Assembly (NCBI GenBank): GCA_021292105.1
Contig: CM037874.1
Location: 58,692,539 to 58,756,538 of the forward strand
Direction of reading: 5' to 3'
From: Anadara kagoshimensis
Taxonomy: Eukaryota > Mollusca > Bivalvia > Arcoida > Arcidae
Length of the DNA stretch: 64,000 bases
Below the pieces are notes generated by a model. It did no database searches. It worked only from the letters and a program-made list of their open reading frames with translations, and was not told where the DNA came from. Position numbers and translations under genes: made by a program. This document shows positions 1-64,000 of this stretch, one piece after another. The number at the start of each line of letters is the position of its first letter. Position 1 is the first letter of the stretch.

Positions 1-60
1 CCCCGAAACACACACACACACACACCGGTTCCATGTGGACTCGATCTCTCTCTCTCTCTC
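1..60. repeat. Short (CA)n and (CT)n microsatellites
   Basis: A CA run at about 7-26 is followed by a CT run at about 47-60, immediately before a retroelement tail. Simple sequence only. Confidence 0.8.
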
Positions 61-118
61 AAAGTTTTTACTTTGCTTTTGGATTGTGATTCAGACATGG
101 GTTAGTATGTTTTTTATT
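60..118 (+). repeat. 3' tail fragment of the dispersed RT retroelement family
   Basis: The sequence matches the final ~55 bp of the RT element (ending in the AGTATGTTTGTTTTTGAT-like terminus) whose RT lies at 12649-14190 on the other strand. The rest of the element is absent, so this is a solo tail in plus orientation. Confidence 0.7.
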
Positions 119-494
119 TGACAATGGAAGTTAAAGTACTATAAACTCCGTTTCTTGACAGGTCAATAATTCATGATGAGGGCGTCAATATAATATGTTG
201 TAAATAATATAATAATACACACTCTCTATTGTATTTTAACAGTACAATTTATAGCTCTTATAAAACATCAATTTTAAATTTGTACATTTCTCGAACACAT
301 TTATATATATATAAGTGGATTTCCGGAAATTTTATGCAATATAATTACTTAAAACATTTAAGGTATACTTTCTTCTTTAACCTTCATAATTTTATATTTA
401 GATAATCTTGACCATAATATAATAGTTAAGTTTTACATAACGTTTGATGTAGGATAATACAAAAGTATATTCTTATGTAAAGGATTTAAGCCCA

Positions 495-563
495 AAAACT
501 GTCCAGTATGTAAAATATTGGACTTGTCGAGGCGCGTCCAATATTTTACATACTTGACAGTTT
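495..563. repeat. Near-perfect inverted repeat (hairpin), ~28-nt arms
   Basis: Arms at about 495-523 and 536-563 are reverse complements apart from one mismatch, around a 12-nt loop. The arm contains GTATGTAAAATATTGGAC and its complement. The hairpin is not present at the equivalent place of block 2. Confidence 0.8.
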
Positions 564-2097
564 GAGGTTTATCTTACTTAAAATATTGCAAAAACAAAAA
601 TAGAAAGTAAAAAGAGAAAAAGTTTAGGTATAAATCAATCAGTATCACAAGTTAAGAAATAAGAAAATTAAAATATAAAATGTATTCCACTATATAATAC
701 ATAAATTAATTCGTGAGTTAAATACAGTAAGACACCCGCCGTTCATGTGACTATTAACACTGTTTTCGTTAAATATAATCAGTTCCTGTTATAGTCCGAT
801 CAAATTTTCAGTGAGGAAAAAAATGATTTGAATGGGTGGTGTAATTCAAAATTAGATATCTTTCTTTCTTGATGTAACTTTAATAGACTTGACATTTCTA
901 GTGTCTTTTAAGAACATATTTTTCATATTTGCAATATTTTTGCAAGTCTTCTCAGTTTTTTGCTTTTAATTTTTTCGATAACATTGTGTTGGGAAATAAA
1001 CATTTGTCCATTTGCAGTCTTATTTAAAAGTTAATTATTTAAAAATACATTCTTCTACCTACATAGTTAATTTTTTTAATACATTTATTAACGTTTTTTG
1101 AGTTTTTGAGAGTTAAAATTTAACAATTAATTGATAGGCAGTTGTAATCCCTCTGATATGTTAATATGGCTTTTTCGACAACTTCATTTATAAAAGTTAC
1201 TTAGACCTGAGTTCTGATTAGCTAATACGTATTCAGGCGATGCGGGATTATACAGGTGTATCTAACCAGTATACGCCACGGACTATAACAGTACATTGTA
1301 GTTGTGCATCAATGCCCAACAGGTAAAACAGCATTCGCATCAAAATTAAGGATAAAATTAATTTATTACAGTTTTCTGTCATAGAGCCACACGATTTGTT
1401 AATTTGATGTTTTAAAACTACTAAATCTCCGAAGTCATATAACGAAGCCCAGTGGCGCATTTCACGTGTGTTTCATGAACATGTGATGATAATTTAACAA
1501 ATATCACAGAGATTAATCCAAAACAAAGATACCAATCTAAATACAAGGTAAAAACCTTAATTACATTTTGTGTGGTGACACCATCGTAATGACTTTCATT
1601 CTTTTCTATTTTCAATTTTGATTACACACCTGGCGGACGTATCAAGTTTGTATAATTGGTAGAAGATTCTTACTCTTCGTCACTTATCACTTACCTAGTG
1701 AAAGATTACGTGTTCAATTTAATTAACCAGTTTTTGCTTTAGGGTACTATTTTGACATGCTATGTTTGTTTTTTGTGTTTAATAAAGTTTCATAAACAGA
1801 AATATAACACTAGAAACTACTTGATCTGATTAAGATGAATAAGTCCTAACAAAGGAAATACTACACAAACATCCTGCTTTGTATTGATTTGTCTTATTCG
1901 GTAACTGTTCCTGGTCTTGTTTGTGGTGACAAAAAAATTTTCTCCCCTAAAAAGTCTTAATGTAATCAAAAACAAACATACAGTACAATCCTAAACCAAT
2001 GTAAAACATTTGAAAATAGATATGATGATTTGTATACGTTAAACCTACTATTTAGTCGAGATTGTAGTCAATAAAACATATTTTATGTTGAGTCTGA

Positions 2098-2668
2098 GAC
2101 CATGTTGTAGATAACATATTTGTTGTGTTTGGTAATATAGTTTTTCAGCAAACAATTGGTATACCAGTGAGTACAATTGCACCATTGCTTGTTGATTTGT
2201 TTCTTTATTCTTATGAAGTAGAACCTTGTTAAATCTGGAGAGAAGAATGTCGCCAAATCATTCAACTCAACATACGGATATTTAGATGACGTTCTGTTCC
2301 TTAACAATCCTAAATTTGGAGACTATGTGAAATTGTGAATATCATCTATCCTAGTGAGCTTGAAATAAAAGCACGACTGATTCTTCAAGTTCTACTTCAA
2401 ATTTAGACTTAGTCCTGAATAATGTCGCCCACGAAAGACTACATTTGATTTTTTCTATTGTCAACTTTTTGTTCTTTTTCTATGCAGCAATATACCTGCT
2501 TCTCCTGCTTATTGTATATTTGTACACTATAGTAGAGCCTGTTCCAACTACAGTGACGTTGTACAACGAAGCAGGCTGCTTGCAAATAAATCGCTCAATT
2601 TTGATTACACACGTGACTCCTGTGGGTAGCTAAACAGGAGGAGTTTACCCTTCCGGAGCAACCGGCCT
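2098..2668 (+). pseudogene. Decayed RT fragment of the Penelope-like family
   Basis: Plus-strand translation shows the RT segment with GNIVFQQTIGIP, then LFLYSYE and the tail of the YIDDV region, equivalent to the RT at 12649-14190. Indels and stops interrupt it: the catalytic motif reads as LDDV after a change of Tyr-Ile, and most of the C-terminal part is deleted before the 3' untranslated segment resumes at about 2596. It is a dead copy, in opposite orientation to the copy in the paralogous block. Confidence 0.75.
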
Positions 2669-2669
2669 T

Positions 2670-3345
2670 ATTTCCCTTTTGGAAGTTTGCGTGTTTAACA
2701 TAATTTGCCAATTTAAGAGATTTTGCTTTTTTGGGATTTTGATTTGAATATGGATTGGTATCTTTGTTATTGATTAATAGTAAATAACTTTTCGTTTTAT
2801 ACTGATGATATGCTGATATCATGCTACTCGATAGAGCAATAGCTGTTCGGATCTTACAAAAGACAAACACGCCTCGCGCGCTTCTTAGTAGATGCATGTT
2901 ACAAAATTCTTGGTGCTATCATTACCTATGTTTTATTATAATGATTATATTAAATGTAAGTGTGTTGTATATAGAAAAACTTGACCTTTAAAATTTAAAA
3001 TTGCTTTGTAGAACATGCTCTAGGTGCTGCGGTCTGTTTAATAAGCTTCACTAGTTACGTGTAAGATACAAACTGAGGACGAGAAGAACATTGAATTATG
3101 GGACATCGAATATATCAATGGTAAAAATTATAGAGAGTTAATTATCTTGATAAGGTCCAGCATCGTACTGCGTGATCAATATCCCTTAACGTTCGTGTGT
3201 AACGTTTTGGAGAACGTTTATGTCGATTTCCCGCAGTCACTTTTACGGGAAACGGGGGAAAACTGAATTGATTCCATCTCCAGTGCAAAAAAAAAATGTT
3301 TCGTAGAAACGTTATGATTTATCACGTGATACAGTGGTGAACCCC
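2670..3345 (+). repeat. Duplicated non-coding unit (copy of 14280-14945)
   Basis: About 670 bp align end to end with 14280-14945. It begins with a diverged version of the RT-family tail (gcttttttgggattttg motif) and continues through a segment with CCTCGCGCGCTTCTTAG and an ATCACGTGAT box. No coding capacity is seen. Confidence 0.8.
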
Positions 3346-3439
3346 ATTACGATTATTTATCTTTGGGAATTTGTGCTGCATATTTGATTTCAATGTCATA
3401 TTTTCAGTGTATTTTATTTAAGAAATATCTTTAATTTTT

Positions 3440-3756
3440 GCCAAGGCTTATCAAGGCTCTCAAAAAGTTTTATGGCCGTCATCACAGTATTGTTGATCAG
3501 TTTAATGTCTTTGTGTCCAGGATTGCCCTGGACATATTTGACGCCCCATAGTTCGATGTTCCTTTCACACAATTTTGATTTCCCACGTGACGGGTGTAGC
3601 TACCTAAACAGGATGTGCTTACCTTTCCGGGGCACCCGGCCTCACTTCCCTTCCCTGGTGGAAGTACACGTGTCTAACCTAACTTGTCAGTTTTTCAAAG
3701 TTTTTACTTTGCTTCTGGATTGTGATTCGAACATGAACTAGTATGTTTGTTTTTGA
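3440..3756 (+). pseudogene. RT C-terminus plus complete 3' tail, 5'-truncated copy
   Basis: It starts in the last codons of the RT (ALKKFYGRHH, then SRIALDIF), passes the stop and runs through the whole 3' untranslated tail to the GTATGTTTGTTTTTGAT terminus. The 5' truncation is severe. It shows the family's 3' end structure clearly. Confidence 0.75.
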
Positions 3757-4034
3757 TTATCAACAATGTTGTAATAACGAAGAAATGTTTTACTGTTGCA
3801 AGGTCTGAAACCGGTTTTTAGGTAAATTTTTATTCATGACCGAGGCAGTCCTAATTTCTTGCATCACATGTAACAGGGGCATCTAATCAAGTGTGATTTT
3901 GTTATTGACAATTTTTGTCATATTGAAGATTTCATCAGAACTGACTAGATGGTGATTCCAATTAAACCGGAGAAAGTAATACTTTTGATTTATATTCCTG
4001 CAGTACAAAGCTCATTTTTCAAAACCCTTTCTGT

Positions 4035-4560
4035 ATATTTTAGAGTAATGAGTTGAGTAATGGTGTTTAACGTCTAAGTCAAAACTATTTCATTTATATC
4101 GAGATGTCGCCAACTATAGGCTAAGGTGAAGAAATTTGCCTGTGCATTGCGCTGGCCCCGGTTTCTCAATCATTCCTTAGCTAAGATTTTCCTTAACCTA
4201 AATCTTGCAAAATTTCAAATCTTTATAATTTTGTCAATTTTCAAGATATTGTGGAATTTAAGGTGTCATTTTTATGATTTTCTAGATTAAACCATTTGCA
4301 TTTAGTTTTGACAAACATATTCACCAGTACTTCAAAAATAGATTACAAAAGTTTGCCTAATTTAAGTTAAGGAAAATCTTAGCTAAGGAATGATTTTGAA
4401 ACTGGGGCCTCATGGCATTATAAAGCAGAGTTCCTCAGCGTGCCAAGCCCACCGTGACACGAGACTTCGTTTATTTTAAGTTCCTATCCGAAAGAATGTA
4501 ATGCCGAGTGCTTGAAAAAGAATAGTCACTACTCGCTTTTAATTATAATAAATTCAATAG
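4035..4560 (-). repeat. 5'-truncated tRNA-derived SINE, split by a MITE
   Basis: 4035-4153 and 4410-4560 match consecutive parts of the SINE at 31970-32306 (GAGTAATGGTGTTTAACGTC, then GCGTGCCAAGCCCACCGTGAC). The tRNA head is missing. A 256-bp terminal-inverted-repeat element interrupts it. Confidence 0.75.
4154..4409. mobile_element. MITE with GGCCCC...GGGGCC termini, inserted in a SINE
   Basis: The termini are inverted repeats of at least 40 bp (ends GGCCCCGGTTTCTCAATC and complement), enclosing an AT-rich core. The same element occurs at 26688-26934 and 50796-51052 with matching length (~250 bp). It has no coding capacity, so any transposase must act in trans. The target duplication is not clear. 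Confidence 0.8.
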
Positions 4561-5288
4561 CAATAGTTTTTATTAAAAAGTTATCTAAACAAGAAACAGA
4601 AGGGTTAAGGTCATAGGGATAGGGTTTAGTTATCATTTCTAATGAAAAAGTTCCGTTGATCCAGAAAAATCAATATTTCTCTATTTTCATCCATATTATC
4701 AGATATCAAATAATTACATAATTTTCATAAATATGACATTGATTTTGTTAAAATAACATAAAATCTATGTTACACACTCGTTAAAATTGACAATATCCGG
4801 CGATATATTAAAATAAATGTTTTTTCATTTTTAACTTTAAAAGATCAAGTACTACACTGTACTCCTTGACAAGATGTTTTAAGCATGCTATCTAAAATAA
4901 ATCAACAACGTTTACTTCCTTGATTTATCCTGGTAGTTTTAGGTAACACACACGGATTGCATAGAACTCCAGGTATATTGGTTTGATCAAGGATTCCTTT
5001 TGGTATCAATCCTTAAAGGTAAGGAACCGGTTTTTAAAAAAATATTTTAAGTTAACAAAACAACGTTGTACAGACGAAAAAAAACCCGAAATAATGCAGC
5101 ATAGAGTGACGAAATAATGTCGCTTTTTAAAGAATTGAGGGCAAAATGACAATAGGAATATGACAAGATGACAATTGATTAAATTTTTTCATAAAATTTT
5201 AATTTTGCTTTTTTTTAACTTTTCGTTTGATTTTAGCTCGTCTCGTTACGTGGCGCTTTTTTTCTTTAAAATAAAAAAAATTATCATT

Positions 5289-5289
<1 letters not shown>

Positions 5290-5332
<43 letters not shown>

Positions 5333-5365
5333 TAATAATAATAAAGATATTATTATTATTATTAT
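5290..5365. repeat. (AAT)n/(TTA)n microsatellite
   Basis: Long run of TAA triplets followed by a shorter TTA run. Open frames over it (poly-Asn or poly-Ile) are artefacts. Confidence 0.9.
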
Positions 5366-5659
5366 CATTGTTATGATTGTCTTTAAACTTCATAGTAGGT
5401 TTTGTTATGTAACGTTATTTTGTGATTTTTAACTAACGATCGTAAAGCTCCATTCTCCGGTTTTGGTTATTTTGACCTTGAAATGTCTTTGCGTCTTTTC
5501 AACCCGCCACAACAAGAGACAAAATTACGAAATGCATATCGGGTACCGTCTTAATGAAATGCAAAAGGAGAAGATTATTATAAGGCAACATTATCGGAAG
5601 CTGTAACATCTATCTGATTATTAGGATTCATGAGTGCATGATACAGCTAAAATTACGGT

Positions 5660-5740
5660 AATATTAATCAAAAACAAACATACTAATCTATTTCCGAATC
5701 ACAATCCAGAAGCAAAGTAAAAACTTTGGAACCGACAAGT
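5660..5740 (-). repeat. RT-family 3' tail fragment
   Basis: Matches the last ~75 bp of the tail on the minus strand, then similarity stops. Confidence 0.65.
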
Positions 5741-6790
5741 CTATGTTTACAGGGAAACGCCCTGATAATTTCTGTAAAATAATATACATCGGTGTGAGTA
5801 CTATTAACCTCACCAAGAAACACGGGAATTTTCGTTTTCCAGAAATCTTGAAAATTAAAGCTAAAAACCAAAAGTTCAAACTTTGACATTAATCATTCAT
5901 TAGACACACTGTTTTAAACACGGAGATATTTAATAAATGTATGCATTTGAAATAATACAAATTTTGTTTTAGTAAATAGCGGAAATCAGCGATTGGACAT
6001 TTTCACGAACTTTGTACCATTGGTTTTTGTTTCTTTATTATCAGGATTTTAAATTCAGTGAAATCACATGGTTGTTTAGCATCTCTGGGTTTGCCAAACT
6101 ACAGAACTTTATATAAAGATTTTCCTTGGACATTCAGAACCGTTCTGGTAGTTTTTGTTATAATTGTTTATCTGAATAGCCGACTGAAACCTAGGATTTT
6201 TGCACGTTAAAATACATAACCAGATTCATAGTAAAATACAAGGTAAATAAATATGAAAAAAATTGTGACACAATAATAGTGAAGGTAATCAAAATATAAT
6301 AATTATCATAATAATAAAATAAAAAATTTAATAAAATACGACTCTTCAAGTTTTGTTTCACATTTGGATTTGTACCTCAATAATTGCAACCAAACAGGCT
6401 ACATTTAAGCTGTTTTACAAACGTGATGACTTTAATTTTTCTAGTGTCAGCTTTCCATTTCTATGCCGCAATAAATCTCTTTCCCCTGTTTATGTTCTCT
6501 TTGTATTGTAATATAATGCTTGAAAAAAATCGACAAGGATTTACTTCAATTAAGTCGATGTGGCTAATACTTGAGAAAACCAAATTTCTTGGAGAAAAAT
6601 GCTGACTTTTAATCTAAATAAAAACTTCCGCATATAAACTTCTAAACTTTGACCTAAATGGTACATTTCAGAGAGATTTACAAAATAGTTATAGAACTCT
6701 GAGCTAAATGACAACCGTTTGGTTACTAAGCGACCAAAGAAAATTAACGCTTACATAATTACAACTCTAGAGTCTCATAAATTGCAAATT

Positions 6791-6800
6791 TTACTTTCAG
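6791..6800 (+). promoter_or_regulatory. Probable 3' splice acceptor before the otopetrin ORF
   Basis: A pyrimidine-rich stretch ending TTTACTTTCAG abuts the first ATG of the ORF at 6801. This suggests an upstream (possibly non-coding) exon that was not located. Confidence 0.45.
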
Positions 6801-7868
6801 ATGATCACATCAAAGAAAATGGCTGCCACACTACGAAACACAATGTCTGATGTTGTCCATTCGGTTGTTGTTATGCCTCTGACCGCGGGAAATATTGTCA
6901 CCAGGAACGGGAAGCAGCTTCCACGCATGCGTTTTGATGGGCAAATATCAACGTCAGTATTTATTACGTGGATAATTGCCATTGTTTTCGTGATTATGAT
7001 AACCAATTGCTTGGTAATGGCAAACAATATCTTTTCTTTGATATTGGAGATATTTATGTTCGTGATGGAAATATCCTTATCTGTTGCTGTCATTGCAATG
7101 ACTGTTGCCGTCTGCTACTGTCACGCGCCATGGTTGCTTAGAAAGAAAATCAAAGAAATATCCTTGACATTGAAAGTAAAGTTTCTCTGGTTTTTTGCCT
7201 GTGGATACGTATTTTCGACATTAAATGAAATGGCCGAATATGCTAATTGTGAAATGACAACTTCTGACGTAACTTATGACGTCAATACATTAATGACTCA
7301 CAATGTCTTAAAGATAATTGGAATTTTGCTTCAGACTGGCTTTATAAGTTATTTTTCGCAAATCAAATTTCAAAAATCGCTCGGAATGCATTATGGAATG
7401 TTGTTTATAATTTTATCCAATTTGACAAACTGGGGTTTGAACACGGTTCGAGAATACGAGGAATATTTTCATTTTCATTTAAGAAATAACAACACTACCA
7501 ATGATCACGTAATACCATTCATATTTCAAAATAATATATCTTGCTTACAGAACAGTACTTTCGACAAATTCTTTCGGTCAATACATACAAACTTATTTCG
7601 ACTGACGTCCGAATATTACTTGCTGTCTTTGGGGTTACTGTTGGCTATATGGGCAAGCACAGACAAAAACAAAGACAAAGAAGAACAGAACAAGGAGTTA
7701 CAAGCTAATAACAACAGCATGCCTTCACAAACTGACGCTGCGGAAATTAACATTCCGGTAGTACAGAACAAAATGACTCCGAAAATACGGAATCAATCAG
7801 TATTTCGTCGAATTCCGAGAGCGGTAAAACAGAGTCTTCGCCGCTTCTTGAACAATCTGGTGAATTGA
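6801..7868 (+). CDS. Otopetrin-like proton channel, N-terminal half (frame 1)
   Basis: Otopetrins are polytopic plasma-membrane channels that pass protons. This 355-residue frame has hydrophobic helices at about 53-75, 80-105, 127-142, 168-185, 197-215 and 268-286. Family hallmarks are visible: LLQTGFI near 176-182, a histidine-led helix at 197-221 with SNLTNW followed by a conserved Glu (VREYEE), and the SEYYLLSLGLLLAIW helix near 270-284 that corresponds to the family's Glu-Tyr...Trp segment. From about residue 320 the frame becomes basic and non-homologous, while an adjacent frame continues the protein (open from 7751 to 8581). The simplest explanation is one base missing in the AAAA run near 7770, either in this allele, in the assembly, or as a real lesion. 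The first ATG follows an AG acceptor, so further upstream exons are possible. Family assignment is firm; function is inferred. Confidence 0.82.
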   Translation: MITSKKMAATLRNTMSDVVHSVVVMPLTAGNIVTRNGKQLPRMRFDGQISTSVFITWIIAIVFVIMITNCLVMANNIFSLILEIFMFVMEISLSVAVIAMTVAVCYCHAPWLLRKKIKEISLTLKVKFLWFFACGYVFSTLNEMAEYANCEMTTSDVTYDVNTLMTHNVLKIIGILLQTGFISYFSQIKFQKSLGMHYGMLFIILSNLTNWGLNTVREYEEYFHFHLRNNNTTNDHVIPFIFQNNISCLQNSTFDKFFRSIHTNLFRLTSEYYLLSLGLLLAIWASTDKNKDKEEQNKELQANNNSMPSQTDAAEINIPVVQNKMTPKIRNQSVFRRIPRAVKQSLRRFLNNLVN

Positions 7869-8581
7869 CAAAATCGTTACGTAAGAAATCAAAATCCGCA
7901 CAGCTGTTTCGAAGGCGAATTATTTCGTTTTATTCCATGTTGCTATTAGGGGCGTTTCTGTATTTACCGCAGCTTACGGGCACTTTGACGCCCTACTTTA
8001 CTGAGTTCTCTGACAAAAGCAGCTTACGTATGTGGACAATTTACAAAATCTTCTTCTCCTCGTTTAGGTTCTTTCTTATTTTAATAGGATTTTACAAACT
8101 ACACAAAGAATGCGTCCCGAGAACCGATGTGAACGGATTGTATTCAAACGATTATATCCTATTATTCGGCGCCTTTTTCGATGCGGTTTATAACACCTTA
8201 GAGATAGTTGCTGGTGCCGCGTATCATGGAAAAGAAATCAAACGGTCATTGTTCCTGATACAAGTGACCTTTGATCTGTTAGTCGATTACTTTCAAACCG
8301 CGCTTATCCTTCAAGCAAGTCGGTTTAAAAAGGTGGAGAAGAGAGATACATTTTGGCCTATTGAATGTATCTGCTTGTTGTTAAGCGTGATGAACTTTGG
8401 TATTTGGACAGTGTATAGTTTCCAGAAGGTCACGTTTCCAAGCGCTGGCATTGTACCCAAGACAGTGTTTTCCGAAACCACGTGGTATAGCGTTGATTTC
8501 ACGGTGTATCCTATTTCAATATTTTACTTGTTCCATTCGTTTGTAGACTTGTTCTGTCTGTACAAAAAGTTTGACTTCTAA
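7751..8581 (+). CDS. Otopetrin-like proton channel, C-terminal half (frame 2)
   Basis: The frame is open from 7751, directly after a TAA. It starts with a Ser/Glu-rich linker and then gives the second half-channel: helices around LLLGAFLYLPQL, FRFFLILIGFYKL, LLFGAFFDAVYNTLEIVAG, a helix with Gln in IQVTFDLLVDYFQTALIL, CICLLLSVMNFGIW, and a final IFYLFHSFVDLF helix. The last matches the family's conserved C-terminal Phe-Tyr-x-x-His-Ser motif. Together with the preceding frame it makes about 600 residues and 12 helices, the expected otopetrin size. There is no good ATG near the start, so this half is unlikely to be an independent gene. No intron is seen in either half, unlike the other genes here. 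Confidence 0.82.
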   Translation, partial: HSGSTEQNDSENTESISISSNSESGKTESSPLLEQSGELTKSLRKKSKSAQLFRRRIISFYSMLLLGAFLYLPQLTGTLTPYFTEFSDKSSLRMWTIYKIFFSSFRFFLILIGFYKLHKECVPRTDVNGLYSNDYILLFGAFFDAVYNTLEIVAGAAYHGKEIKRSLFLIQVTFDLLVDYFQTALILQASRFKKVEKRDTFWPIECICLLLSVMNFGIWTVYSFQKVTFPSAGIVPKTVFSETTWYSVDFTVYPISIFYLFHSFVDLFCLYKKFDF

Positions 8582-8682
8582 CTCCAGTGGTTCACCTGTT
8601 TTGTACACCTATAATATGGGTTTATATAATATCCAGAATTACTTATGAGCTATTGTTGAGTTTTTATGCTTATCATTTTACT

Positions 8683-8688
8683 ATTAAA
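8683..8688 (+). promoter_or_regulatory. Candidate poly(A) signal ATTAAA
   Basis: ATTAAA lies about 100 nt past the otopetrin stop codon, followed by an AT-rich stretch. Confidence 0.4.
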
Positions 8689-8699
8689 TTTTGTTAAAA

Positions 8700-9945
8700 A
8701 AAGAATTTCTCATATATTAAATTCAACACGTTTTGATTTAAAAACGATCTAAAAATTAAATAGCAATAACATCTAGTTCTTCGTCTGAAAAATTTTTCAG
8801 CTGTTCAGATAGTCCTTTCACTTTTAATTTACATTTAAATGTCATAATAGATGAATCAATAGTTCGGTTCGATGCGTTCTTATGGAAACCTTCTTTTTTC
8901 TAAACTTTTTTAGGAATTCATTCTCATTTTACCGTTGCAAACTTTCTCTTAAGCGGAGGGCCGTTTGTAGCTGCTACCAAGTGAAGGAATTCCTGATTTC
9001 AAACTATCATTATCAATTATTATATTTTTGATATATTGTATCTTACTAGGATATATACGAGTATATGTTGTATTTGGATAATAACAGTATTTTATTCCTT
9101 CACTATAGTGTATTCCAGAGTGACATACTGTATAAGTAGAAATATTAGCGGTAGGAAACTTGCGATATTGATCTACTAAAATATTTTGAGAGCAAGAAAT
9201 TTTTACGGTTCCGACCATATGTAAAATGAACCAAGAGAAAAAAGAAATTTCCGCTGAGAAGAAATATTCGCGGTAAAAATGTTATCGTGAAAATCGCGAA
9301 TATTTTACCCTCGCAAATGTTTCTTCTCATACAATTCTTACATGTTGTTAATATGTTAAAAGAAAAACAAAATATGAATTATTAAAACTATTATTATATG
9401 ATTATTTTATGTAAATGATTTTGTTGTATAACACTGGTTTTGAGACCAAATATAATTAAAATGTATGCGATTGATTATTGTATTGTGATTTTAACAGGGA
9501 ATTGGTATGCTTGGTTTTGGTCATTATAATTACAATCGATCACGTGACTTGTCTATACATATACATGTCAGGTGATTTGTTGGCTGTTCCGGCGACTGAA
9601 CATGCATGTCGTGAATAGTGGTGATTTGAAATCTTCCAGAAGTTAGAAAACAAACTAAGACCATTGGAATATCATATTAGCTGTTTATATAGTTCCATTG
9701 GCTTTCATTGTCGTGCAAAGGAAACTAATCGTTATAAAACATCATTGCATTTTATCAAAGTTACCTGTTCTATAAAGTTTAAAATTCCTTAAAAACTAAA
9801 CTTTGTTCAATTATTAAGTATTGACTTAGGTGAATTGGTAAAATACATATTGCTACTTCTATTATTCTAATTGCAACATCTTTAAAATATTTGGACTGCA
9901 AACAATTTGGCCCGAGCATTACTGATGAGAAATTTTATTCCGAAA
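8700..9945. other. AT-rich stretch, no gene seen
   Basis: No ORF with recognisable content, no tandem repeats and no clear transposon ends. Confidence 0.5.
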
Positions 9946-10872
9946 CCTCCGTTTATTGCTGCATTATTAAAACAAATTTACTAATAATGTATTATTCCAA
10001 GATCTTATAAAAGCTTAATTTTGTTTTCTCTCGAACATTTACATGTATAAGTGATTGAATTTTACAGGACTCTTCAGCATTATAATAATTTAAGAAAGAC
10101 ACACTTATCCACTTATATTCTTTTCCGCGATTGTCATTTTGTTGTATTTAGACAAACTTGACCATTATATTATGGTTAAGAATTACATAATGTTTTGATG
10201 TAGGATCAAATATTAGTATATTATTATATTTTCTTCCGTGTTTCGTGTAAATGCTAATGTATTTGACGTAGTTGGTTTACTTCGGTTTCCTTCGTTATCC
10301 GAAAACGCATGACCAACACGATATAAGTACAGCAATCTTGACTTCAGAAAATCATATAAAGGCTAGTGTAGTTGACGTTGGTTGTTTTCCCCTGATATTC
10401 CGGTTTCTTTCTCTATTCTAGAACCCATAAGCAACACCATAAAAGTGAAATGGTCTTGATTTCAGACACAAATCACTGGTAAACAACTCAGTCGTACAAT
10501 TTAATTAATTTATTTGCAAATATATACACTTCCAATAGAAATAATTAAGTGGCATGTTGATATAGCGGTTTTTAACACGATTAATTTTTCACATGAGGTC
10601 TATTTTATTTTTTCTCAAATTTTAAGGGTATTTCTCTGCGGAAAATTTTCAACTTAATGTTTTTAAGCTAGATCTTTTCATAATTTTTACATTATATTAC
10701 CCCGACACATACACACACACAAAGAAAAAATCAAGTAAATCAGGAAAATTTTTTAGGTATAAATCAATCAGTATCACAAGTTAAGAAATGAGAAAATTAA
10801 AAAAAAAAATGTATTCCATTATATAATTCGTGAGTTAAATACAGTAAGACACCTGTCGTTTATGTGACTATA

Positions 10873-11465
10873 TTTACATTTTGTGTTTTCTGTCTTCTAC
10901 ACAAGGTTTCAGAGCAATTGCGTTCATATCGACTATGAACTGCAAGATCTACCTTGGTGACGTCACGGGAATTCCATTCACAACAATCGGCGTATGCGAC
11001 GTCACGGGAATTCCATTCACAACAATCAGCGTATGAATACACAATATGAAATACTAAAAAACAAAACTTTTTATTGATTGTTTGCATAATTGTGATCATT
11101 TATTACCTAAATAATTGTATTTGATAAAAAATTGAACATTTTAGTAGAAATTTTGTATGCAATTTGTTGTTTTTTCCACGCACTATTTTGTCCTAGAATT
11201 TCTGGCGCCAAACTGCACAGCTGATCAGTTGGATCTGCTGTTCTATCAGCTGTTCCGTTAATCGAAAATCGTTGTTGACAATGCGCGGAAATAAAATTTT
11301 CTAAAATGATTTTAAACCAAGAAAAAGAAAAGAAAATAGTTTTAAACGTAAATGTAACAATTGAACTGTTTAGAAATGCGGTTCATAGTCGATATGAACG
11401 CAATTGATATGCAAGGCAAACTGAATAACGCGCGTTAGCATTTCTAAACAGTTCAATTGTTAAAT
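10873..11465. mobile_element. ~590-bp insertion with internal inverted repeats
   Basis: Block 1 reads straight through GTGACTATTAACACTG, whereas here that site is split by ~590 bp. Inside, CAATTGCGTTCATATCGACT at 10916 recurs inverted at about 11387-11406. A second inverted pair (AATTGAACTGTTTAGAAATG at about 11359 and its complement at about 11437) brackets the right end. A ~38-bp direct duplication with TGACGTCAC lies at 10957-11033. No transposase is seen. A non-autonomous foldback-type element is the likely explanation. Confidence 0.6.
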
Positions 11466-12447
11466 TAACACTGTTTTCGTTAAATATAATCAGTTCCTGT
11501 TATAGTCCGATCACAGTTTCAGTGATGAAAAAACATGTTTTGAATGGGTGGTGTGATTCAAACTTAGATATCTCACTGGATATAACTCTAAAAGACATGT
11601 ATTATTGGAACATATTTTTCCATATTTTGAATATTTTTTGCAAATATTCCCAGCTTTTTCAATTTTTTGTTTTTAATTTATATGAATAAATTTTAATAAA
11701 CTTTTTCGAGAAAGGTTTGTTGAGAAATTAATACTTGTTTGTTTGCAGTCTTGTTTGAAAGATAAGTATTTAAAAATATTTTATTTTATTCCCGTGAGTT
11801 TTTGAGAGTCAAAATTTAGCAATTTATTGAAAGGTAACTGTTGCCCCTTTCATATGTTGATATGGCATATTCGACAGTTTCATTCATGTAAGTCATTCAT
11901 AACTGGGCTCTGATTGGCTAATACGTATTCACGCGATATGGGTTTATACAGGTGTTTCTATTCCTAACCAGTATACGTCACGGAGTGACCCATTGCACTT
12001 GTTTATAAATGGACAACAGGTAAAACAGCACAAACATTAAAATGGTGTATAATATTTATTTATTAAACATGTTTGGCCTAGACCGACAGAATTTTTTTAT
12101 TTAATGTTTTAAAGCTACAAAACCTTCAAGCTCATCTAACAAAGCCGCGATTTTTGTCTCAAAAGATGTAGTTATTGGCGATAAAGCATTTTACTACGGG
12201 ATACGCATCGTCTGAATTCAGATGCGCGTCTGATTAAACGGGTTTTGTTTGATTTTTAGACTTAATATAAGAAGTTTAATCAAATTATTTAAACACGTGT
12301 TATAAAATAACAGATCTACATATATCAGTAAGGAAATTTGAGGTTAGTATTCCACAATCTTTTCAAGACCACATCGGTTTTCATCACTGGATAAGTGATC
12401 GGACTATAGTAGATGAATGTTACAGAACCTTTCGGTGTTATCATTAC

Positions 12448-12650
12448 TTATCAAAAACAAACATACTTATCCATTTCCGAATCACAATCCAGAAGCAAAG
12501 TAAAAACTTTGGAACTGACAAGTTAGGTTAGACACGTGAACTTCCACCAGGGAATTGAGGCCGGGTGTTCCGGAAGGGTAAGCACCTCTTGTTTAGCTAG
12601 CTACACCCGTCACGTGTGTAATCAAAATTGTGTGAAAGGAACATGGAACT
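12448..12650 (-). repeat. 3' untranslated tail of the RT element
   Basis: This tail lies directly downstream (minus sense) of the RT stop. It carries the family signature CTTCCGGAACACCCGGCC, then GTCTAACCTAACTTGTCAG and ends in the AGTATGTTTGTTTTTGAT terminus. It serves as reference for the many solo tails in the window. Confidence 0.75.
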
Positions 12651-14190
12651 ATGAGACGCCAAATATATCCAAGGCAATCCTGGACACAGAGACATCAAAC
12701 TTATCAACAATACTGTGATGACGGCCATAAAACTTTTTGAGGGCCTTGATAAGCCTAGGCTTGCAATATCCCTGAGTCAACAATTTATTTGCAAGCAGCC
12801 TACTTCGTTGTACAAAGTCCCCGTATTGGGAACAAGCTCTACCATAGCGTATTAATTGGGAAACAAATACACCATAAGCAGGAGAAGCAGGTATATTGCT
12901 GCATAAAAAAGGAAAGTTGACAATAGAAAAATTGAAGTCATCACGTTTGTCATAAAGTTTCAAATGTAGCCTTTCTTGTGCGTCATAATTTAGGTATAAG
13001 TCTATATATGAAGCAGAACTTGAGGAATCTGTCGTGCCTTTTATTTCAAGCTCACTAGGATAGATGACATTTACATAGTATCCAAATTTAGAGTTGTTAA
13101 GAGACAGAACGTCATCTATGTATCTGTATGTTGAGTTGAATGATTTGGCGACAGTTTTCTCTCCAGATTTAACAAGGTTCTGCATAAATTCTGCTTCGTA
13201 AGAATAAAGAAACAAATCAGCAAGCAATGGTGCACAGTTTGTACCAATTGGTATACCGATTGTTTGCTGAAAAACTATATTACCAAACACAACAAATATG
13301 TTATCTATCAGAAACTCCAACATTTTGTTGATGGTATCTTCAGTATATTTTTGTTTGGAATCCGTATGATGCTTGACAAAATAACCAGAATCCCTGTTCA
13401 GCACCAGATATTTGTATCTTGGCTTACCGTTTTTGTAGAAGAAAGACTAGTGAATAATTTCTTTAAGACGTTCTTTCAATTTAGAATGAGGGATTGTGGT
13501 GTATAGTGTAGAAAAATCAAATGTTTTTATACTTTTTACATGAGATACAGTATTAATTGTAAGATGTTCAAGTAATTCTTTAGAATTTTTGAGAATCCAC
13601 ATTTGGTTGATTTCAGATGTAGAATATACTTTTTCTGAATAAGACTGAAGACCATCTTTGACGATTGTCAAAATTTGTGTTAGAGTTACCGATAATGATT
13701 TAGTAGTACATTTAGATAAGCCTGCTATATATCTTTCCTTGTATGGATTTTTATGGAGTTTAGGAATCCAATACAAGTAAGGAAGATCAAGATCTTCCTC
13801 TTTACGATTGATACCGAAAGACTAGAGAACTCCCCTATGGTTGGAAAGAACTTCATCTTTGGTAAAATTAGTTCTAGAATATGCAGGGGTATTTGATATA
13901 CTATCTAAACCAAGCTTCTTAATAAGACATTCAAGGTAGAATCTCTTACAAACAAGAATAATGTTGTTGGAAGCCTTATCAGCTGGGACAACAACATATT
14001 TGTTGTGTATGTCTGTAAGAATTGCCTTGATTTCTGGATCCTTGAGTACTGAAGACGGTTTAGTACTCATAGACCCTTTAAGTTTGGCAACCCTAGTTTT
14101 AACGAAAGATCTCACAACCTTTATCCAGTCGGATAAGGTATCAAGCTCAACGTCTTCTAATTTAGCCCAACGTCTTATTATAATGATTAT
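12649..14190 (-). pseudogene. Reverse transcriptase of a Penelope-like-type retroelement, two in-frame stops
   Basis: One minus-strand reading frame stays open across about 1.5 kb apart from two TAG codons, at 13822-13824 and 13447-13449. In order it shows an N-terminal block with VPADKASNNIILVCK, the LYWIPKLHKNPYKERYIAG block, the catalytic-Asp block FDFSTLYTTIPH, the primer/template block QQTIGIPIGTNCAPLLADLF, the catalytic YRYIDDV motif, and a C-terminal block ending in ALKKFYGRHH and SRIALDIF. RNA-templated DNA synthesis for retrotransposition is the expected role. No GIY-YIG or other endonuclease domain was found. The 5' end breaks at about 14175-14190 into a sequence that also occurs at 2935-3010 and 14535-14610. 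Family placement as Penelope-like is tentative; a related RT clade is possible. Confidence 0.75.
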
Positions 14191-14279
14191 ATTAAATGTA
14201 GGTGTGTTGTATATAGACAAACCTAACCTTTAAAATTTAAGTAGATTGCTATGTTTATGTACAGTATGTTTTGGAAGTT

Positions 14280-14945
14280 CAATTTACGTGCTTAACATAA
14301 TTTGCCAATTTAAGAGATTTTGCTTTTTTGGGATTTTGGTTTGAATATGAATTGGTATCTTTGTTATTGATAAATAGTAAATAACTTTCCGTTTTATACT
14401 AATGATATGCTGATATCCTGCCACTCAAAAGAGCAATATCTGTTTGGATCTTACAAAAGACACACACGCCTCGCGCGCTTCTTAGTAGATGCATGTTACA
14501 AAATTCTGTGGTGCTATCATTACCTATGTTCTATTATTATGATTATATTAAATGTAAGTGTGTTGTATATAGAACAACTTGACCTTAAAAATTTAAAATT
14601 GCTATGTAGAACATGCTCTAGGTGCTGCGGTCTGTTTAATAAGCTTCTCTGGCTACGTGTAAGATACAAACTGAGGACGAGAAGAACATGGAATTATGGG
14701 ACATCGAATATATCAATGGTAATAATTAAAGAGGTTAAATTATCTTGATGAGGTCCACAATCGTACCACATGATCAATACCCCTTTACGTTCGTGTGTAA
14801 CGTTTTGGAGAACGTTTATGTCGATTTCCCGGAGTAAAGTCACTTTTACGGGAAAACGGTGAAAACTGAAACGATTCCATCTCCAGTGGGGAAAATGTTT
14901 TCTTGAAGCGTTATGATTTATCACGTGATACAGTGGTGGTAGATT
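14280..14945 (+). repeat. Duplicated non-coding unit (copy of 2670-3345)
   Basis: Direct copy of the block 1 unit, ending shortly after the ATCACGTGATACAGTGGTG motif. Its first ~90 bp are a diverged version of the RT-family tail. Confidence 0.8.
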
Positions 14946-15064
14946 GGCGATGCCGTTTTGTAGCAGTGCCTTTGGAATTTGGAAGATTTATTCGTAATTT
15001 CGGGGAAGCATGTCCAATACAATGACGTTTTTTCAATAACATCTAATATGTACTGTCAATGAAT

Positions 15065-15480
15065 AATGATAAAAACAACTATACTAATCCATGTCCAAAT
15101 CACAATTTAAAAGCAAAGTGAAAACATTTGAACTGCCAAGTTAATTTAACCATGTAAACCAAAGAAGTGAGGTCAAGTGCTAAAGAAGGGTAAGAATATT
15201 TTTGCTAGATGCAGCGTGTGTAATCAAAATTGAGAATGAAACAAACTAAAACCTTTGAGACTTCAAATATATCCAGAATATATTTTGGCACAGAAACAAA
15301 CTTATCAACAATATTATTCTGACGACCATTAAACGTTTGAGGAGCGCAAATAAACCAATGCTTGTGATATCTGTTTGTCAACTTTTTTGGGGGTAAGACA
15401 CTTGCTTCGCTGTTAAAGCTCTACCACGCGTATTAGCTGTGAAATAATACACTATACGCATCCATGGTAATTATTTGTGT
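15065..15480 (-). repeat. Degenerate RT-family tail plus RT C-terminus
   Basis: Minus-strand remnant of the tail and of the last ~60 RT codons, with many substitutions and small gaps. Older than the copy at 12448. Confidence 0.65.
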
Positions 15481-16084
15481 ATAAATGTTAAATTATTAAC
15501 TTATAGAACATGCAAGGGTAGTTCAATAATTCTTTGGTAAGTTGTTATTTTCATTGTTTAAACGTTTAAAAATTATGAACCATGTCCATCGGTTAAAAAC
15601 AAATAGGACGGTTTGTGTCTTCCAATAAATTAATGCTGCAACAAAACCACAGACCGTCTCTGAAGTTCCAAAGTGTTATAAAACCACTGTCAAGTTTAAA
15701 TGTATATGATCGTACAGTACAATGTGAATTATAATGGCTATAATAACGAATCTTCAGTGTTACTAATGCATGTAACTATATAACGACTTTTGTTTAAAGA
15801 TTTTAAGAGAGATCGTCTTATGTTCATAGCAAAAAGCTTGGGAATTGTCAATAAACTGTCTTGTAAAAAAGAAATGTCAAGGACTGAAAATAAAGCATAA
15901 AACAGTTTATCTTTGAAAACTATTGTGTTTTTATAATTTTATTATTTTATCGATACATAACATGCTATAGTCATATATTAAACAACAAGAACGTAAAAGA
16001 ATTGAAAACGTGAAAAACATATTACATATATCAGGGAAGAGAATTCAAATAACTTTGTTTGATGGGATTTATTTACTTATTACA

Positions 16085-16345
16085 TTATCAAACAAATATA
16101 CAAATACATGTCCAAATCGCAATCCAAAGCAAACTACAACCCTTAAAACTGGCAAATAAAGTTAAACCAGAGAGATGAGACCGGGTGCTCCGGACAGGAA
16201 ACCATCTCCTCTTTAGCTTACTACATCTGCAACGTGTGATAAAACTGATAATGAAAGGTACATGGAACTGTGGACAGAGACATCATATTTATCAACAATA
16301 TTGTGAAGATGGTCATAAAAATGTATAGAAAAACTTTCCTATAGG
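16085..16345 (-). repeat. RT-family tail fragment
   Basis: Matches the tail and the start of the RT C-terminal segment, with internal deletions. Confidence 0.65.
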
Positions 16346-16852
16346 AATGATCAAACACCCACAATAAACGATCTCTGTGATTAAATCACGTGATGGCCAG
16401 TTATTATGTGTTTCTGTCAATCCATTCCGATGCAACAGTCGACCAATGTTGCAAAACAAACCAATACATCGCCTTCAATACTGGATGGCAACATTAACGA
16501 TGAACAATGAAAATGACTTACTGGAAAGTTTTTCGGAATCCTCCGACAACCTCATCACGGAGCAATAAACTGGATAAAACTGAACAATCTTTAGTTTCTG
16601 ACATTGCCCTGGAAAGCAACCTATGGTTTCTGAGATTCCTATGACAGTAGAGACAACCAAATCCTGGTTAAATATCCCTAGTATTTGTCTGATGCAAACA
16701 CGTCATCTGAACATGATACAGTTACGTTCTCAAAACCAAACATGACATCTACATCACTTCCCCGTAGTAAAAGACCTTCAGTCAAACTTCCACTGTTTAT
16801 TTCTCTTAATTTTATATTGAATGCTGTGAGCAACCTACCTGTTTACTGCCGT

Positions 16853-17200
16853 CTTCAAAAACAAACATACTAATCCATGTCCGAATCACAATCCAGAGCA
16901 AAGTATAAAACTTTGGAACTGGCAAGTCAGGTTAGACACTTCCACCAGGTAAGTGAGGCTGGGTGCTCCGGAAGGGTTAGCACCTCCTGTATAGCTAGCT
17001 AAACCCACAACGTGTGTAATCAAAATTGTGTGAAAGGAACGTGGAACTATGGGACGTCAAATATTTCAAGGGCAATCCTGGACACAGAAACATCAAACTT
17101 ACTCAACAAAACTGTGGTGAGGGCCATAAAACTTTTTGAGGGCCTTTGTAAGCCTAGGTTTGCAATATCCCTGTCAAAAATTTATTTGCAAACTAAACTA
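16853..17200 (-). repeat. RT-family tail plus RT C-terminus
   Basis: Good match to 12448-12790 on the same strand, including the AGGGCAATCCTGGACACAGA segment at the RT end. 5'-truncated. Confidence 0.7.
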
Positions 17201-17811
17201 TTTTTTCTGTTCCGACAATTCTACTCAGTCCATTCAATACCATTACCGATACATTATTCATGTTTAACTAACCAACAGAGTCCATAGTTTCTATTCTATT
17301 CAATAGAAAAGTGACATCAATAATATAAATAGCAACAGGAAGTTAACAGGTAACGAAATTCCCAATATTGTATTGCTTCGCGGTAACGGTTTAAATAATT
17401 TCGGATTAATACATTAGATATTGATTTTACCACTATAGTTTTTATTATTTGTCAAAAACTGAAAAACGCATTTATATAGTCCTTATAAGGAACCAAAATA
17501 ATTCAGGTGCGATAATACTGTATAGATTATAATAATCAGAATCTGTTATGATTCTTCAAAACTATATTGCTGATGCATGATAATAACAATCACTTCTCAC
17601 CAACACATATTTAGGAATTATCATGTGTATGTCTGTAATGTCCGGATTCTTATTGTATTTGTAAATTATTACATATGTGTATGAGGTCAATATTGTATGT
17701 GGCGTTGGTATGATGTGGTCAGTCAAAAAAGATAGATTGAACAGCCATCTTGCGTCTGTGTGATGTCTGAATATCTACATATATTACTTATTATATTAGT
17801 TTTGATTTTGC

Positions 17812-17857
17812 AGCACTAGACATTTGCAGCGGAATACAATTTCTCAACAGTAGTGCT
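17812..17857 (-). ncRNA. Decayed hammerhead ribozyme
   Basis: On the minus strand, a 7-bp helix I (AGCACTA with TAGTGCT) flanks a core that reads CTGTTGA instead of CTGATGA, and the GAAA box is lost (GCTGC). The overall spacing and the GTC cleavage triplet match the copy at 18991-19032. With both conserved boxes changed it should not cleave. Confidence 0.6.
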
Positions 17858-18451
17858 TGGACCAAAATTAAGATCCCAAAATTGTTATCCAAAGAATCTA
17901 CATGTACGTGATATCAAACCATCAACCAAGTCCACTACAATGTCTGTTTGTGATGTATATCTTTATTGTCTATTTCACTATATCTGCCCGCATTTGTGTC
18001 CATCGCCCATTGCTGCTTTGAGGAAGTTTTATACAATTGATATCAGCATCCAAAATAGTATCCTTGCATTTTACAAAGATATCACCTTGAAATATGATAT
18101 CGGATTAACAATATTCCAGGATACGATACAAATTATCTCCATAATCTAATAACCCAATATCATAACTAAAAGACCAAGGTCACAGGGGGGATTCTGTATA
18201 ATGCTTATATTTCGATGCTGTTGTATTTTCGCTATCTACGCGGTCCAGTGTATTGACACTGCAAATACCATGAATACACTAGTCATCGTTAAACCTCAAA
18301 TATATAACCGTGGAAAGAAAGCAATATACAGTGTACTGTAAATACATCAACTAAGGTATACTCCTTCATAACAAGTATATCCTCCACGAAATTTGGTAAA
18401 TTATAGTTTTGGTCCTTTTGATATTTGTTCAACCACTAAATGAGAAAAATT

Positions 18452-18787
18452 GGTTTAACAACTTTGGTCCAAGTACTAAGGTTTAACAACTTTGGTCCAA
18501 GTACTAAGGTTTAAGAACTTTGGTCCAAGCATTAAGGTTTAACAACTTTGGTCCAATTACTAAGATTTAACAACTTTGGTCCAAGTACTAAGGTTTAACA
18601 ACTTTGGTCCAAGTACTAAGGTTTAACAACTTTGGTCCAAGCATTAAGGTTTAACAACTTTGGTCCAAGTACTAAGGTTTAACAACTTTGGTCCAAGTAC
18701 TAAGGTTTCACAACTTTGGTCCAAGTACTAAGGTTTAACAACTTTGGTCCAAGAACTAAGGTTTAACAACTTTGGTCCAAGCACTTA
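18452..18787. repeat. 28-bp minisatellite, 12 units
   Basis: The unit contains AACTTTGGTCCAAGTACTAA. Twelve units with few substitutions, all the same length, between the two hammerhead motifs. Confidence 0.95.
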
Positions 18788-18990
18788 TGATAAAGATTTG
18801 TATTCGTTTTTGAGGATCTTCAGGTTTTTTTCAGGTTTTAACTAGCAGCAATTTTAGACATAAGTATATTTAGGACAAAACAAAAGTTTTACCTAGTGCG
18901 TTTCAGATATACTAGGGGATGATTAATCCACCAGCAGAAATACTTGTTCAGTAGTGGAAATTACACATTATACAAGTGTTAGTTTTACAG

Positions 18991-19032
18991 CACTAGACAG
19001 CCGTTTCGGAATACGATACCTCATCAGTAGCG
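18991..19032 (-). ncRNA. Hammerhead self-cleaving ribozyme (type I architecture)
   Basis: On the minus strand the 42-nt motif has, in order: helix I 5' arm CGCTA, core CTGATGA, a helix II stem-loop GGTAT-CGT-ATTCC with one U-U mismatch, core GAAA, a minimal helix III (AC-GGCT-GU), cleavage triplet GTC, and helix I 3' arm TAGTG. All catalytic-core nucleotides are present. The predicted cut is after the C at 18996. Such short-stem-III hammerheads are known from Penelope-like elements and animal retrozymes, which fits the retroelement-rich surroundings. Activity has not been shown. Confidence 0.75.
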
Positions 19033-19351
19033 TTTAGATCAAAATTCTGAAACCAATTTTTCCTATTGTATCTATAATGATATATATCTCTCTCTGATCA
19101 AAAGCCCACATCAAATCTATATCACATTCAAGTAGTGACAATCCATGTCTTATTTCCCCTGATCATGAATCTCAAATTAAAATGCTTTGTATACAATTGG
19201 TAATGGATGGTAAACATCAATTCATACCGTTGCATCATTGAAACATGCTAAAGAATCCTTGCTGCACATTTCCCGGAGCTTAGAAACAAAATTTGCCACT
19301 TTGTGTGATAACCATATAATTTAAACATTGTTTTGTAATTTAAATGAATTA

Positions 19352-19500
19352 AAAAACAAACACACAAATCCATGCCTAAATCACATTAAGTTAAACCTTT
19401 GAAGCTGGCAAATAAAGTTAAACATGTAAACTTTCAACCGAGAAGTGAGGCTGGGTGCTCTGAAAGGGTAAGCACCTCCTGTTAAGCTTATGGTGAAATG
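19352..19500 (-). repeat. RT-family tail fragment
   Basis: Solo tail in minus orientation, truncated after the TTAAGCTTA segment. A further ~25-bp terminus-only scrap lies at about 19627-19650. Confidence 0.6.
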
Positions 19501-19879
19501 ATAACAAGCATGGTAATTATAACAATATATATTTGTTTTATATATAATATACATCTTAAGTTTATATATCACATGTAATTATGTTTTACATAAATTATAT
19601 ATTATGCTTTAAACAAGAACATATAATTAAAAACAAACATACTAATATATCTGAGTATTTACCGAATTAAAGACATAAAATGGCATTTTATTATAATTAG
19701 CTGAATACAAGACTATAACAAGGATTAGACTATTGTAATTTAGATGCATGAACTAATGCACTGCTTTCCGAGCATACTTTTTTTTTATAAAATTTGTCAA
19801 GTTTCTTTTTCCTACCACATATTCCTTTTTTTAAATTTTTCAATACACCCTTTTTACCATGTTTACCTTTTGCTATTAT

Positions 19880-20105
19880 TAGTATGTTTGTTTGATAATT
19901 GATGTATCGCCCGCCATGCCTTTTATGTTCCGACACTGACCGCCATCACAGTACCAAAGCAGCGTCATGGCAACTAATGAAGAACTAGTGACAGTGACGT
20001 CATAAAATGGCACAATTCAGGCCGAGTTTTCATTCTTTTTAGTGTGTAAATCAAGTCGGGCCATTGTCGGAACATTGTGGGCATGGCCGGTGATCCGTCA
20101 ATTCA
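19880..20105. repeat. Diverged copy of the 165-bp unit at 23455-23800
   Basis: It shares the CATGCCTTTTATGTTCCGAC segment, the AACTAATGA...AGTGACGTCAT segment and the following GGCCGAGTT stretch with the 23.5-kb repeat. The large 65-bp satellite lies between the two. Confidence 0.65.
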
Positions 20106-20445
20106 TTAGATGCATGAACTAAAGCTTAGTACCACATAATGGGAATTTACACACTGCAGTTTTCACCCTGCCTGTTAAATACTGGTAATAACGGACATGA
20201 TAGATGAATATATATATATAAACATTTATGTATCTCTTATCAGTGTAATCATCATTTATTTTGATAATCCGCTGAATCAGGGTACCGTGGTAACCAGGTA
20301 TATTAAGTATAGTAAAAGTATTGATCTTCAACAATGTTGGATGGGTAGTTAGGACAAACTGTTGAAGATGGATGGACGGTCACACAGACAGCACTTTACA
20401 AAAATATGTCATCTTTCTAAAAATGGGCATATAAAATGAAAAAAG

Positions 20446-22320
20446 AAGCAATCTTAGTATACATCTACCAAATAACCCAGCTGGCTGTAAATGATCATTT
20501 ACAAAAAAGAAGCAATCTTAGTATACATCTACCAAAAAACCCAGCTGGCTGTAAATGAATAACTTACAAAAAAGGAGCAATCTTAGTATACATCTACCAA
20601 ATAATCCAGCTGGCTGTAAATGAATAACTTACAAAAAAGGAGCAATCTTAGTATACATCTACCAAATAATCCAGCTGGCTGTAAATGAATAACTTACAAA
20701 AAAGGAACAATCTTAGTATACATCTACCAAATAATCCAGCTGGCTGTAAATGAATAACTTACAAAAAAGAAGCAATCTTAGTATACATCTACCAAATAAC
20801 CCAGCTGGCTGTAAATGATCATTTACAAAAAAGAAGCAATCTTAGTATACATCTACCAAATAATCCAGCTGGCTGTAAATGATCATTTACAAAAAGAAGC
20901 AATCTTAGTATACATCTACCAAAAAACCCAGCTGGCTGTAAATGAATAACTTACAAAAAAGGAGCAATCTTAGTATACATCTACCAAATAACCCAGCTGG
21001 CTGTAAATGATCATTTACAAAAAAGAAGCAATCTTAGTATACATCTACCAAATAATCCAGCTGGCTGTAAATGATCATTTACAAAAAAGAAGCAATCTTA
21101 GTATACATCTACCAAAAACCCAGCTGGCTGTAAATGAATAACTTACAAAAAAGAAGCAATCTTAGTATACATCTACCAAATAATCCAGCTGGCTGTAAAT
21201 GATCATTTACAAAAAAGAAGCAATCTTAGTATACATCTACCAAAAAACCCAGCTGGCTGTAAATGAATAACTTACAAAAAAAGGAGCAATCTTAGTATAC
21301 ATCTACCAAATAACCCAGCTGGCTGTAAATGATCATTTACAAAAAAGAAGCAATCTTAGTATACATCTACCAAATAATCCAGCTGGCTGTAAATGATCAT
21401 TTACAAAAAAGAAGCAATCTTAGTATACATCTACCAAAAAACCCAGCTGGCTGTAAATGAATAACTTACAAAAAAGAAGCAATCTTAGTATACATCTACC
21501 AAATAATCCAGCTGGCTGTAAATGAATAACTTACAAAAAAGGAGCAATCTTAGTATACATCTACCAAATAATCCAGCTGGCTGTAAATGATCATTTACAA
21601 AAAAGAAGCAATCTTAGTATACATCTACCAAAAAACCCAGCTGGCTGTAAATGAATAACTTACAAAAAAGGAGCAATCTTAGTATACATCTACCAAATAA
21701 TCCAGCTGGCTGTAAATGAATAACTTACAAAAAAGGAGCAATCTTAGTATACATCTACCAAATAATCCAGCTGGCTGTAAATGAATAACTTACAAAAAAG
21801 AAGCAATCTTAGTATACATCTACCAAATAACCCAGCTGGCTGTAAATGATCATTTACAAAAAAGAAGCAATCTTAGTATACATCTACCAAATAACCCAGC
21901 TGGCTGTAAATGATCATTTACAAAAAAGAAGCAATCTTAGTATACATCTACCAAATAACCCAGCTGGCTGTAAATGAATAACTTACAAAAAAGGAGCAAT
22001 CTTAGTATACATCTACCAAATAATCCAGCTGGCTGTAAATGAATAGCTTACAAAAAAGGAGCAATCTTAGTATACATCTACCAAATAATCCAGCTGGCTG
22101 TAAATGAATAGCTTACAAAAAAGGAGCAATCTTAGTATACATCTACCAAATAATCCAGCTGGCTGTAAATGAATATCTTACAAAAAAGAAGCAATCTTAG
22201 TATACATCTACCAAATAATCCAGCTGGCTGTAAATGAATAACTTACAAAAAGGAGCAATCTTAGTATACATCTACCAAATAATCCAGCTGGCTGTAAATG
22301 AATAATTTACAAAAATGAAA
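20446..22320. repeat. 65-bp satellite array, about 29 units
   Basis: Each unit holds CAATCTTAGTATACATCTAC, then CCAGCTGG (a palindrome) and a variable end. One end variant, TGTAAATGATCATTTACA, is a perfect 18-bp palindrome; the other reads TGTAAATGAATAACTTACA. In several stretches the variants recur in threes (about 20773-20960, 20963-21150, 21300-21480). The last unit degenerates at about 22310. No coding frame and no associated protein gene. Confidence 0.95.
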
Positions 22321-22329
22321 CAATCTGTG

Positions 22330-23200
22330 TTTGTGTATATGTACATTATAACAGCATCAGTATTTATCTTTTAATTGTGTTAATTTTCCTGATAATTATG
22401 TCTGCAATAACCAATTATTTTACCGTGTTTGAGCAATAAAAATTATAATTATTATTATTATTATTAAAAGCTAAGAATTTTTACAAACCAAATGTATTCA
22501 AATATTATAAAAAAATAAAATTTTAATCAAAACAATATTTTAAAAATAAAATGCAGATGGGATATTGAAAATTTGTAATGACATTTATTTTACAAAATGG
22601 TAAAATGCAATATAAAAAAATTATTTTAAGTCAAAGTTAGACCAAAAATGGAATATATCTCAACTTTTACGTCAAATTAAATACATTTGGTATAACAATT
22701 CATCATTACTTTCCCTGTTGATCAACTTTGAACAGAATAAGATAGAAAAAATAAAAGGATGAAAAAGACTTCAGATGTTAATGATGATGGCTATATTGAT
22801 GATATAAAATGCTGTTGTTGATCACATTGATGAAGACCACCAGGATGATGATGATGATGATGATGATGAGAGCACTTTTTGTGATTTACACTTATGTTCA
22901 AAGGGCAATAACTCCCGAGAAAATGAACAAACTAACTCCAATTAATGATATGCATATTTTCTATTAATATTGATGCTTTACACCAAGTGTCTCATAATTT
23001 TTGTAAATTACTCTGGACAAAAAGTGCCTGGATGCAAAGGAAGCATAAAATTTCAAATTTAATATCTCCTCCTTTCTTTGTAAAGTTGAGACATTTATGA
23101 TGATAACAATGGTTAAGGCAACCATGATGATGATGATGATGGTGGTGGTGGTGATGATTTTGATGATGGAAGTGATGGTGATGATCTTATAAAAACATTA
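22330..23200. repeat. AT-rich stretch with (GAT)n runs and a dispersed repeat
   Basis: GAT/GGT triplet runs lie at about 22843-22869 and 23125-23180. 22885-23095 matches 28185-28365 (CACTTATGTTCAAAGGGCAA, later AATTTAATATCTCC), a dispersed non-coding repeat. Nothing else is recognised. Confidence 0.6.
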
Positions 23201-23454
23201 ACAAATATCACTTCTATATTTAGTCACATAGAATGAATATTACCATTACTGATTGATGTAATAAATATTAAGGATATTTAAATTTATATGTAAATGACAA
23301 AAATCTTTCATTTTGATTGCATTGTTAAAAATGTGTTTACAAAAAAACAGACAATGCAAAAACCACAATGACATGTTTACTTGACCTGGTATATGATATG
23401 TATCATGACCCCAATTATCATGTACAAGGAAAACAAGTTTATTTCGACTACACA

Positions 23455-23800
23455 AAGAGAAACACCTATTTCAAGCACATATCTGCCTATGTGTACAATA
23501 AAGACAATTGATATATCACCGCTCATGTCTTTTATGTTCCGATACTGGCCACAATCATTGTACCAAAGCAGCTTCACGACAACTAATGACGTACTAGTGT
23601 CAGTGACGTCTACTACACCAAAGGAAACACTGATGTCAAGCACATATCCGACTATATGTACAATCAAGACAATTGATATATCGCCAGCCATGCCTTTTAT
23701 TTTCCTACACTGGTCGTTATCATGGTACCAAACCAGCTTCAAGGCAACTAATGACGTTCTAGTGTCAGTGACGTCATGAAATTGAACAACTCAGGCCGAG
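23455..23800. repeat. Two tandem 165-bp units
   Basis: CAAGCACATAT...GACAATTGATATATC recurs 165 bp apart. Because 165 is a multiple of three, both strands show long open frames (54-55 residue repeats). There is no codon-level or domain evidence that either is a protein. Confidence 0.75.
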
Positions 23801-23879
23801 TTCTTTTTATGTGTAATTCAAGCATTCCAAGCCTTTGTGGAAACATTGTAAACGTGGCAGGCGATCCATCAGTTCCATG

Positions 23880-25140
23880 CAATATTTTAAATCAATAGGA
23901 AATAAGGAAAGTAGTTTTCCCTAAGTTAGGAGCTATAGGTAGGTGTTGTGTGTATTAATTGTGAATCTTAACATTACCCATGTATAAGATGGGTCCTCCT
24001 ACACGAATATTCCTAATGAAAGATCAAGCAGACAAGTCAATGTTGTTTTCCTATGTATTGAGCATACAGTACATGGTAATTAAAGTGAGACCGAGATAAA
24101 AAAATGTCGATTTTTATTTTCATTTCAAACTTAATCAAAATGTAAGGGACTATGATTTTGATAGCGGTGTGGTTGTAAATTTCAAATCCAAAACAATACT
24201 AAACCAGAGATGTCGGCAAACACTGTCAAATCTGCCGGAATGTGTTGGATTTACCATTATTACAAGGAATTCTCCCTATATCGTATACATAAGGCAAAAA
24301 TGAAATGAAATGCAAAGTGAACAGAATGAAGCAGTGCACACAAAGTAAAAGAACTGCCCTGACCTTGACCTTGATCTTTAAGTTATATATAATTGAAAAA
24401 TGTTTTGAATCTATACATACATGTAATAATAAATGTTCAAATAATATGCTGTTCACAAAGCAACATCTTTCTGTGTATGATTGTTCCAATTAGTCTATTG
24501 TGAAATGTAGGAGATATAGTTTAGAAATGAAATACAATGTAAAAATTTAAAAATCTGACCCCGTGACCTTGACCTTTAAAATGCATTACTAAATACAGTT
24601 CATGACACAAATCATCTCACACTTAAAAACCCGAGTCAAACAGACAAGTTGGTGGCTGGTTGGATGGAGTACACAAAAGATAATATAGCCTTGGGAGGAT
24701 AATGAAGATAATTAATGTAACATGTTAACAATATTAAGATTTCAAAAATGTATATACCAACAATTAAAATCACAAAGAACAACTAAATTATATAAAAATA
24801 TCTCATTAACAATACATAATAACAGTTATAACAAGAGCCTTAAAATGAGATGCTTGTCTTGTCAGCATACCTAATCCATAAATAAACTTTTTTCTATAAA
24901 TACAGTCCAACCTACCTTTAAGGACACCTATATATAAGGGTCACCTGCTTATCAAAGCCAGTAGAATTGTATCCCAATTGTTCTTTATTCATATTATTTA
25001 AACCTGTATACAACGGCAACCTGTCCATAAAGGCCACTTTTACTGGCTCCCTTTGTTGGCCTTTATAGACAAGTTTGACTGCACTTCTACATTTAGTTAT
25101 CATCATTACCTTTATAAAATCTTCAAGATTAAATGTTGTT
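23880..25140. other. No gene seen
   Basis: AT-rich, with a few CTTGACCTT-type repeat fragments at about 24355-24375 and 24560-24580. No supported ORF. Confidence 0.5.
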
Positions 25141-25149
25141 AAAATGGAT

Positions 25150-25380
25150 GAGAGCAGAGTGTTTCATGCCCCAGTCAAGATTCATTCACTAATGTTAAGG
25201 CTGTCAATTTTGGAATGGTAGAGGAAACCTGATTGCCTAGAATAAACAAACTACAGTAATGACAAACTTTTTCACATTAGGATCTGTCCTGAATGGGATA
25301 AGAACCAAGGCAATAAGAGGCATTGTGATCTGTTAGTGCATGCTTTGGAACACTTAGCAACTGATATACCTTAGCAACTG
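25150..25380 (-). repeat. Decayed tRNA-derived SINE
   Basis: Same element as 30418-30606 (GAGGCA-TTGTGATCTGT and CAAACTTTTTCACA segments), with more substitutions. The A-box-like TTGCTAAGTG sits at the 5' end on the minus strand. Confidence 0.55.
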
Positions 25381-25598
25381 ATATCCTGTTGTCATAGTAA
25401 CACCATCCTCATGTCAAGTTGATGCCATGCTCAATTCAAGGTAGTCATCTTTAACGGGACATGTATCCCTCTTCCTGTTTTCAAAGGCGGGTTAAAAATA
25501 TTTCATACTAACAACTTTGAAAAATATTATAAAATACAATTAAACCAACAATATAAAAATAGATTTCTAAATTTGTTTAACATGTTAATATATCACTG

Positions 25599-26056
25599 TT
25601 ACGTTGGTTCGGAGGACAGTTGTGTTTCGAGTCTGCGGGATTGTATTGAAGATGGCCGACTGACAACTCTATCCTTATCACTTGCAGATTGTTCCTCTAT
25701 CACTTTGTTCATTTTAGAAGGCTGTTTATGTTTAGTAACTAAATTCAGATCTTTACTTAACTGCAATTTATGTGCCACGAGTAAGAAAACAATAAAACCA
25801 ATAAAGATTACTCCTGACAGGAAGAAGAAATAATAATCCAGATGGCAGTGACTTGTGTCGCCAAACGATCCATCTGTGCTGTTACACGGTAGTCTACAAT
25901 TAATGTTCCCAAGATCTTGATCAAAGAAGAACACATTATGGAACATATACATACTTCCTGTTCCCAGGAAACTTCCAATCCCAGAAAACAGATAGAACAA
26001 TCCCATGATGATTGTTTTCATAGATTTTGGCGCCATTTGATATGCAAATTCTAAAC
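25599..26056 (-). CDS. SLC15A4-like exon 8 with stop
   Basis: Residues 520-671. [14 protein letters not shown], helix 11, a Cys-containing luminal loop, helix 12, then a ~60-residue charged Ser-rich cytosolic tail. TAA at 25599-25601. No obvious poly(A) signal was identified nearby. Confidence 0.93.
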
Positions 26057-29000
26057 CTAAAAAATATTTTGAAAAGCATGTCAAGTAAGTTTTAGATATT
26101 AAATTACAAATGTGAAATTTTGACATGTGAAAAAGATTAAAACTGACTTAGTAATAAGTTTACTTACTATAAAACATGATGAGCACAATATACAATAATG
26201 TACCATATATATGTAGTATATAGGGGTCTGACAAAGACTTGATAATTTGTAGGAACTGTTCTTTCACCAAGCACTTGGCATATAGAAATAGACGTCACAT
26301 AGTTTCTAAAAGGAGACCTTAAAAACTGATACCAAATATCACGTCATGGCACATTAAAGAACTCTTCCTGTACATTCACATAGTTAAAAATTTCTGCCAC
26401 TTCATTTATAGCTGATGACATCTCAATGAAGGTAAAATATTTTTGACTGGCACTTAAAACCCCACTAAATCAATCAATCAATCAATGAATCAATCATAGT
26501 TACCTGCTATACTGGCGAATACTTCACTTATTCCTATGAGAGCATACTGGGGTATCTGCCAGAAGATGCTGATATCAGCAGCATAAAATGTACTTAAACC
26601 TGTAAAAAACATGATAGTTACAAGTAGTTAATGTTCTTATTTAGTAACAACCTGTATATAAAGACCATCTATGAAAATTTAACTCTAGGACCAAGTTCAC
26701 AATCATTCCTTAGCTAAGATTTTCTTTAACTTAAATTTAGCAATTTTTTGTAATCTCTTTTTAAAACTACAGGTGAATATTTTTTTCAAAATTGAATGCA
26801 AATGCAAGTGATCTTAAAAATGACACCTTAAATTCCTCAATATCTTGAAAATTAACAAAATTATAAAGATTTGAAATTTTGCAAGATTTAAGATAAGGAG
26901 ACTCTTAGTTAAGGAATGATTGTGAAACTGGACCAGTGTCACAATCATTCCTTAACTAAGATTTCCCTTAACTTAAATTTCACAAATTTTGGCAATCCCT
27001 GCTGGAACTATGGATGCATGTGTTTAAAGAAACTAACAGGGTTGTAAAACATTATTACAATCTATGCCAATCTTCCATTTCATCAATAATCCCAAATCTC
27101 AAGTCCCAGCTGGACTGTATGGCATTTTATTTCGATGCAACAGTTCACCTAGCTGTAAAATACTGAGGAAATTTGCTGCATTTGACTTACAGTCAATCCA
27201 AGGGAGAGTATTCTACTTGCATACTGATCAATACATGCTAATTTGATGTGGTTTTCATTGCAAATTGACTGACAGTCTATCCAAGGGTGAAAATTCTACT
27301 TGCATGCTATTCAATACTGGCATTTTATGTTGGAGATTAATATTGCAATGGACTAACAGCCAAACCAAGGGTGAGTGTTGTACTTCCATGTTGTTTCAAA
27401 TACTTACAAATATGTTCAGATTAATATTGCAATGGACTAACAGCCAAACCAAGGGTGAGTGTTGTACTTCCATGTTGTTTCAAATACTTACAAATATTTT
27501 CAGATTAATATTGCAATGGACTAACAGCCAAACCAAGGGTGAGTGTTGTACTTCCATGTTGTTTCAAATACTTACAATTATGTTCAGATTAATATTGCAA
27601 TGGACTAACAGCCAAACCAAGGGTGAGTGTTGTACTTCCATGTTGTTTCAAATACTTACAAATATGTTCAGATTAATATTGCAATGGACTAACAGCCAAA
27701 CCAAGGGTGAGTGTTGTACTTCCATGTTGTTTCAAATACTTACAAATATGTTCAGATTAATATTGCAATGGACTAACAACTCATTCAAATGATAGTATTC
27801 TACTTAACTTGCATGCTGTTCAAATAATGACAAATATGCTGGTGTTTAACACTGATGGACAACCAGCCTATCCAAGGGAGAGTACTGTAAATCCATTCAC
27901 TTCACGTAATTGAAATGGAGATAAGCATTAGCCTGGTGAGCCTATAGGGACAAGACACACTTACAGTTTTTCTGTCATCCAATAAAATCTTTGTTTAAAT
28001 TGCTAATTTCTGTCCCTATGTTGATTTCAAAGTTAATTTTAATCAACTAAAGTAAATACAGCTACAACATTAATAGTGTTAACATTGTAAAGCCATACAG
28101 ATCTGACATCTGGTGACATCTCAATATAAGTGAAACAAGCAAATTCAGTGAATAAGGATCCCCCTAAAACATATATGCACTTATGTTCAAAGGGCAACAA
28201 CTCAGGCTAACAATATGTACATCTCCTATCTATGTTGATACTTTGCACCAAGTTTCCTGTAATAGTGCTTCATGATTTTGATGATTTATTTTCGACAGAA
28301 TGACGGACAAATGGACGGAAACTTGAATTTAATATCTCCCTCTTTTTTCAAAAGGCAGGGGATAATTATGTACTGTAGAAACCACTGTGGTTATGACAGT
28401 GAAATTCTCTTTATATCCATAGAAAATCAAATAAATTTGAATAAAGTTTGATATTTTTCACTTACCATCTTGTACCTAGTCGTAACAGGAAATCTGTATG
28501 CGCATCCGCGATTGTCATAAAGTATGTCTGTAAAAAGGAAAATATCGGCGGTATGGGGATTTTACACATGCGATAATGACGATGTTTACACCGGAAGTGA
28601 TGTCCTTGGTGACGTTTTACGTCATATGTGCAACAGAAGCCGCCATTTGCATGGTTTTTTAACATGTTAAATCCCCATAGCACCAACGTTTTTCCCTATG
28701 CAGATATATTTTGGGTTAATCGCAGATGCGCATACATATTTCCTGTTACGACTAGGTACAAGTAAGTGAAAAATATCGATCTTTATTCAAATTTATTTGA
28801 TTTTCTATGGATAAAAAGAGAATTTCACTGTCATAACCACAGTGGTTTCTGCAGTAATTAATAATGTAATTTAATTATATTGAAGACTTACCAATAGTTT
28901 GATCTATTGTATGACTACAACATGGGTGGTCGTTGTCAGGCCAAACTGATTTTAATCTAAACATCTCTAAAATCCCTGCCACAAGGACTGACATTGCTGC

Positions 29001-30752
29001 GAAAATCATTCCCAGCGAAATACGCATGACCATGGACATAGGTCGACCAGTACGATCTAGCCAAGGATATAACACACGGTCCACAAATGGAATCAGAATT
29101 TTTAAGAAAATCACATCAAATACGGAAAACCAGGCTGCTACCAACTACAAATGAAATATGTATTTATTTGAATTATGAAATATAATAATGTACATCATGG
29201 ATGTGCTGCTTGAATTTTATTCACAATTCCAGAATGGACCATTTTAAAGTTAAAGGAAATAATCTTGATGGAGCAAGCAAAAAACATTATTCCTCCACTC
29301 AAGTACTCGGTTGCTGCAACCGTGGCAGTTTTTACATTGCTATCCATATAAATAACTACACTATATAAATTTATATTATAATTTGTCATGTCAAATTGCA
29401 TTCATAGAATTGAAATACAACATATTGAGGTTTTAGCTGTATTTGAAAGTGACAGCTTGACCAATATTTATGTAGCAAAGTTTAAAGTTCTAAATGTTAA
29501 AATATACAAACAGGACTACTGGTACCTACCATCTGGTCAACAATAAAAGTAAGTCACACAAACATTTTTCTGAATATTAAACCACAAAAGTTTCTACTTG
29601 CAATTTTCTTGTTATAAAGTATCCCAGTATTAGTGAATTAATAGGTTATAAGCAGGAAGGGAAAACGATGGTCACCTAAAAATTTGAAAGAACTGCTGGG
29701 GATTGAACCCCTGACCTTATCTCTAAAAGCCAGTGAAAAGTACAACCTTTCATGCCTGTTCCATCATCTCACACATAGATTGAATTGGCATTGTAGAGCA
29801 TTTTGTAAGAATTCCAGATGTGTCCAGAACTTAAAATTTAAAATAACAGCAGTTTCACTGTCACTATACTAAATAAATACAGACATCTTAATTTGAGTGG
29901 TGTCTATATATATTACATGTATATGATAACAAATGTATTATACATATTCTATTATTAACAATTAGGTCAAATTTATATTATATCTAGGTCACAAAATCTA
30001 GGTCATCTAGATGATAACTGGTTAAAGATTACATCACAATACAGCCAGTGTCAGTAACAATGACCAGTATCTTATGTTTGAGGTATCTGTGGGTAATGAA
30101 TGATAAATTTGATTACAGAGTTTATTTACATGCTGACCAAGTACAAATAAGTGAATCAAGGTGAATTAAATATCTGATAAAAGTACATTCTGTGTCTACT
30201 GATTTTTACTCATTTAAAATCTCTGTAAAGAGTGGAGTGCAATGGAGTAATATAATTTGGTATCATCCCTTTATTATTTACCACTTTTAGCTACAATGGG
30301 TAATCTCAATGTGATATGACCCAACTAGGGTTACACATCAGGTTATAGATCCGACAACTAACATTTCCCTTCCCTTTTTACTTCACCTAATATTGTTTTA
30401 TGTCAAGGTTCTTTCATTTATAGCAAAGTAGACAGTTTTGGAATGGTGGAGGAAACTGGAGTTACTGAAGAAACCCACTGTCTCTCAGCAAGAGAACTGA
30501 CAAACTTTCTCACACCAGGATCTGTAAGATTCAAACCAATGTGGTACGTGTGGTAAGAGGCACTGTGACCTGTACATGTGTGTGCCTCAGACCACTTGGC
30601 CACCAATTTTAGGCCGTGTTTCTATGAAGAAAATTCCATTTACACAATAAAAAAAAATAGAGTTTTCAGATATTAAATTAAAAATTAAATGTGAGTTCAA
30701 CTTTTAAATGTAAATGTTTTCATGTTTTTATTCAACATTTTCGTTTTCTAAA

Positions 30753-30803
<51 letters not shown>

Positions 30804-33800
30804 AAGAGAGAGAGAGAGAAAGAGAGAGAGAGATGCAATATAGAGCATGGCAGCAATACACACAGGAAAATGTACAACCTGGAAAGAACATTATCATAAT
30901 GATAATAAGTAAGTGGAATAGGTGAGAAATGGATAAAAATACTATTAGTACACAGAGATAGAGAGAATGGGGAGAGAAAGAAAAAAAATATTGACTAAAA
31001 AATTGAATTTATGATTTTCCGTAATACTAACCTGCGGGTGTGTATGAACATCAGGTTTTGTATGTTGATGACTATGACCACATGATGTAGTTTGTTCACA
31101 TTTCACTGTTATATTTTCCTCTGTTAAATTTAACTTCATATGAAGACCTTGAAGTAAGAACGTTGTCTCCATCTGTAAAAATAAGGAAATAAATAATGTT
31201 TATAAATAATTTTACGGCTATCATAACAATATTGTTAAGAATGATGTCTCCGTGTCAAAATTAATCCTTAATATTTGATGTCTACAGTTTCATTCCATTT
31301 CATTCCCAATTTTGATTGCACACATGGTAAGTGTAGCTAGCTAAACAGAAAACTTAGTTCACCAGTTTTCAGAGATTTTTACTTTAAATTTGCTTTCGGA
31401 TTGCGATTTGGACACGATATTGTATGTTTGTGTTTTGAATTTTGGGGTTGTGATTTGAACATGGACCAGTATGTTTGGTTTGAGTTGAGTTGAGTTGAGT
31501 AATGGTGTTTAACGTCCAGTGAAGATTTTACTTATTTCGAGATGTCGCCATCTATAGGCAAAGGTGCAGAAATATTGCCTGTTTGTTGCATTGATTTCAT
31601 TATAAAGCAGGATTCTTTACAAGATTTACAAAATCTGTCATATGACTACAGAAGTTGTCTCATAACAAGATATACTGACTCTATCATATCTATGTTATTT
31701 CTTTTAAATTCTAAAATTACAAAATACCATAATCATTTCCAAGTTTTTTTCTATGTTTAGCATATGCTGTTGCTTAGCTTTTTGAGATAAACTTGAAAAA
31801 TTAACACAAGTTTAAATGCTTCACGTTTTTCTGAATGCATACACTAGTAGAAACATTTTGACCATTATACTTAATTCCTTAAAAAGCCATCGACAGACCT
31901 TTCTAATGAAACATGGTTGTGTTTAAGCCCTGAACTCCCATATATGGAGCAAGCACTCTACCAAATGAGTTGAGTAATGGTGTTTAACATCCCAGTCAAG
32001 AATATTTCACTTATATCGAGACGTCGCCAGCTATAGGCGAAGGTGCAGAAATTTTGCCTGTGCGTTGCGCTAATGGCATTATACAGCAGGGTTCTTTAGC
32101 GTGCCAAGCCCACCGTGACAGGGGACCTCGTTTATTTAAGTTCCCATCCAAAAGAACCGTGACTTTCATTTTCGTAATGCCGAGTGCTTGGCGAAAGAAC
32201 AGTCACTACCCACTTTCAAGTCTTGGGTCAGACCCGGTCGGGGTTCGAACCCACGACCTCCCACTTACGGAGCTAGCACTCTACCAACTGAGCTACCACA
32301 GTGGTATCTACCAAATGAGCTACCTTAGTGGTTCAGTCTGATACACATAGACAGTTACAAAACAACACACATGATATCTAAATCATGTAAATATAAAGTT
32401 TAGTTTAAATTACCTGTGAATAAACAATCCAGTATGGTATAAGTGCTGTAAATACACAGAGGATTTTACCCAGTTTTTTAACATCGTCCACGGCAGATTC
32501 GTGAAAGCTTCCACCATAACGATACTTAGCATAATCTAACCATCCTGAGGGCGCTTCATTCCCGACTTGTTCAATAGGATCTATCACACCATTTCTGGCA
32601 AAATAATTGTAGATTTTGATTAAATTAAGATTTACAATATATTACTGTAAGTGCCAGGACTAGGACAGCAATGATATACTATTTGACAGTATACTTACTT
32701 GTATCGTGGTTAATTTTAAGAGGGTTTGGTTTACAATATGTCAAAGTCACTTTACAGTACACTTATCTGGAATTTAACATCGGTTTTTCAGTTCAAGTGT
32801 TTTGATTGTATAATGATTTGAAATATCTGTAACATTAAATTAACAGCATGGGTGAAAGTGAACAGATCAAACTTCAGGGACCCCCAACAACTAATATTAA
32901 AGTCCAAAATATAAACATATCTCAGCTATATAAGTCACTATTTTGTAATTTGTGGACCAAATATATTTTGTTTTGTTTTTGTTTTTGTTTCTTGAAATAA
33001 TAAATATTACTCAGTTTTGTCATTAGTTTGCTAAATGAAGCAACAATACTCTTTAAAAGTCACGATATGATAAATATCATGATCTTTGCTTCACAATACA
33101 ATAAATATAAGAAAAGATTTTCTGTTGCCATAAGCAAGGTCGTATGAGAAAAAGGTTTTACCGTTGGATAATTGAAACTGCATTACAATATAGTTAAACA
33201 GTAGCAATAAGTGAGATGGAACTATAACAAGATTTGGTTTAGTGTGACCATAAAAGGGGTAGCACTAAAACAATGTTTGACTGGTGAAAAGCACAGTGGC
33301 ACTATAATGATGTTTACTTTACTGTGGCTATTAATAAGGTGGCAATATAACAAGGTTTCGTATTTGTCTGATAATCAAGATAGCATTATAAGAAGGTTTT
33401 CCTTTAGGATTAGTAAAGTGCACTATAAAAATGGTTTAACATTCTATGAAGACCCATCTTTCAGTACTATCAGTACTTTGATTACTTACTGGTTTTCTGT
33501 GAATTCTTTTCTCCTGTGTCTTTTATGCTTCATTTTACATGCTTCTTTCATTATTCTAAATATATTTGTCAGTATACTTCCAATCCGTGGTCTATAGATG
33601 TATGTCCAAAAACCTGTCAAAATGTATAGTAATTATGATTTTTTTTTTTTTTTGTATAAAATTTCTATAAATAACTATTAAATGTAGGTGTAGTTTCCCA
33701 ATGGGGAACTGACTAAAATAGCTAAATTCACAAGTCTAATTTTTCAAGAAATAAGAACAATTAGAGGTAAAGTTTATTTATGTGTTTTTACTTCTTCTTT

Positions 33801-35487
33801 TCTGTTTTTGTTTTTGTTTTTTTTTTTTTGTTTTTTGTTTTTTGTTTTTTTTTTTTTTTTGCTGATTGTGCACAAATTTATGTAAGTGGTCATATTATGC
33901 CAGGGATTTATCAGGGTCTTTTGTCTTTTGGAAAAAAGCCCTTAACTAAAAATTGGAAAAAAAAATCAACTTTTTGCTCATTTTGGGAAAACTTCGACAT
34001 CATGTCAGAAGTACGTTTACTTATGTAATCAGAAGCCTTTGATGTAGAAGCGGCATCTTCATCTTCCTTTGCAGATGTTGTTCTCAAATAATTTAGAATC
34101 TTTTACAGGTACTTGATTTTGCTGATTTGGGGGATTTCATCAAATTTACTATCGTTTTCATTTAAAAACAACACAATTTTCTAATTGGGAATTTTCTCAG
34201 CCCAATTTAGGATAAAATCAACTTTTTTTCATTGGAAATGGGGCCAAATTTTGGTCCTAAATAGGCCCTTGATGAATCCATGTATGCATGACTGCCATGG
34301 AAATATGTTGTTCATTTTTGACATAAAAATTACTTAAATCCATTTGAACAACAAGATGCAAAGTAAAACTCCCAAATTTTTATCTTGATATACATGTATT
34401 TAATTTGCATATTTGCACTGACCATTATCAAATGGTGCGACAATAAAAACACATGGCAACTGTTGTGAAAATTAAGAAAGAATTCATGATTTTCAGTAGC
34501 TCAATTGATAGAAAATATTGGACAATTCCCACGTTCTAGTCCTGGTTTTTGCCAATTTTTTACTTTCCTATCGCACATTTACTTTATAAACTAGATCTGT
34601 CTCTTGAGAGCCAAATACTCCCCCTCCCCACCCCACCCCAACATCTACAAGGGTTTAAAGTTTTCCCATGATCTGATCTTGGCCTTTCCGATTTGACCTT
34701 GGTTAAAGGTCATGACACATCTATGGACCATGAAGATTATTCATGTGAAGTTTTATGACAGTCATCCAAAGCTATCAATGAGATATAGCCTGGACACAAT
34801 TTAAATTTATACATGGACAGAAAGAGGGATGAACAGACAAAGACAGATGGAGACAGACATGGCGATTCCTATATACCCCCCTCAAACTAGTTTGCGGGGG
34901 TAAAATAATTACCAAATAGGAAAACGAGTAATCCAACACTAAGTGCGCCTATAGCTGCCAAATATCCTTGAAAGAAGCCGTATGTCTGTTGTACGAAGGT
35001 GATCAAAGTTAGAGCAATCAGGGTGCCGAGATTTACACACCAGTAGTACCAGTTAAAAAATGTCAGACTTACACGTGATCCTTCACCTCTTACCTTGTAA
35101 AAACAAATAAGGAAAACATTAGTGCATTTGAATAAATAATGTGTTAATTATAAGTAGTATCCTTCACCTCTCACTTTGTAAACACAAACAAAACAAGGAA
35201 TATATATTAGCATACTTAACTTAAACAAGAATATATCAACGGATTTCAATAAATTATAAATCAAGCTAAATTTTAGTCTTTAAACTACAATCAAACTTTG
35301 ATGTCCTATTAATTGAATTGAAATAATCTCCACTACATATTTATAATGAATTAACGGAATAACCAGTCTGGAACAGTTAAATATACAATCATCAAAACAA
35401 GTTAGGGACCAATGTAAAATTTGAGAAACATTGGTGGTCTTAATATACAGTTTTTACTGTATTTATGTGTGCACTATATATACACAT

Positions 35488-35529
<42 letters not shown>

Positions 35530-38002
35530 TGTGTGTGTATGTGTGTGTGTGTGTGTATGTGTGTGCACACACTTCTGAAACTCTTGTTTAACTAAGGTTA
35601 TGTATTGTTTATATGATTTTCATTAAAATGATTGATTGATTGATTGAATACTGGATGGATGGATGGATGGATGGATGGATGGATGGATTGAATGCTGGAT
35701 GGATGGATGAATGAATTCATTGATTGAATGCTGGATGGATGGATGAATGAATTGATTGATTGAATGCTGGATGGATTGATTGATTGATTGATTAGGGTTT
35801 AAATCTCAGTCAAGTATCTGATCAAAATAGACATGTAAATATATTTTATATCAGCTTATATAATAAGTGTCGTAAAGTGACATCACATGATGTCACGGTA
35901 TAAAGAAGTAATTTTAGGGAGTATTTAACATGCTTCTGAGGAGTAATTTAACATGTTTATTTAGTATAATGTTTATTTATATTATTATCATTTTCTTGAT
36001 TATCAGCAATGTATAATTTAAGTTATCAATCTTTTATCAAACAAGCTCAAGAGGACTGTACTACTAGATACATGTATATACACAGGTAATAAACTAGACT
36101 ATGGTACCTGTAGCCAAGGTATACAGTACAGACCTGTCAAAAGTTTAACATTCAGCTAACTAAAAGAAGTCAATACGGACCGTCAATACTCTACTTCAAA
36201 TGGCCAAGATGTTGATAGATAATGGCCGTTTATCTACCGAGAGATAGATAGCAGCAGCTGCTGAACTATAGCAAACAAGGGGTCAGCAGAAGCCGCTGAT
36301 TTAACACATTATTTGTTAGCTTAGTGTTAAACTTTGGACAGGTCTGCACTGTATATGACCAGCTGTAACTTGGAGAAAAAATTATAGATAAAACTTGATT
36401 AGATGACCGACTATATTTATGAATTCTATAAGCTTCATGTCAACACAAATGTGGCAAATGACCAATAGTATTTTTGACTGATTAATGTGTTGATGTACAT
36501 TGGAGAAATTGCTGACCGTTCGGACAAGTTTCTGTTTTTGATTAGAACAAATTAGGTATTTGACCAAAAGGACTTTTTAAAAAAATTGATAAATTTATGA
36601 CTGATAACTTATAGTACTTTTGTATGTCCTGATCTAAATGGGGCAGATGACCAGTAGCATAAACAAAATCTTAAGTTAGGCTGGGCACTGTGACAATACA
36701 TATAAGGTGAATGACCATTAGTATTTTGATTACGTTTCCTCATTAAAATTGGAGTAATGACCACAAATAACATATACCAGTAGTAAAATAAAAACCAAGA
36801 CAAATGAATGTCAAAAGTTGTAGAACTAATAAACCCCTCCTCACCCCATCAACACCTAGACCCACCCCAAATATTAACATCTATGACATATGTATGTCAT
36901 GAATCCAATATATTAATATCTATGCAGTGATTTTGTTTCCCTTAAATTACTACCAAATAAAGGTAGTTTCCTCTAGGACAACATGACTAAACTTTCCAAT
37001 TTGACCACAAAAATTCACAAAAAAGTGATAATCTTTGCAATGAGGACCATAGTTATGTTGCCAGCAGGTCATGATGAAGTTGGCTAAATTTCAGAACATC
37101 ACATTTTACCAATTTTAAAGACAGATGGTAATTTTTATTAAAATGTAACAAAATAACTGTATTGAAAATTATATATATATAATGTATGCCCTCATACGTA
37201 CTCCACTCATTGAGTGCCTAGATGATTTAATGAATTAAGTTTAAAGTTTAAGTTTAAATATTTAGTGATTTTTCTATTTCGGCAAAAATTGTTAATGTAA
37301 CAAATTTGGAGCTGCAGTCTTGTTAAAATTTAAAGAAAATTGTGTAGCATATTATACAGTAATATATTTGAAATTAAAATCTTTATAAATTTTATTCATG
37401 TATAAATATGAATTAATTACCTGATCTGCTCCAAAAGGAGTTATATTTGACTTAAAAGTCCCAGCTCCGACAGCGACCACCATTAGTATGACGTAAATTA
37501 AACCAGAACAATTTTCTTCAAAAGCGGCTTCCATCTGACCATTACAGTTCTTTGAGACCCCTGGGCCAGGGTTATCTGGGTCAGTCATTTTACCACATAT
37601 TGGTGGTAAGGTAATATTTCTGTATGAAGAGTTTCCGTATGCCTCTAAATGTTCCTCGGAAATAACAGGAAAGAATGCATAACCAGCTATGTATATCAAC
37701 AAGGCTACTATCAGAGTTTTAAATCTACCAAGGCAAGTGTCTGCCACAAGTCCACCAAAAAATGAGGAAAAATAAGTAATTCCAAAGAAAAAGAACGAAG
37801 CATTCAAGGCATTATAAGATTCCCATAAGAATGGATAAGTATTCAGAAATAAAACTAGGTTTCCGGTCAAACTGTAAAAAGCTAGTCTTTCCAGAGCGAC
37901 GGTAGCCAACACTGAACCCTGGGCAACTTTCACTTTGAAAGAACTGTTCGTTTGATCAACATTTCGTCTAACTGACAAAAGTCGTGTCTGTTCATCTGCC
38001 AT
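25599..38002 (-). CDS. SLC15A4/PHT1-like peptide/histidine transporter, 8 exons, complete
   Basis: Proton-coupled oligopeptide transporter family (POT/SLC15). Vertebrate SLC15A4 exports histidine and peptides from endolysosomes. Exons on the minus strand: 38002-37421, 35093-34913, 33613-33490, 32594-32414, 31172-31032, 29144-28892, 26599-26504, 26056-25599. All junctions are GT-AG, phases agree, and they give 671 residues plus stop. The ATG is preceded in frame by TAA. The N-terminus has an acidic dileucine EQTRLL (4-9), a typical lysosomal sorting signal. Family signatures are [11 protein letters not shown] (83-93), [21 protein letters not shown] and [14 protein letters not shown]. The first Glu of the ExxER proton-coupling motif is Val35 (VALER, 35-39). 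A His cluster (HSHQH...HTH, 389-401) lies in the loop after helix 7. The SLC15A3 versus SLC15A4 relationship cannot be settled here. Confidence 0.93.
26340..26500. repeat. Short dispersed repeat ending in (AATC)n
   Basis: Ends in CAATCAATCAATCAATGAAT within intron 7. It includes GATGACATCTCAATGAAGG, a segment related to those at 28110 and 61620. Probably a SINE or LINE 3' end. Confidence 0.45.
26504..26599 (-). CDS. SLC15A4-like exon 7
   Basis: Residues 488-520. [21 protein letters not shown], the conserved helix 10 of the family. Short 96-nt exon. Confidence 0.93.
26688..26934. mobile_element. MITE, GGCCCC-terminus family, intronic copy
   Basis: Ends GGACCAAGTTCACAATCATT and the complement, with the same core as 50796-51052. 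Located in intron 6 of the transporter gene. Confidence 0.8.
26930..26998. mobile_element. Left half of a second adjoining MITE copy
   Basis: Directly after the full MITE, its first ~65 bp repeat (CACAATCATTCCTTAACTAA) and then stop. A truncated neighbour insertion. Confidence 0.6.
27338..27792. repeat. 84-bp tandem repeat, 5 units plus partial
   Basis: ATTAATATTGCAATGGACTA recurs every 84 bp (27338, 27421, 27505, 27589, 27673, 27757) in intron 6. As 84 is a multiple of three, one frame reads as 28-residue repeats, which is a by-product. Degenerate older units precede it from about 27180. Confidence 0.9.
28185..28365. repeat. Dispersed non-coding repeat
   Basis: Matches 22885-23095 and, more weakly, 39575-39715 (CACTTATG...TGTTGATGCTTTGC). 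In intron 6. Confidence 0.55.
28373..28854. mobile_element. MITE with ~150-bp terminal inverted repeats and TA target duplication
   Basis: The ends CTGTAGAAACCACTGTGGTT and its complement (ending CTGCAG) are flanked by TA on both sides (28371-28372, 28855-28856). The inverted repeats run inward past TTGTACCTAGTCGTAACAGG. The core contains a TGACGTTTTACGTCA palindrome. TA duplications point to a Tc1/mariner-type transposase in trans. Copies lie at 52226-52676 and a decayed one at 58430-58750. Confidence 0.85.
28892..29144 (-). CDS. SLC15A4-like exon 6
   Basis: Residues 404-488. [17 protein letters not shown] (helix 8), a cytosolic loop, helix 9 with AGILEMFRL, then the loop with DQTIG. Confidence 0.92.
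29660..29790 (-). repeat. tRNA-like B-box fragment, probable SINE remnant
   Basis: On the minus strand, GGGGTTCAATCCCC forms a B box/T-arm-like motif after GAGATAAGGTCA. A matching acceptor stem and A box are not convincing, so it is not called as a tRNA gene. Confidence 0.4.
30418..30606 (-). repeat. tRNA-derived SINE (Ser/Leu-type head)
   Basis: On the minus strand it starts with GGCCAAGTGGTCTGAGGC (A box), and a B-box-like GGTTTGAATCT lies ~55 nt further. A non-tRNA body follows. A more decayed copy is at 25150-25380. In intron 5 of the transporter. Confidence 0.6.
30758..30833. repeat. (GA)n microsatellite
   Basis: Nearly pure GA for about 75 bp, in intron 5. Confidence 0.95.
31032..31172 (-). 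CDS. SLC15A4-like exon 5
   Basis: Residues 357-403, 47 codons in phase 0 at both ends. Starts [10 protein letters not shown], the end of helix 7, then a luminal loop with NLTEENIT glycosylation sequons and the His cluster. Confidence 0.9.
31308..31484 (+). repeat. RT-family tails, one longer and one terminus-only
   Basis: 31308-31430 is a tail with an internal deletion (GTGTAGCTAGCTAAACAG then GTTTTTACTTT-like). 31446-31484 is a second, shorter terminus (ATTTGAACATGGACCAGTAT). Confidence 0.6.
31497..31969 (-). repeat. Older tRNA-derived SINE, interrupted
   Basis: 31497-31625 and 31921-31969 match parts of the SINE body and head. Its remaining head piece is at 32320-32334. A younger SINE of the same family split it. 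Confidence 0.6.
31970..32306 (-). mobile_element. tRNA-derived SINE with 13-bp target duplication, inserted in an older SINE
   Basis: On the minus strand it begins CCACTGTGGTAGCTCAGTTG (A box) and has a perfect B box GGTTCGAACCC about 50 nt downstream, giving an internal RNA polymerase III promoter. A ~250-bp unrelated body follows. The 13-bp TCTACCAAATGAG flanks it at 31957-31969 and 32307-32319. It needs a LINE partner for mobility. In intron 4 of the transporter. Confidence 0.85.
32414..32594 (-). CDS. SLC15A4-like exon 4
   Basis: Residues 296-356. [11 protein letters not shown] leads into helix 7 ([12 protein letters not shown]), the family's VKALVKIVP/ALIPYW region. Confidence 0.93.
33490..33613 (-). 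CDS. SLC15A4-like exon 3
   Basis: Residues 255-296, the basic cytosolic stretch ([12 protein letters not shown]) after helix 6. The donor is GTAAGT. Confidence 0.88.
33815..33862. repeat. Poly-T tracts
   Basis: T-rich stretch with G interruptions in intron 2. A shorter T run lies at about 33641-33654. Confidence 0.8.
34600..34905. repeat. Dispersed repeat related to 63340-63660
   Basis: Shares TCTCTTGAGAG, CAAATAC(T/C)CCCC, CTTGACCTT-like and GATTCCTATATACCCCC segments with the end of the window. In intron 2. Confidence 0.55.
34913..35093 (-). CDS. SLC15A4-like exon 2
   Basis: Residues 195-255. Begins VRGEGSRV, then [17 protein letters not shown] (second POT signature). Acceptor TTTTTACAAG, donor G|GTAATT, phase 1 at the end. 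Confidence 0.93.
35494..35805. repeat. (TG)n then (GGAT)n/(GATT)n microsatellites
   Basis: TG dinucleotides run to about 35572; GATT and GGAT tetranucleotides run from about 35625 to 35800. In intron 1. Confidence 0.9.
35810..37350. other. Intron 1 remainder, no feature seen
   Basis: AT-rich intronic sequence with no recognised repeat or ORF of merit. Confidence 0.5.
37421..38002 (-). CDS. SLC15A4-like exon 1
   Basis: Residues 1-194. Dileucine motif, helix 1 with the altered ExxER motif, the GGLVAD signature, a glycosylatable loop (NSS, NIT) and the [12 protein letters not shown] helix. The donor is CAG|GTAATT, phase 0. Confidence 0.93.
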
Positions 38003-38039
38003 TTTTTAAATTTTAAAAAACCACAAAATTAAAATTTCA

Positions 38040-39112
38040 TTAACCGATTATGCACAATAACTTTGTGATACTCAGCTTAAGAGAAGTGGAAACTCCAGTT
38101 ATATAGCCACCCTCTATGTACAATGTTTACTTCGTCCACCATTTTGTCTGTTTTGATCATGTGACCTATGACAAAGTCACATGTCAATGTGTAATCTCTT
38201 ACTCACAATACAATATAAAATTCTTTAACATTTAAATTGAATTTTAAATATAAACTATCTCTTACTTACAATTCAATAAAATACGCTAACACATTGAATA
38301 TGGATTAAAAGGTTAAAACACAACAAAATTATTCAAAGCCAACCCGGATTTCCCACATGTAAAGTATAATATGGCATGTATTTTACAATTTGGGACAGAC
38401 TGGACTGAGATTAAAGTGGGTATCATCAAAGGAAGAATTCCCTTAATTTTTTGTATGATATAATTTTTGAATTTTCGTGGCACTAGATATTTTTTTGTAA
38501 TCATGTTTGAAAAGTCTTTAATATTCCATTATATTAAGTTTACTGGGCAAACTGACAGTTTTTGGTGCGAATGTTGACCATTTAATTATCTAAAATAAAG
38601 TTTACAAATCATTGGGCAAAAGATCAATCGAGCACACGGGGCCTTTCAAGTTTCTAATTTGGGGTTTTGGTTTAATTTATAACCGAGGTCCTCTAGCTAC
38701 AATTTATTTTCCGCCTAAAAACGCGTTACCCAGGCGTGCGATAATTCATATTCTAACTTGGCTACCAACGACTCAAGTATAAGTTTATATGTATCCTTTA
38801 ATTATCATAGTTTTGAGACATATAGTTCAGTTGCACAAGGGGACAGTTTCATGATAACCTTTAAAACATACCCATATATATCTTACTTAATGGGTAATTA
38901 TGATGAAACTGGCCCCTGTGTTCATGTACATTGTTCATAATAAACAATATGCGCCTAAATTCACACAAAAACGTATTGCGGGATCATGTCTTTTTATGAC
39001 CTGTTGTATTTTGAATCATTATTGACCTTAGACTATGAAACCGATGACGGTACTTGCGCATTTATAGAAGATAAATTGCTCGTAAAAGACCCCAGCCATG
39101 AATTGTCCACTG

Positions 39113-39166
<54 letters not shown>

Positions 39167-40026
39167 CCTTTCCTCATTGATTGGTAAACCTTATTATTAT
39201 TTTTTTTCAGTCCTCACAACAAACACTGTTTTGAGGACCTAAATTGCACAATTTCACATATTTCCAAAAAATGTGAAAGCACCGGTTGTATGCAAAATAA
39301 ATTGGGTGGTTGACGACTGTATTAATTACTATGTATCTAAATGATAAGCCTTGATATTGAACTGTTTTAAACCTGCATACATTTGCAATCCAACGTTACG
39401 TATTACCTCAGATCTTTAACTCCTACGACAAATCTAAATATCACTGACTTCTACTCCTACGACAAGCCCAAAAATTAACTTCTACTCCTACTACAAGTCC
39501 AAAGATTAACTTGTAGACAACGACGTAAATATTGAAGAAGCACATTCAGTGCATTAAAATCCCTCGCAAGTATGTGCTTTTTGTGATATGCACTTATGAA
39601 GCCATACTCTCTGCAAAATGAGCAATAGCAACTCGTTTCAATGATGTCGCATCTCCTATTAATGTTGATGCTTTGCCCCAAGTTTCGTAGAATGGTACTT
39701 CTTGGTTTGATTACCATGGCGATGGGATCTAGGAAAGTGGATAATTATAAAGTATCAGTTTTAATCGAAGGTACCGCGTTACCCTAGACTGTCTATGGTT
39801 GACTCAACAGGCCTGCTGTAGCAATTAAAATATTCATACTTTCAACATGGATACCCTGACACAGCAGATATGTACAACGTGTTGTATTAAGACCCTAAAT
39901 AATTAACACAATTTTTGATCGATTGGTAAGCTATAGCCATTCAAAAACATACACCAAAGAGACTTAAAACGAACTCACTTCCAGCAAAATCAACCAATAG
40001 CATGAAAGAATAAAATTCAATAAAAC

Positions 40027-40058
<32 letters not shown>

Positions 40059-41040
40059 AGCAAAAACTTCTGACTTTGCACAAAAAGTTAATTGAATAAC
40101 AAAATCATAATCAACGACGTGGTTATATAAAAAAATTGGACAGGTATGGACCAATTGATACCAGATTTCGGGTACAAACCTGATATCGGTAATGTTCCCA
40201 ATCATTGGACATTGTACCCAAACAATAAAAAGGGAAAATAGTACTAACTTGCAAAACAATATGGTTAAATAAAAAACTTAGTTTCGTTTTTGAAGTTACA
40301 TTCTCTAGTAGGGCCGCGAAAACCCTCGACGCGTACCCAGATTAAGTGTGGGTTACAATAACACAACAATGTAACATTGGACAATTTATCAGGAATACAC
40401 CCGATAGCCAGATACCAGGGATAAATTCGGAATGGGGTTTTTGAATCCCGTGAACCTGTTAGATGCACATCCAATCAGTGCTTCCAAACTCCGTATACTG
40501 TCTCGTAGAACACAATAGTTCTTAGTTTGTTGCATATATTGTCTAATGCCGAAAATGCCATTCATTATTTTTTTTGACTACCGTTGTATATATCCCAAGC
40601 TGAATTACGTCATGATAATACTGAATTAAGACTTAAAATTAATTTTCAATTAAAATTGCAAAATACCTATATATCGGTGTTATCGTTTAGCCATCTAAAA
40701 CTTTCTCCTATATAATACCTTACGTCATGTTGTTGTGGCGATTATAGCTGTATCTTTTGAAGTTTTAAAGATATCAAATCGTGTAATTAAATCGGAAATA
40801 CTTCGGTAGTTTTCAGGATAAATTAATCTTTATAGATAAAACAATGTTTTAAAATTAACGGTTGTTAATTAGTAGCAAGTGTACATAAACGGGTTGTTGT
40901 GCCGATAAAGTTGAAGGCGTACAAATGTTTGTCTTTATCGGTTAGTTTGAGCAGCATCGGTATTTTACCTAAAGCCACCCAATGTGTCCGGATGACAAAT
41001 GACACCGTAACTAAACAGTCATCCCACGATCATGATAACC
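38040..41040. other. Intergenic region between divergent transporter and chitin-binding genes
   Basis: It holds a 49-bp poly-A at 39115-39163, a 30-bp poly-A at 40028-40057 and a dispersed repeat at about 39575-39715. Promoters of both flanking genes should lie at its ends. No gene is supported. Confidence 0.6.
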
Positions 41041-41046
41041 CACGGT

Positions 41047-41053
41047 ATATATA
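41047..41053 (+). promoter_or_regulatory. TATA box of the chitin-binding protein gene
   Basis: TATATAA lies ~105 nt before the start codon, so transcription would begin near 41077 with a ~75-nt leader. Confidence 0.55.
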
Positions 41054-41153
41054 ACCTCCGTCTTAAGGTGTCACGCCACACGGGCATTAACCGGTCTGGA
41101 CGAACACCTTGACCACGAAACACTCAAAGAATCTCAGATTTAGATCTATCAAG

Positions 41154-41196
41154 ATGAACACTATTTTTGGACTTTGTGTTTTACTTTCTGTGTATG
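41154..41196 (+). CDS. Chitin-binding protein exon 1 (signal peptide)
   Basis: Starts AAGATGAAC and encodes a 14-residue hydrophobic leader. Donor G|GTAAGT. Confidence 0.8.
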
Positions 41197-44100
41197 GTAA
41201 GTATTGAAAGATTTAAATTATATTAATTTTATTTTAGTTTTACTTTCGAATTTTGTTTAAAATCATTTATTAGTTAAATTGTTGGTAAAACAAAACAAAA
41301 AACAAATGCATGCACTTTTTGAATGCATTGCTACCGATTGTACATAGTACTTAGAACGCCTTGTAGGCAATTTGCATTAAAGATTTTAAATGTTTTTTTT
41401 TTTTTTATAAAAAAGGAAAAATGAAAATTGTAAATGCAAACCTTTTAATTTCGCTTTAGATTTTTTGAACGAAGCCTGCAAGTAAAAAAGCTATTATGAT
41501 TTTGTTTACAATATGTAACAGTGCTAGTCTTTTTATGTGAACATTGTTTCGTGTTATTTTCGCATGTTCGCATGCAGCATAGTGGAACCTGCTATAGCAA
41601 CCACATCTACATAATTACAAGCTGGGCGTGGTTCCCATTACTTCCAAATCTGATTGGTCAGTCAGACGCGATATGACTTCAATTAGAATTTATACAATTT
41701 GTTTTCCGTCATATCTAAAATTGAAAAAAAACATAAATAAAGATCACAAACAAAACCCCTTTGCTTTATATTTTAATGAAAAAAGAAACGTCATATAAAG
41801 ATAAACTGTCTTTAGATTCCACATTTCTTAGGTCCCATAGGTGGTCTTACTATGTAATATTGCTTTTTCACGTACAAATTCACGCGGCTATCTTCTTTTA
41901 GTATTTCTCTGTTGCCAATAGCAACAAAAATGGTTATAAGGGTTCATACAATCAGTTTTTATCAGCAAAAATATACAGCGCAGTTCCTATTTGTAAAACT
42001 TTTTTGATTTCAAACCTATACAATTATGTATCATAGCTTCTATATGGAAATGTTATTCTATAAGACACATTGGGTTCTAAAGCGTTGGCTTACGGACCAA
42101 TGTACTCTCGTCGTCATTGACCAATGTACTCTCGTCGTCTTGGACCAATGCACCTCTCGTCATCTTGGACCAATGCACCTCTCGTCGTCTTGGACCATTT
42201 ACTCGTCGTCGTCTTGGACCAATGCACCTCTCTCGTCTTGGACCAATGTACTCTCGTCGTTCCTGGACCATGCACCTCTCGTAGTCTTGGACCAATGCAC
42301 CTCTCGTCGTCTTGGACCAATGTACTCTCGTCGTCTTGGACCAATGCACCTCTCGTCGTCTTGGACCAATGTACTCTCGTCGTTCTGGACCAATGCACCT
42401 CTCGTCGTCCTGGACCAATGCACCTCTCGTCGTCTTGGACCAATGCACCTCTCGTCGTCTTGGACCAATGCACCTCTCGTCGTCTTGGACCAATGTACCT
42501 TTCGTCGTCTTGGACAAATGTACCTAATCGTCTTGTTTAGATTCACACTCGGAATACTAGTGTGAGAAAGCTTTTCCATTTGCTTGCCAAAAATCTGTAG
42601 TTTATTCTGCGTACTCCAGTTTTCTCCAAACACGAACCGATGGCCCAATATAAGCAAAGACATTGACTAATGCATAAAACATCGTTAGTTTCAAAATTGC
42701 TTTAGAATCTTTGATAATGATGGCTGCTAAATTGGTAATGATGTTTCGATCTAAAAAGCACCGTCTTGCCGATCACAATTCCTTTCACCGTTTGTAAATT
42801 AAGTATTTATTTTCTGTTTTTTTTTCAGTATCATACACAACTGCTATGAACTGTACTGGAAGGCCAGACGGTGTTATGAGAAGGGATGTAAATCATTTGC
42901 TCGGTGTGCTAGTGGTGTAACAAACTATTGTCGCATGTGATCCAGGGATGGTGTTTAACAACGCTACAAACAACTGTGATGAGTAAGTAGCTTTTGATTA
43001 AGTACGCATGCTCAAGCAAGCGCCTATTAAGCGGCTGTGAATTTTAAAATTTGATATATTTGAATTTTGTTAAACTTTGCAGTGTTTAGGAAAGTAACCT
43101 CGAGTTATACCAATGGATTCGAATTTAGAAAACAACTGAGTTATACCAATATACTTGAATTAACAAGATTTTCATTGGTTAGATAAGTAAAAATTGTGAT
43201 TATGTTAATGGCTTAAAAATACAGAGAACAGATGATAGATATATTAATTTTAATAAAAGAAAAACCGAATGCAATTAGAACTGACAATTGTATAAGTTGT
43301 ATAATATTTTCTCAAAGATGAAATTGGTAACTTAAAATTTAATATACAGCTATTGTCGACTGGAGAAAGCATGTATTTGGCAATAGACTCTGTAACTTGC
43401 AACACTTTTATAGACAAACGTATATATATGAACAATCATTGAGGCCACTGAATTTCCCAACTTTAGACGGGTACATGTATATGCTTGACAATTAGTCTGG
43501 AAACAAATTAATGCGATTAAGAAAAAAATAAAGGACATACTAACATACGTTTTGAGACCACTGATTGTTAATTCACGACAATGGTCTGGCATTTGTTATG
43601 ATACATGTTTGATTCTTCATTGTAGTCCCTCAAAGGTTGGACCACCATGTGGAACCACCGGGGTTAAGGACTGTACTGCTATTAAGGACGGTAAATACGC
43701 TGATACTGACAGGGGATGTACTTCATATTATACTTGCAGCGGAGAAAATTTCCTCAGCCATCAATTCTGTCCAGGAGGTAAGACGAGATTATTTACTGGC
43801 TATGAACATGAATTAAGCATTGCAGGTCACTATTCTTTAGGTTTGTTGGTTGATTGTTGCTTAACGTCGCATTATCAATTTTCAGCTATTCGCGACGAGA
43901 ACTATTTTATTAATCTCTATGGATTAATCTATGAGCAATTATACTGAAACTGGGTGAACCAGTAAAGGCCAACGACAAGGAAAAGTCACTTTCCCACATG
44001 TGGTCTGAGAGGGGCTCGAACTCACAGCGGTGAGAACTATTCTTTAGGGCAACACTTATTATGTTGAGACGATATGGCAGCAGTCCTATGCTGCTTTGAA

Positions 44101-46186
44101 AAAAAGAATTGTAATTGAATTTTTCGAATTAAAATTGTCGGGAAGGGGGAAATCACATTATGTTTAAGATATGGAAATCCTAATACTGAATACAGTACAA
44201 GTCACGGGTCATTAGAACGAACTGCCTTGTTAAGACAACATTGTACAGTACAAGTCACAAGTCATTAGAACGAACTGCCTTGTTAAGACAACATTGTACA
44301 GTACAAGTCACAGGTCATTAGAACGAACTGCTGTGTTAGACAACATTGTACAGTACAAGTCACAGGTCATTAGAACGAACTGCCTTGTTAAGACAACATT
44401 GTACAGTACAAGTCACAGGTTCATTAGACCGAACTGCCTTGTTAAGACAACATTGTACAGTACAAGTCACAGGTCATTAGAACGAACTGCCTTGTTAAGA
44501 CAACATTGTACAGTACAAGTCACAGGTCATTAGAACGAACTGCCTTGTTAAGACAACATTGTACAGTACAAGTCACAGGTCATTAGAACGAACTGCCTTG
44601 TTAAGACAACATTGTACAGTACAAGGTCACAGGTCATTAGAACGAACTGCCTTGTTAAGACAACATTGTACAGTACAAGTCACAGGTCATTAGAACGAAA
44701 CTGCCTTGTTAAGACAACATTATACAGTACAAGTCACAGGTCATTAGAACGAACTGCCTTGTTAAGACAACATTGTACAGTACAAGTCACAGGTCATTAG
44801 AACGAACTGCCTTGTTAAGACAACATTATACAGTACAAGTCACAGGTCATTAGAACGAACTGCCTTGTTAAGACAACATTGTACTGTGGTGTTAAGACAA
44901 CATTGTACTGTGGTGTCTGGTTTTGAAACGTGGGCGCAACTATTTTTTTTGCATCAAAATGGAAAAGGGAAATGACTTAACGCATAAGTCGCTAGCCTTT
45001 AGGACAAGACCAGACATCTGAGGCAACACGAGAAGCATATCTGTTATTTGAATGAACTGTATAATCTAGTAAAGAATATCATTCTGACCTACTGAAGTTT
45101 GTCAACAATGGGCAATGTCCGATGGATGATATGACCGTCTAGTCGTCCACTGGAGTTTGTCAACAATGGGTAATGCCCGATAGATGATATGACCGTCTAG
45201 TCGTCCAGTCAACTCCAGGGGTCAATGCATTAAGAAATTTAAAGGATTGGATTAAAATGGGACTCATAAGCAATCTTGGCTGATCAGAACTCCCTCAAAT
45301 CGCAAAATGATCATTTTTAAATTAATATTGGCGGCATGGTATTTTACAAACTAGTGAAACACCATTACTCAACTCAACTGTGTTTGTCATTATGATTTTA
45401 TAAGTATGTTGGATAAACAATGTTTCTGTTTATTAGATATTTTGTACTGTTCCTAAATATGACAATAACGTTTGAAACTTTCATGGACTTGGTTTTCAAT
45501 ACGTGTCGGGTACTTACCCCGGCCGGAATCAGTTCCTTGGCGGAAGTTCAAATGTTTAATTTGTCAATTTTCAAGGTATTCACGTTGGTTTGGAATTGTG
45601 CTTTAGAAATTGATTGGTATACTTGTTTATTGATTCCTCCTGTGTGTTAAAATGGCGAATGAAACGCAAAGAAGCTTGTCCCGTCCTTCAAGTACTTGAA
45701 TGAATGTGACACACAAATCGATCCCGTGACATGTTACTTATTGGATAATAACGGATATTAAATAACACATGCATCTAAATTTGTACTCCGGCATGATTCA
45801 GCAATTTATATCAAACGATCTTAAGAAGTACCTTTTTCCGCACCTCCTGTTTAGCTAGCTTCACGCGACATGTGTGTAATCTAAATTGATAACAGAAGGG
45901 ACATGGAACAATTGGACCTCAAATATATTCAGGATAATTTCGGAGACATCATGGTATGAACAATATTGTTGTTCCGGCCATTGTACCCGTTGTACAACGT
46001 TTGAGGGTCTTTGATAATCCTAGGCTTGCAAGATACCAGTTTTAGAACCATAACGGCAATGTTTTTGTAACATGCACCTGTATAAATTATTGTGTTTGTA
46101 TTTCAGGTACTGTATTTAATGAAGCTGTACAAAGCTGTGACTGGAAGGCTAATGTAGCCCCACCATGTGGAACCAAAACAGCATAA
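41154..46186 (+). CDS. Small secreted protein with two chitin-binding type-2 (peritrophin-A) domains, 4 exons
   Basis: Exons 41154-41196, 42829-42982, 43626-43777 and 46107-46186 have GT-AG borders and compatible phases (429 nt, 142 residues). Exon 1 is a signal peptide (MNTIFGLCVLLSVYG). Cysteine spacing gives two CBM14 domains: C-11-C-5-C-9-C-12-C-9-C, then C-14-C-5-C-10-C-12-C-9-C. They share one Cys-Gly-Thr junction in exon 3. Such proteins bind chitin in shell, cuticle or gut linings. Exon 2 does not read in one frame: one base appears missing near 42874 and one extra in the AAA near 42922, which cancel out. That means assembly errors, or a mutated allele or pseudogene. TAA at 46184-46186; ATTAAA at 46236. 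Confidence 0.78.
42097..42532. repeat. ~25-bp minisatellite in intron 1
   Basis: About 18 units of CACCTCTCGTCGTCTTGGAC with 24-25 bp period. Long open frames in several registers on both strands are artefacts of the repeat. Confidence 0.95.
42829..42982 (+). CDS. Chitin-binding protein exon 2, two indels
   Basis: Acceptor TTTTTTTTTCAG, donor GTAAGT. Carries five cysteines of domain 1 (NCTGRPDG, GCKSFARC, VACDPGMVF, NNC), but in three successive frames. Confidence 0.75.
43626..43777 (+). CDS. Chitin-binding protein exon 3
   Basis: In one frame from DPSKVGPPCGT to HQFCPGG. Contains the last Cys of domain 1 and four of domain 2. Acceptor TTCATTGTAG, donor G|GTAAGA. Confidence 0.85.
43843..44045 (-). 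repeat. Probable tRNA-derived SINE fragment in intron 3
   Basis: On the minus strand, a B-box-like GAGTTCGAGCCCC and a body ending in the TTAACGTCGCATT segment typical of SINE bodies. The A box is not clear. Confidence 0.4.
44192..44884. repeat. 53-bp minisatellite, 13 units, intron 3
   Basis: The unit holds ACAGTACAAGTCACAGGTCA and CTGCCTTGTTAAGACAACAT. Thirteen units with rare 1-bp indels, followed by a short different motif repeated twice (GTACTGTGGTGT). Confidence 0.95.
45091..45206. repeat. 58-bp tandem duplication
   Basis: Two units (45091-45148, 45149-45206), both ending ACCGTCTAGTCGTCC, with few differences. In intron 3. Confidence 0.9.
45515..45637 (+). repeat. Diverged RT-family tail
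   Basis: Recognisable from GGCGGAAGTTCA through AATTTGTCAATTTT to a GATTGGTATACTTG terminus. In intron 3. Confidence 0.5.
45838..46040 (-). repeat. RT-family tail plus RT C-terminal remnant
   Basis: CACCTCCTGTTTAGCTAGCT, then the GGACATGGAAC segment, then the RT-end CCTAGGCTTGCAA segment. In intron 3, just before exon 4. Confidence 0.65.
46107..46186 (+). CDS. Chitin-binding protein exon 4 with stop
   Basis: Encodes GTVFNEAVQSCDWKANVAPP, the CGT motif and the stop. Acceptor TGTATTTCAG. Phase agrees with exon 3. Confidence 0.8.
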
Positions 46187-46235
46187 GACGTAAAGAAAGT
46201 AAACAATGTGAAATGATTGTGTGACAAAAACTGTG

Positions 46236-46241
46236 ATTAAA
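46236..46241 (+). promoter_or_regulatory. Candidate poly(A) signal ATTAAA
   Basis: 50 nt past the stop codon of the chitin-binding gene. Confidence 0.5.
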
Positions 46242-46399
46242 TTACTGTAAACCAATGTTAAAGCTTTTGTTCATATTTATTAAGAGTTTATCTGTACTGA
46301 GGTATAAGAATATTTTCAGCTTACTGCATGGTGCCAATTGCAAATTACACAAATAAGATATCCAAAGCCTGCAGCAGGATATACACCAAACACTAAGAA

Positions 46400-46532
46400 T
46401 TAATATGCCTTCCGGAGCAACCGGTCTCACTTCCTTAGTGAAAGTCCACGTGTCTAACCTAAATTGTCAGTTCCAAAGTTTTTATTTCGATTCTGAATTG
46501 TGATTCGGACATGTATTAGTTTGTTTTTGATT
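46400..46532 (+). repeat. RT-family 3' tail
   Basis: TGCCTTCCGGAGCAACCGG to the GTTTGTTTTTGATTA terminus, one of the better preserved solo tails. Confidence 0.7.
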
Positions 46533-46539
46533 AATATCC

Positions 46540-47270
46540 AAAAGCTACAAAAGTTCTGAACAATGTTCGAACCAGAACCATAGCTTATTATGTAAACCAA
46601 ATATGTTACCCTCTCTGGTTTGATTGGAGATGTTCATCTAATGACAGTAGTCAATCATTTTGAAATTTTCAATCCACCAAACCCTAAGTGATTTCATGGC
46701 AAGGTCATATGCTAATATAATGAAACCATGGATTAGGAAACTTTCAGAATATGGACAGGAACAGGACATAATGTCAAAATATCGAGCAGAGTGCTTCAAA
46801 ATAAAACAAAAAATTCCGAATTTGAACGGGTACTGGATCTAATGTCCAGTGGTATAGGTATGGTACCATTGAATGGCTTCAAACCATTCCATTTGTTTTT
46901 CAAACAGTGGTCCATAAAATGTACTGTTGGTTGGATGGTCTTATCTATTCATGCACTGTTACATTCTTACAAAACATATACACTGTCGTTATTAGCAATC
47001 CTACTTTGTATCTAGTTAGAGATAAAAATTACAAATTTTTACAAATATAAATTTAAAACTACACATAATAATAATTACTTGATTTTTATTGCAATTAAAG
47101 ATACAAATCAAAAGTTTGATTACAAAAAGCTGTAGTCTAAACATTACTCCAAGATAGATCAATCCAAACAAGAACATACAATCAGACAATTATACAAGGT
47201 TTACAAGGGAGAGGTTTTAGACAAATGAAAATACCTACCTAATCCCATTACCATAGGGATAAGACGTACA
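46540..47270. other. No gene seen
   Basis: AT-rich. Two short overlapping open frames lack recognisable content. Confidence 0.5.
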
Positions 47271-47273
47271 CGA

Positions 47274-47475
47274 ACCAAAAACAAACATTCCTCACCATGT
47301 CCAAATTCAAATCCAGAAGCAAAGTAAAAACTTGGAAACTGACAAATTGGGTTAAACACATGAGTTTTCACTGGTTAAAGTTCGCCCGTTTAACCAAATT
47401 TGTCCGTTTTTTAAGTTTTACTTAGCTTTTTGGATCGTGGTTTTAACATGGACCAGTATGTTTGTTTATGATAAT
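47274..47475. repeat. Two RT-family tails head to head
   Basis: 47274-47370 is a minus-strand tail and 47376-47475 a plus-strand tail. Their 3' termini face outward, giving an imperfect inverted repeat. Confidence 0.65.
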
Positions 47476-47699
47476 TATTTGTTTTTCAAAAACGGTTATC
47501 AAAATCACAGGTCAAATGTGTCACATTTATATAAAGTATACATTGTGGATGCTGATAACAGACTGAAGGATTGTTTGAACCGAGTTACCTAACCGTATTC
47601 TGGTTTTTACACCCATGTGTTCTTAAATTTTGAACCCATGCAAAGGTTGTTTTAAAATTAAAAACTAGTAAATTTATTACTGATTAATTTGAAATCAAA

Positions 47700-47880
47700 T
47701 AAGAAATAAACATACTAATCCATGGTCAAATCAAAATCCAGAAGCAGAAAAACTTTGAAACTGACAAATTATGTTAAACAGGTGCACTTCCATCTGGGAA
47801 GTGAGCGCTCCGGAAGGGTAAGCACCCCCTGTCCAGCTAGCTACACCCGCCACGCGTTCAATCTCAAAATTATTCCATCT
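47700..47880 (-). repeat. RT-family 3' tail
   Basis: Minus-strand tail with GCGCTCCGGAAGGGTAAGCA, ends at the ATCTCAAAATT junction. Confidence 0.7.
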
Positions 47881-48065
47881 ACATTGAGACCGAATTCTGT
47901 CTGGTGGAGGATACTGAATTACTTAAATAAACAGTCATTTATCAAGCAAACTGACAAACATTATCATTTGACAAGGATAAACCTGATGGAGATTAAAGAG
48001 AGACTCTATGACTCGTAAGATGGGCATTTAAATGGCAAATTCACCAAGTCCTCTTGTTTTCAGAA

Positions 48066-48165
48066 GATAGGTTTTTTTTTATTTTCTAAAAAGATTTTTA
48101 AGGTTTTTTTATTTTCTAAAAAGATTTTTAAGGTTTTTTTTATTTTCTAAAAAGATTTTTAAAGA
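48066..48165. repeat. Three tandem ~31-bp units
   Basis: TTTTATTTTCTAAAAAGATT repeated three times with variable T-run length. Confidence 0.9.
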
Positions 48166-48169
48166 TCTA

Positions 48170-50055
48170 AAACTCAAAGAAGTCATGAAAAATTAAAAGA
48201 ATGTGGGCATCTATAGAAGGACATAAGTAATATTACCAGAGAATAACAGGACTCACTCACCAGAGAAGAGATCCTGTTAAGACACTAGATGCGCAATCTT
48301 AACTTCTGAAATATTCCGAAGGACTGTCTGCAGCGATCATAAAAGAAATGCGAATGCTGGTCGATGTTCGAAGCTTGATGCACTTTTCTTCATGAATACC
48401 TAAGCAAAACATTTCAAATTATTTCTGATATAACATGCAAAAGCAAACAAACATCCACCATGTATGATATCTTACTGTAGGTAGATAACTGAAGTCTGGG
48501 TTTATCTAGCACCTAGTAAGTCATATAATATCATTAATATACATCATAAAGGCTTATTTAAAAATGAGATCAAATTATTCACTTTGATAAAACATCAAAC
48601 ATATATAAACAATGCACGTGTACGATAGTCATATGTAAATATAACTACTAGTAGTTTAAAGTTCTATTACATAATAAACCAACTGCTGAGTAAAAAACAT
48701 GTGATTCGTTTAAAACACATTTGGATTTATAGCATATAAAATAACTTTTATTATAAAGAACTTTTTTCTTCAGCTTTGGGACTATTTTTTCCATTTTTTC
48801 TACGTAAAATTAAGCTCTTATATATGACATGAGTAAAAACAAAAAATATTCCGTCACAAAGTAAGTAAATCGGTCTCTTGAATTGCATGATTTTAAACAT
48901 ATTTGGAATTACATTATATAAAATAGCTATTATTACTTTTATCTATTATTTTTTCATGCAATTTGGAGCTAATATTCTCCTTTTTGTTCATGTAACATTC
49001 AGCTGTTTTATTACCCATGAGCAAAAACAAACAATATTACACCCCAAAGGAGAGCCGGCCTCTCTTAATCAGTATTCACAACCAAATATCGGTAAAAATT
49101 CTCTTGTTAGGAAATCAAGATATCTTCCCTCTCATTTCCGGGAAGAAAATTATCACAAGAAATAGTGTTTTTATTCTCATTATATAAGAATCGCTGGTGA
49201 AATCTCACCAAAAAAATTAGTTATGCTAATAGAACTTTAAACTACTGGGGCCTAACAGTATCATATATTATAACAGGCTTGAAAACGAAAAATTCCCGGA
49301 AATATGAACATTACACATAAATCCTGTCTCGTACCCTATGATATCCCCTGAAAAAGACGTGGTCAATTCATTATTTTTTAAAACTACGTGATATTAAAAT
49401 AAATTTTAACAAAAATTAAAAATAATAGATAATTTGTAGTCTTGGTGAGTTATACAATAATAATCACAAATGTTTTTGCTATCACACCAAACTAAAACAA
49501 GGATCAAAGATAAAGAATTACCCTTAAAGAACAATTTAAATATCAATGTCAGTGGCTTGTAAATTACCTGCAATCATTTCACCTGATTTCATTTTTGTGT
49601 TCTTTTCAAGTTTTCAGAACAAAAAATATAAGTACTGTTCCATATACAATAATCACAACATGGGACATTTGCTCCAGTGTCTGTCCAAAATGGGAATTTT
49701 TTAAAACATGTCACCTAAAACTTATCTCCATAGATATTCAAACATCTTGTAACAACATAAGGATTGCAGGTATAAATATTATTTTGTGCAGATTTGGGTT
49801 ACCAACTTTCCTTTTTTATTCATCAATAAGATAAAAATATAACTATGTTGGCCTCATAAGTAATTTTTGAATTAAAACTAAAACAAAATATACATTAAAG
49901 GCTGTGATATATAAATTAGTACAAACAAGATAAGTAATGGAATGCTTTTAACACAAAATACAAACTTATACATAAATACAGGGTGTTTCAAAAGTTAAAT
50001 CCATATGTTATAAAATCAATGCGAACGTTCAATATTAAAAGGTTTGTAAGAGCTA
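48170..50055. other. No gene seen
   Basis: AT-rich. Two diverged ~100-bp stretches at about 48770-48865 and 48945-49045 resemble each other. No supported ORF. Confidence 0.45.
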
Positions 50056-50061
50056 ATAAAT

Positions 50062-50505
50062 AGGTGGCCCTTGCCCTTCTGGAGAACCTGGTCTATATTC
50101 CAACTCGAAGTTAACATATTTATCTAGGATTGCCAGTTTTCATTAATTAATTATTAAGTTTGAACTCGTTAACTTCCATCAGGAAAGCTGGTCCGGAAGG
50201 GTAAACAACTCCTGGTTTGTTAGCTTTACCTGGCATGTGTGATTTAAAATTCAGAATGAAAATAACAAGGAACTATGGAACGCCAAATTATATACAATAT
50301 AATACCAAATACACTCAAAGGTGACTTTAGTGTATGATGAACAGTTGTAACAAATTAATGTGGTATAATGGATATGTACCTGCCTTATTTTGCTTTTTTT
50401 TATTTAATTGTGTTTTACATGTGTTTAACCAATTAACCAATTTTTTAAAGTTCTTACTACCTATTTGGATTGTGATTTGAACATGGACTTGAATGTTCGT
50501 TTTTG
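50062..50505. repeat. Cluster of three RT-family tails
   Basis: 50062-50140 plus, 50160-50290 minus, 50408-50505 plus (terminus GTTCGTTTTTGATGA). All diverged. Confidence 0.55.
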
Positions 50506-50795
50506 ATGACGTTTTAATAACCTTTTTGAAGACCCTGTATTTAATGTAGTATAAGAACATGTATATATATGAGACAGATCAACTGGAATGAACATAAAAT
50601 TACATCAAATATAAAAAACTCACAAAAATCAAACACAACTAATTAAAATGACAAAAATATAAACTGGCAGTAAAACATAACAACAACATCAATAATGGAA
50701 TGAAAAACAAATATCACATATCACAATTATTACATCTACTATCTACTACTAAATACTTGGAATCCGACATAAAAATGACAAGATATATATGAACA

Positions 50796-51052
50796 GGCCC
50801 CAGTTTCACAATCATTCCTTAGCCAAGATTTTCCTTAACTTAAATATTGCAAAATTTCAAATCTTTATAATTTTGTTAATTTTTAGGATATTCAGGAATT
50901 TAAGGTGTCAATTTTAAGATCACTTCTAGATTAAAACATTTGCATTTAGTTTTGACAAAAATACTCACCAGTAGTTCCAAACAGAGATTACAAATATTGG
51001 CTTAATTTAAGGAAAACCTTAGCTAAGGAATGATGATTGTGAAACCGGGGCC
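50796..51052. mobile_element. MITE, GGCCCC-terminus family, well-preserved copy
   Basis: 257 bp. Ends GGCCCCAGTTTCACAATCAT and complement (GTGAAACCGGGGCC). Best reference copy of the family. Confidence 0.85.
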
Positions 51053-51059
51053 AGTATGT

Positions 51060-52220
51060 TTACAACTCAAACTAAGACATGGATTGGTATGATTTTTTTT
51101 ATTTTTAACTATAAAAACACCAAGTTTAGATAATCCATATAAAAGTCTATTTTAGATTATTATAAGAAAAAATTCGTATATTATCCATTATATTCTTAGT
51201 TTTTTTAGCAAAAATATTTGCTTTCTATAAATCTTAAACGATTTTTTAAACTGATGGAGATAACTCATTTATGTGTGTCGCTTTTAATTTTCATTACATT
51301 TTTCATATCTGATTCCTTCAAAGCAACAAAAACACATTTTTAACTATATGGCTGGCTTCAAAATCCACATGAAATAAAAAGGATGGAAACAATAATTAAT
51401 TTAAGCAACATACTTTCCTACTGTATTCTGTATTAATTTGAAATATAAATCTGAACTCAGGCCTCAGGAGAAATGCAAACATGATACATGTATAAGCACT
51501 CTAAAAGTACAAATACCTAGGGAAAATTGTGGCAATCGAGAATCCAAATTAGAATAAAGCTACATTCTACTTATTCTGAAATTTTGGAAATGCCAAATTA
51601 ACTACATACATCTATACTGTTTTGTGTTTTTGTGCGTTTTAAGCTTCATTAATGTACAAATGTATTGTTTTAATGAAGTTATCAGTTACAAAGTATTATA
51701 ATAATGCATCTGACGAATTTTATCAGTTTTCTAAACATTTAGATTAAGAATGTTTATCCTATGCTAACTATAATTTAATAATTGTTTATTCAATATGTTG
51801 TTTTATCTTGTGTATTTTTGAAAACATAGTATTATTAAAATTTTGAAAAAAACTTTAATATCAAAGAAATACACTGTATATATTTACAACAATAAATTCA
51901 TTTTTGTTTTATTATTAAAATAGAGACTATATGAAGGAATACAATGTATATATTTATGAAGTTGCAGTATGAAACAGTCAGAATAAAATACAATTATAAA
52001 TACATTTTGATAAATAATTTCCTTTTCAAATTATAAAAGTTATTTACTGTAAAATAGATTGATTAATGAAAAATATGTTGTTTTCAATTTTATTCAAATG
52101 GCATTCATGCAAAATTAAAAGCTAACTTTAACAATTTTGAACAATATTAGCAGAAACATATTTGGCATCATATGGACCATGCAATTTAAAACACGCTTCA
52201 GTATGGAACATTAGTAAAGA
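51060..52220. other. No gene seen
   Basis: Strongly AT-rich, no recognised structure. Confidence 0.5.
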
Positions 52221-52225
52221 ATCTA

Positions 52226-52676
52226 CTGTAGGAACCACTGTGACTGAGACAGTGAAATTCTTTTTAAATTTGAATAAAGTTTGATATTTTTCACTTACTT
52301 GTACCTAGTCGTAACAGGAAATCTGTATGTGCATCCGCGATTGTCATAAAGTATTCTGTAAAAAGGAAAATGTTGCCGGTATGGGGATTTTACACATGCG
52401 AAAAAGAGGATGTTTACACCGGCAGTGATGTCCTTGTGGACGTTTTACGTCATATGCGCAACAGAAGCCGCCATTTGCATGGTTTTACAACATGTTAAAT
52501 CCCCCATAGCACCAACGTTTTACCCTATGCAGATATATTTTGGGCTAATCGCGGATGCGCATACAGATTTCCTGTTACGACTAGGTACAAGTAAGTGAAA
52601 AATATCGATCAAATTTATTTGATTTTCTATTGATACAAAGAGTATTTCACTGTCACAGTCACAGTGGTTCCTACAT
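52226..52676. mobile_element. MITE, long-TIR family, second copy
   Basis: Ends CTGTAGGAACCACTGTGAC and complement, flanked by TA at 52224-52225 and 52677-52678. Core near-identical to 28373-28854 (AACAGAAGCCGCCATTTGCA). Confidence 0.85.
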
Positions 52677-52679
52677 TAG

Positions 52680-55055
52680 CAAGCACAAAATTTATATTTA
52701 CAATCTTGGGAAATATAAGGCATACTAATTAATAATTCACTATTGTCAATGTATGACAAGTTATCAGACTCATAAAACTATTCTTTTAAATTAAAATATT
52801 CCTATATTATATGAGTGTATTTTAAGTCTGCTCAAGCATAAATTTGAATAAAAAAAATTAATAAAATGCACTGGATTTTGTTTCAAATTTCCTCAATGTA
52901 AATTCAATAAATAACACATTTTGTAATTATTACCTACACGACTATTTCATTGTATACTATTCTCGAAGTTTTGCGTTAAGTAGCCATACGTTGATAACAA
53001 CACAACTGCTTCATGTTTCAATTTTAATGCACTCTACCTTCATTTCTTAACTACATGTATATGTTCTTTTACAATTTCTCTGTTTATATACATATTTTCA
53101 TAGACTTTCTGAAGTATATTAAAATATTAAATTAGAATCAAATAATAATGATTTGTTCAAAGAATAAAAAGATAAAACTGCGTAACCTTAGCTGAAAATA
53201 ATATTAATTCTCATTACTAATACTTTATTAATTTGACAATAATGCTAGCACCTATAAATTTATTTTATTACGTTAATAATTCATCTTTTAAAAAATCAAA
53301 ACAATATTTTCCACAAAATGTTAATTAAAAAAATATCATTCGCCAATGAAAATGGTAAAAAAGACATGTATGCTAAGCTACATACTCTGTCAATGAAGCG
53401 CAAATACAAAAATAAAGCAATATTAAACTGCAAAATTATGTTAATTATTAAATTATCAAAATTGTGAATGAATTAAAATCCACGATTCCAGCATCACAAA
53501 TGTAAAAAAGAATAGCAAAGTTTAAATTTTTAATGAACTTTGTAAAAATTAATTCGATTTAAGCATTGCAAGTGTAAAAAAAAATCAAATTAGTATCGGA
53601 TTATTCAATGTGTAATTTTAAAATCAAATTCACAAATATTTGGCTATTTCACTTAAAAATATAATTGCTTACAAAACAACCAGCTGAAAAAATTATACAA
53701 GATTAAATACTTCTGTATACTAAATTTTACCATATTTTTAATGCATTAATATTTTTATGCATAGTACATATACAACATTTACAACGATACACAAACTCCG
53801 AAAGTGCTACAATTTTATCCATAATAACCAAACATAAAATTGAATTTCAAAATGTGTGCTAAGTATTTATACATATGCTTGCTATAAAACTCATGTTTTT
53901 CACATATATAGTTTGTAAATTTGAGGACTCAAATTAAATATAAATTAAATGTTTCAAAGCTTGCATGCTTCATAAAATGTCATTAAATATGAAGGAATGA
54001 GCAAAATAAAATATTAAGTTTCAAAATAATGAATATTCATATCTATGAAATGAAATGTTGCAACAATCAAAATTGCAAGGACAAATCGTGTCAAGTTTGT
54101 AATAAGCGTAAACCCCCAATAATCAATGTTGTGGTTTCTATTTCAATACAAAGCCTTATTATGGATCAACTATCGAAACAGCCATCAGTTTTGAGTGTCG
54201 AAAATATGAACTTTTGGAGTCTTGTTTGAATTATTTTAACAACAGATTATCCTCTTAATGTTTAAAGTAATTGGATAGCAAACAAGCAAAAGAAGAAAAC
54301 ACTTTCTTTGATTACGGTGGTAAAGCATTGTGCAAAATGTATTCTAAATGCAACAAATATAAAGCGAAATATATGAAAAATATAGATTACTTTAAGTAAG
54401 AATAAGCAATGTTAGGTCACAAAGGATTTCATTAAACTAAATATCTATATGGTTATTTAATGACATTAGCGTTTTAACATCATTCCAAACATAAAATAAA
54501 CACAATCAAACCAAACAATCCTTACGGAAAAAATTAAAATTCCATAAAAAATAAAAACAAAAATGAACCAATGAGAAAATTTTACTGTAAAATTATGCAA
54601 AGACCTTTCAAAACTATAAAACTAGTTTTTTTCCATGTTAAAGAAAAACCAGTGTCAGTAACTTAAAATTATCTTGCAAAAAAAATCCTAAAATTTATTC
54701 ACTATGAAATAAAAAAATTTAGCAAACACATGGTTATAACACGGTAAAGGTATGTTGGTAAGTGAAAATTACTGAATTTACTTGTTTGTTCTCATTTACT
54801 AAATTAATTGTTTGTTCTCCATTCTAAATTAATTCCTATTTTTGGGCAAGGTGGATAGGCTATGTAGGAGTAAATTATGAATCATGGATAACCTAACAGT
54901 CCAATAGACAGGTCCTTATGTTCAAGTAAAATTTCTCAATTCATCAAATCATCATAAAATATAAAACAAAATATTTTTGAGCATTTAAACTTTGAAATCT
55001 GTAACAATGTTATATTGACTTTAAATATGTTATATGTAAAATTATAACCAAACAA
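52680..55055. other. No gene seen
   Basis: Very AT-rich. A 66-residue Cys-containing open frame at 54029-54229 has no supporting context. Confidence 0.5.
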
Positions 55056-55062
55056 CACTGAC

Positions 55063-55140
55063 CTGTCCGCCTGACGTATTATAAGGAATATTCATATAGG
55101 AGGATCCATCAAATGTATGGTATCGTAAGGATTCACAGTT
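55063..55140 (-). CDS. Weak candidate exon
   Basis: On the minus strand a frame reads CESLRYHTFDGSSYMNIPYN and ends at a good donor, CAG|GTCAGTG at 55063. The FDGSSY segment recalls the start of laminin-G-like domains, but one motif is not enough. No convincing acceptor was found, and its relation to the gene at 59344-62810 is unknown. Confidence 0.25.
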
Positions 55141-55283
55141 TAAAGATAAATGTACATAATATAGGTGTTTACTCTTAAAACGGCAATAGTGTTCCCTATT
55201 ATGTACTTGTGATCCTTATACAACTGTATAAATAAATTCACTCATCCATGGTTAATATTTAAATTAAAGGTCAAACAGTACAT

Positions 55284-55550
55284 GGTCAATACAGTTCCAT
55301 CTCTTCCTCCTTACTTCATCGCTGATCTTCTCGACTTCTGACATTTCAAGAACTGCTTTGTTAGTCAGGACAGACAGACTACTGTGCTGTTGTCCTTGGG
55401 TGGACTCCTGAGTGTAGAAGAAAAAGAGGCTGCCCTAAAACAACTTGGCTGTGGATGGTTGAAGCAGAACAGAATAGTTCAAGCTAGAACACCTAGTAAC
55501 ACATCGTGTAGCCTCAGACCGACGGACATGGAGGAATGACATCCAAGCCT
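55284..55550. pseudogene. 3' end of a LINE with inverted 5' segment
   Basis: Minus strand (55380 down to 55284) encodes ISDEVRRKRWNCIDHVL, the region after the RT of many non-LTR elements. Plus strand (from about 55380) encodes LGWTPECRRKRGCPKTTW and, after a frame change, DRRTWRNDIQALCA, which normally follow on the same strand. So the 5' piece is flipped against the 3' piece. A dead copy. Confidence 0.65.
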
Positions 55551-55559
55551 TGTGTGCCG

Positions 55560-58425
55560 TATGGCACTGAGATAATTAAGGTGAAGGCAGGGACAGGTCA
55601 AGCAGACAGGTCATTGTTGTTTGTCTTTACCATATATGTATTATCATATTACTAAAATCAACTATTTGTGCCTTATAATATTTAAACAACCATGAATTAA
55701 CTTAAAACAGTTGAGGTATTAAGTATATTTTAACAACAAAATAAAATTTTAAATTAAAATCAACAATAACAATTACTAACTATATTGTGAAAAAAATATA
55801 AATGTTTGTATGGCAAAATGTGGCCAATGCCAATCAAATTATTGTGTTTAAGAAACAATGTTGTTTTCAATTAAAACAACATTAATGATTATTCTTAACT
55901 GCACGTTTGAATAGTTTGATCTGCAAGTCTTCAAAAGACCAAATGAACACAAAATCTAAATTATCCATCAGATACACCTTTTTATAATATCTAGAAAATT
56001 ACCTAGACAACCAATTGTTTTAAAAAAAAAACATGCATGCATTCAAATTTGAGTGACCTATGGTTATCAAGTAGACACAGTGGGGCTCCAGAAACCCTGA
56101 CATGTTGAATCAGTTACAGTTATTTTGTGCAGCAAAATCTGACTAAATAATTAAAAAAAATATGTAACAGACTTTTGTAAAATAGGCTTTCCTACCATAA
56201 AACCATTGATTAAAAAATTGACTTTTTTCCTTATTTAGTATATTTTATTTTTTCACTGATTCAAAATACAAAAGCAAAAAAAACCAAATAATTTTCAGTT
56301 CAATTTACATGCTTCTGTAACTTACATATACAGAATGAACACACTTTACATACATTGTATATATCTACATTATTATTCAGAATAAATTTATATTTTGTAT
56401 ATATTTTAAATATAACTATCTAAATATTCTTTTACATCATTATAATACAACTAGATTAACATCAAATTAAAAGATAAAATATTTTCAATTTAATGATTTC
56501 CCGGATTTATGATTGGCAGTTAAATCAATGGCACAATGCCAAAGTTGCTCACATCGCACCTGATTGACAATGTGATCACTTGCATCAACTTAAAATTACT
56601 CCCAGTTTAATTGATTGCATGCGGTATGAAGTCAAAATTACTGCTCATCATTTTGAGCAAAAGAACTAACTCAAAATTACTCACACCTGGGAAACAGTTT
56701 GTTCAATCGAATAAAGTCTTAATTCCTTGTATCTTTTTGGCAGTTTATTCAATGGCACAAAATCAAAAACAACTTCATTCTGCTTGGCAGTTTAATCAAA
56801 AAGCCAACCGCACAAGATTAAAAACTACTCAGAGCAACTCTTAAATTTCACAAGTGCTCTTTAATTTTTTTAAACAGGACATATTTGCAGACTTCAAGTT
56901 AATCAAAAATTCATCAATTTCAATAATGTATAATATACTAGATTAATGTAGAAAAATTAAGGCAATTTTTCTAGGAAAATGTGAAATAGAGGTAGATTTA
57001 ATGATGTATAGTAAATTGTTTAAGATCTGACTATAGGTTTAATTTTAAAATCAATCAGCCAATAAAATGAACACTTCCATTTACATTTAATGAGATCAAA
57101 ACAGCAAAAAATGGCTAAATATGAATACATAATTTAGTTCAAAGTGCAACTTGAAATAAATCTATTATAAATAATTATTTTACATTATTAGCCAGTCAGC
57201 AAGGTAGGAATTACCGCTAAAATACCATGAGATCAGAGAATTATATATGTATATATTTTTAAAAAAATGATATAAAATTCAACTGTTCCGCAGTTGATTT
57301 CAAAATTAAACTTGTGCTTTTAAAAAAACCCAATGTCATAGCATCAGCAGATGATAATAGGCTAAAATTGTGGTTTGCTGCAAATGTTTTGTAACACGTT
57401 TTTCCTGATGCAATCATATGACCACACAATTCAATATATTGTGTTTCTTGTTTTCCACATCACTATATTTATAACTTTTACATAATCTTTTGTCAGATAT
57501 TATGGCATGGTTCTTTGATTTCCAATGGGAAACTCCTACACCCCATATGCACAGAAGCTGATCAGGCGATAGTGCCGTATATGCATTGTCATTTATGTTG
57601 CATATACATTGTACAACATGACTGCAGCATTGTAATTTTAAGACTATAACAATTTTATATGAACTATTTTTATATTATTAACAAAATACCATGATAATTA
57701 TAATCTTAAAGAGAAAAGCATATGCGTAAACTACTTTTGAAATAAATGTTTAGCTCTCTTTTCAGTGCCTTTCCCTTCACATTTTATTCATTTGGGCTCT
57801 TAATTTATTTATTTTTTTTATGTACAGATAATTTTCAAAACATGTAGTAATTAAAGTTACTCTAAATTTAAAACATTAGGATATCCAACAATTAATATTA
57901 AAAATAAATAAGACCTTACTGGATTTCCTTCCATTACATTGTCTAAAGATATTTACAAACCTACATAAAATTAAATATATACAATGACATTAAAATGATC
58001 TCAATTTTCTAAATCTAAAATGCTGCAATGGGGATGATTTGTTCCCTAAATCATTTCAATTTTTTCCTTTATTATAAAACGTGTTGAAAATGTAATATAC
58101 ATATGCTACGATAAAATATAGTTCAGACCCACGTTTATGAAACCATTCCTTAATTTAATATTTTACATAACTTACTTCGAGCCAATTTTGGCAATCATTT
58201 ATGGTAATGCAAAAATAGTGCAAAAGCTCTTAAGCCTGTAAGTTATTGTTCCCTAATTTTCAGATTTCAAATATTTGGAGACAATTTATGGTACTAAAAT
58301 ACAGCGTAAAAGCTCCTAAGAAATACTTTTTTCATGTTTTAGCAATAATAGTGTACCACTGTCATTATTGGCAATAAATAATAAATATGGGTTGAATAAC
58401 AATGCTATCTGGTTAAATCTTATTG
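55560..58425. other. No gene seen; weak ~78-bp degenerate repeat at 56500-56840
   Basis: AT-rich. The segments TTGGCAGTTTA/ATTGGCAGTTAA and CTCAAAATTACTC recur imprecisely at 56500-56840. Confidence 0.4.
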
Positions 58426-58429
58426 TCAG

Positions 58430-58750
58430 TCATTGTGTTTGTGACAGTGACTTAAGAAAAATTCTTATAGAAACTCAAAGAAAGTTAAATACAGTTTTAT
58501 ATATACGTTGTTCACTAAATTCAGCCTGACGTACATCTCAATTATCGTAAAATATTTCTATAGAAAGGAAAATGCTGTCACCAGATGAAAAATGCCCATA
58601 CAGCAATGGTTTTTGCAGATATATTCTTTGTTCAATTTAGATGTGCATACGTGTATGGTTCAAGCACATGTAAAAAAATACCAAACTTTATTCAAGTTCA
58701 ATAAACTTTCTTTAAAAATTATTCAATTTTCACTGTCAGTGAAATTGGTC
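58430..58750. mobile_element. Decayed long-TIR MITE
   Basis: Keeps GTGACAGTGACTT at one end, TTTTCACTGTCAGTG at the other, and the core TTTGCAGATATATTCTTTG. Otherwise eroded. Confidence 0.5.
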
Positions 58751-59004
58751 AAAATTATTAAGTTTAGCAAGCAGCATTCACAAGAATTAAATAAATATTG
58801 TTTTTATATATGTGTTCAAAATTTCTCTCAATTTCAACCCTGAGATCAATATAATTTATATATGCTGACTTGTATTAAACAGGTCAGGAAGTTCAAAATA
58901 ATAGCTATATTATACCTTTAAGAAATATACCTAATATATATAATACCTATAAGAAATAATAATATGTAATAAATAAAAAAAATGAAATTTTCTAGAACTT
59001 GAAG

Positions 59005-59065
59005 TATTAAACAAAAGCAAACAAACATAAAAATGCATCTAAATCACAATCCCAAAGCATAGTAA
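59005..59065 (-). repeat. RT-family tail scrap
   Basis: Last ~60 bp of the tail on the minus strand, diverged. It lies in the region expected to be the 3' UTR of the next gene. Confidence 0.45.
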
Positions 59066-59343
59066 AAAAATAATAAAATGCTTTATTTTTTTTTTTTTTT
59101 TTTCACAACCTTTTGCCAAGAAATTTTAATCAACCAAACAATTATCAGCCCAAATTAAATACAGAACTTTCATTAGTTTTGTTTAGCTAGATAAATACTA
59201 AAATATATATATATGTATATACATGTAAATCTACTTTGTATATAGCCATATCTTCCTTCTTCCTGACCTGTTATAGGCAACTGACTGGTTTATAAAACAG
59301 AGCATTTTAATAACTAGTAAATCAATCTATAAATAAATAAATA

Positions 59344-59581
59344 TCAATTTTCAAAATCTTCCCTCTTAATTTTTTTCCTGAGGACATTTCCAAAATTATC
59401 TTCAGCCTGGACTGTGAATATTTGTACATCCTCTGGAAGATCTTTGATATCTGCTGTCTTCAATAGAAATTCTGTTGGCATTCTGTCTCTCAGAAACTCC
59501 CAATGATGAAAGACAACCCCGTCCGGCTCTTTCCATAACTCCACAAGTCTAAGCCCGTTAATTGACTTAATCCTGTTTCTG
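59344..59581 (-). CDS. Unrecognised protein, last exon
   Basis: 79 codons including stop. Acceptor TTTTTATTATTTCAG. A possible AATAAA on the minus strand at 59082-59087 lies ~260 nt downstream. Confidence 0.75.
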
Positions 59582-62500
59582 CTGAAATAATAAAAATTTG
59601 AATAAATAACAATTTTCAAAGCATGATTTTAACAATGTGATAAAGCTTGTTTGGACATTTTAAAAATAACTTAAAATTAAAAATGTTTCATAAATAAAAT
59701 GTTCATTGAAGTTAGCAGCCTACATGTATTTCATAAAAGGACTTTTTCAGCAAACCATGTGACCAATAACCTTTAATGTTTGTGTTGATGAGGTGGCAAA
59801 GTTTTCAAGTGGCATTATAATGGATTTCTGTTCATCTTTTGTTGTTAAAATAATGAGAATGTCCAATACAATTTTAACAAGATCAGGGGTTCAAAATTCC
59901 CTGGGTCCGAGGTCTGGGACCTATTGATTTTACCTTGGGACCATTGATATTTAAATTGTAAAAGTCCGATGGACATGCCATTTTTACCAGAATAATACTA
60001 CTTTTCAATACCATAATTGCACATAGGTCTTCCACTGTTAATATTGGACTTTCATGACTTTGTGTGGGACCTGCCAAAAATGAAGGCAAAAGGTCCTGGA
60101 CCTTCTATTACAAAACATAATTTTGAACCCCTGCAAGATGATAAATTTCAGACATAAAATGTCATATCAATTGTTGAGCAAATTTGTCAAAATTCAGTTT
60201 AAGCCATTATGATTCAAAGGAACTGAAGCCCCTAGTTGGTCAGACTTTTTTGTATGCCATTTTAAAAGCTATCAGTCTAACTTAAACTTGTCAACCCTGG
60301 TGAACATTTAATGCTACTGCAAAACCGTAACTTCAGCTACAATTTTATTTTGGCAAAAAAATGTCTGACCTTTCAGATAAAATAAGATTGTGCTAAAATC
60401 ATGTACATGCAACTGTATTCACACAAGGTGATGGTGTGCTATAACAAAACTAAATTCATTCAAATTATAAAATAAAATCACTAAAATGAGTATGGCAAAT
60501 ATACTCAACAAAAATGGTTAGGGACCATTGTAAAGTCAGAAATAAAAGCCCAAAAACTGAAAAATGTAAAATATACTGTATTTTGTTCCAATTCTTTTCT
60601 TGTTTCAAATCATTTTTTGAAGTACATTTTTGTGCATGACATTAAATCTCCTTCATGAAATTATGAGAAGTGTGAATATGAAATTATATGATTTACGTTC
60701 TACAAAATTGAATAATGTTTTTGATGTGGTCCTTAACGTTTTTGTTGAGTATATAAGAAGGGTTCCAGTATGAATCAAATGTTGTAAAATTGATATAGTT
60801 GTACAACAGACTAGTACCTGCAAAGTGTTAATGCTTCTTTTGAGATAAATCCATCTGATTTGTTAAACCATCTGAAAAAACATAATGATACATGATTCAA
60901 AAAATAAAATTTATAAAGTTCCATGTTTCTGTCACACAATTTTGATTACACACGTGGTGGGTGTAGCTGGCTAAACAGAAGATGCTTACCCTTCTAAAGC
61001 ACCCAACCTCACTTCCCAGGTGGAAGTTCATGTATCTAATCTAACTTGTCAGTTTCAAAGTTTTATACTGGATTGTAATTCTGGCATGGATTAGTGTTAT
61101 TGTTTTTGATATACACTTTTAGTCAGTCTCTTGTTTTTTGGTAGAACCACTTTGGTGGATGGTGTTTGGTAAATTATTCACCAAAGAAGTAGAAGACTAC
61201 GGAGTCAAACAGTAGTTGTGAAAAGTGACATTTGTACTAATATGCCACTTAATGTGACTCTCTGCAGGAGAATGGTCTAAAGTGATAAAGTTGTTATAAA
61301 TGACAAATATGTCACAAAAAGGCATAAATGTGAATGTCAATAACCATCTTCAATGCAACTGAACACATTATATTTAAGAGAAATGGCAAAACTCTTTTCA
61401 CATGCTAAAAGATATTGATATCAACTTCTGACCACGATCAATTATTTACCTACTCCTTTATGGCATATCACTTGTAGAAAATATAATTAATAAATAATTC
61501 TAGTGTAAAAAAATTAAAGCCCATTGGCATGATGATTGTGGGATATTAAGAAGCTGCTCAATGTCATAATATATTTGCTTTGCATTAAAAAAGTTCTCTG
61601 AAGCTTTGTCAATATAATTGGTGACATCTCAATATAAACAAGAAATCTGTGAGCTACTACTCATTTAATATACCCCCGATTTAAGCTTAAAATATTTTTA
61701 AATTAGAATACAAACAAAGTGTGAAGTAGATGTCTGACAGACTTGAAGTTGGTACTTGCAGTGTGGGACCTCATACTGATCTGGCATACAAAATTTCAAG
61801 TGGCTGTGTTAAGTAGTTGCTGAGAAAACTATAACAAATATTTGTTCTGGACAAACAAACATAGGTAAACCAGTCTACCCCTCCCCCCTCTTCTTTGAAA
61901 CAAGAGTATAATAAAATAAAGCTAGTTTAATATTTAACCCGTAACATTGTCCATACCTGTGATATCGTAACAAGACAGCAGATGATCTATACCAGTGAGC
62001 ACCTCCATCTTTAAAGGCTAGTTTGGGAATCGGAAATGGTTCTTCTGGGGAATTAGGTAGGAATGATGGCACTGTGGCAACCGGTGATGGGGGAGTTGAT
62101 GTAGAACTACAAGTCATTGATGATGAACAAGACCCTGCTCTCCTTTCTAAAAATAAAACACATAATTTATGGTTAATTAATTAAGAAATAATTTTGGTTA
62201 CCTGATGCATGATTACAGGTAATTTGGACATCTTTAATCCTTTCAAGAAACATAAATGGTGAAAGCCTGATGTCATTATCTTATCAAATAGTCATTATAT
62301 AGCAATTCAAGGCTTATTTCACAAATGAGGTTATGCCTTGGCTTTCAAGTAGAAAGATGTCAAAAATTATAGTCTGCATTAAAGTGTCCTGTTCTTAAAA
62401 CCATTAGTAACCAAGGAGGGTTTTGTCTACCATAAACAGACTTCACTTATAAGATAAGGTAGTTTCATGCCAAATATTTTGAAACAGGTTGAAGATATTG

Positions 62501-62810
62501 CACATTTTGTGAGACCTGGAATCATATAGATTTTTTGAGACCTGGAATCATATACATGTACATATATATTACCTCTTCTGGATGTTTTAGCCAGTATTTG
62601 ACCTTCTGACCCTAGCAACATATCTGTTACAGTCTCGTAACCATGTTCCTGAGATATATGTTGTAAATTTTGTGTCCCATCGTAATTCTTCATCGTAATA
62701 ACCATGTTAGAAGGCGATTTGATTGGTTTAAAATTAGACTCTACTTTAACTACTATAGGAGGGGGTTCTATGACGGAGTTGTCCACGGAGGTGTCCGATG
62801 AACTTGGTAC
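59344..62810 (-). CDS. Unrecognised protein, last four exons (5' end outside window)
   Basis: Exons on the minus strand: 62810-62573, 62146-61957, 60871-60818, 59581-59344. All have GT-AG borders and agreeing phases, giving 239 residues ending in TAA at 59344-59346. The first part is acidic and Ser/Pro-rich (SSSDTSVDNSVIEPPPIVVK), followed by a stretch with VITMKNYDGTQNLQHISQEH. A Ser/Thr/Pro-rich linker follows, then a C-terminal region with KDGGAHWYRSSAVLLRYHRW and WKEPDGVVFHHWEFLRDR, ending in a charged KKIKREDFEN. No transmembrane helix or signal peptide. The composition suggests a nuclear or cytosolic regulator, but no family was recognised. The splice structure makes it a real gene. No start exon is seen up to 64000. 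Confidence 0.75.
60818..60871 (-). CDS. Unrecognised protein, exon n-1 (54 nt)
   Basis: Microexon of 18 codons, RWFNKSDGFISKEALTLC. Acceptor GTTTTTTCAG, donor CAG|GTACTA. Phase 2 on both sides. Confidence 0.7.
60928..61110 (+). repeat. RT-family 3' tail, in intron
   Basis: ACAATTTTGATTACACACGT to the TTGTTTTTGATATA terminus. Nearly full-length tail with a small deletion near the end. Lies between exons n-2 and n-1 of the unrecognised gene. Confidence 0.7.
61620..61860. repeat. Dispersed repeat fragment
   Basis: GTGACATCTCAATATAA recurs at 28108-28130. The following AAATTTCAAGTGGCTGTGTT body is unrecognised. Confidence 0.4.
61957..62146 (-). CDS. Unrecognised protein, exon n-2
   Basis: 190 nt. 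Ser/Pro-rich linker (SSTSTPPSPVATVPSFLP) then GGAHWYRSSAVLLRYH. Acceptor TTTTATTTTTAG. Confidence 0.72.
62573..62810 (-). CDS. Unrecognised protein, exon n-3
   Basis: 79 codons plus one base. Acceptor TTTGTTTCAG, donor G|GTAATA. Contains the TDMLLGSEGQILAKTSRR segment. Confidence 0.72.
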
Positions 62811-63339
62811 CTGAAACAAAACAAATGATTTGTCATTTAAAAATAATTCTGTAAAAACATATTGTGACTTTAAACTTAAAACTAAAAACACAGATGTCAG
62901 ATTCTTTTTCAAACTGCTACAACCTGTGCCCAGGAGTCAGGCACTAATTACTTTACACCAAGTGGTTGTAACTAAGCACTAGATAAAGATGCAATTTTAG
63001 TGCATGTAATTTTCTTTTTAATTTTAGCACTCAATTCTGACAATTTACATTTCATAAGAATCAATGATAATGTTTGACAAAGAATGTACTTGGCACTTGG
63101 CAGAGAGAATATAAAATTCTACTTGTCACTGTGTAGTTACAACTAGGTTAGGACAAGTGGTTGAGTGCTTTATCTGAGGATTGTATTTTCATAATAGATT
63201 ATCAACTTTTATTTGATTGGAGATGTTAATCTAGTCTGTCAGTATAAAATATTTCCAGTAAATATTTCAGTTGGCTCAGTATTTCTATAGAGACTGCAGA
63301 GTTTGATAACAATTACCTTTCTTAGTGGACTCCAATAAC

Positions 63340-64000
63340 AACTAGAGCAGTCTCTTGAGAGACAAATACCCCCATCCCCAACTTGACCTTGATATCTTAA
63401 CCTATTTACTTTCACTTGATTTAGGAAACATTGTCTCATGTTGGTTTACATTTGTTCCATGTTTGATAAATCTATCCATCAGTATGGAAGATACTGAAAG
63501 AACATCATGTTGATATGAATGGCCAGAAAGACAGATACTAAATTTTGTATGCAACACATAGTCTCATGATGCTTTACATTTGTAACTAGTTTGATCAAAA
63601 TCCATCCAAAGGCAAAATAATAGGATGGATGGACAAACAGGGTGATTCCTATATACCCCCAACATTGATCTTCATACTTTGACCCTTGCACTTTAACTTG
63701 GTATGAAGCACATAGTCTCATGTTGGTCTATATTTGTGTCTAGCTTGTCAAAAATTATTCATAGACACACTAAGTGACAGAAAAAATCCTATATACCCCC
63801 AACATCTTGAGACTTTGACCTGTGTACTTTAACTTGGTTTGAAGCACATAGTCTCATGTTGGTCTATATTTGTGTCTAGCTTGTCAAAAATTATTCATAG
63901 ACACACTAAGTGACAGAAAAAATCCTATATACCCCCAACATCTTGAGACTTTGACCTGTGTACTTTAACTTGGTTTGAAGCACATAGTCTCATGTTGGTC
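63340..64000. repeat. 136-bp tandem repeat running off the window
   Basis: GAAGCACATAGTCTCATGTT recurs at 63705, 63841 and 63977 (136-bp period). The 63841 unit is almost identical to the one before it. More diverged units extend back to about 63340. Related to the single repeat at 34600-34905. Confidence 0.85.

What the first reader, a model, noticed from the sequence alone, without database searches (positions are those of the whole stretch)
18991..19032. Hammerhead ribozyme with complete catalytic core
On the minus strand all core elements are present in order (CTGATGA, helix II, GAAA, two-pair helix III, GTC, closing helix I of five pairs). A random match of all conserved boxes plus three helices is unlikely. 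Short-stem-III hammerheads are known in Penelope-like elements and animal retrozymes. No full element surrounds this one, so it may be a remnant pLTR or an undescribed non-autonomous carrier.
Basis: partly seen in the sequence, partly recalled or inferred. Interest (0 to 1): 0.78.

Follow-up and report, generated by a model that had tools for sequence, protein, structure and literature searches.

The report
Decayed hammerhead-ribozyme retrozyme copy
The motif is a real but worn-out copy of a self-cutting RNA carried by a small jumping element that has thousands of copies in this genome, so the spot itself is ordinary, although the insertion footprints of the family hint at how such elements are copied.

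Summary
In detail: minus strand 19032-18991 carries CTGATGA, GAAA, GTC and the described helices. Rfam does not accept it (15.2 bits, gathering 34), but intact relatives also fall short (28.1 bits). In the window's own genome the core pattern occurs 6971 times against 1 for the reversed control. A covariance model from 72 of those copies, window excluded, scores the site 67.2 bits (E 1.5e-14) and finds two more decayed copies, 17862-17805 (-) and 9910-9967 (+). Genomic copies are mostly 5'-truncated, some in head-to-tail arrays of about 339 bp: the anatomy of a non-LTR retrozyme (PMC7229834), not of a pLTR. The window copy (80% of 240 aligned bases) is predicted not to fold as a hammerhead and is probably inactive. 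Most interesting: 65 of 93 inserts read end about 36-43 nt past the cut, or one unit later, and exact-match counts show no excess of stops at the cut, as expected if circular or uncleaved RNA was copied. RNA was not tested.

The parts
18991..19032 (-). Decayed type I hammerhead ribozyme (copy A); predicted cut between 18996 and 18995
   Evidence: Sequence; RF00163 15.2 bits at 18990-19033; own-genome model R1 67.2 bits, E 1.5e-14 for 18982-19039
18803..19056 (-). Retrozyme fragment holding copy A: about 30 nt upstream of the ribozyme core, the ribozyme, its 3' tail, the head-to-tail unit junction and part of the next unit
   Evidence: 192 of 240 aligned bases identical (80.0%, gaps left out) to genomic array L004; blastn 19056-18829 at 76.6%
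17780..17977 (-). Second retrozyme fragment (copy B); ribozyme core broken (CTGTTGA; GAAAC replaced)
   Evidence: 145 of 189 aligned bases identical (76.7%); R1 57.7 bits at 17862-17805
9752..9973 (+). Third retrozyme fragment (copy C); CTGATGA and GAAA boxes intact, GTT instead of GTC, helices I and II each with one mismatch
   Evidence: 160 of 218 aligned bases identical (73.4%); R1 57.2 bits at 9910-9967; exact match of the two boxes 9922-9946
18349..18456 (+). Fourth retrozyme fragment (copy D), opposite strand, running into the tandem array
   Evidence: 80 of 105 aligned bases identical (76.2%); its remnant of the ribozyme near 18775-18835 scores only 12.5 bits, E 1.9
18452..18785 (+). 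28-bp tandem array, 11.9 copies, made from the 28 nt just upstream of the ribozyme core (includes the 5' strand of helix I)
   Evidence: Tandem Repeats Finder; unit matches those 28 nt of L004 at 23 of 28, none of 20,000 shuffled units as good at its best rotation

Best explanation
The site is an old, decayed fragment of a non-LTR retrozyme, a small non-autonomous retroelement of about 339 bp. Shown by sequence: thousands of related cores in the genome; 5'-truncated inserts with a largely fixed 3' end; some head-to-tail multimers; a commonest ribozyme sequence whose helix III region ACGGCCGT is self-complementary, so that two molecules are predicted to form a double hammerhead. Inferred: tandem transcripts cut themselves at GTC; monomers are ligated into circles; a reverse transcriptase borrowed from an autonomous element starts at a fixed internal point about 36-43 nt past the cut and copies through the rejoined cut, sometimes round the circle more than once, before integration. 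The window copy then decayed and is probably no longer catalytic.
For: 6971 exact core matches against 1 in the control; 27,096 against 920 with fixed spacing and up to 3 mismatches. A model from 72 genomic copies scores the site at E 1.5e-14. Array cores 338-339 nt apart. Of 93 core-selected sites, 58 alignments end at +67 to +74 after the start of CTGATGAG and 7 more one unit later at +406 to +410, while 5' ends scatter. The 21-nt tail occurs 6496 times, control 0; exact matches fall from 2815 to 2678 at the base across the cut, a loss of 4.9 +- 0.4%, no more than the mean 5.4% per base over the 15 bases between tail and cut. For the commonest ribozyme sequence (letters of L031) the double-hammerhead fold equals the predicted dimer minimum, -34.5 kcal/mol. 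Mussel retrozymes (~350-390 bp, ~5000 ribozyme copies) are circular RNAs in vivo (PMC7229834, section read).
Against: No covariation: 0 of 14 pairs have a change on both sides among 62 distinct rows, and the covariation score does not exceed the shuffles; the structure rests on the match to the hammerhead consensus. The 93 sites were chosen by the core pattern, so each contains the ribozyme by construction, all lie at the start of contig C1, and several are near-duplicates; 22 of 93 end before +67 and 6 end elsewhere. Target-site duplications are weak: of 58 copies one has a 32-bp match between flanks, one 10 bp, eight 8 bp where about 2 are expected, and two of those eight (L077, L086) have the same flanks. 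The cut test uses exact matches only (2815 of 6496 tails) and cannot exclude a few percent of stops at the cut; two further patterns did not complete. Continuity across the cut fits uncleaved tandem RNA as well as a circle; in the Anolis Penelope-like element uncleaved RNA was the main substrate in vitro (PMC11167929 passages). Published invertebrate retrozyme ribozymes mostly cleave as monomers (PMC7761336 passages), which does not favour the dimer reading. No RNA data were available.
Confidence: 0.9

Rival explanations
1. Remnant of the pLTR of an autonomous Penelope-like element that carried its own hammerhead.
For: A reverse-transcriptase fragment lies on the same strand at 13446-12649, and a 3'-end fragment of that element lies at 19488-19349 (-), about 290 bp upstream of copy A. 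A long genomic copy encodes GIY-YIG plus reverse transcriptase.
Against: None of 7 long copies of that element holds an exact hammerhead core in the 7.5-8 kb fetched; one decayed core lies 629 nt before the frame of L114. The site aligns to the 339-bp retrozyme unit. Other Penelope-like families of this genome were not searched.
Confidence: 0.04
2. Chance match to the hammerhead consensus.
For: Rfam score 15.2 bits, below threshold; a loose descriptor expects about 0.1 hit per 64 kb; folds no better than shuffles.
Against: Genome-wide excess of 6971 to 1 and homology well beyond the motif.
Confidence: 0.01
3. An active, retained ribozyme with a host function at this locus (for instance RNA 3'-end processing).
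For: Core boxes and the GTC cut triplet are intact in copy A.
Against: Helices I and II carry mismatches; hammerhead fold +3.8 against a minimum of -7.8 kcal/mol alone, and -6.9 against -20.5 as a dimer. Sister copies B and C in the window are decayed too.
Confidence: 0.05

Closest known systems
Mussel (Mytilus galloprovincialis) non-LTR retrozymes, PMC7229834 (section 14 read)
   Same: Type I hammerhead, thousands of copies (~5000 there), short repeats (~350-390 bp there, about 339 bp in the array read here)
   Different: Sequences could not be compared (supplement not read); the host here is unnamed. A self-complementary helix III region is found here; in the sections read the paper reports a palindromic loop for axolotl, not for mussel.
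Axolotl and newt retrozymes, PMC7229834 (section 15 read)
   Same: Weak helix III, palindromic loop, better prospects as a dimer; 330-350 bp units
   Different: Other animals; 126,247 motifs in axolotl; activity measured there, only predicted here
Penelope-like elements with hammerheads, e.g. PAc of Anolis, PMC11167929 (passages read)
   Same: Hammerhead motif; reverse transcription starts at a fixed internal site past the ribozyme cut, seen as a genomic 'tail'; tandem and partial-tandem copies
   Different: Those encode a large protein; one retrozyme unit here has at most a 106-aa ATG frame when doubled. Distance from cut to start site is about 85-92 nt in PAc (my subtraction from the passages), about 36-43 nt here.

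Membership tests
Metazoan non-LTR retrozyme | Type I hammerhead motif | tested here: met
   Order of boxes and open helix I; RF00163 is the best-scoring Rfam family at the site although below its threshold
Metazoan non-LTR retrozyme | Short repeats (150-450 bp), in tandem in at least some loci | tested here: met
   Five cores 338-339 nt apart at C1:310542-311928; further pairs 325 and 357 nt apart. In the window copy A spans a unit junction
Metazoan non-LTR retrozyme | GC below 50%; no LTR, primer-binding site or polypurine tract; non-coding | tested here: inconclusive
   GC 33.9% for one L004 unit; longest ATG frame 106 aa in the doubled unit, conservation not checked. LTR, PBS and PPT were not searched for
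Metazoan non-LTR retrozyme | Target-site duplications longer than 4 bp when present | tested here: inconclusive
   One 32-bp case (L014), one 10-bp case, mild excess of 8-bp matches among 58 copies
Metazoan non-LTR retrozyme | Expressed as linear and circular RNA; self-cleaves | not testable with these tools
   No RNA data held
Rfam RF00163 Hammerhead_1 | Score at or above 34 bits | tested here: not met
   15.2 bits; relatives 28.1 bits where listed
Penelope-like element pLTR | Hammerhead inside terminal repeats of an element encoding reverse transcriptase | tested here: not met
   0 of 7 long copies of the window's reverse-transcriptase element hold an exact core; other Penelope-like families were not searched

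The most novel reading that the evidence does not exclude
The footprints of this family record the copying step itself: reverse transcription of circular retrozyme RNA starts at one fixed internal site about 40 nt past the healed ribozyme cut, in the manner of Penelope-like elements, and the Penelope-like element with GIY-YIG ahead of its reverse transcriptase that is abundant in this genome (a copy lies in the window) supplies the enzyme.
Probability: 0.25. Interest if true: 0.65.

Novelty: new member of a known kind. Interest (0 to 1): 0.35.

Why it matters
The locus is a fossil of a known class. The family matters more: PMC7229834 (discussion read) proposes that circular RNAs are the templates of animal retrozymes and that LINEs or, more likely, Penelope-like elements move them, without showing either. 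Inserts with a largely fixed start past the ribozyme cut, and no excess of stops at the cut, argue against the linear self-cleaved monomer as the main template and give a genome-only test that can be run in other species. The Rfam type I threshold may also miss much of this family (5 loci tested).

Tried and rejected
Rfam at gathering score: nothing in the window. Permissive whole-window scan: 15 matches, none a hammerhead and none at its gathering score. RF00008 and RF00163 over the whole genome scored only 68 and 73 of more than 110,000 candidates each and are uninformative. Covariation test: none. A hammerhead-like string at 16558 (-) is not among the 24 R1 matches and was dropped as chance. 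Template-jump idea: fragments of the window's Penelope-like element lie within 5 bp of the 5' breakpoint of retrozymes in L007, L016, L027, L030, L035, L060 (same strand) and L017 (opposite strand), but only in L016 and L027 is it that element's 3' end; its fragments are very common in these loci and no background test was made, so I treat this as a weak lead. Shared 3' tail with an autonomous element: I fetched 20 of the 100 listed tail places, picked by hand because no listed exact core lay near; 14 carry a decayed ribozyme, 2 are truncated inside it (L130, L131) and 4 close to the tail (L119, L125, L126, L133); by eye no other common sequence was seen in the 90 nt printed. PDB search of the 1067-aa protein: nothing at E up to 1.

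Full report
What is there. On the minus strand at 19032-18991 stands CGCTA-CTGATGA-GGTATCGTATTCC-GAA-ACGGCTGT-C-TAGTG.

Is it chance? A loose descriptor would find about 0.1 such motif per 64 kb (31 in 20 Mb of random sequence), so the motif alone was not decisive. A tighter core occurs twice in the window, 9922-9946 (+) and 19003-19027 (-), and in none of 100 shuffles. A third place, 17783-17869, matches the site and its flanks at 75%. In both core-intact copies helix II is one substitution away from GGAATNNNATTCC.

The genome answers the question. The window lies in an unnamed 1.115-Gb assembly; that it is an animal is my inference from its size and genes such as an otopetrin. The pattern CTGATGAGN{7,17}CGAAACNNNNGTC has 3478 + 3493 matches, the reversed control 1; with fixed spacing and up to 3 mismatches 27,096 against 920. 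Among 93 sites read, all on contig C1, 64 have helix II exactly GGAATTGTATTCC and 58 have ACGGCCGT at helix III. A covariance model built from 72 of these copies, none from the window, scores the site 67.2 bits (E 1.5e-14), copies B and C 57.7 and 57.2; the next match in the window has E 0.38.

What carries it. Some copies lie in head-to-tail arrays, with five cores 338-339 nt apart at C1:310542-311928. Against three units of that array (L004), copy A aligns over 19056-18803 with 192 of 240 aligned bases identical, across a unit junction; B, C and D align at 76.7%, 73.4% and 76.2%. The 28-bp array at 18452-18785 is an expansion of the 28 nt just upstream of the ribozyme (23 of 28), on the opposite strand to A. 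This is the anatomy of the metazoan non-LTR retrozymes described from mussel, coral and axolotl (PMC7229834; abstract and sections 13, 14, 15 and 17 read).

Does it work? The commonest ribozyme sequence, alone, prefers another fold (hammerhead -7.8, minimum -12.3 kcal/mol), but as two molecules the double hammerhead is the predicted minimum at -34.5, because ACGGCCGT pairs with itself. The 8-nt region can pair fully with itself in 69 of 93 copies when G-U is allowed. Dimeric action is reported for axolotl retrozymes; against this, a passage of a review says that most invertebrate ribozymes of this kind cleave well as monomers (PMC7761336), and the mussel ribozyme cleaved from a cloned repeat at about 0.1 per minute. 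For copy A the hammerhead fold is +3.8 against -7.8 alone and -6.9 against -20.5 as a dimer, so it is probably dead; B and C likewise are not predicted to fold as hammerheads. None of 14 pairs shows a change on both sides among 62 distinct rows: copies look as if they decay freely after insertion. This is computation, not an assay.

How the family moves. In 93 core-selected sites, 58 alignments end at +67 to +74 after the start of CTGATGAG, that is about 36-43 nt past the cut, and 7 more end one unit further (+406 to +410); 22 end earlier and 6 elsewhere. By eye, in the 60 sites printed, the sequence after the end differs from copy to copy, or runs on into a next unit, with no common A-tail. 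The 21-nt tail AAAACTGGTATAATATGTAAT occurs 6496 times, control 0. If linear self-cleaved RNA were the usual template, inserts should stop at the cut. Exact matches fall from 2815 to 2678 across the cut, a loss of 4.9 +- 0.4%, not more than the mean 5.4% per base in the 15 bases before it. So for most copies the template was continuous across the cut: a circle, or uncleaved tandem RNA. Stops at the cut in a few percent of copies are not excluded, and two further patterns meant to extend the test did not complete. The fixed internal start resembles the 'tail' of Penelope-like elements, where reverse transcription starts inside the RNA past the hammerhead; there, however, unprocessed RNA was the main substrate in vitro (PMC11167929, passages).

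Candidate partner. The window's reverse-transcriptase frame at 13446-12649 (RVT_1, 20.5 bits, under the cut-off of 29.6) belongs to a family with 144 scored matches, itself included, the others listed at 95-97% identity. A copy with a 1067-aa frame has GIY-YIG at 203-292 (22.2 bits, cut-off 22.6, E 1.7e-4) before RVT_1 at 814-917 (21.6 bits, cut-off 29.6, E 2e-4). From memory this order is that of Naiad/Chlamys-type Penelope-like elements; the listings of two paper searches did not show the paper I recall. Seven long copies share a 3' end about 200 nt after the stop, and none has an exact hammerhead core. Its 3' end touches the 5' breakpoint of retrozymes L016 and L027, but its fragments are very common, so this is only a lead. 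Target-site duplications are weak.

Verdict. Observation confirmed; the carrier is a retrozyme, a known kind; this copy is a fossil. The family-level footprint is the part worth following.

Noticed in passing
window 13446-12649 (-), with 3'-end fragments near 12449, 16855, 3758, 61111, 47704, 46534, 5667, 19349: Abundant Penelope-like element with GIY-YIG ahead of the reverse transcriptase; 144 scored matches (itself included), frames up to 1067 aa, 7 long copies 5'-truncated with a shared 3' end about 200 nt after the stop.
   Followed up: partly
loci L002 and L042 (and L028, L031, L081): Members of this hammerhead family score at most 28.1 bits with RF00163, below 34, and were listed in only 2 of 5 loci scanned, so Rfam annotation may miss the family.
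   Followed up: partly
L014, around the retrozyme insert: A 32-bp exact match between the two flanks of the insert, the only long target-site-duplication-like case among 58.
   Followed up: no
window 18349-19056: Copy D (+), continued by the 28-bp array, and copy A (-) run towards each other and meet near 18803-18805; inverted pairs of cores also occur in L012, L056 and L073.
   Followed up: no
window 6771-8581 (+): Two overlapping frames matching parts of Pfam Otopetrin, one above its cut-off (41.3 bits) and one below (24.5).
   Followed up: no
window 37355-38005 and 25602-26147 (-): Two frames with sub-threshold matches to POT-family (PTR2) transporters.
   Followed up: no
window 4154-4410, 26687-26931, 50796-51052: Dispersed repeat of about 250 bp with inverted-repeat ends, in both orientations; two sub-threshold plant-microRNA matches overlap it or lie beside it.
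   Followed up: no
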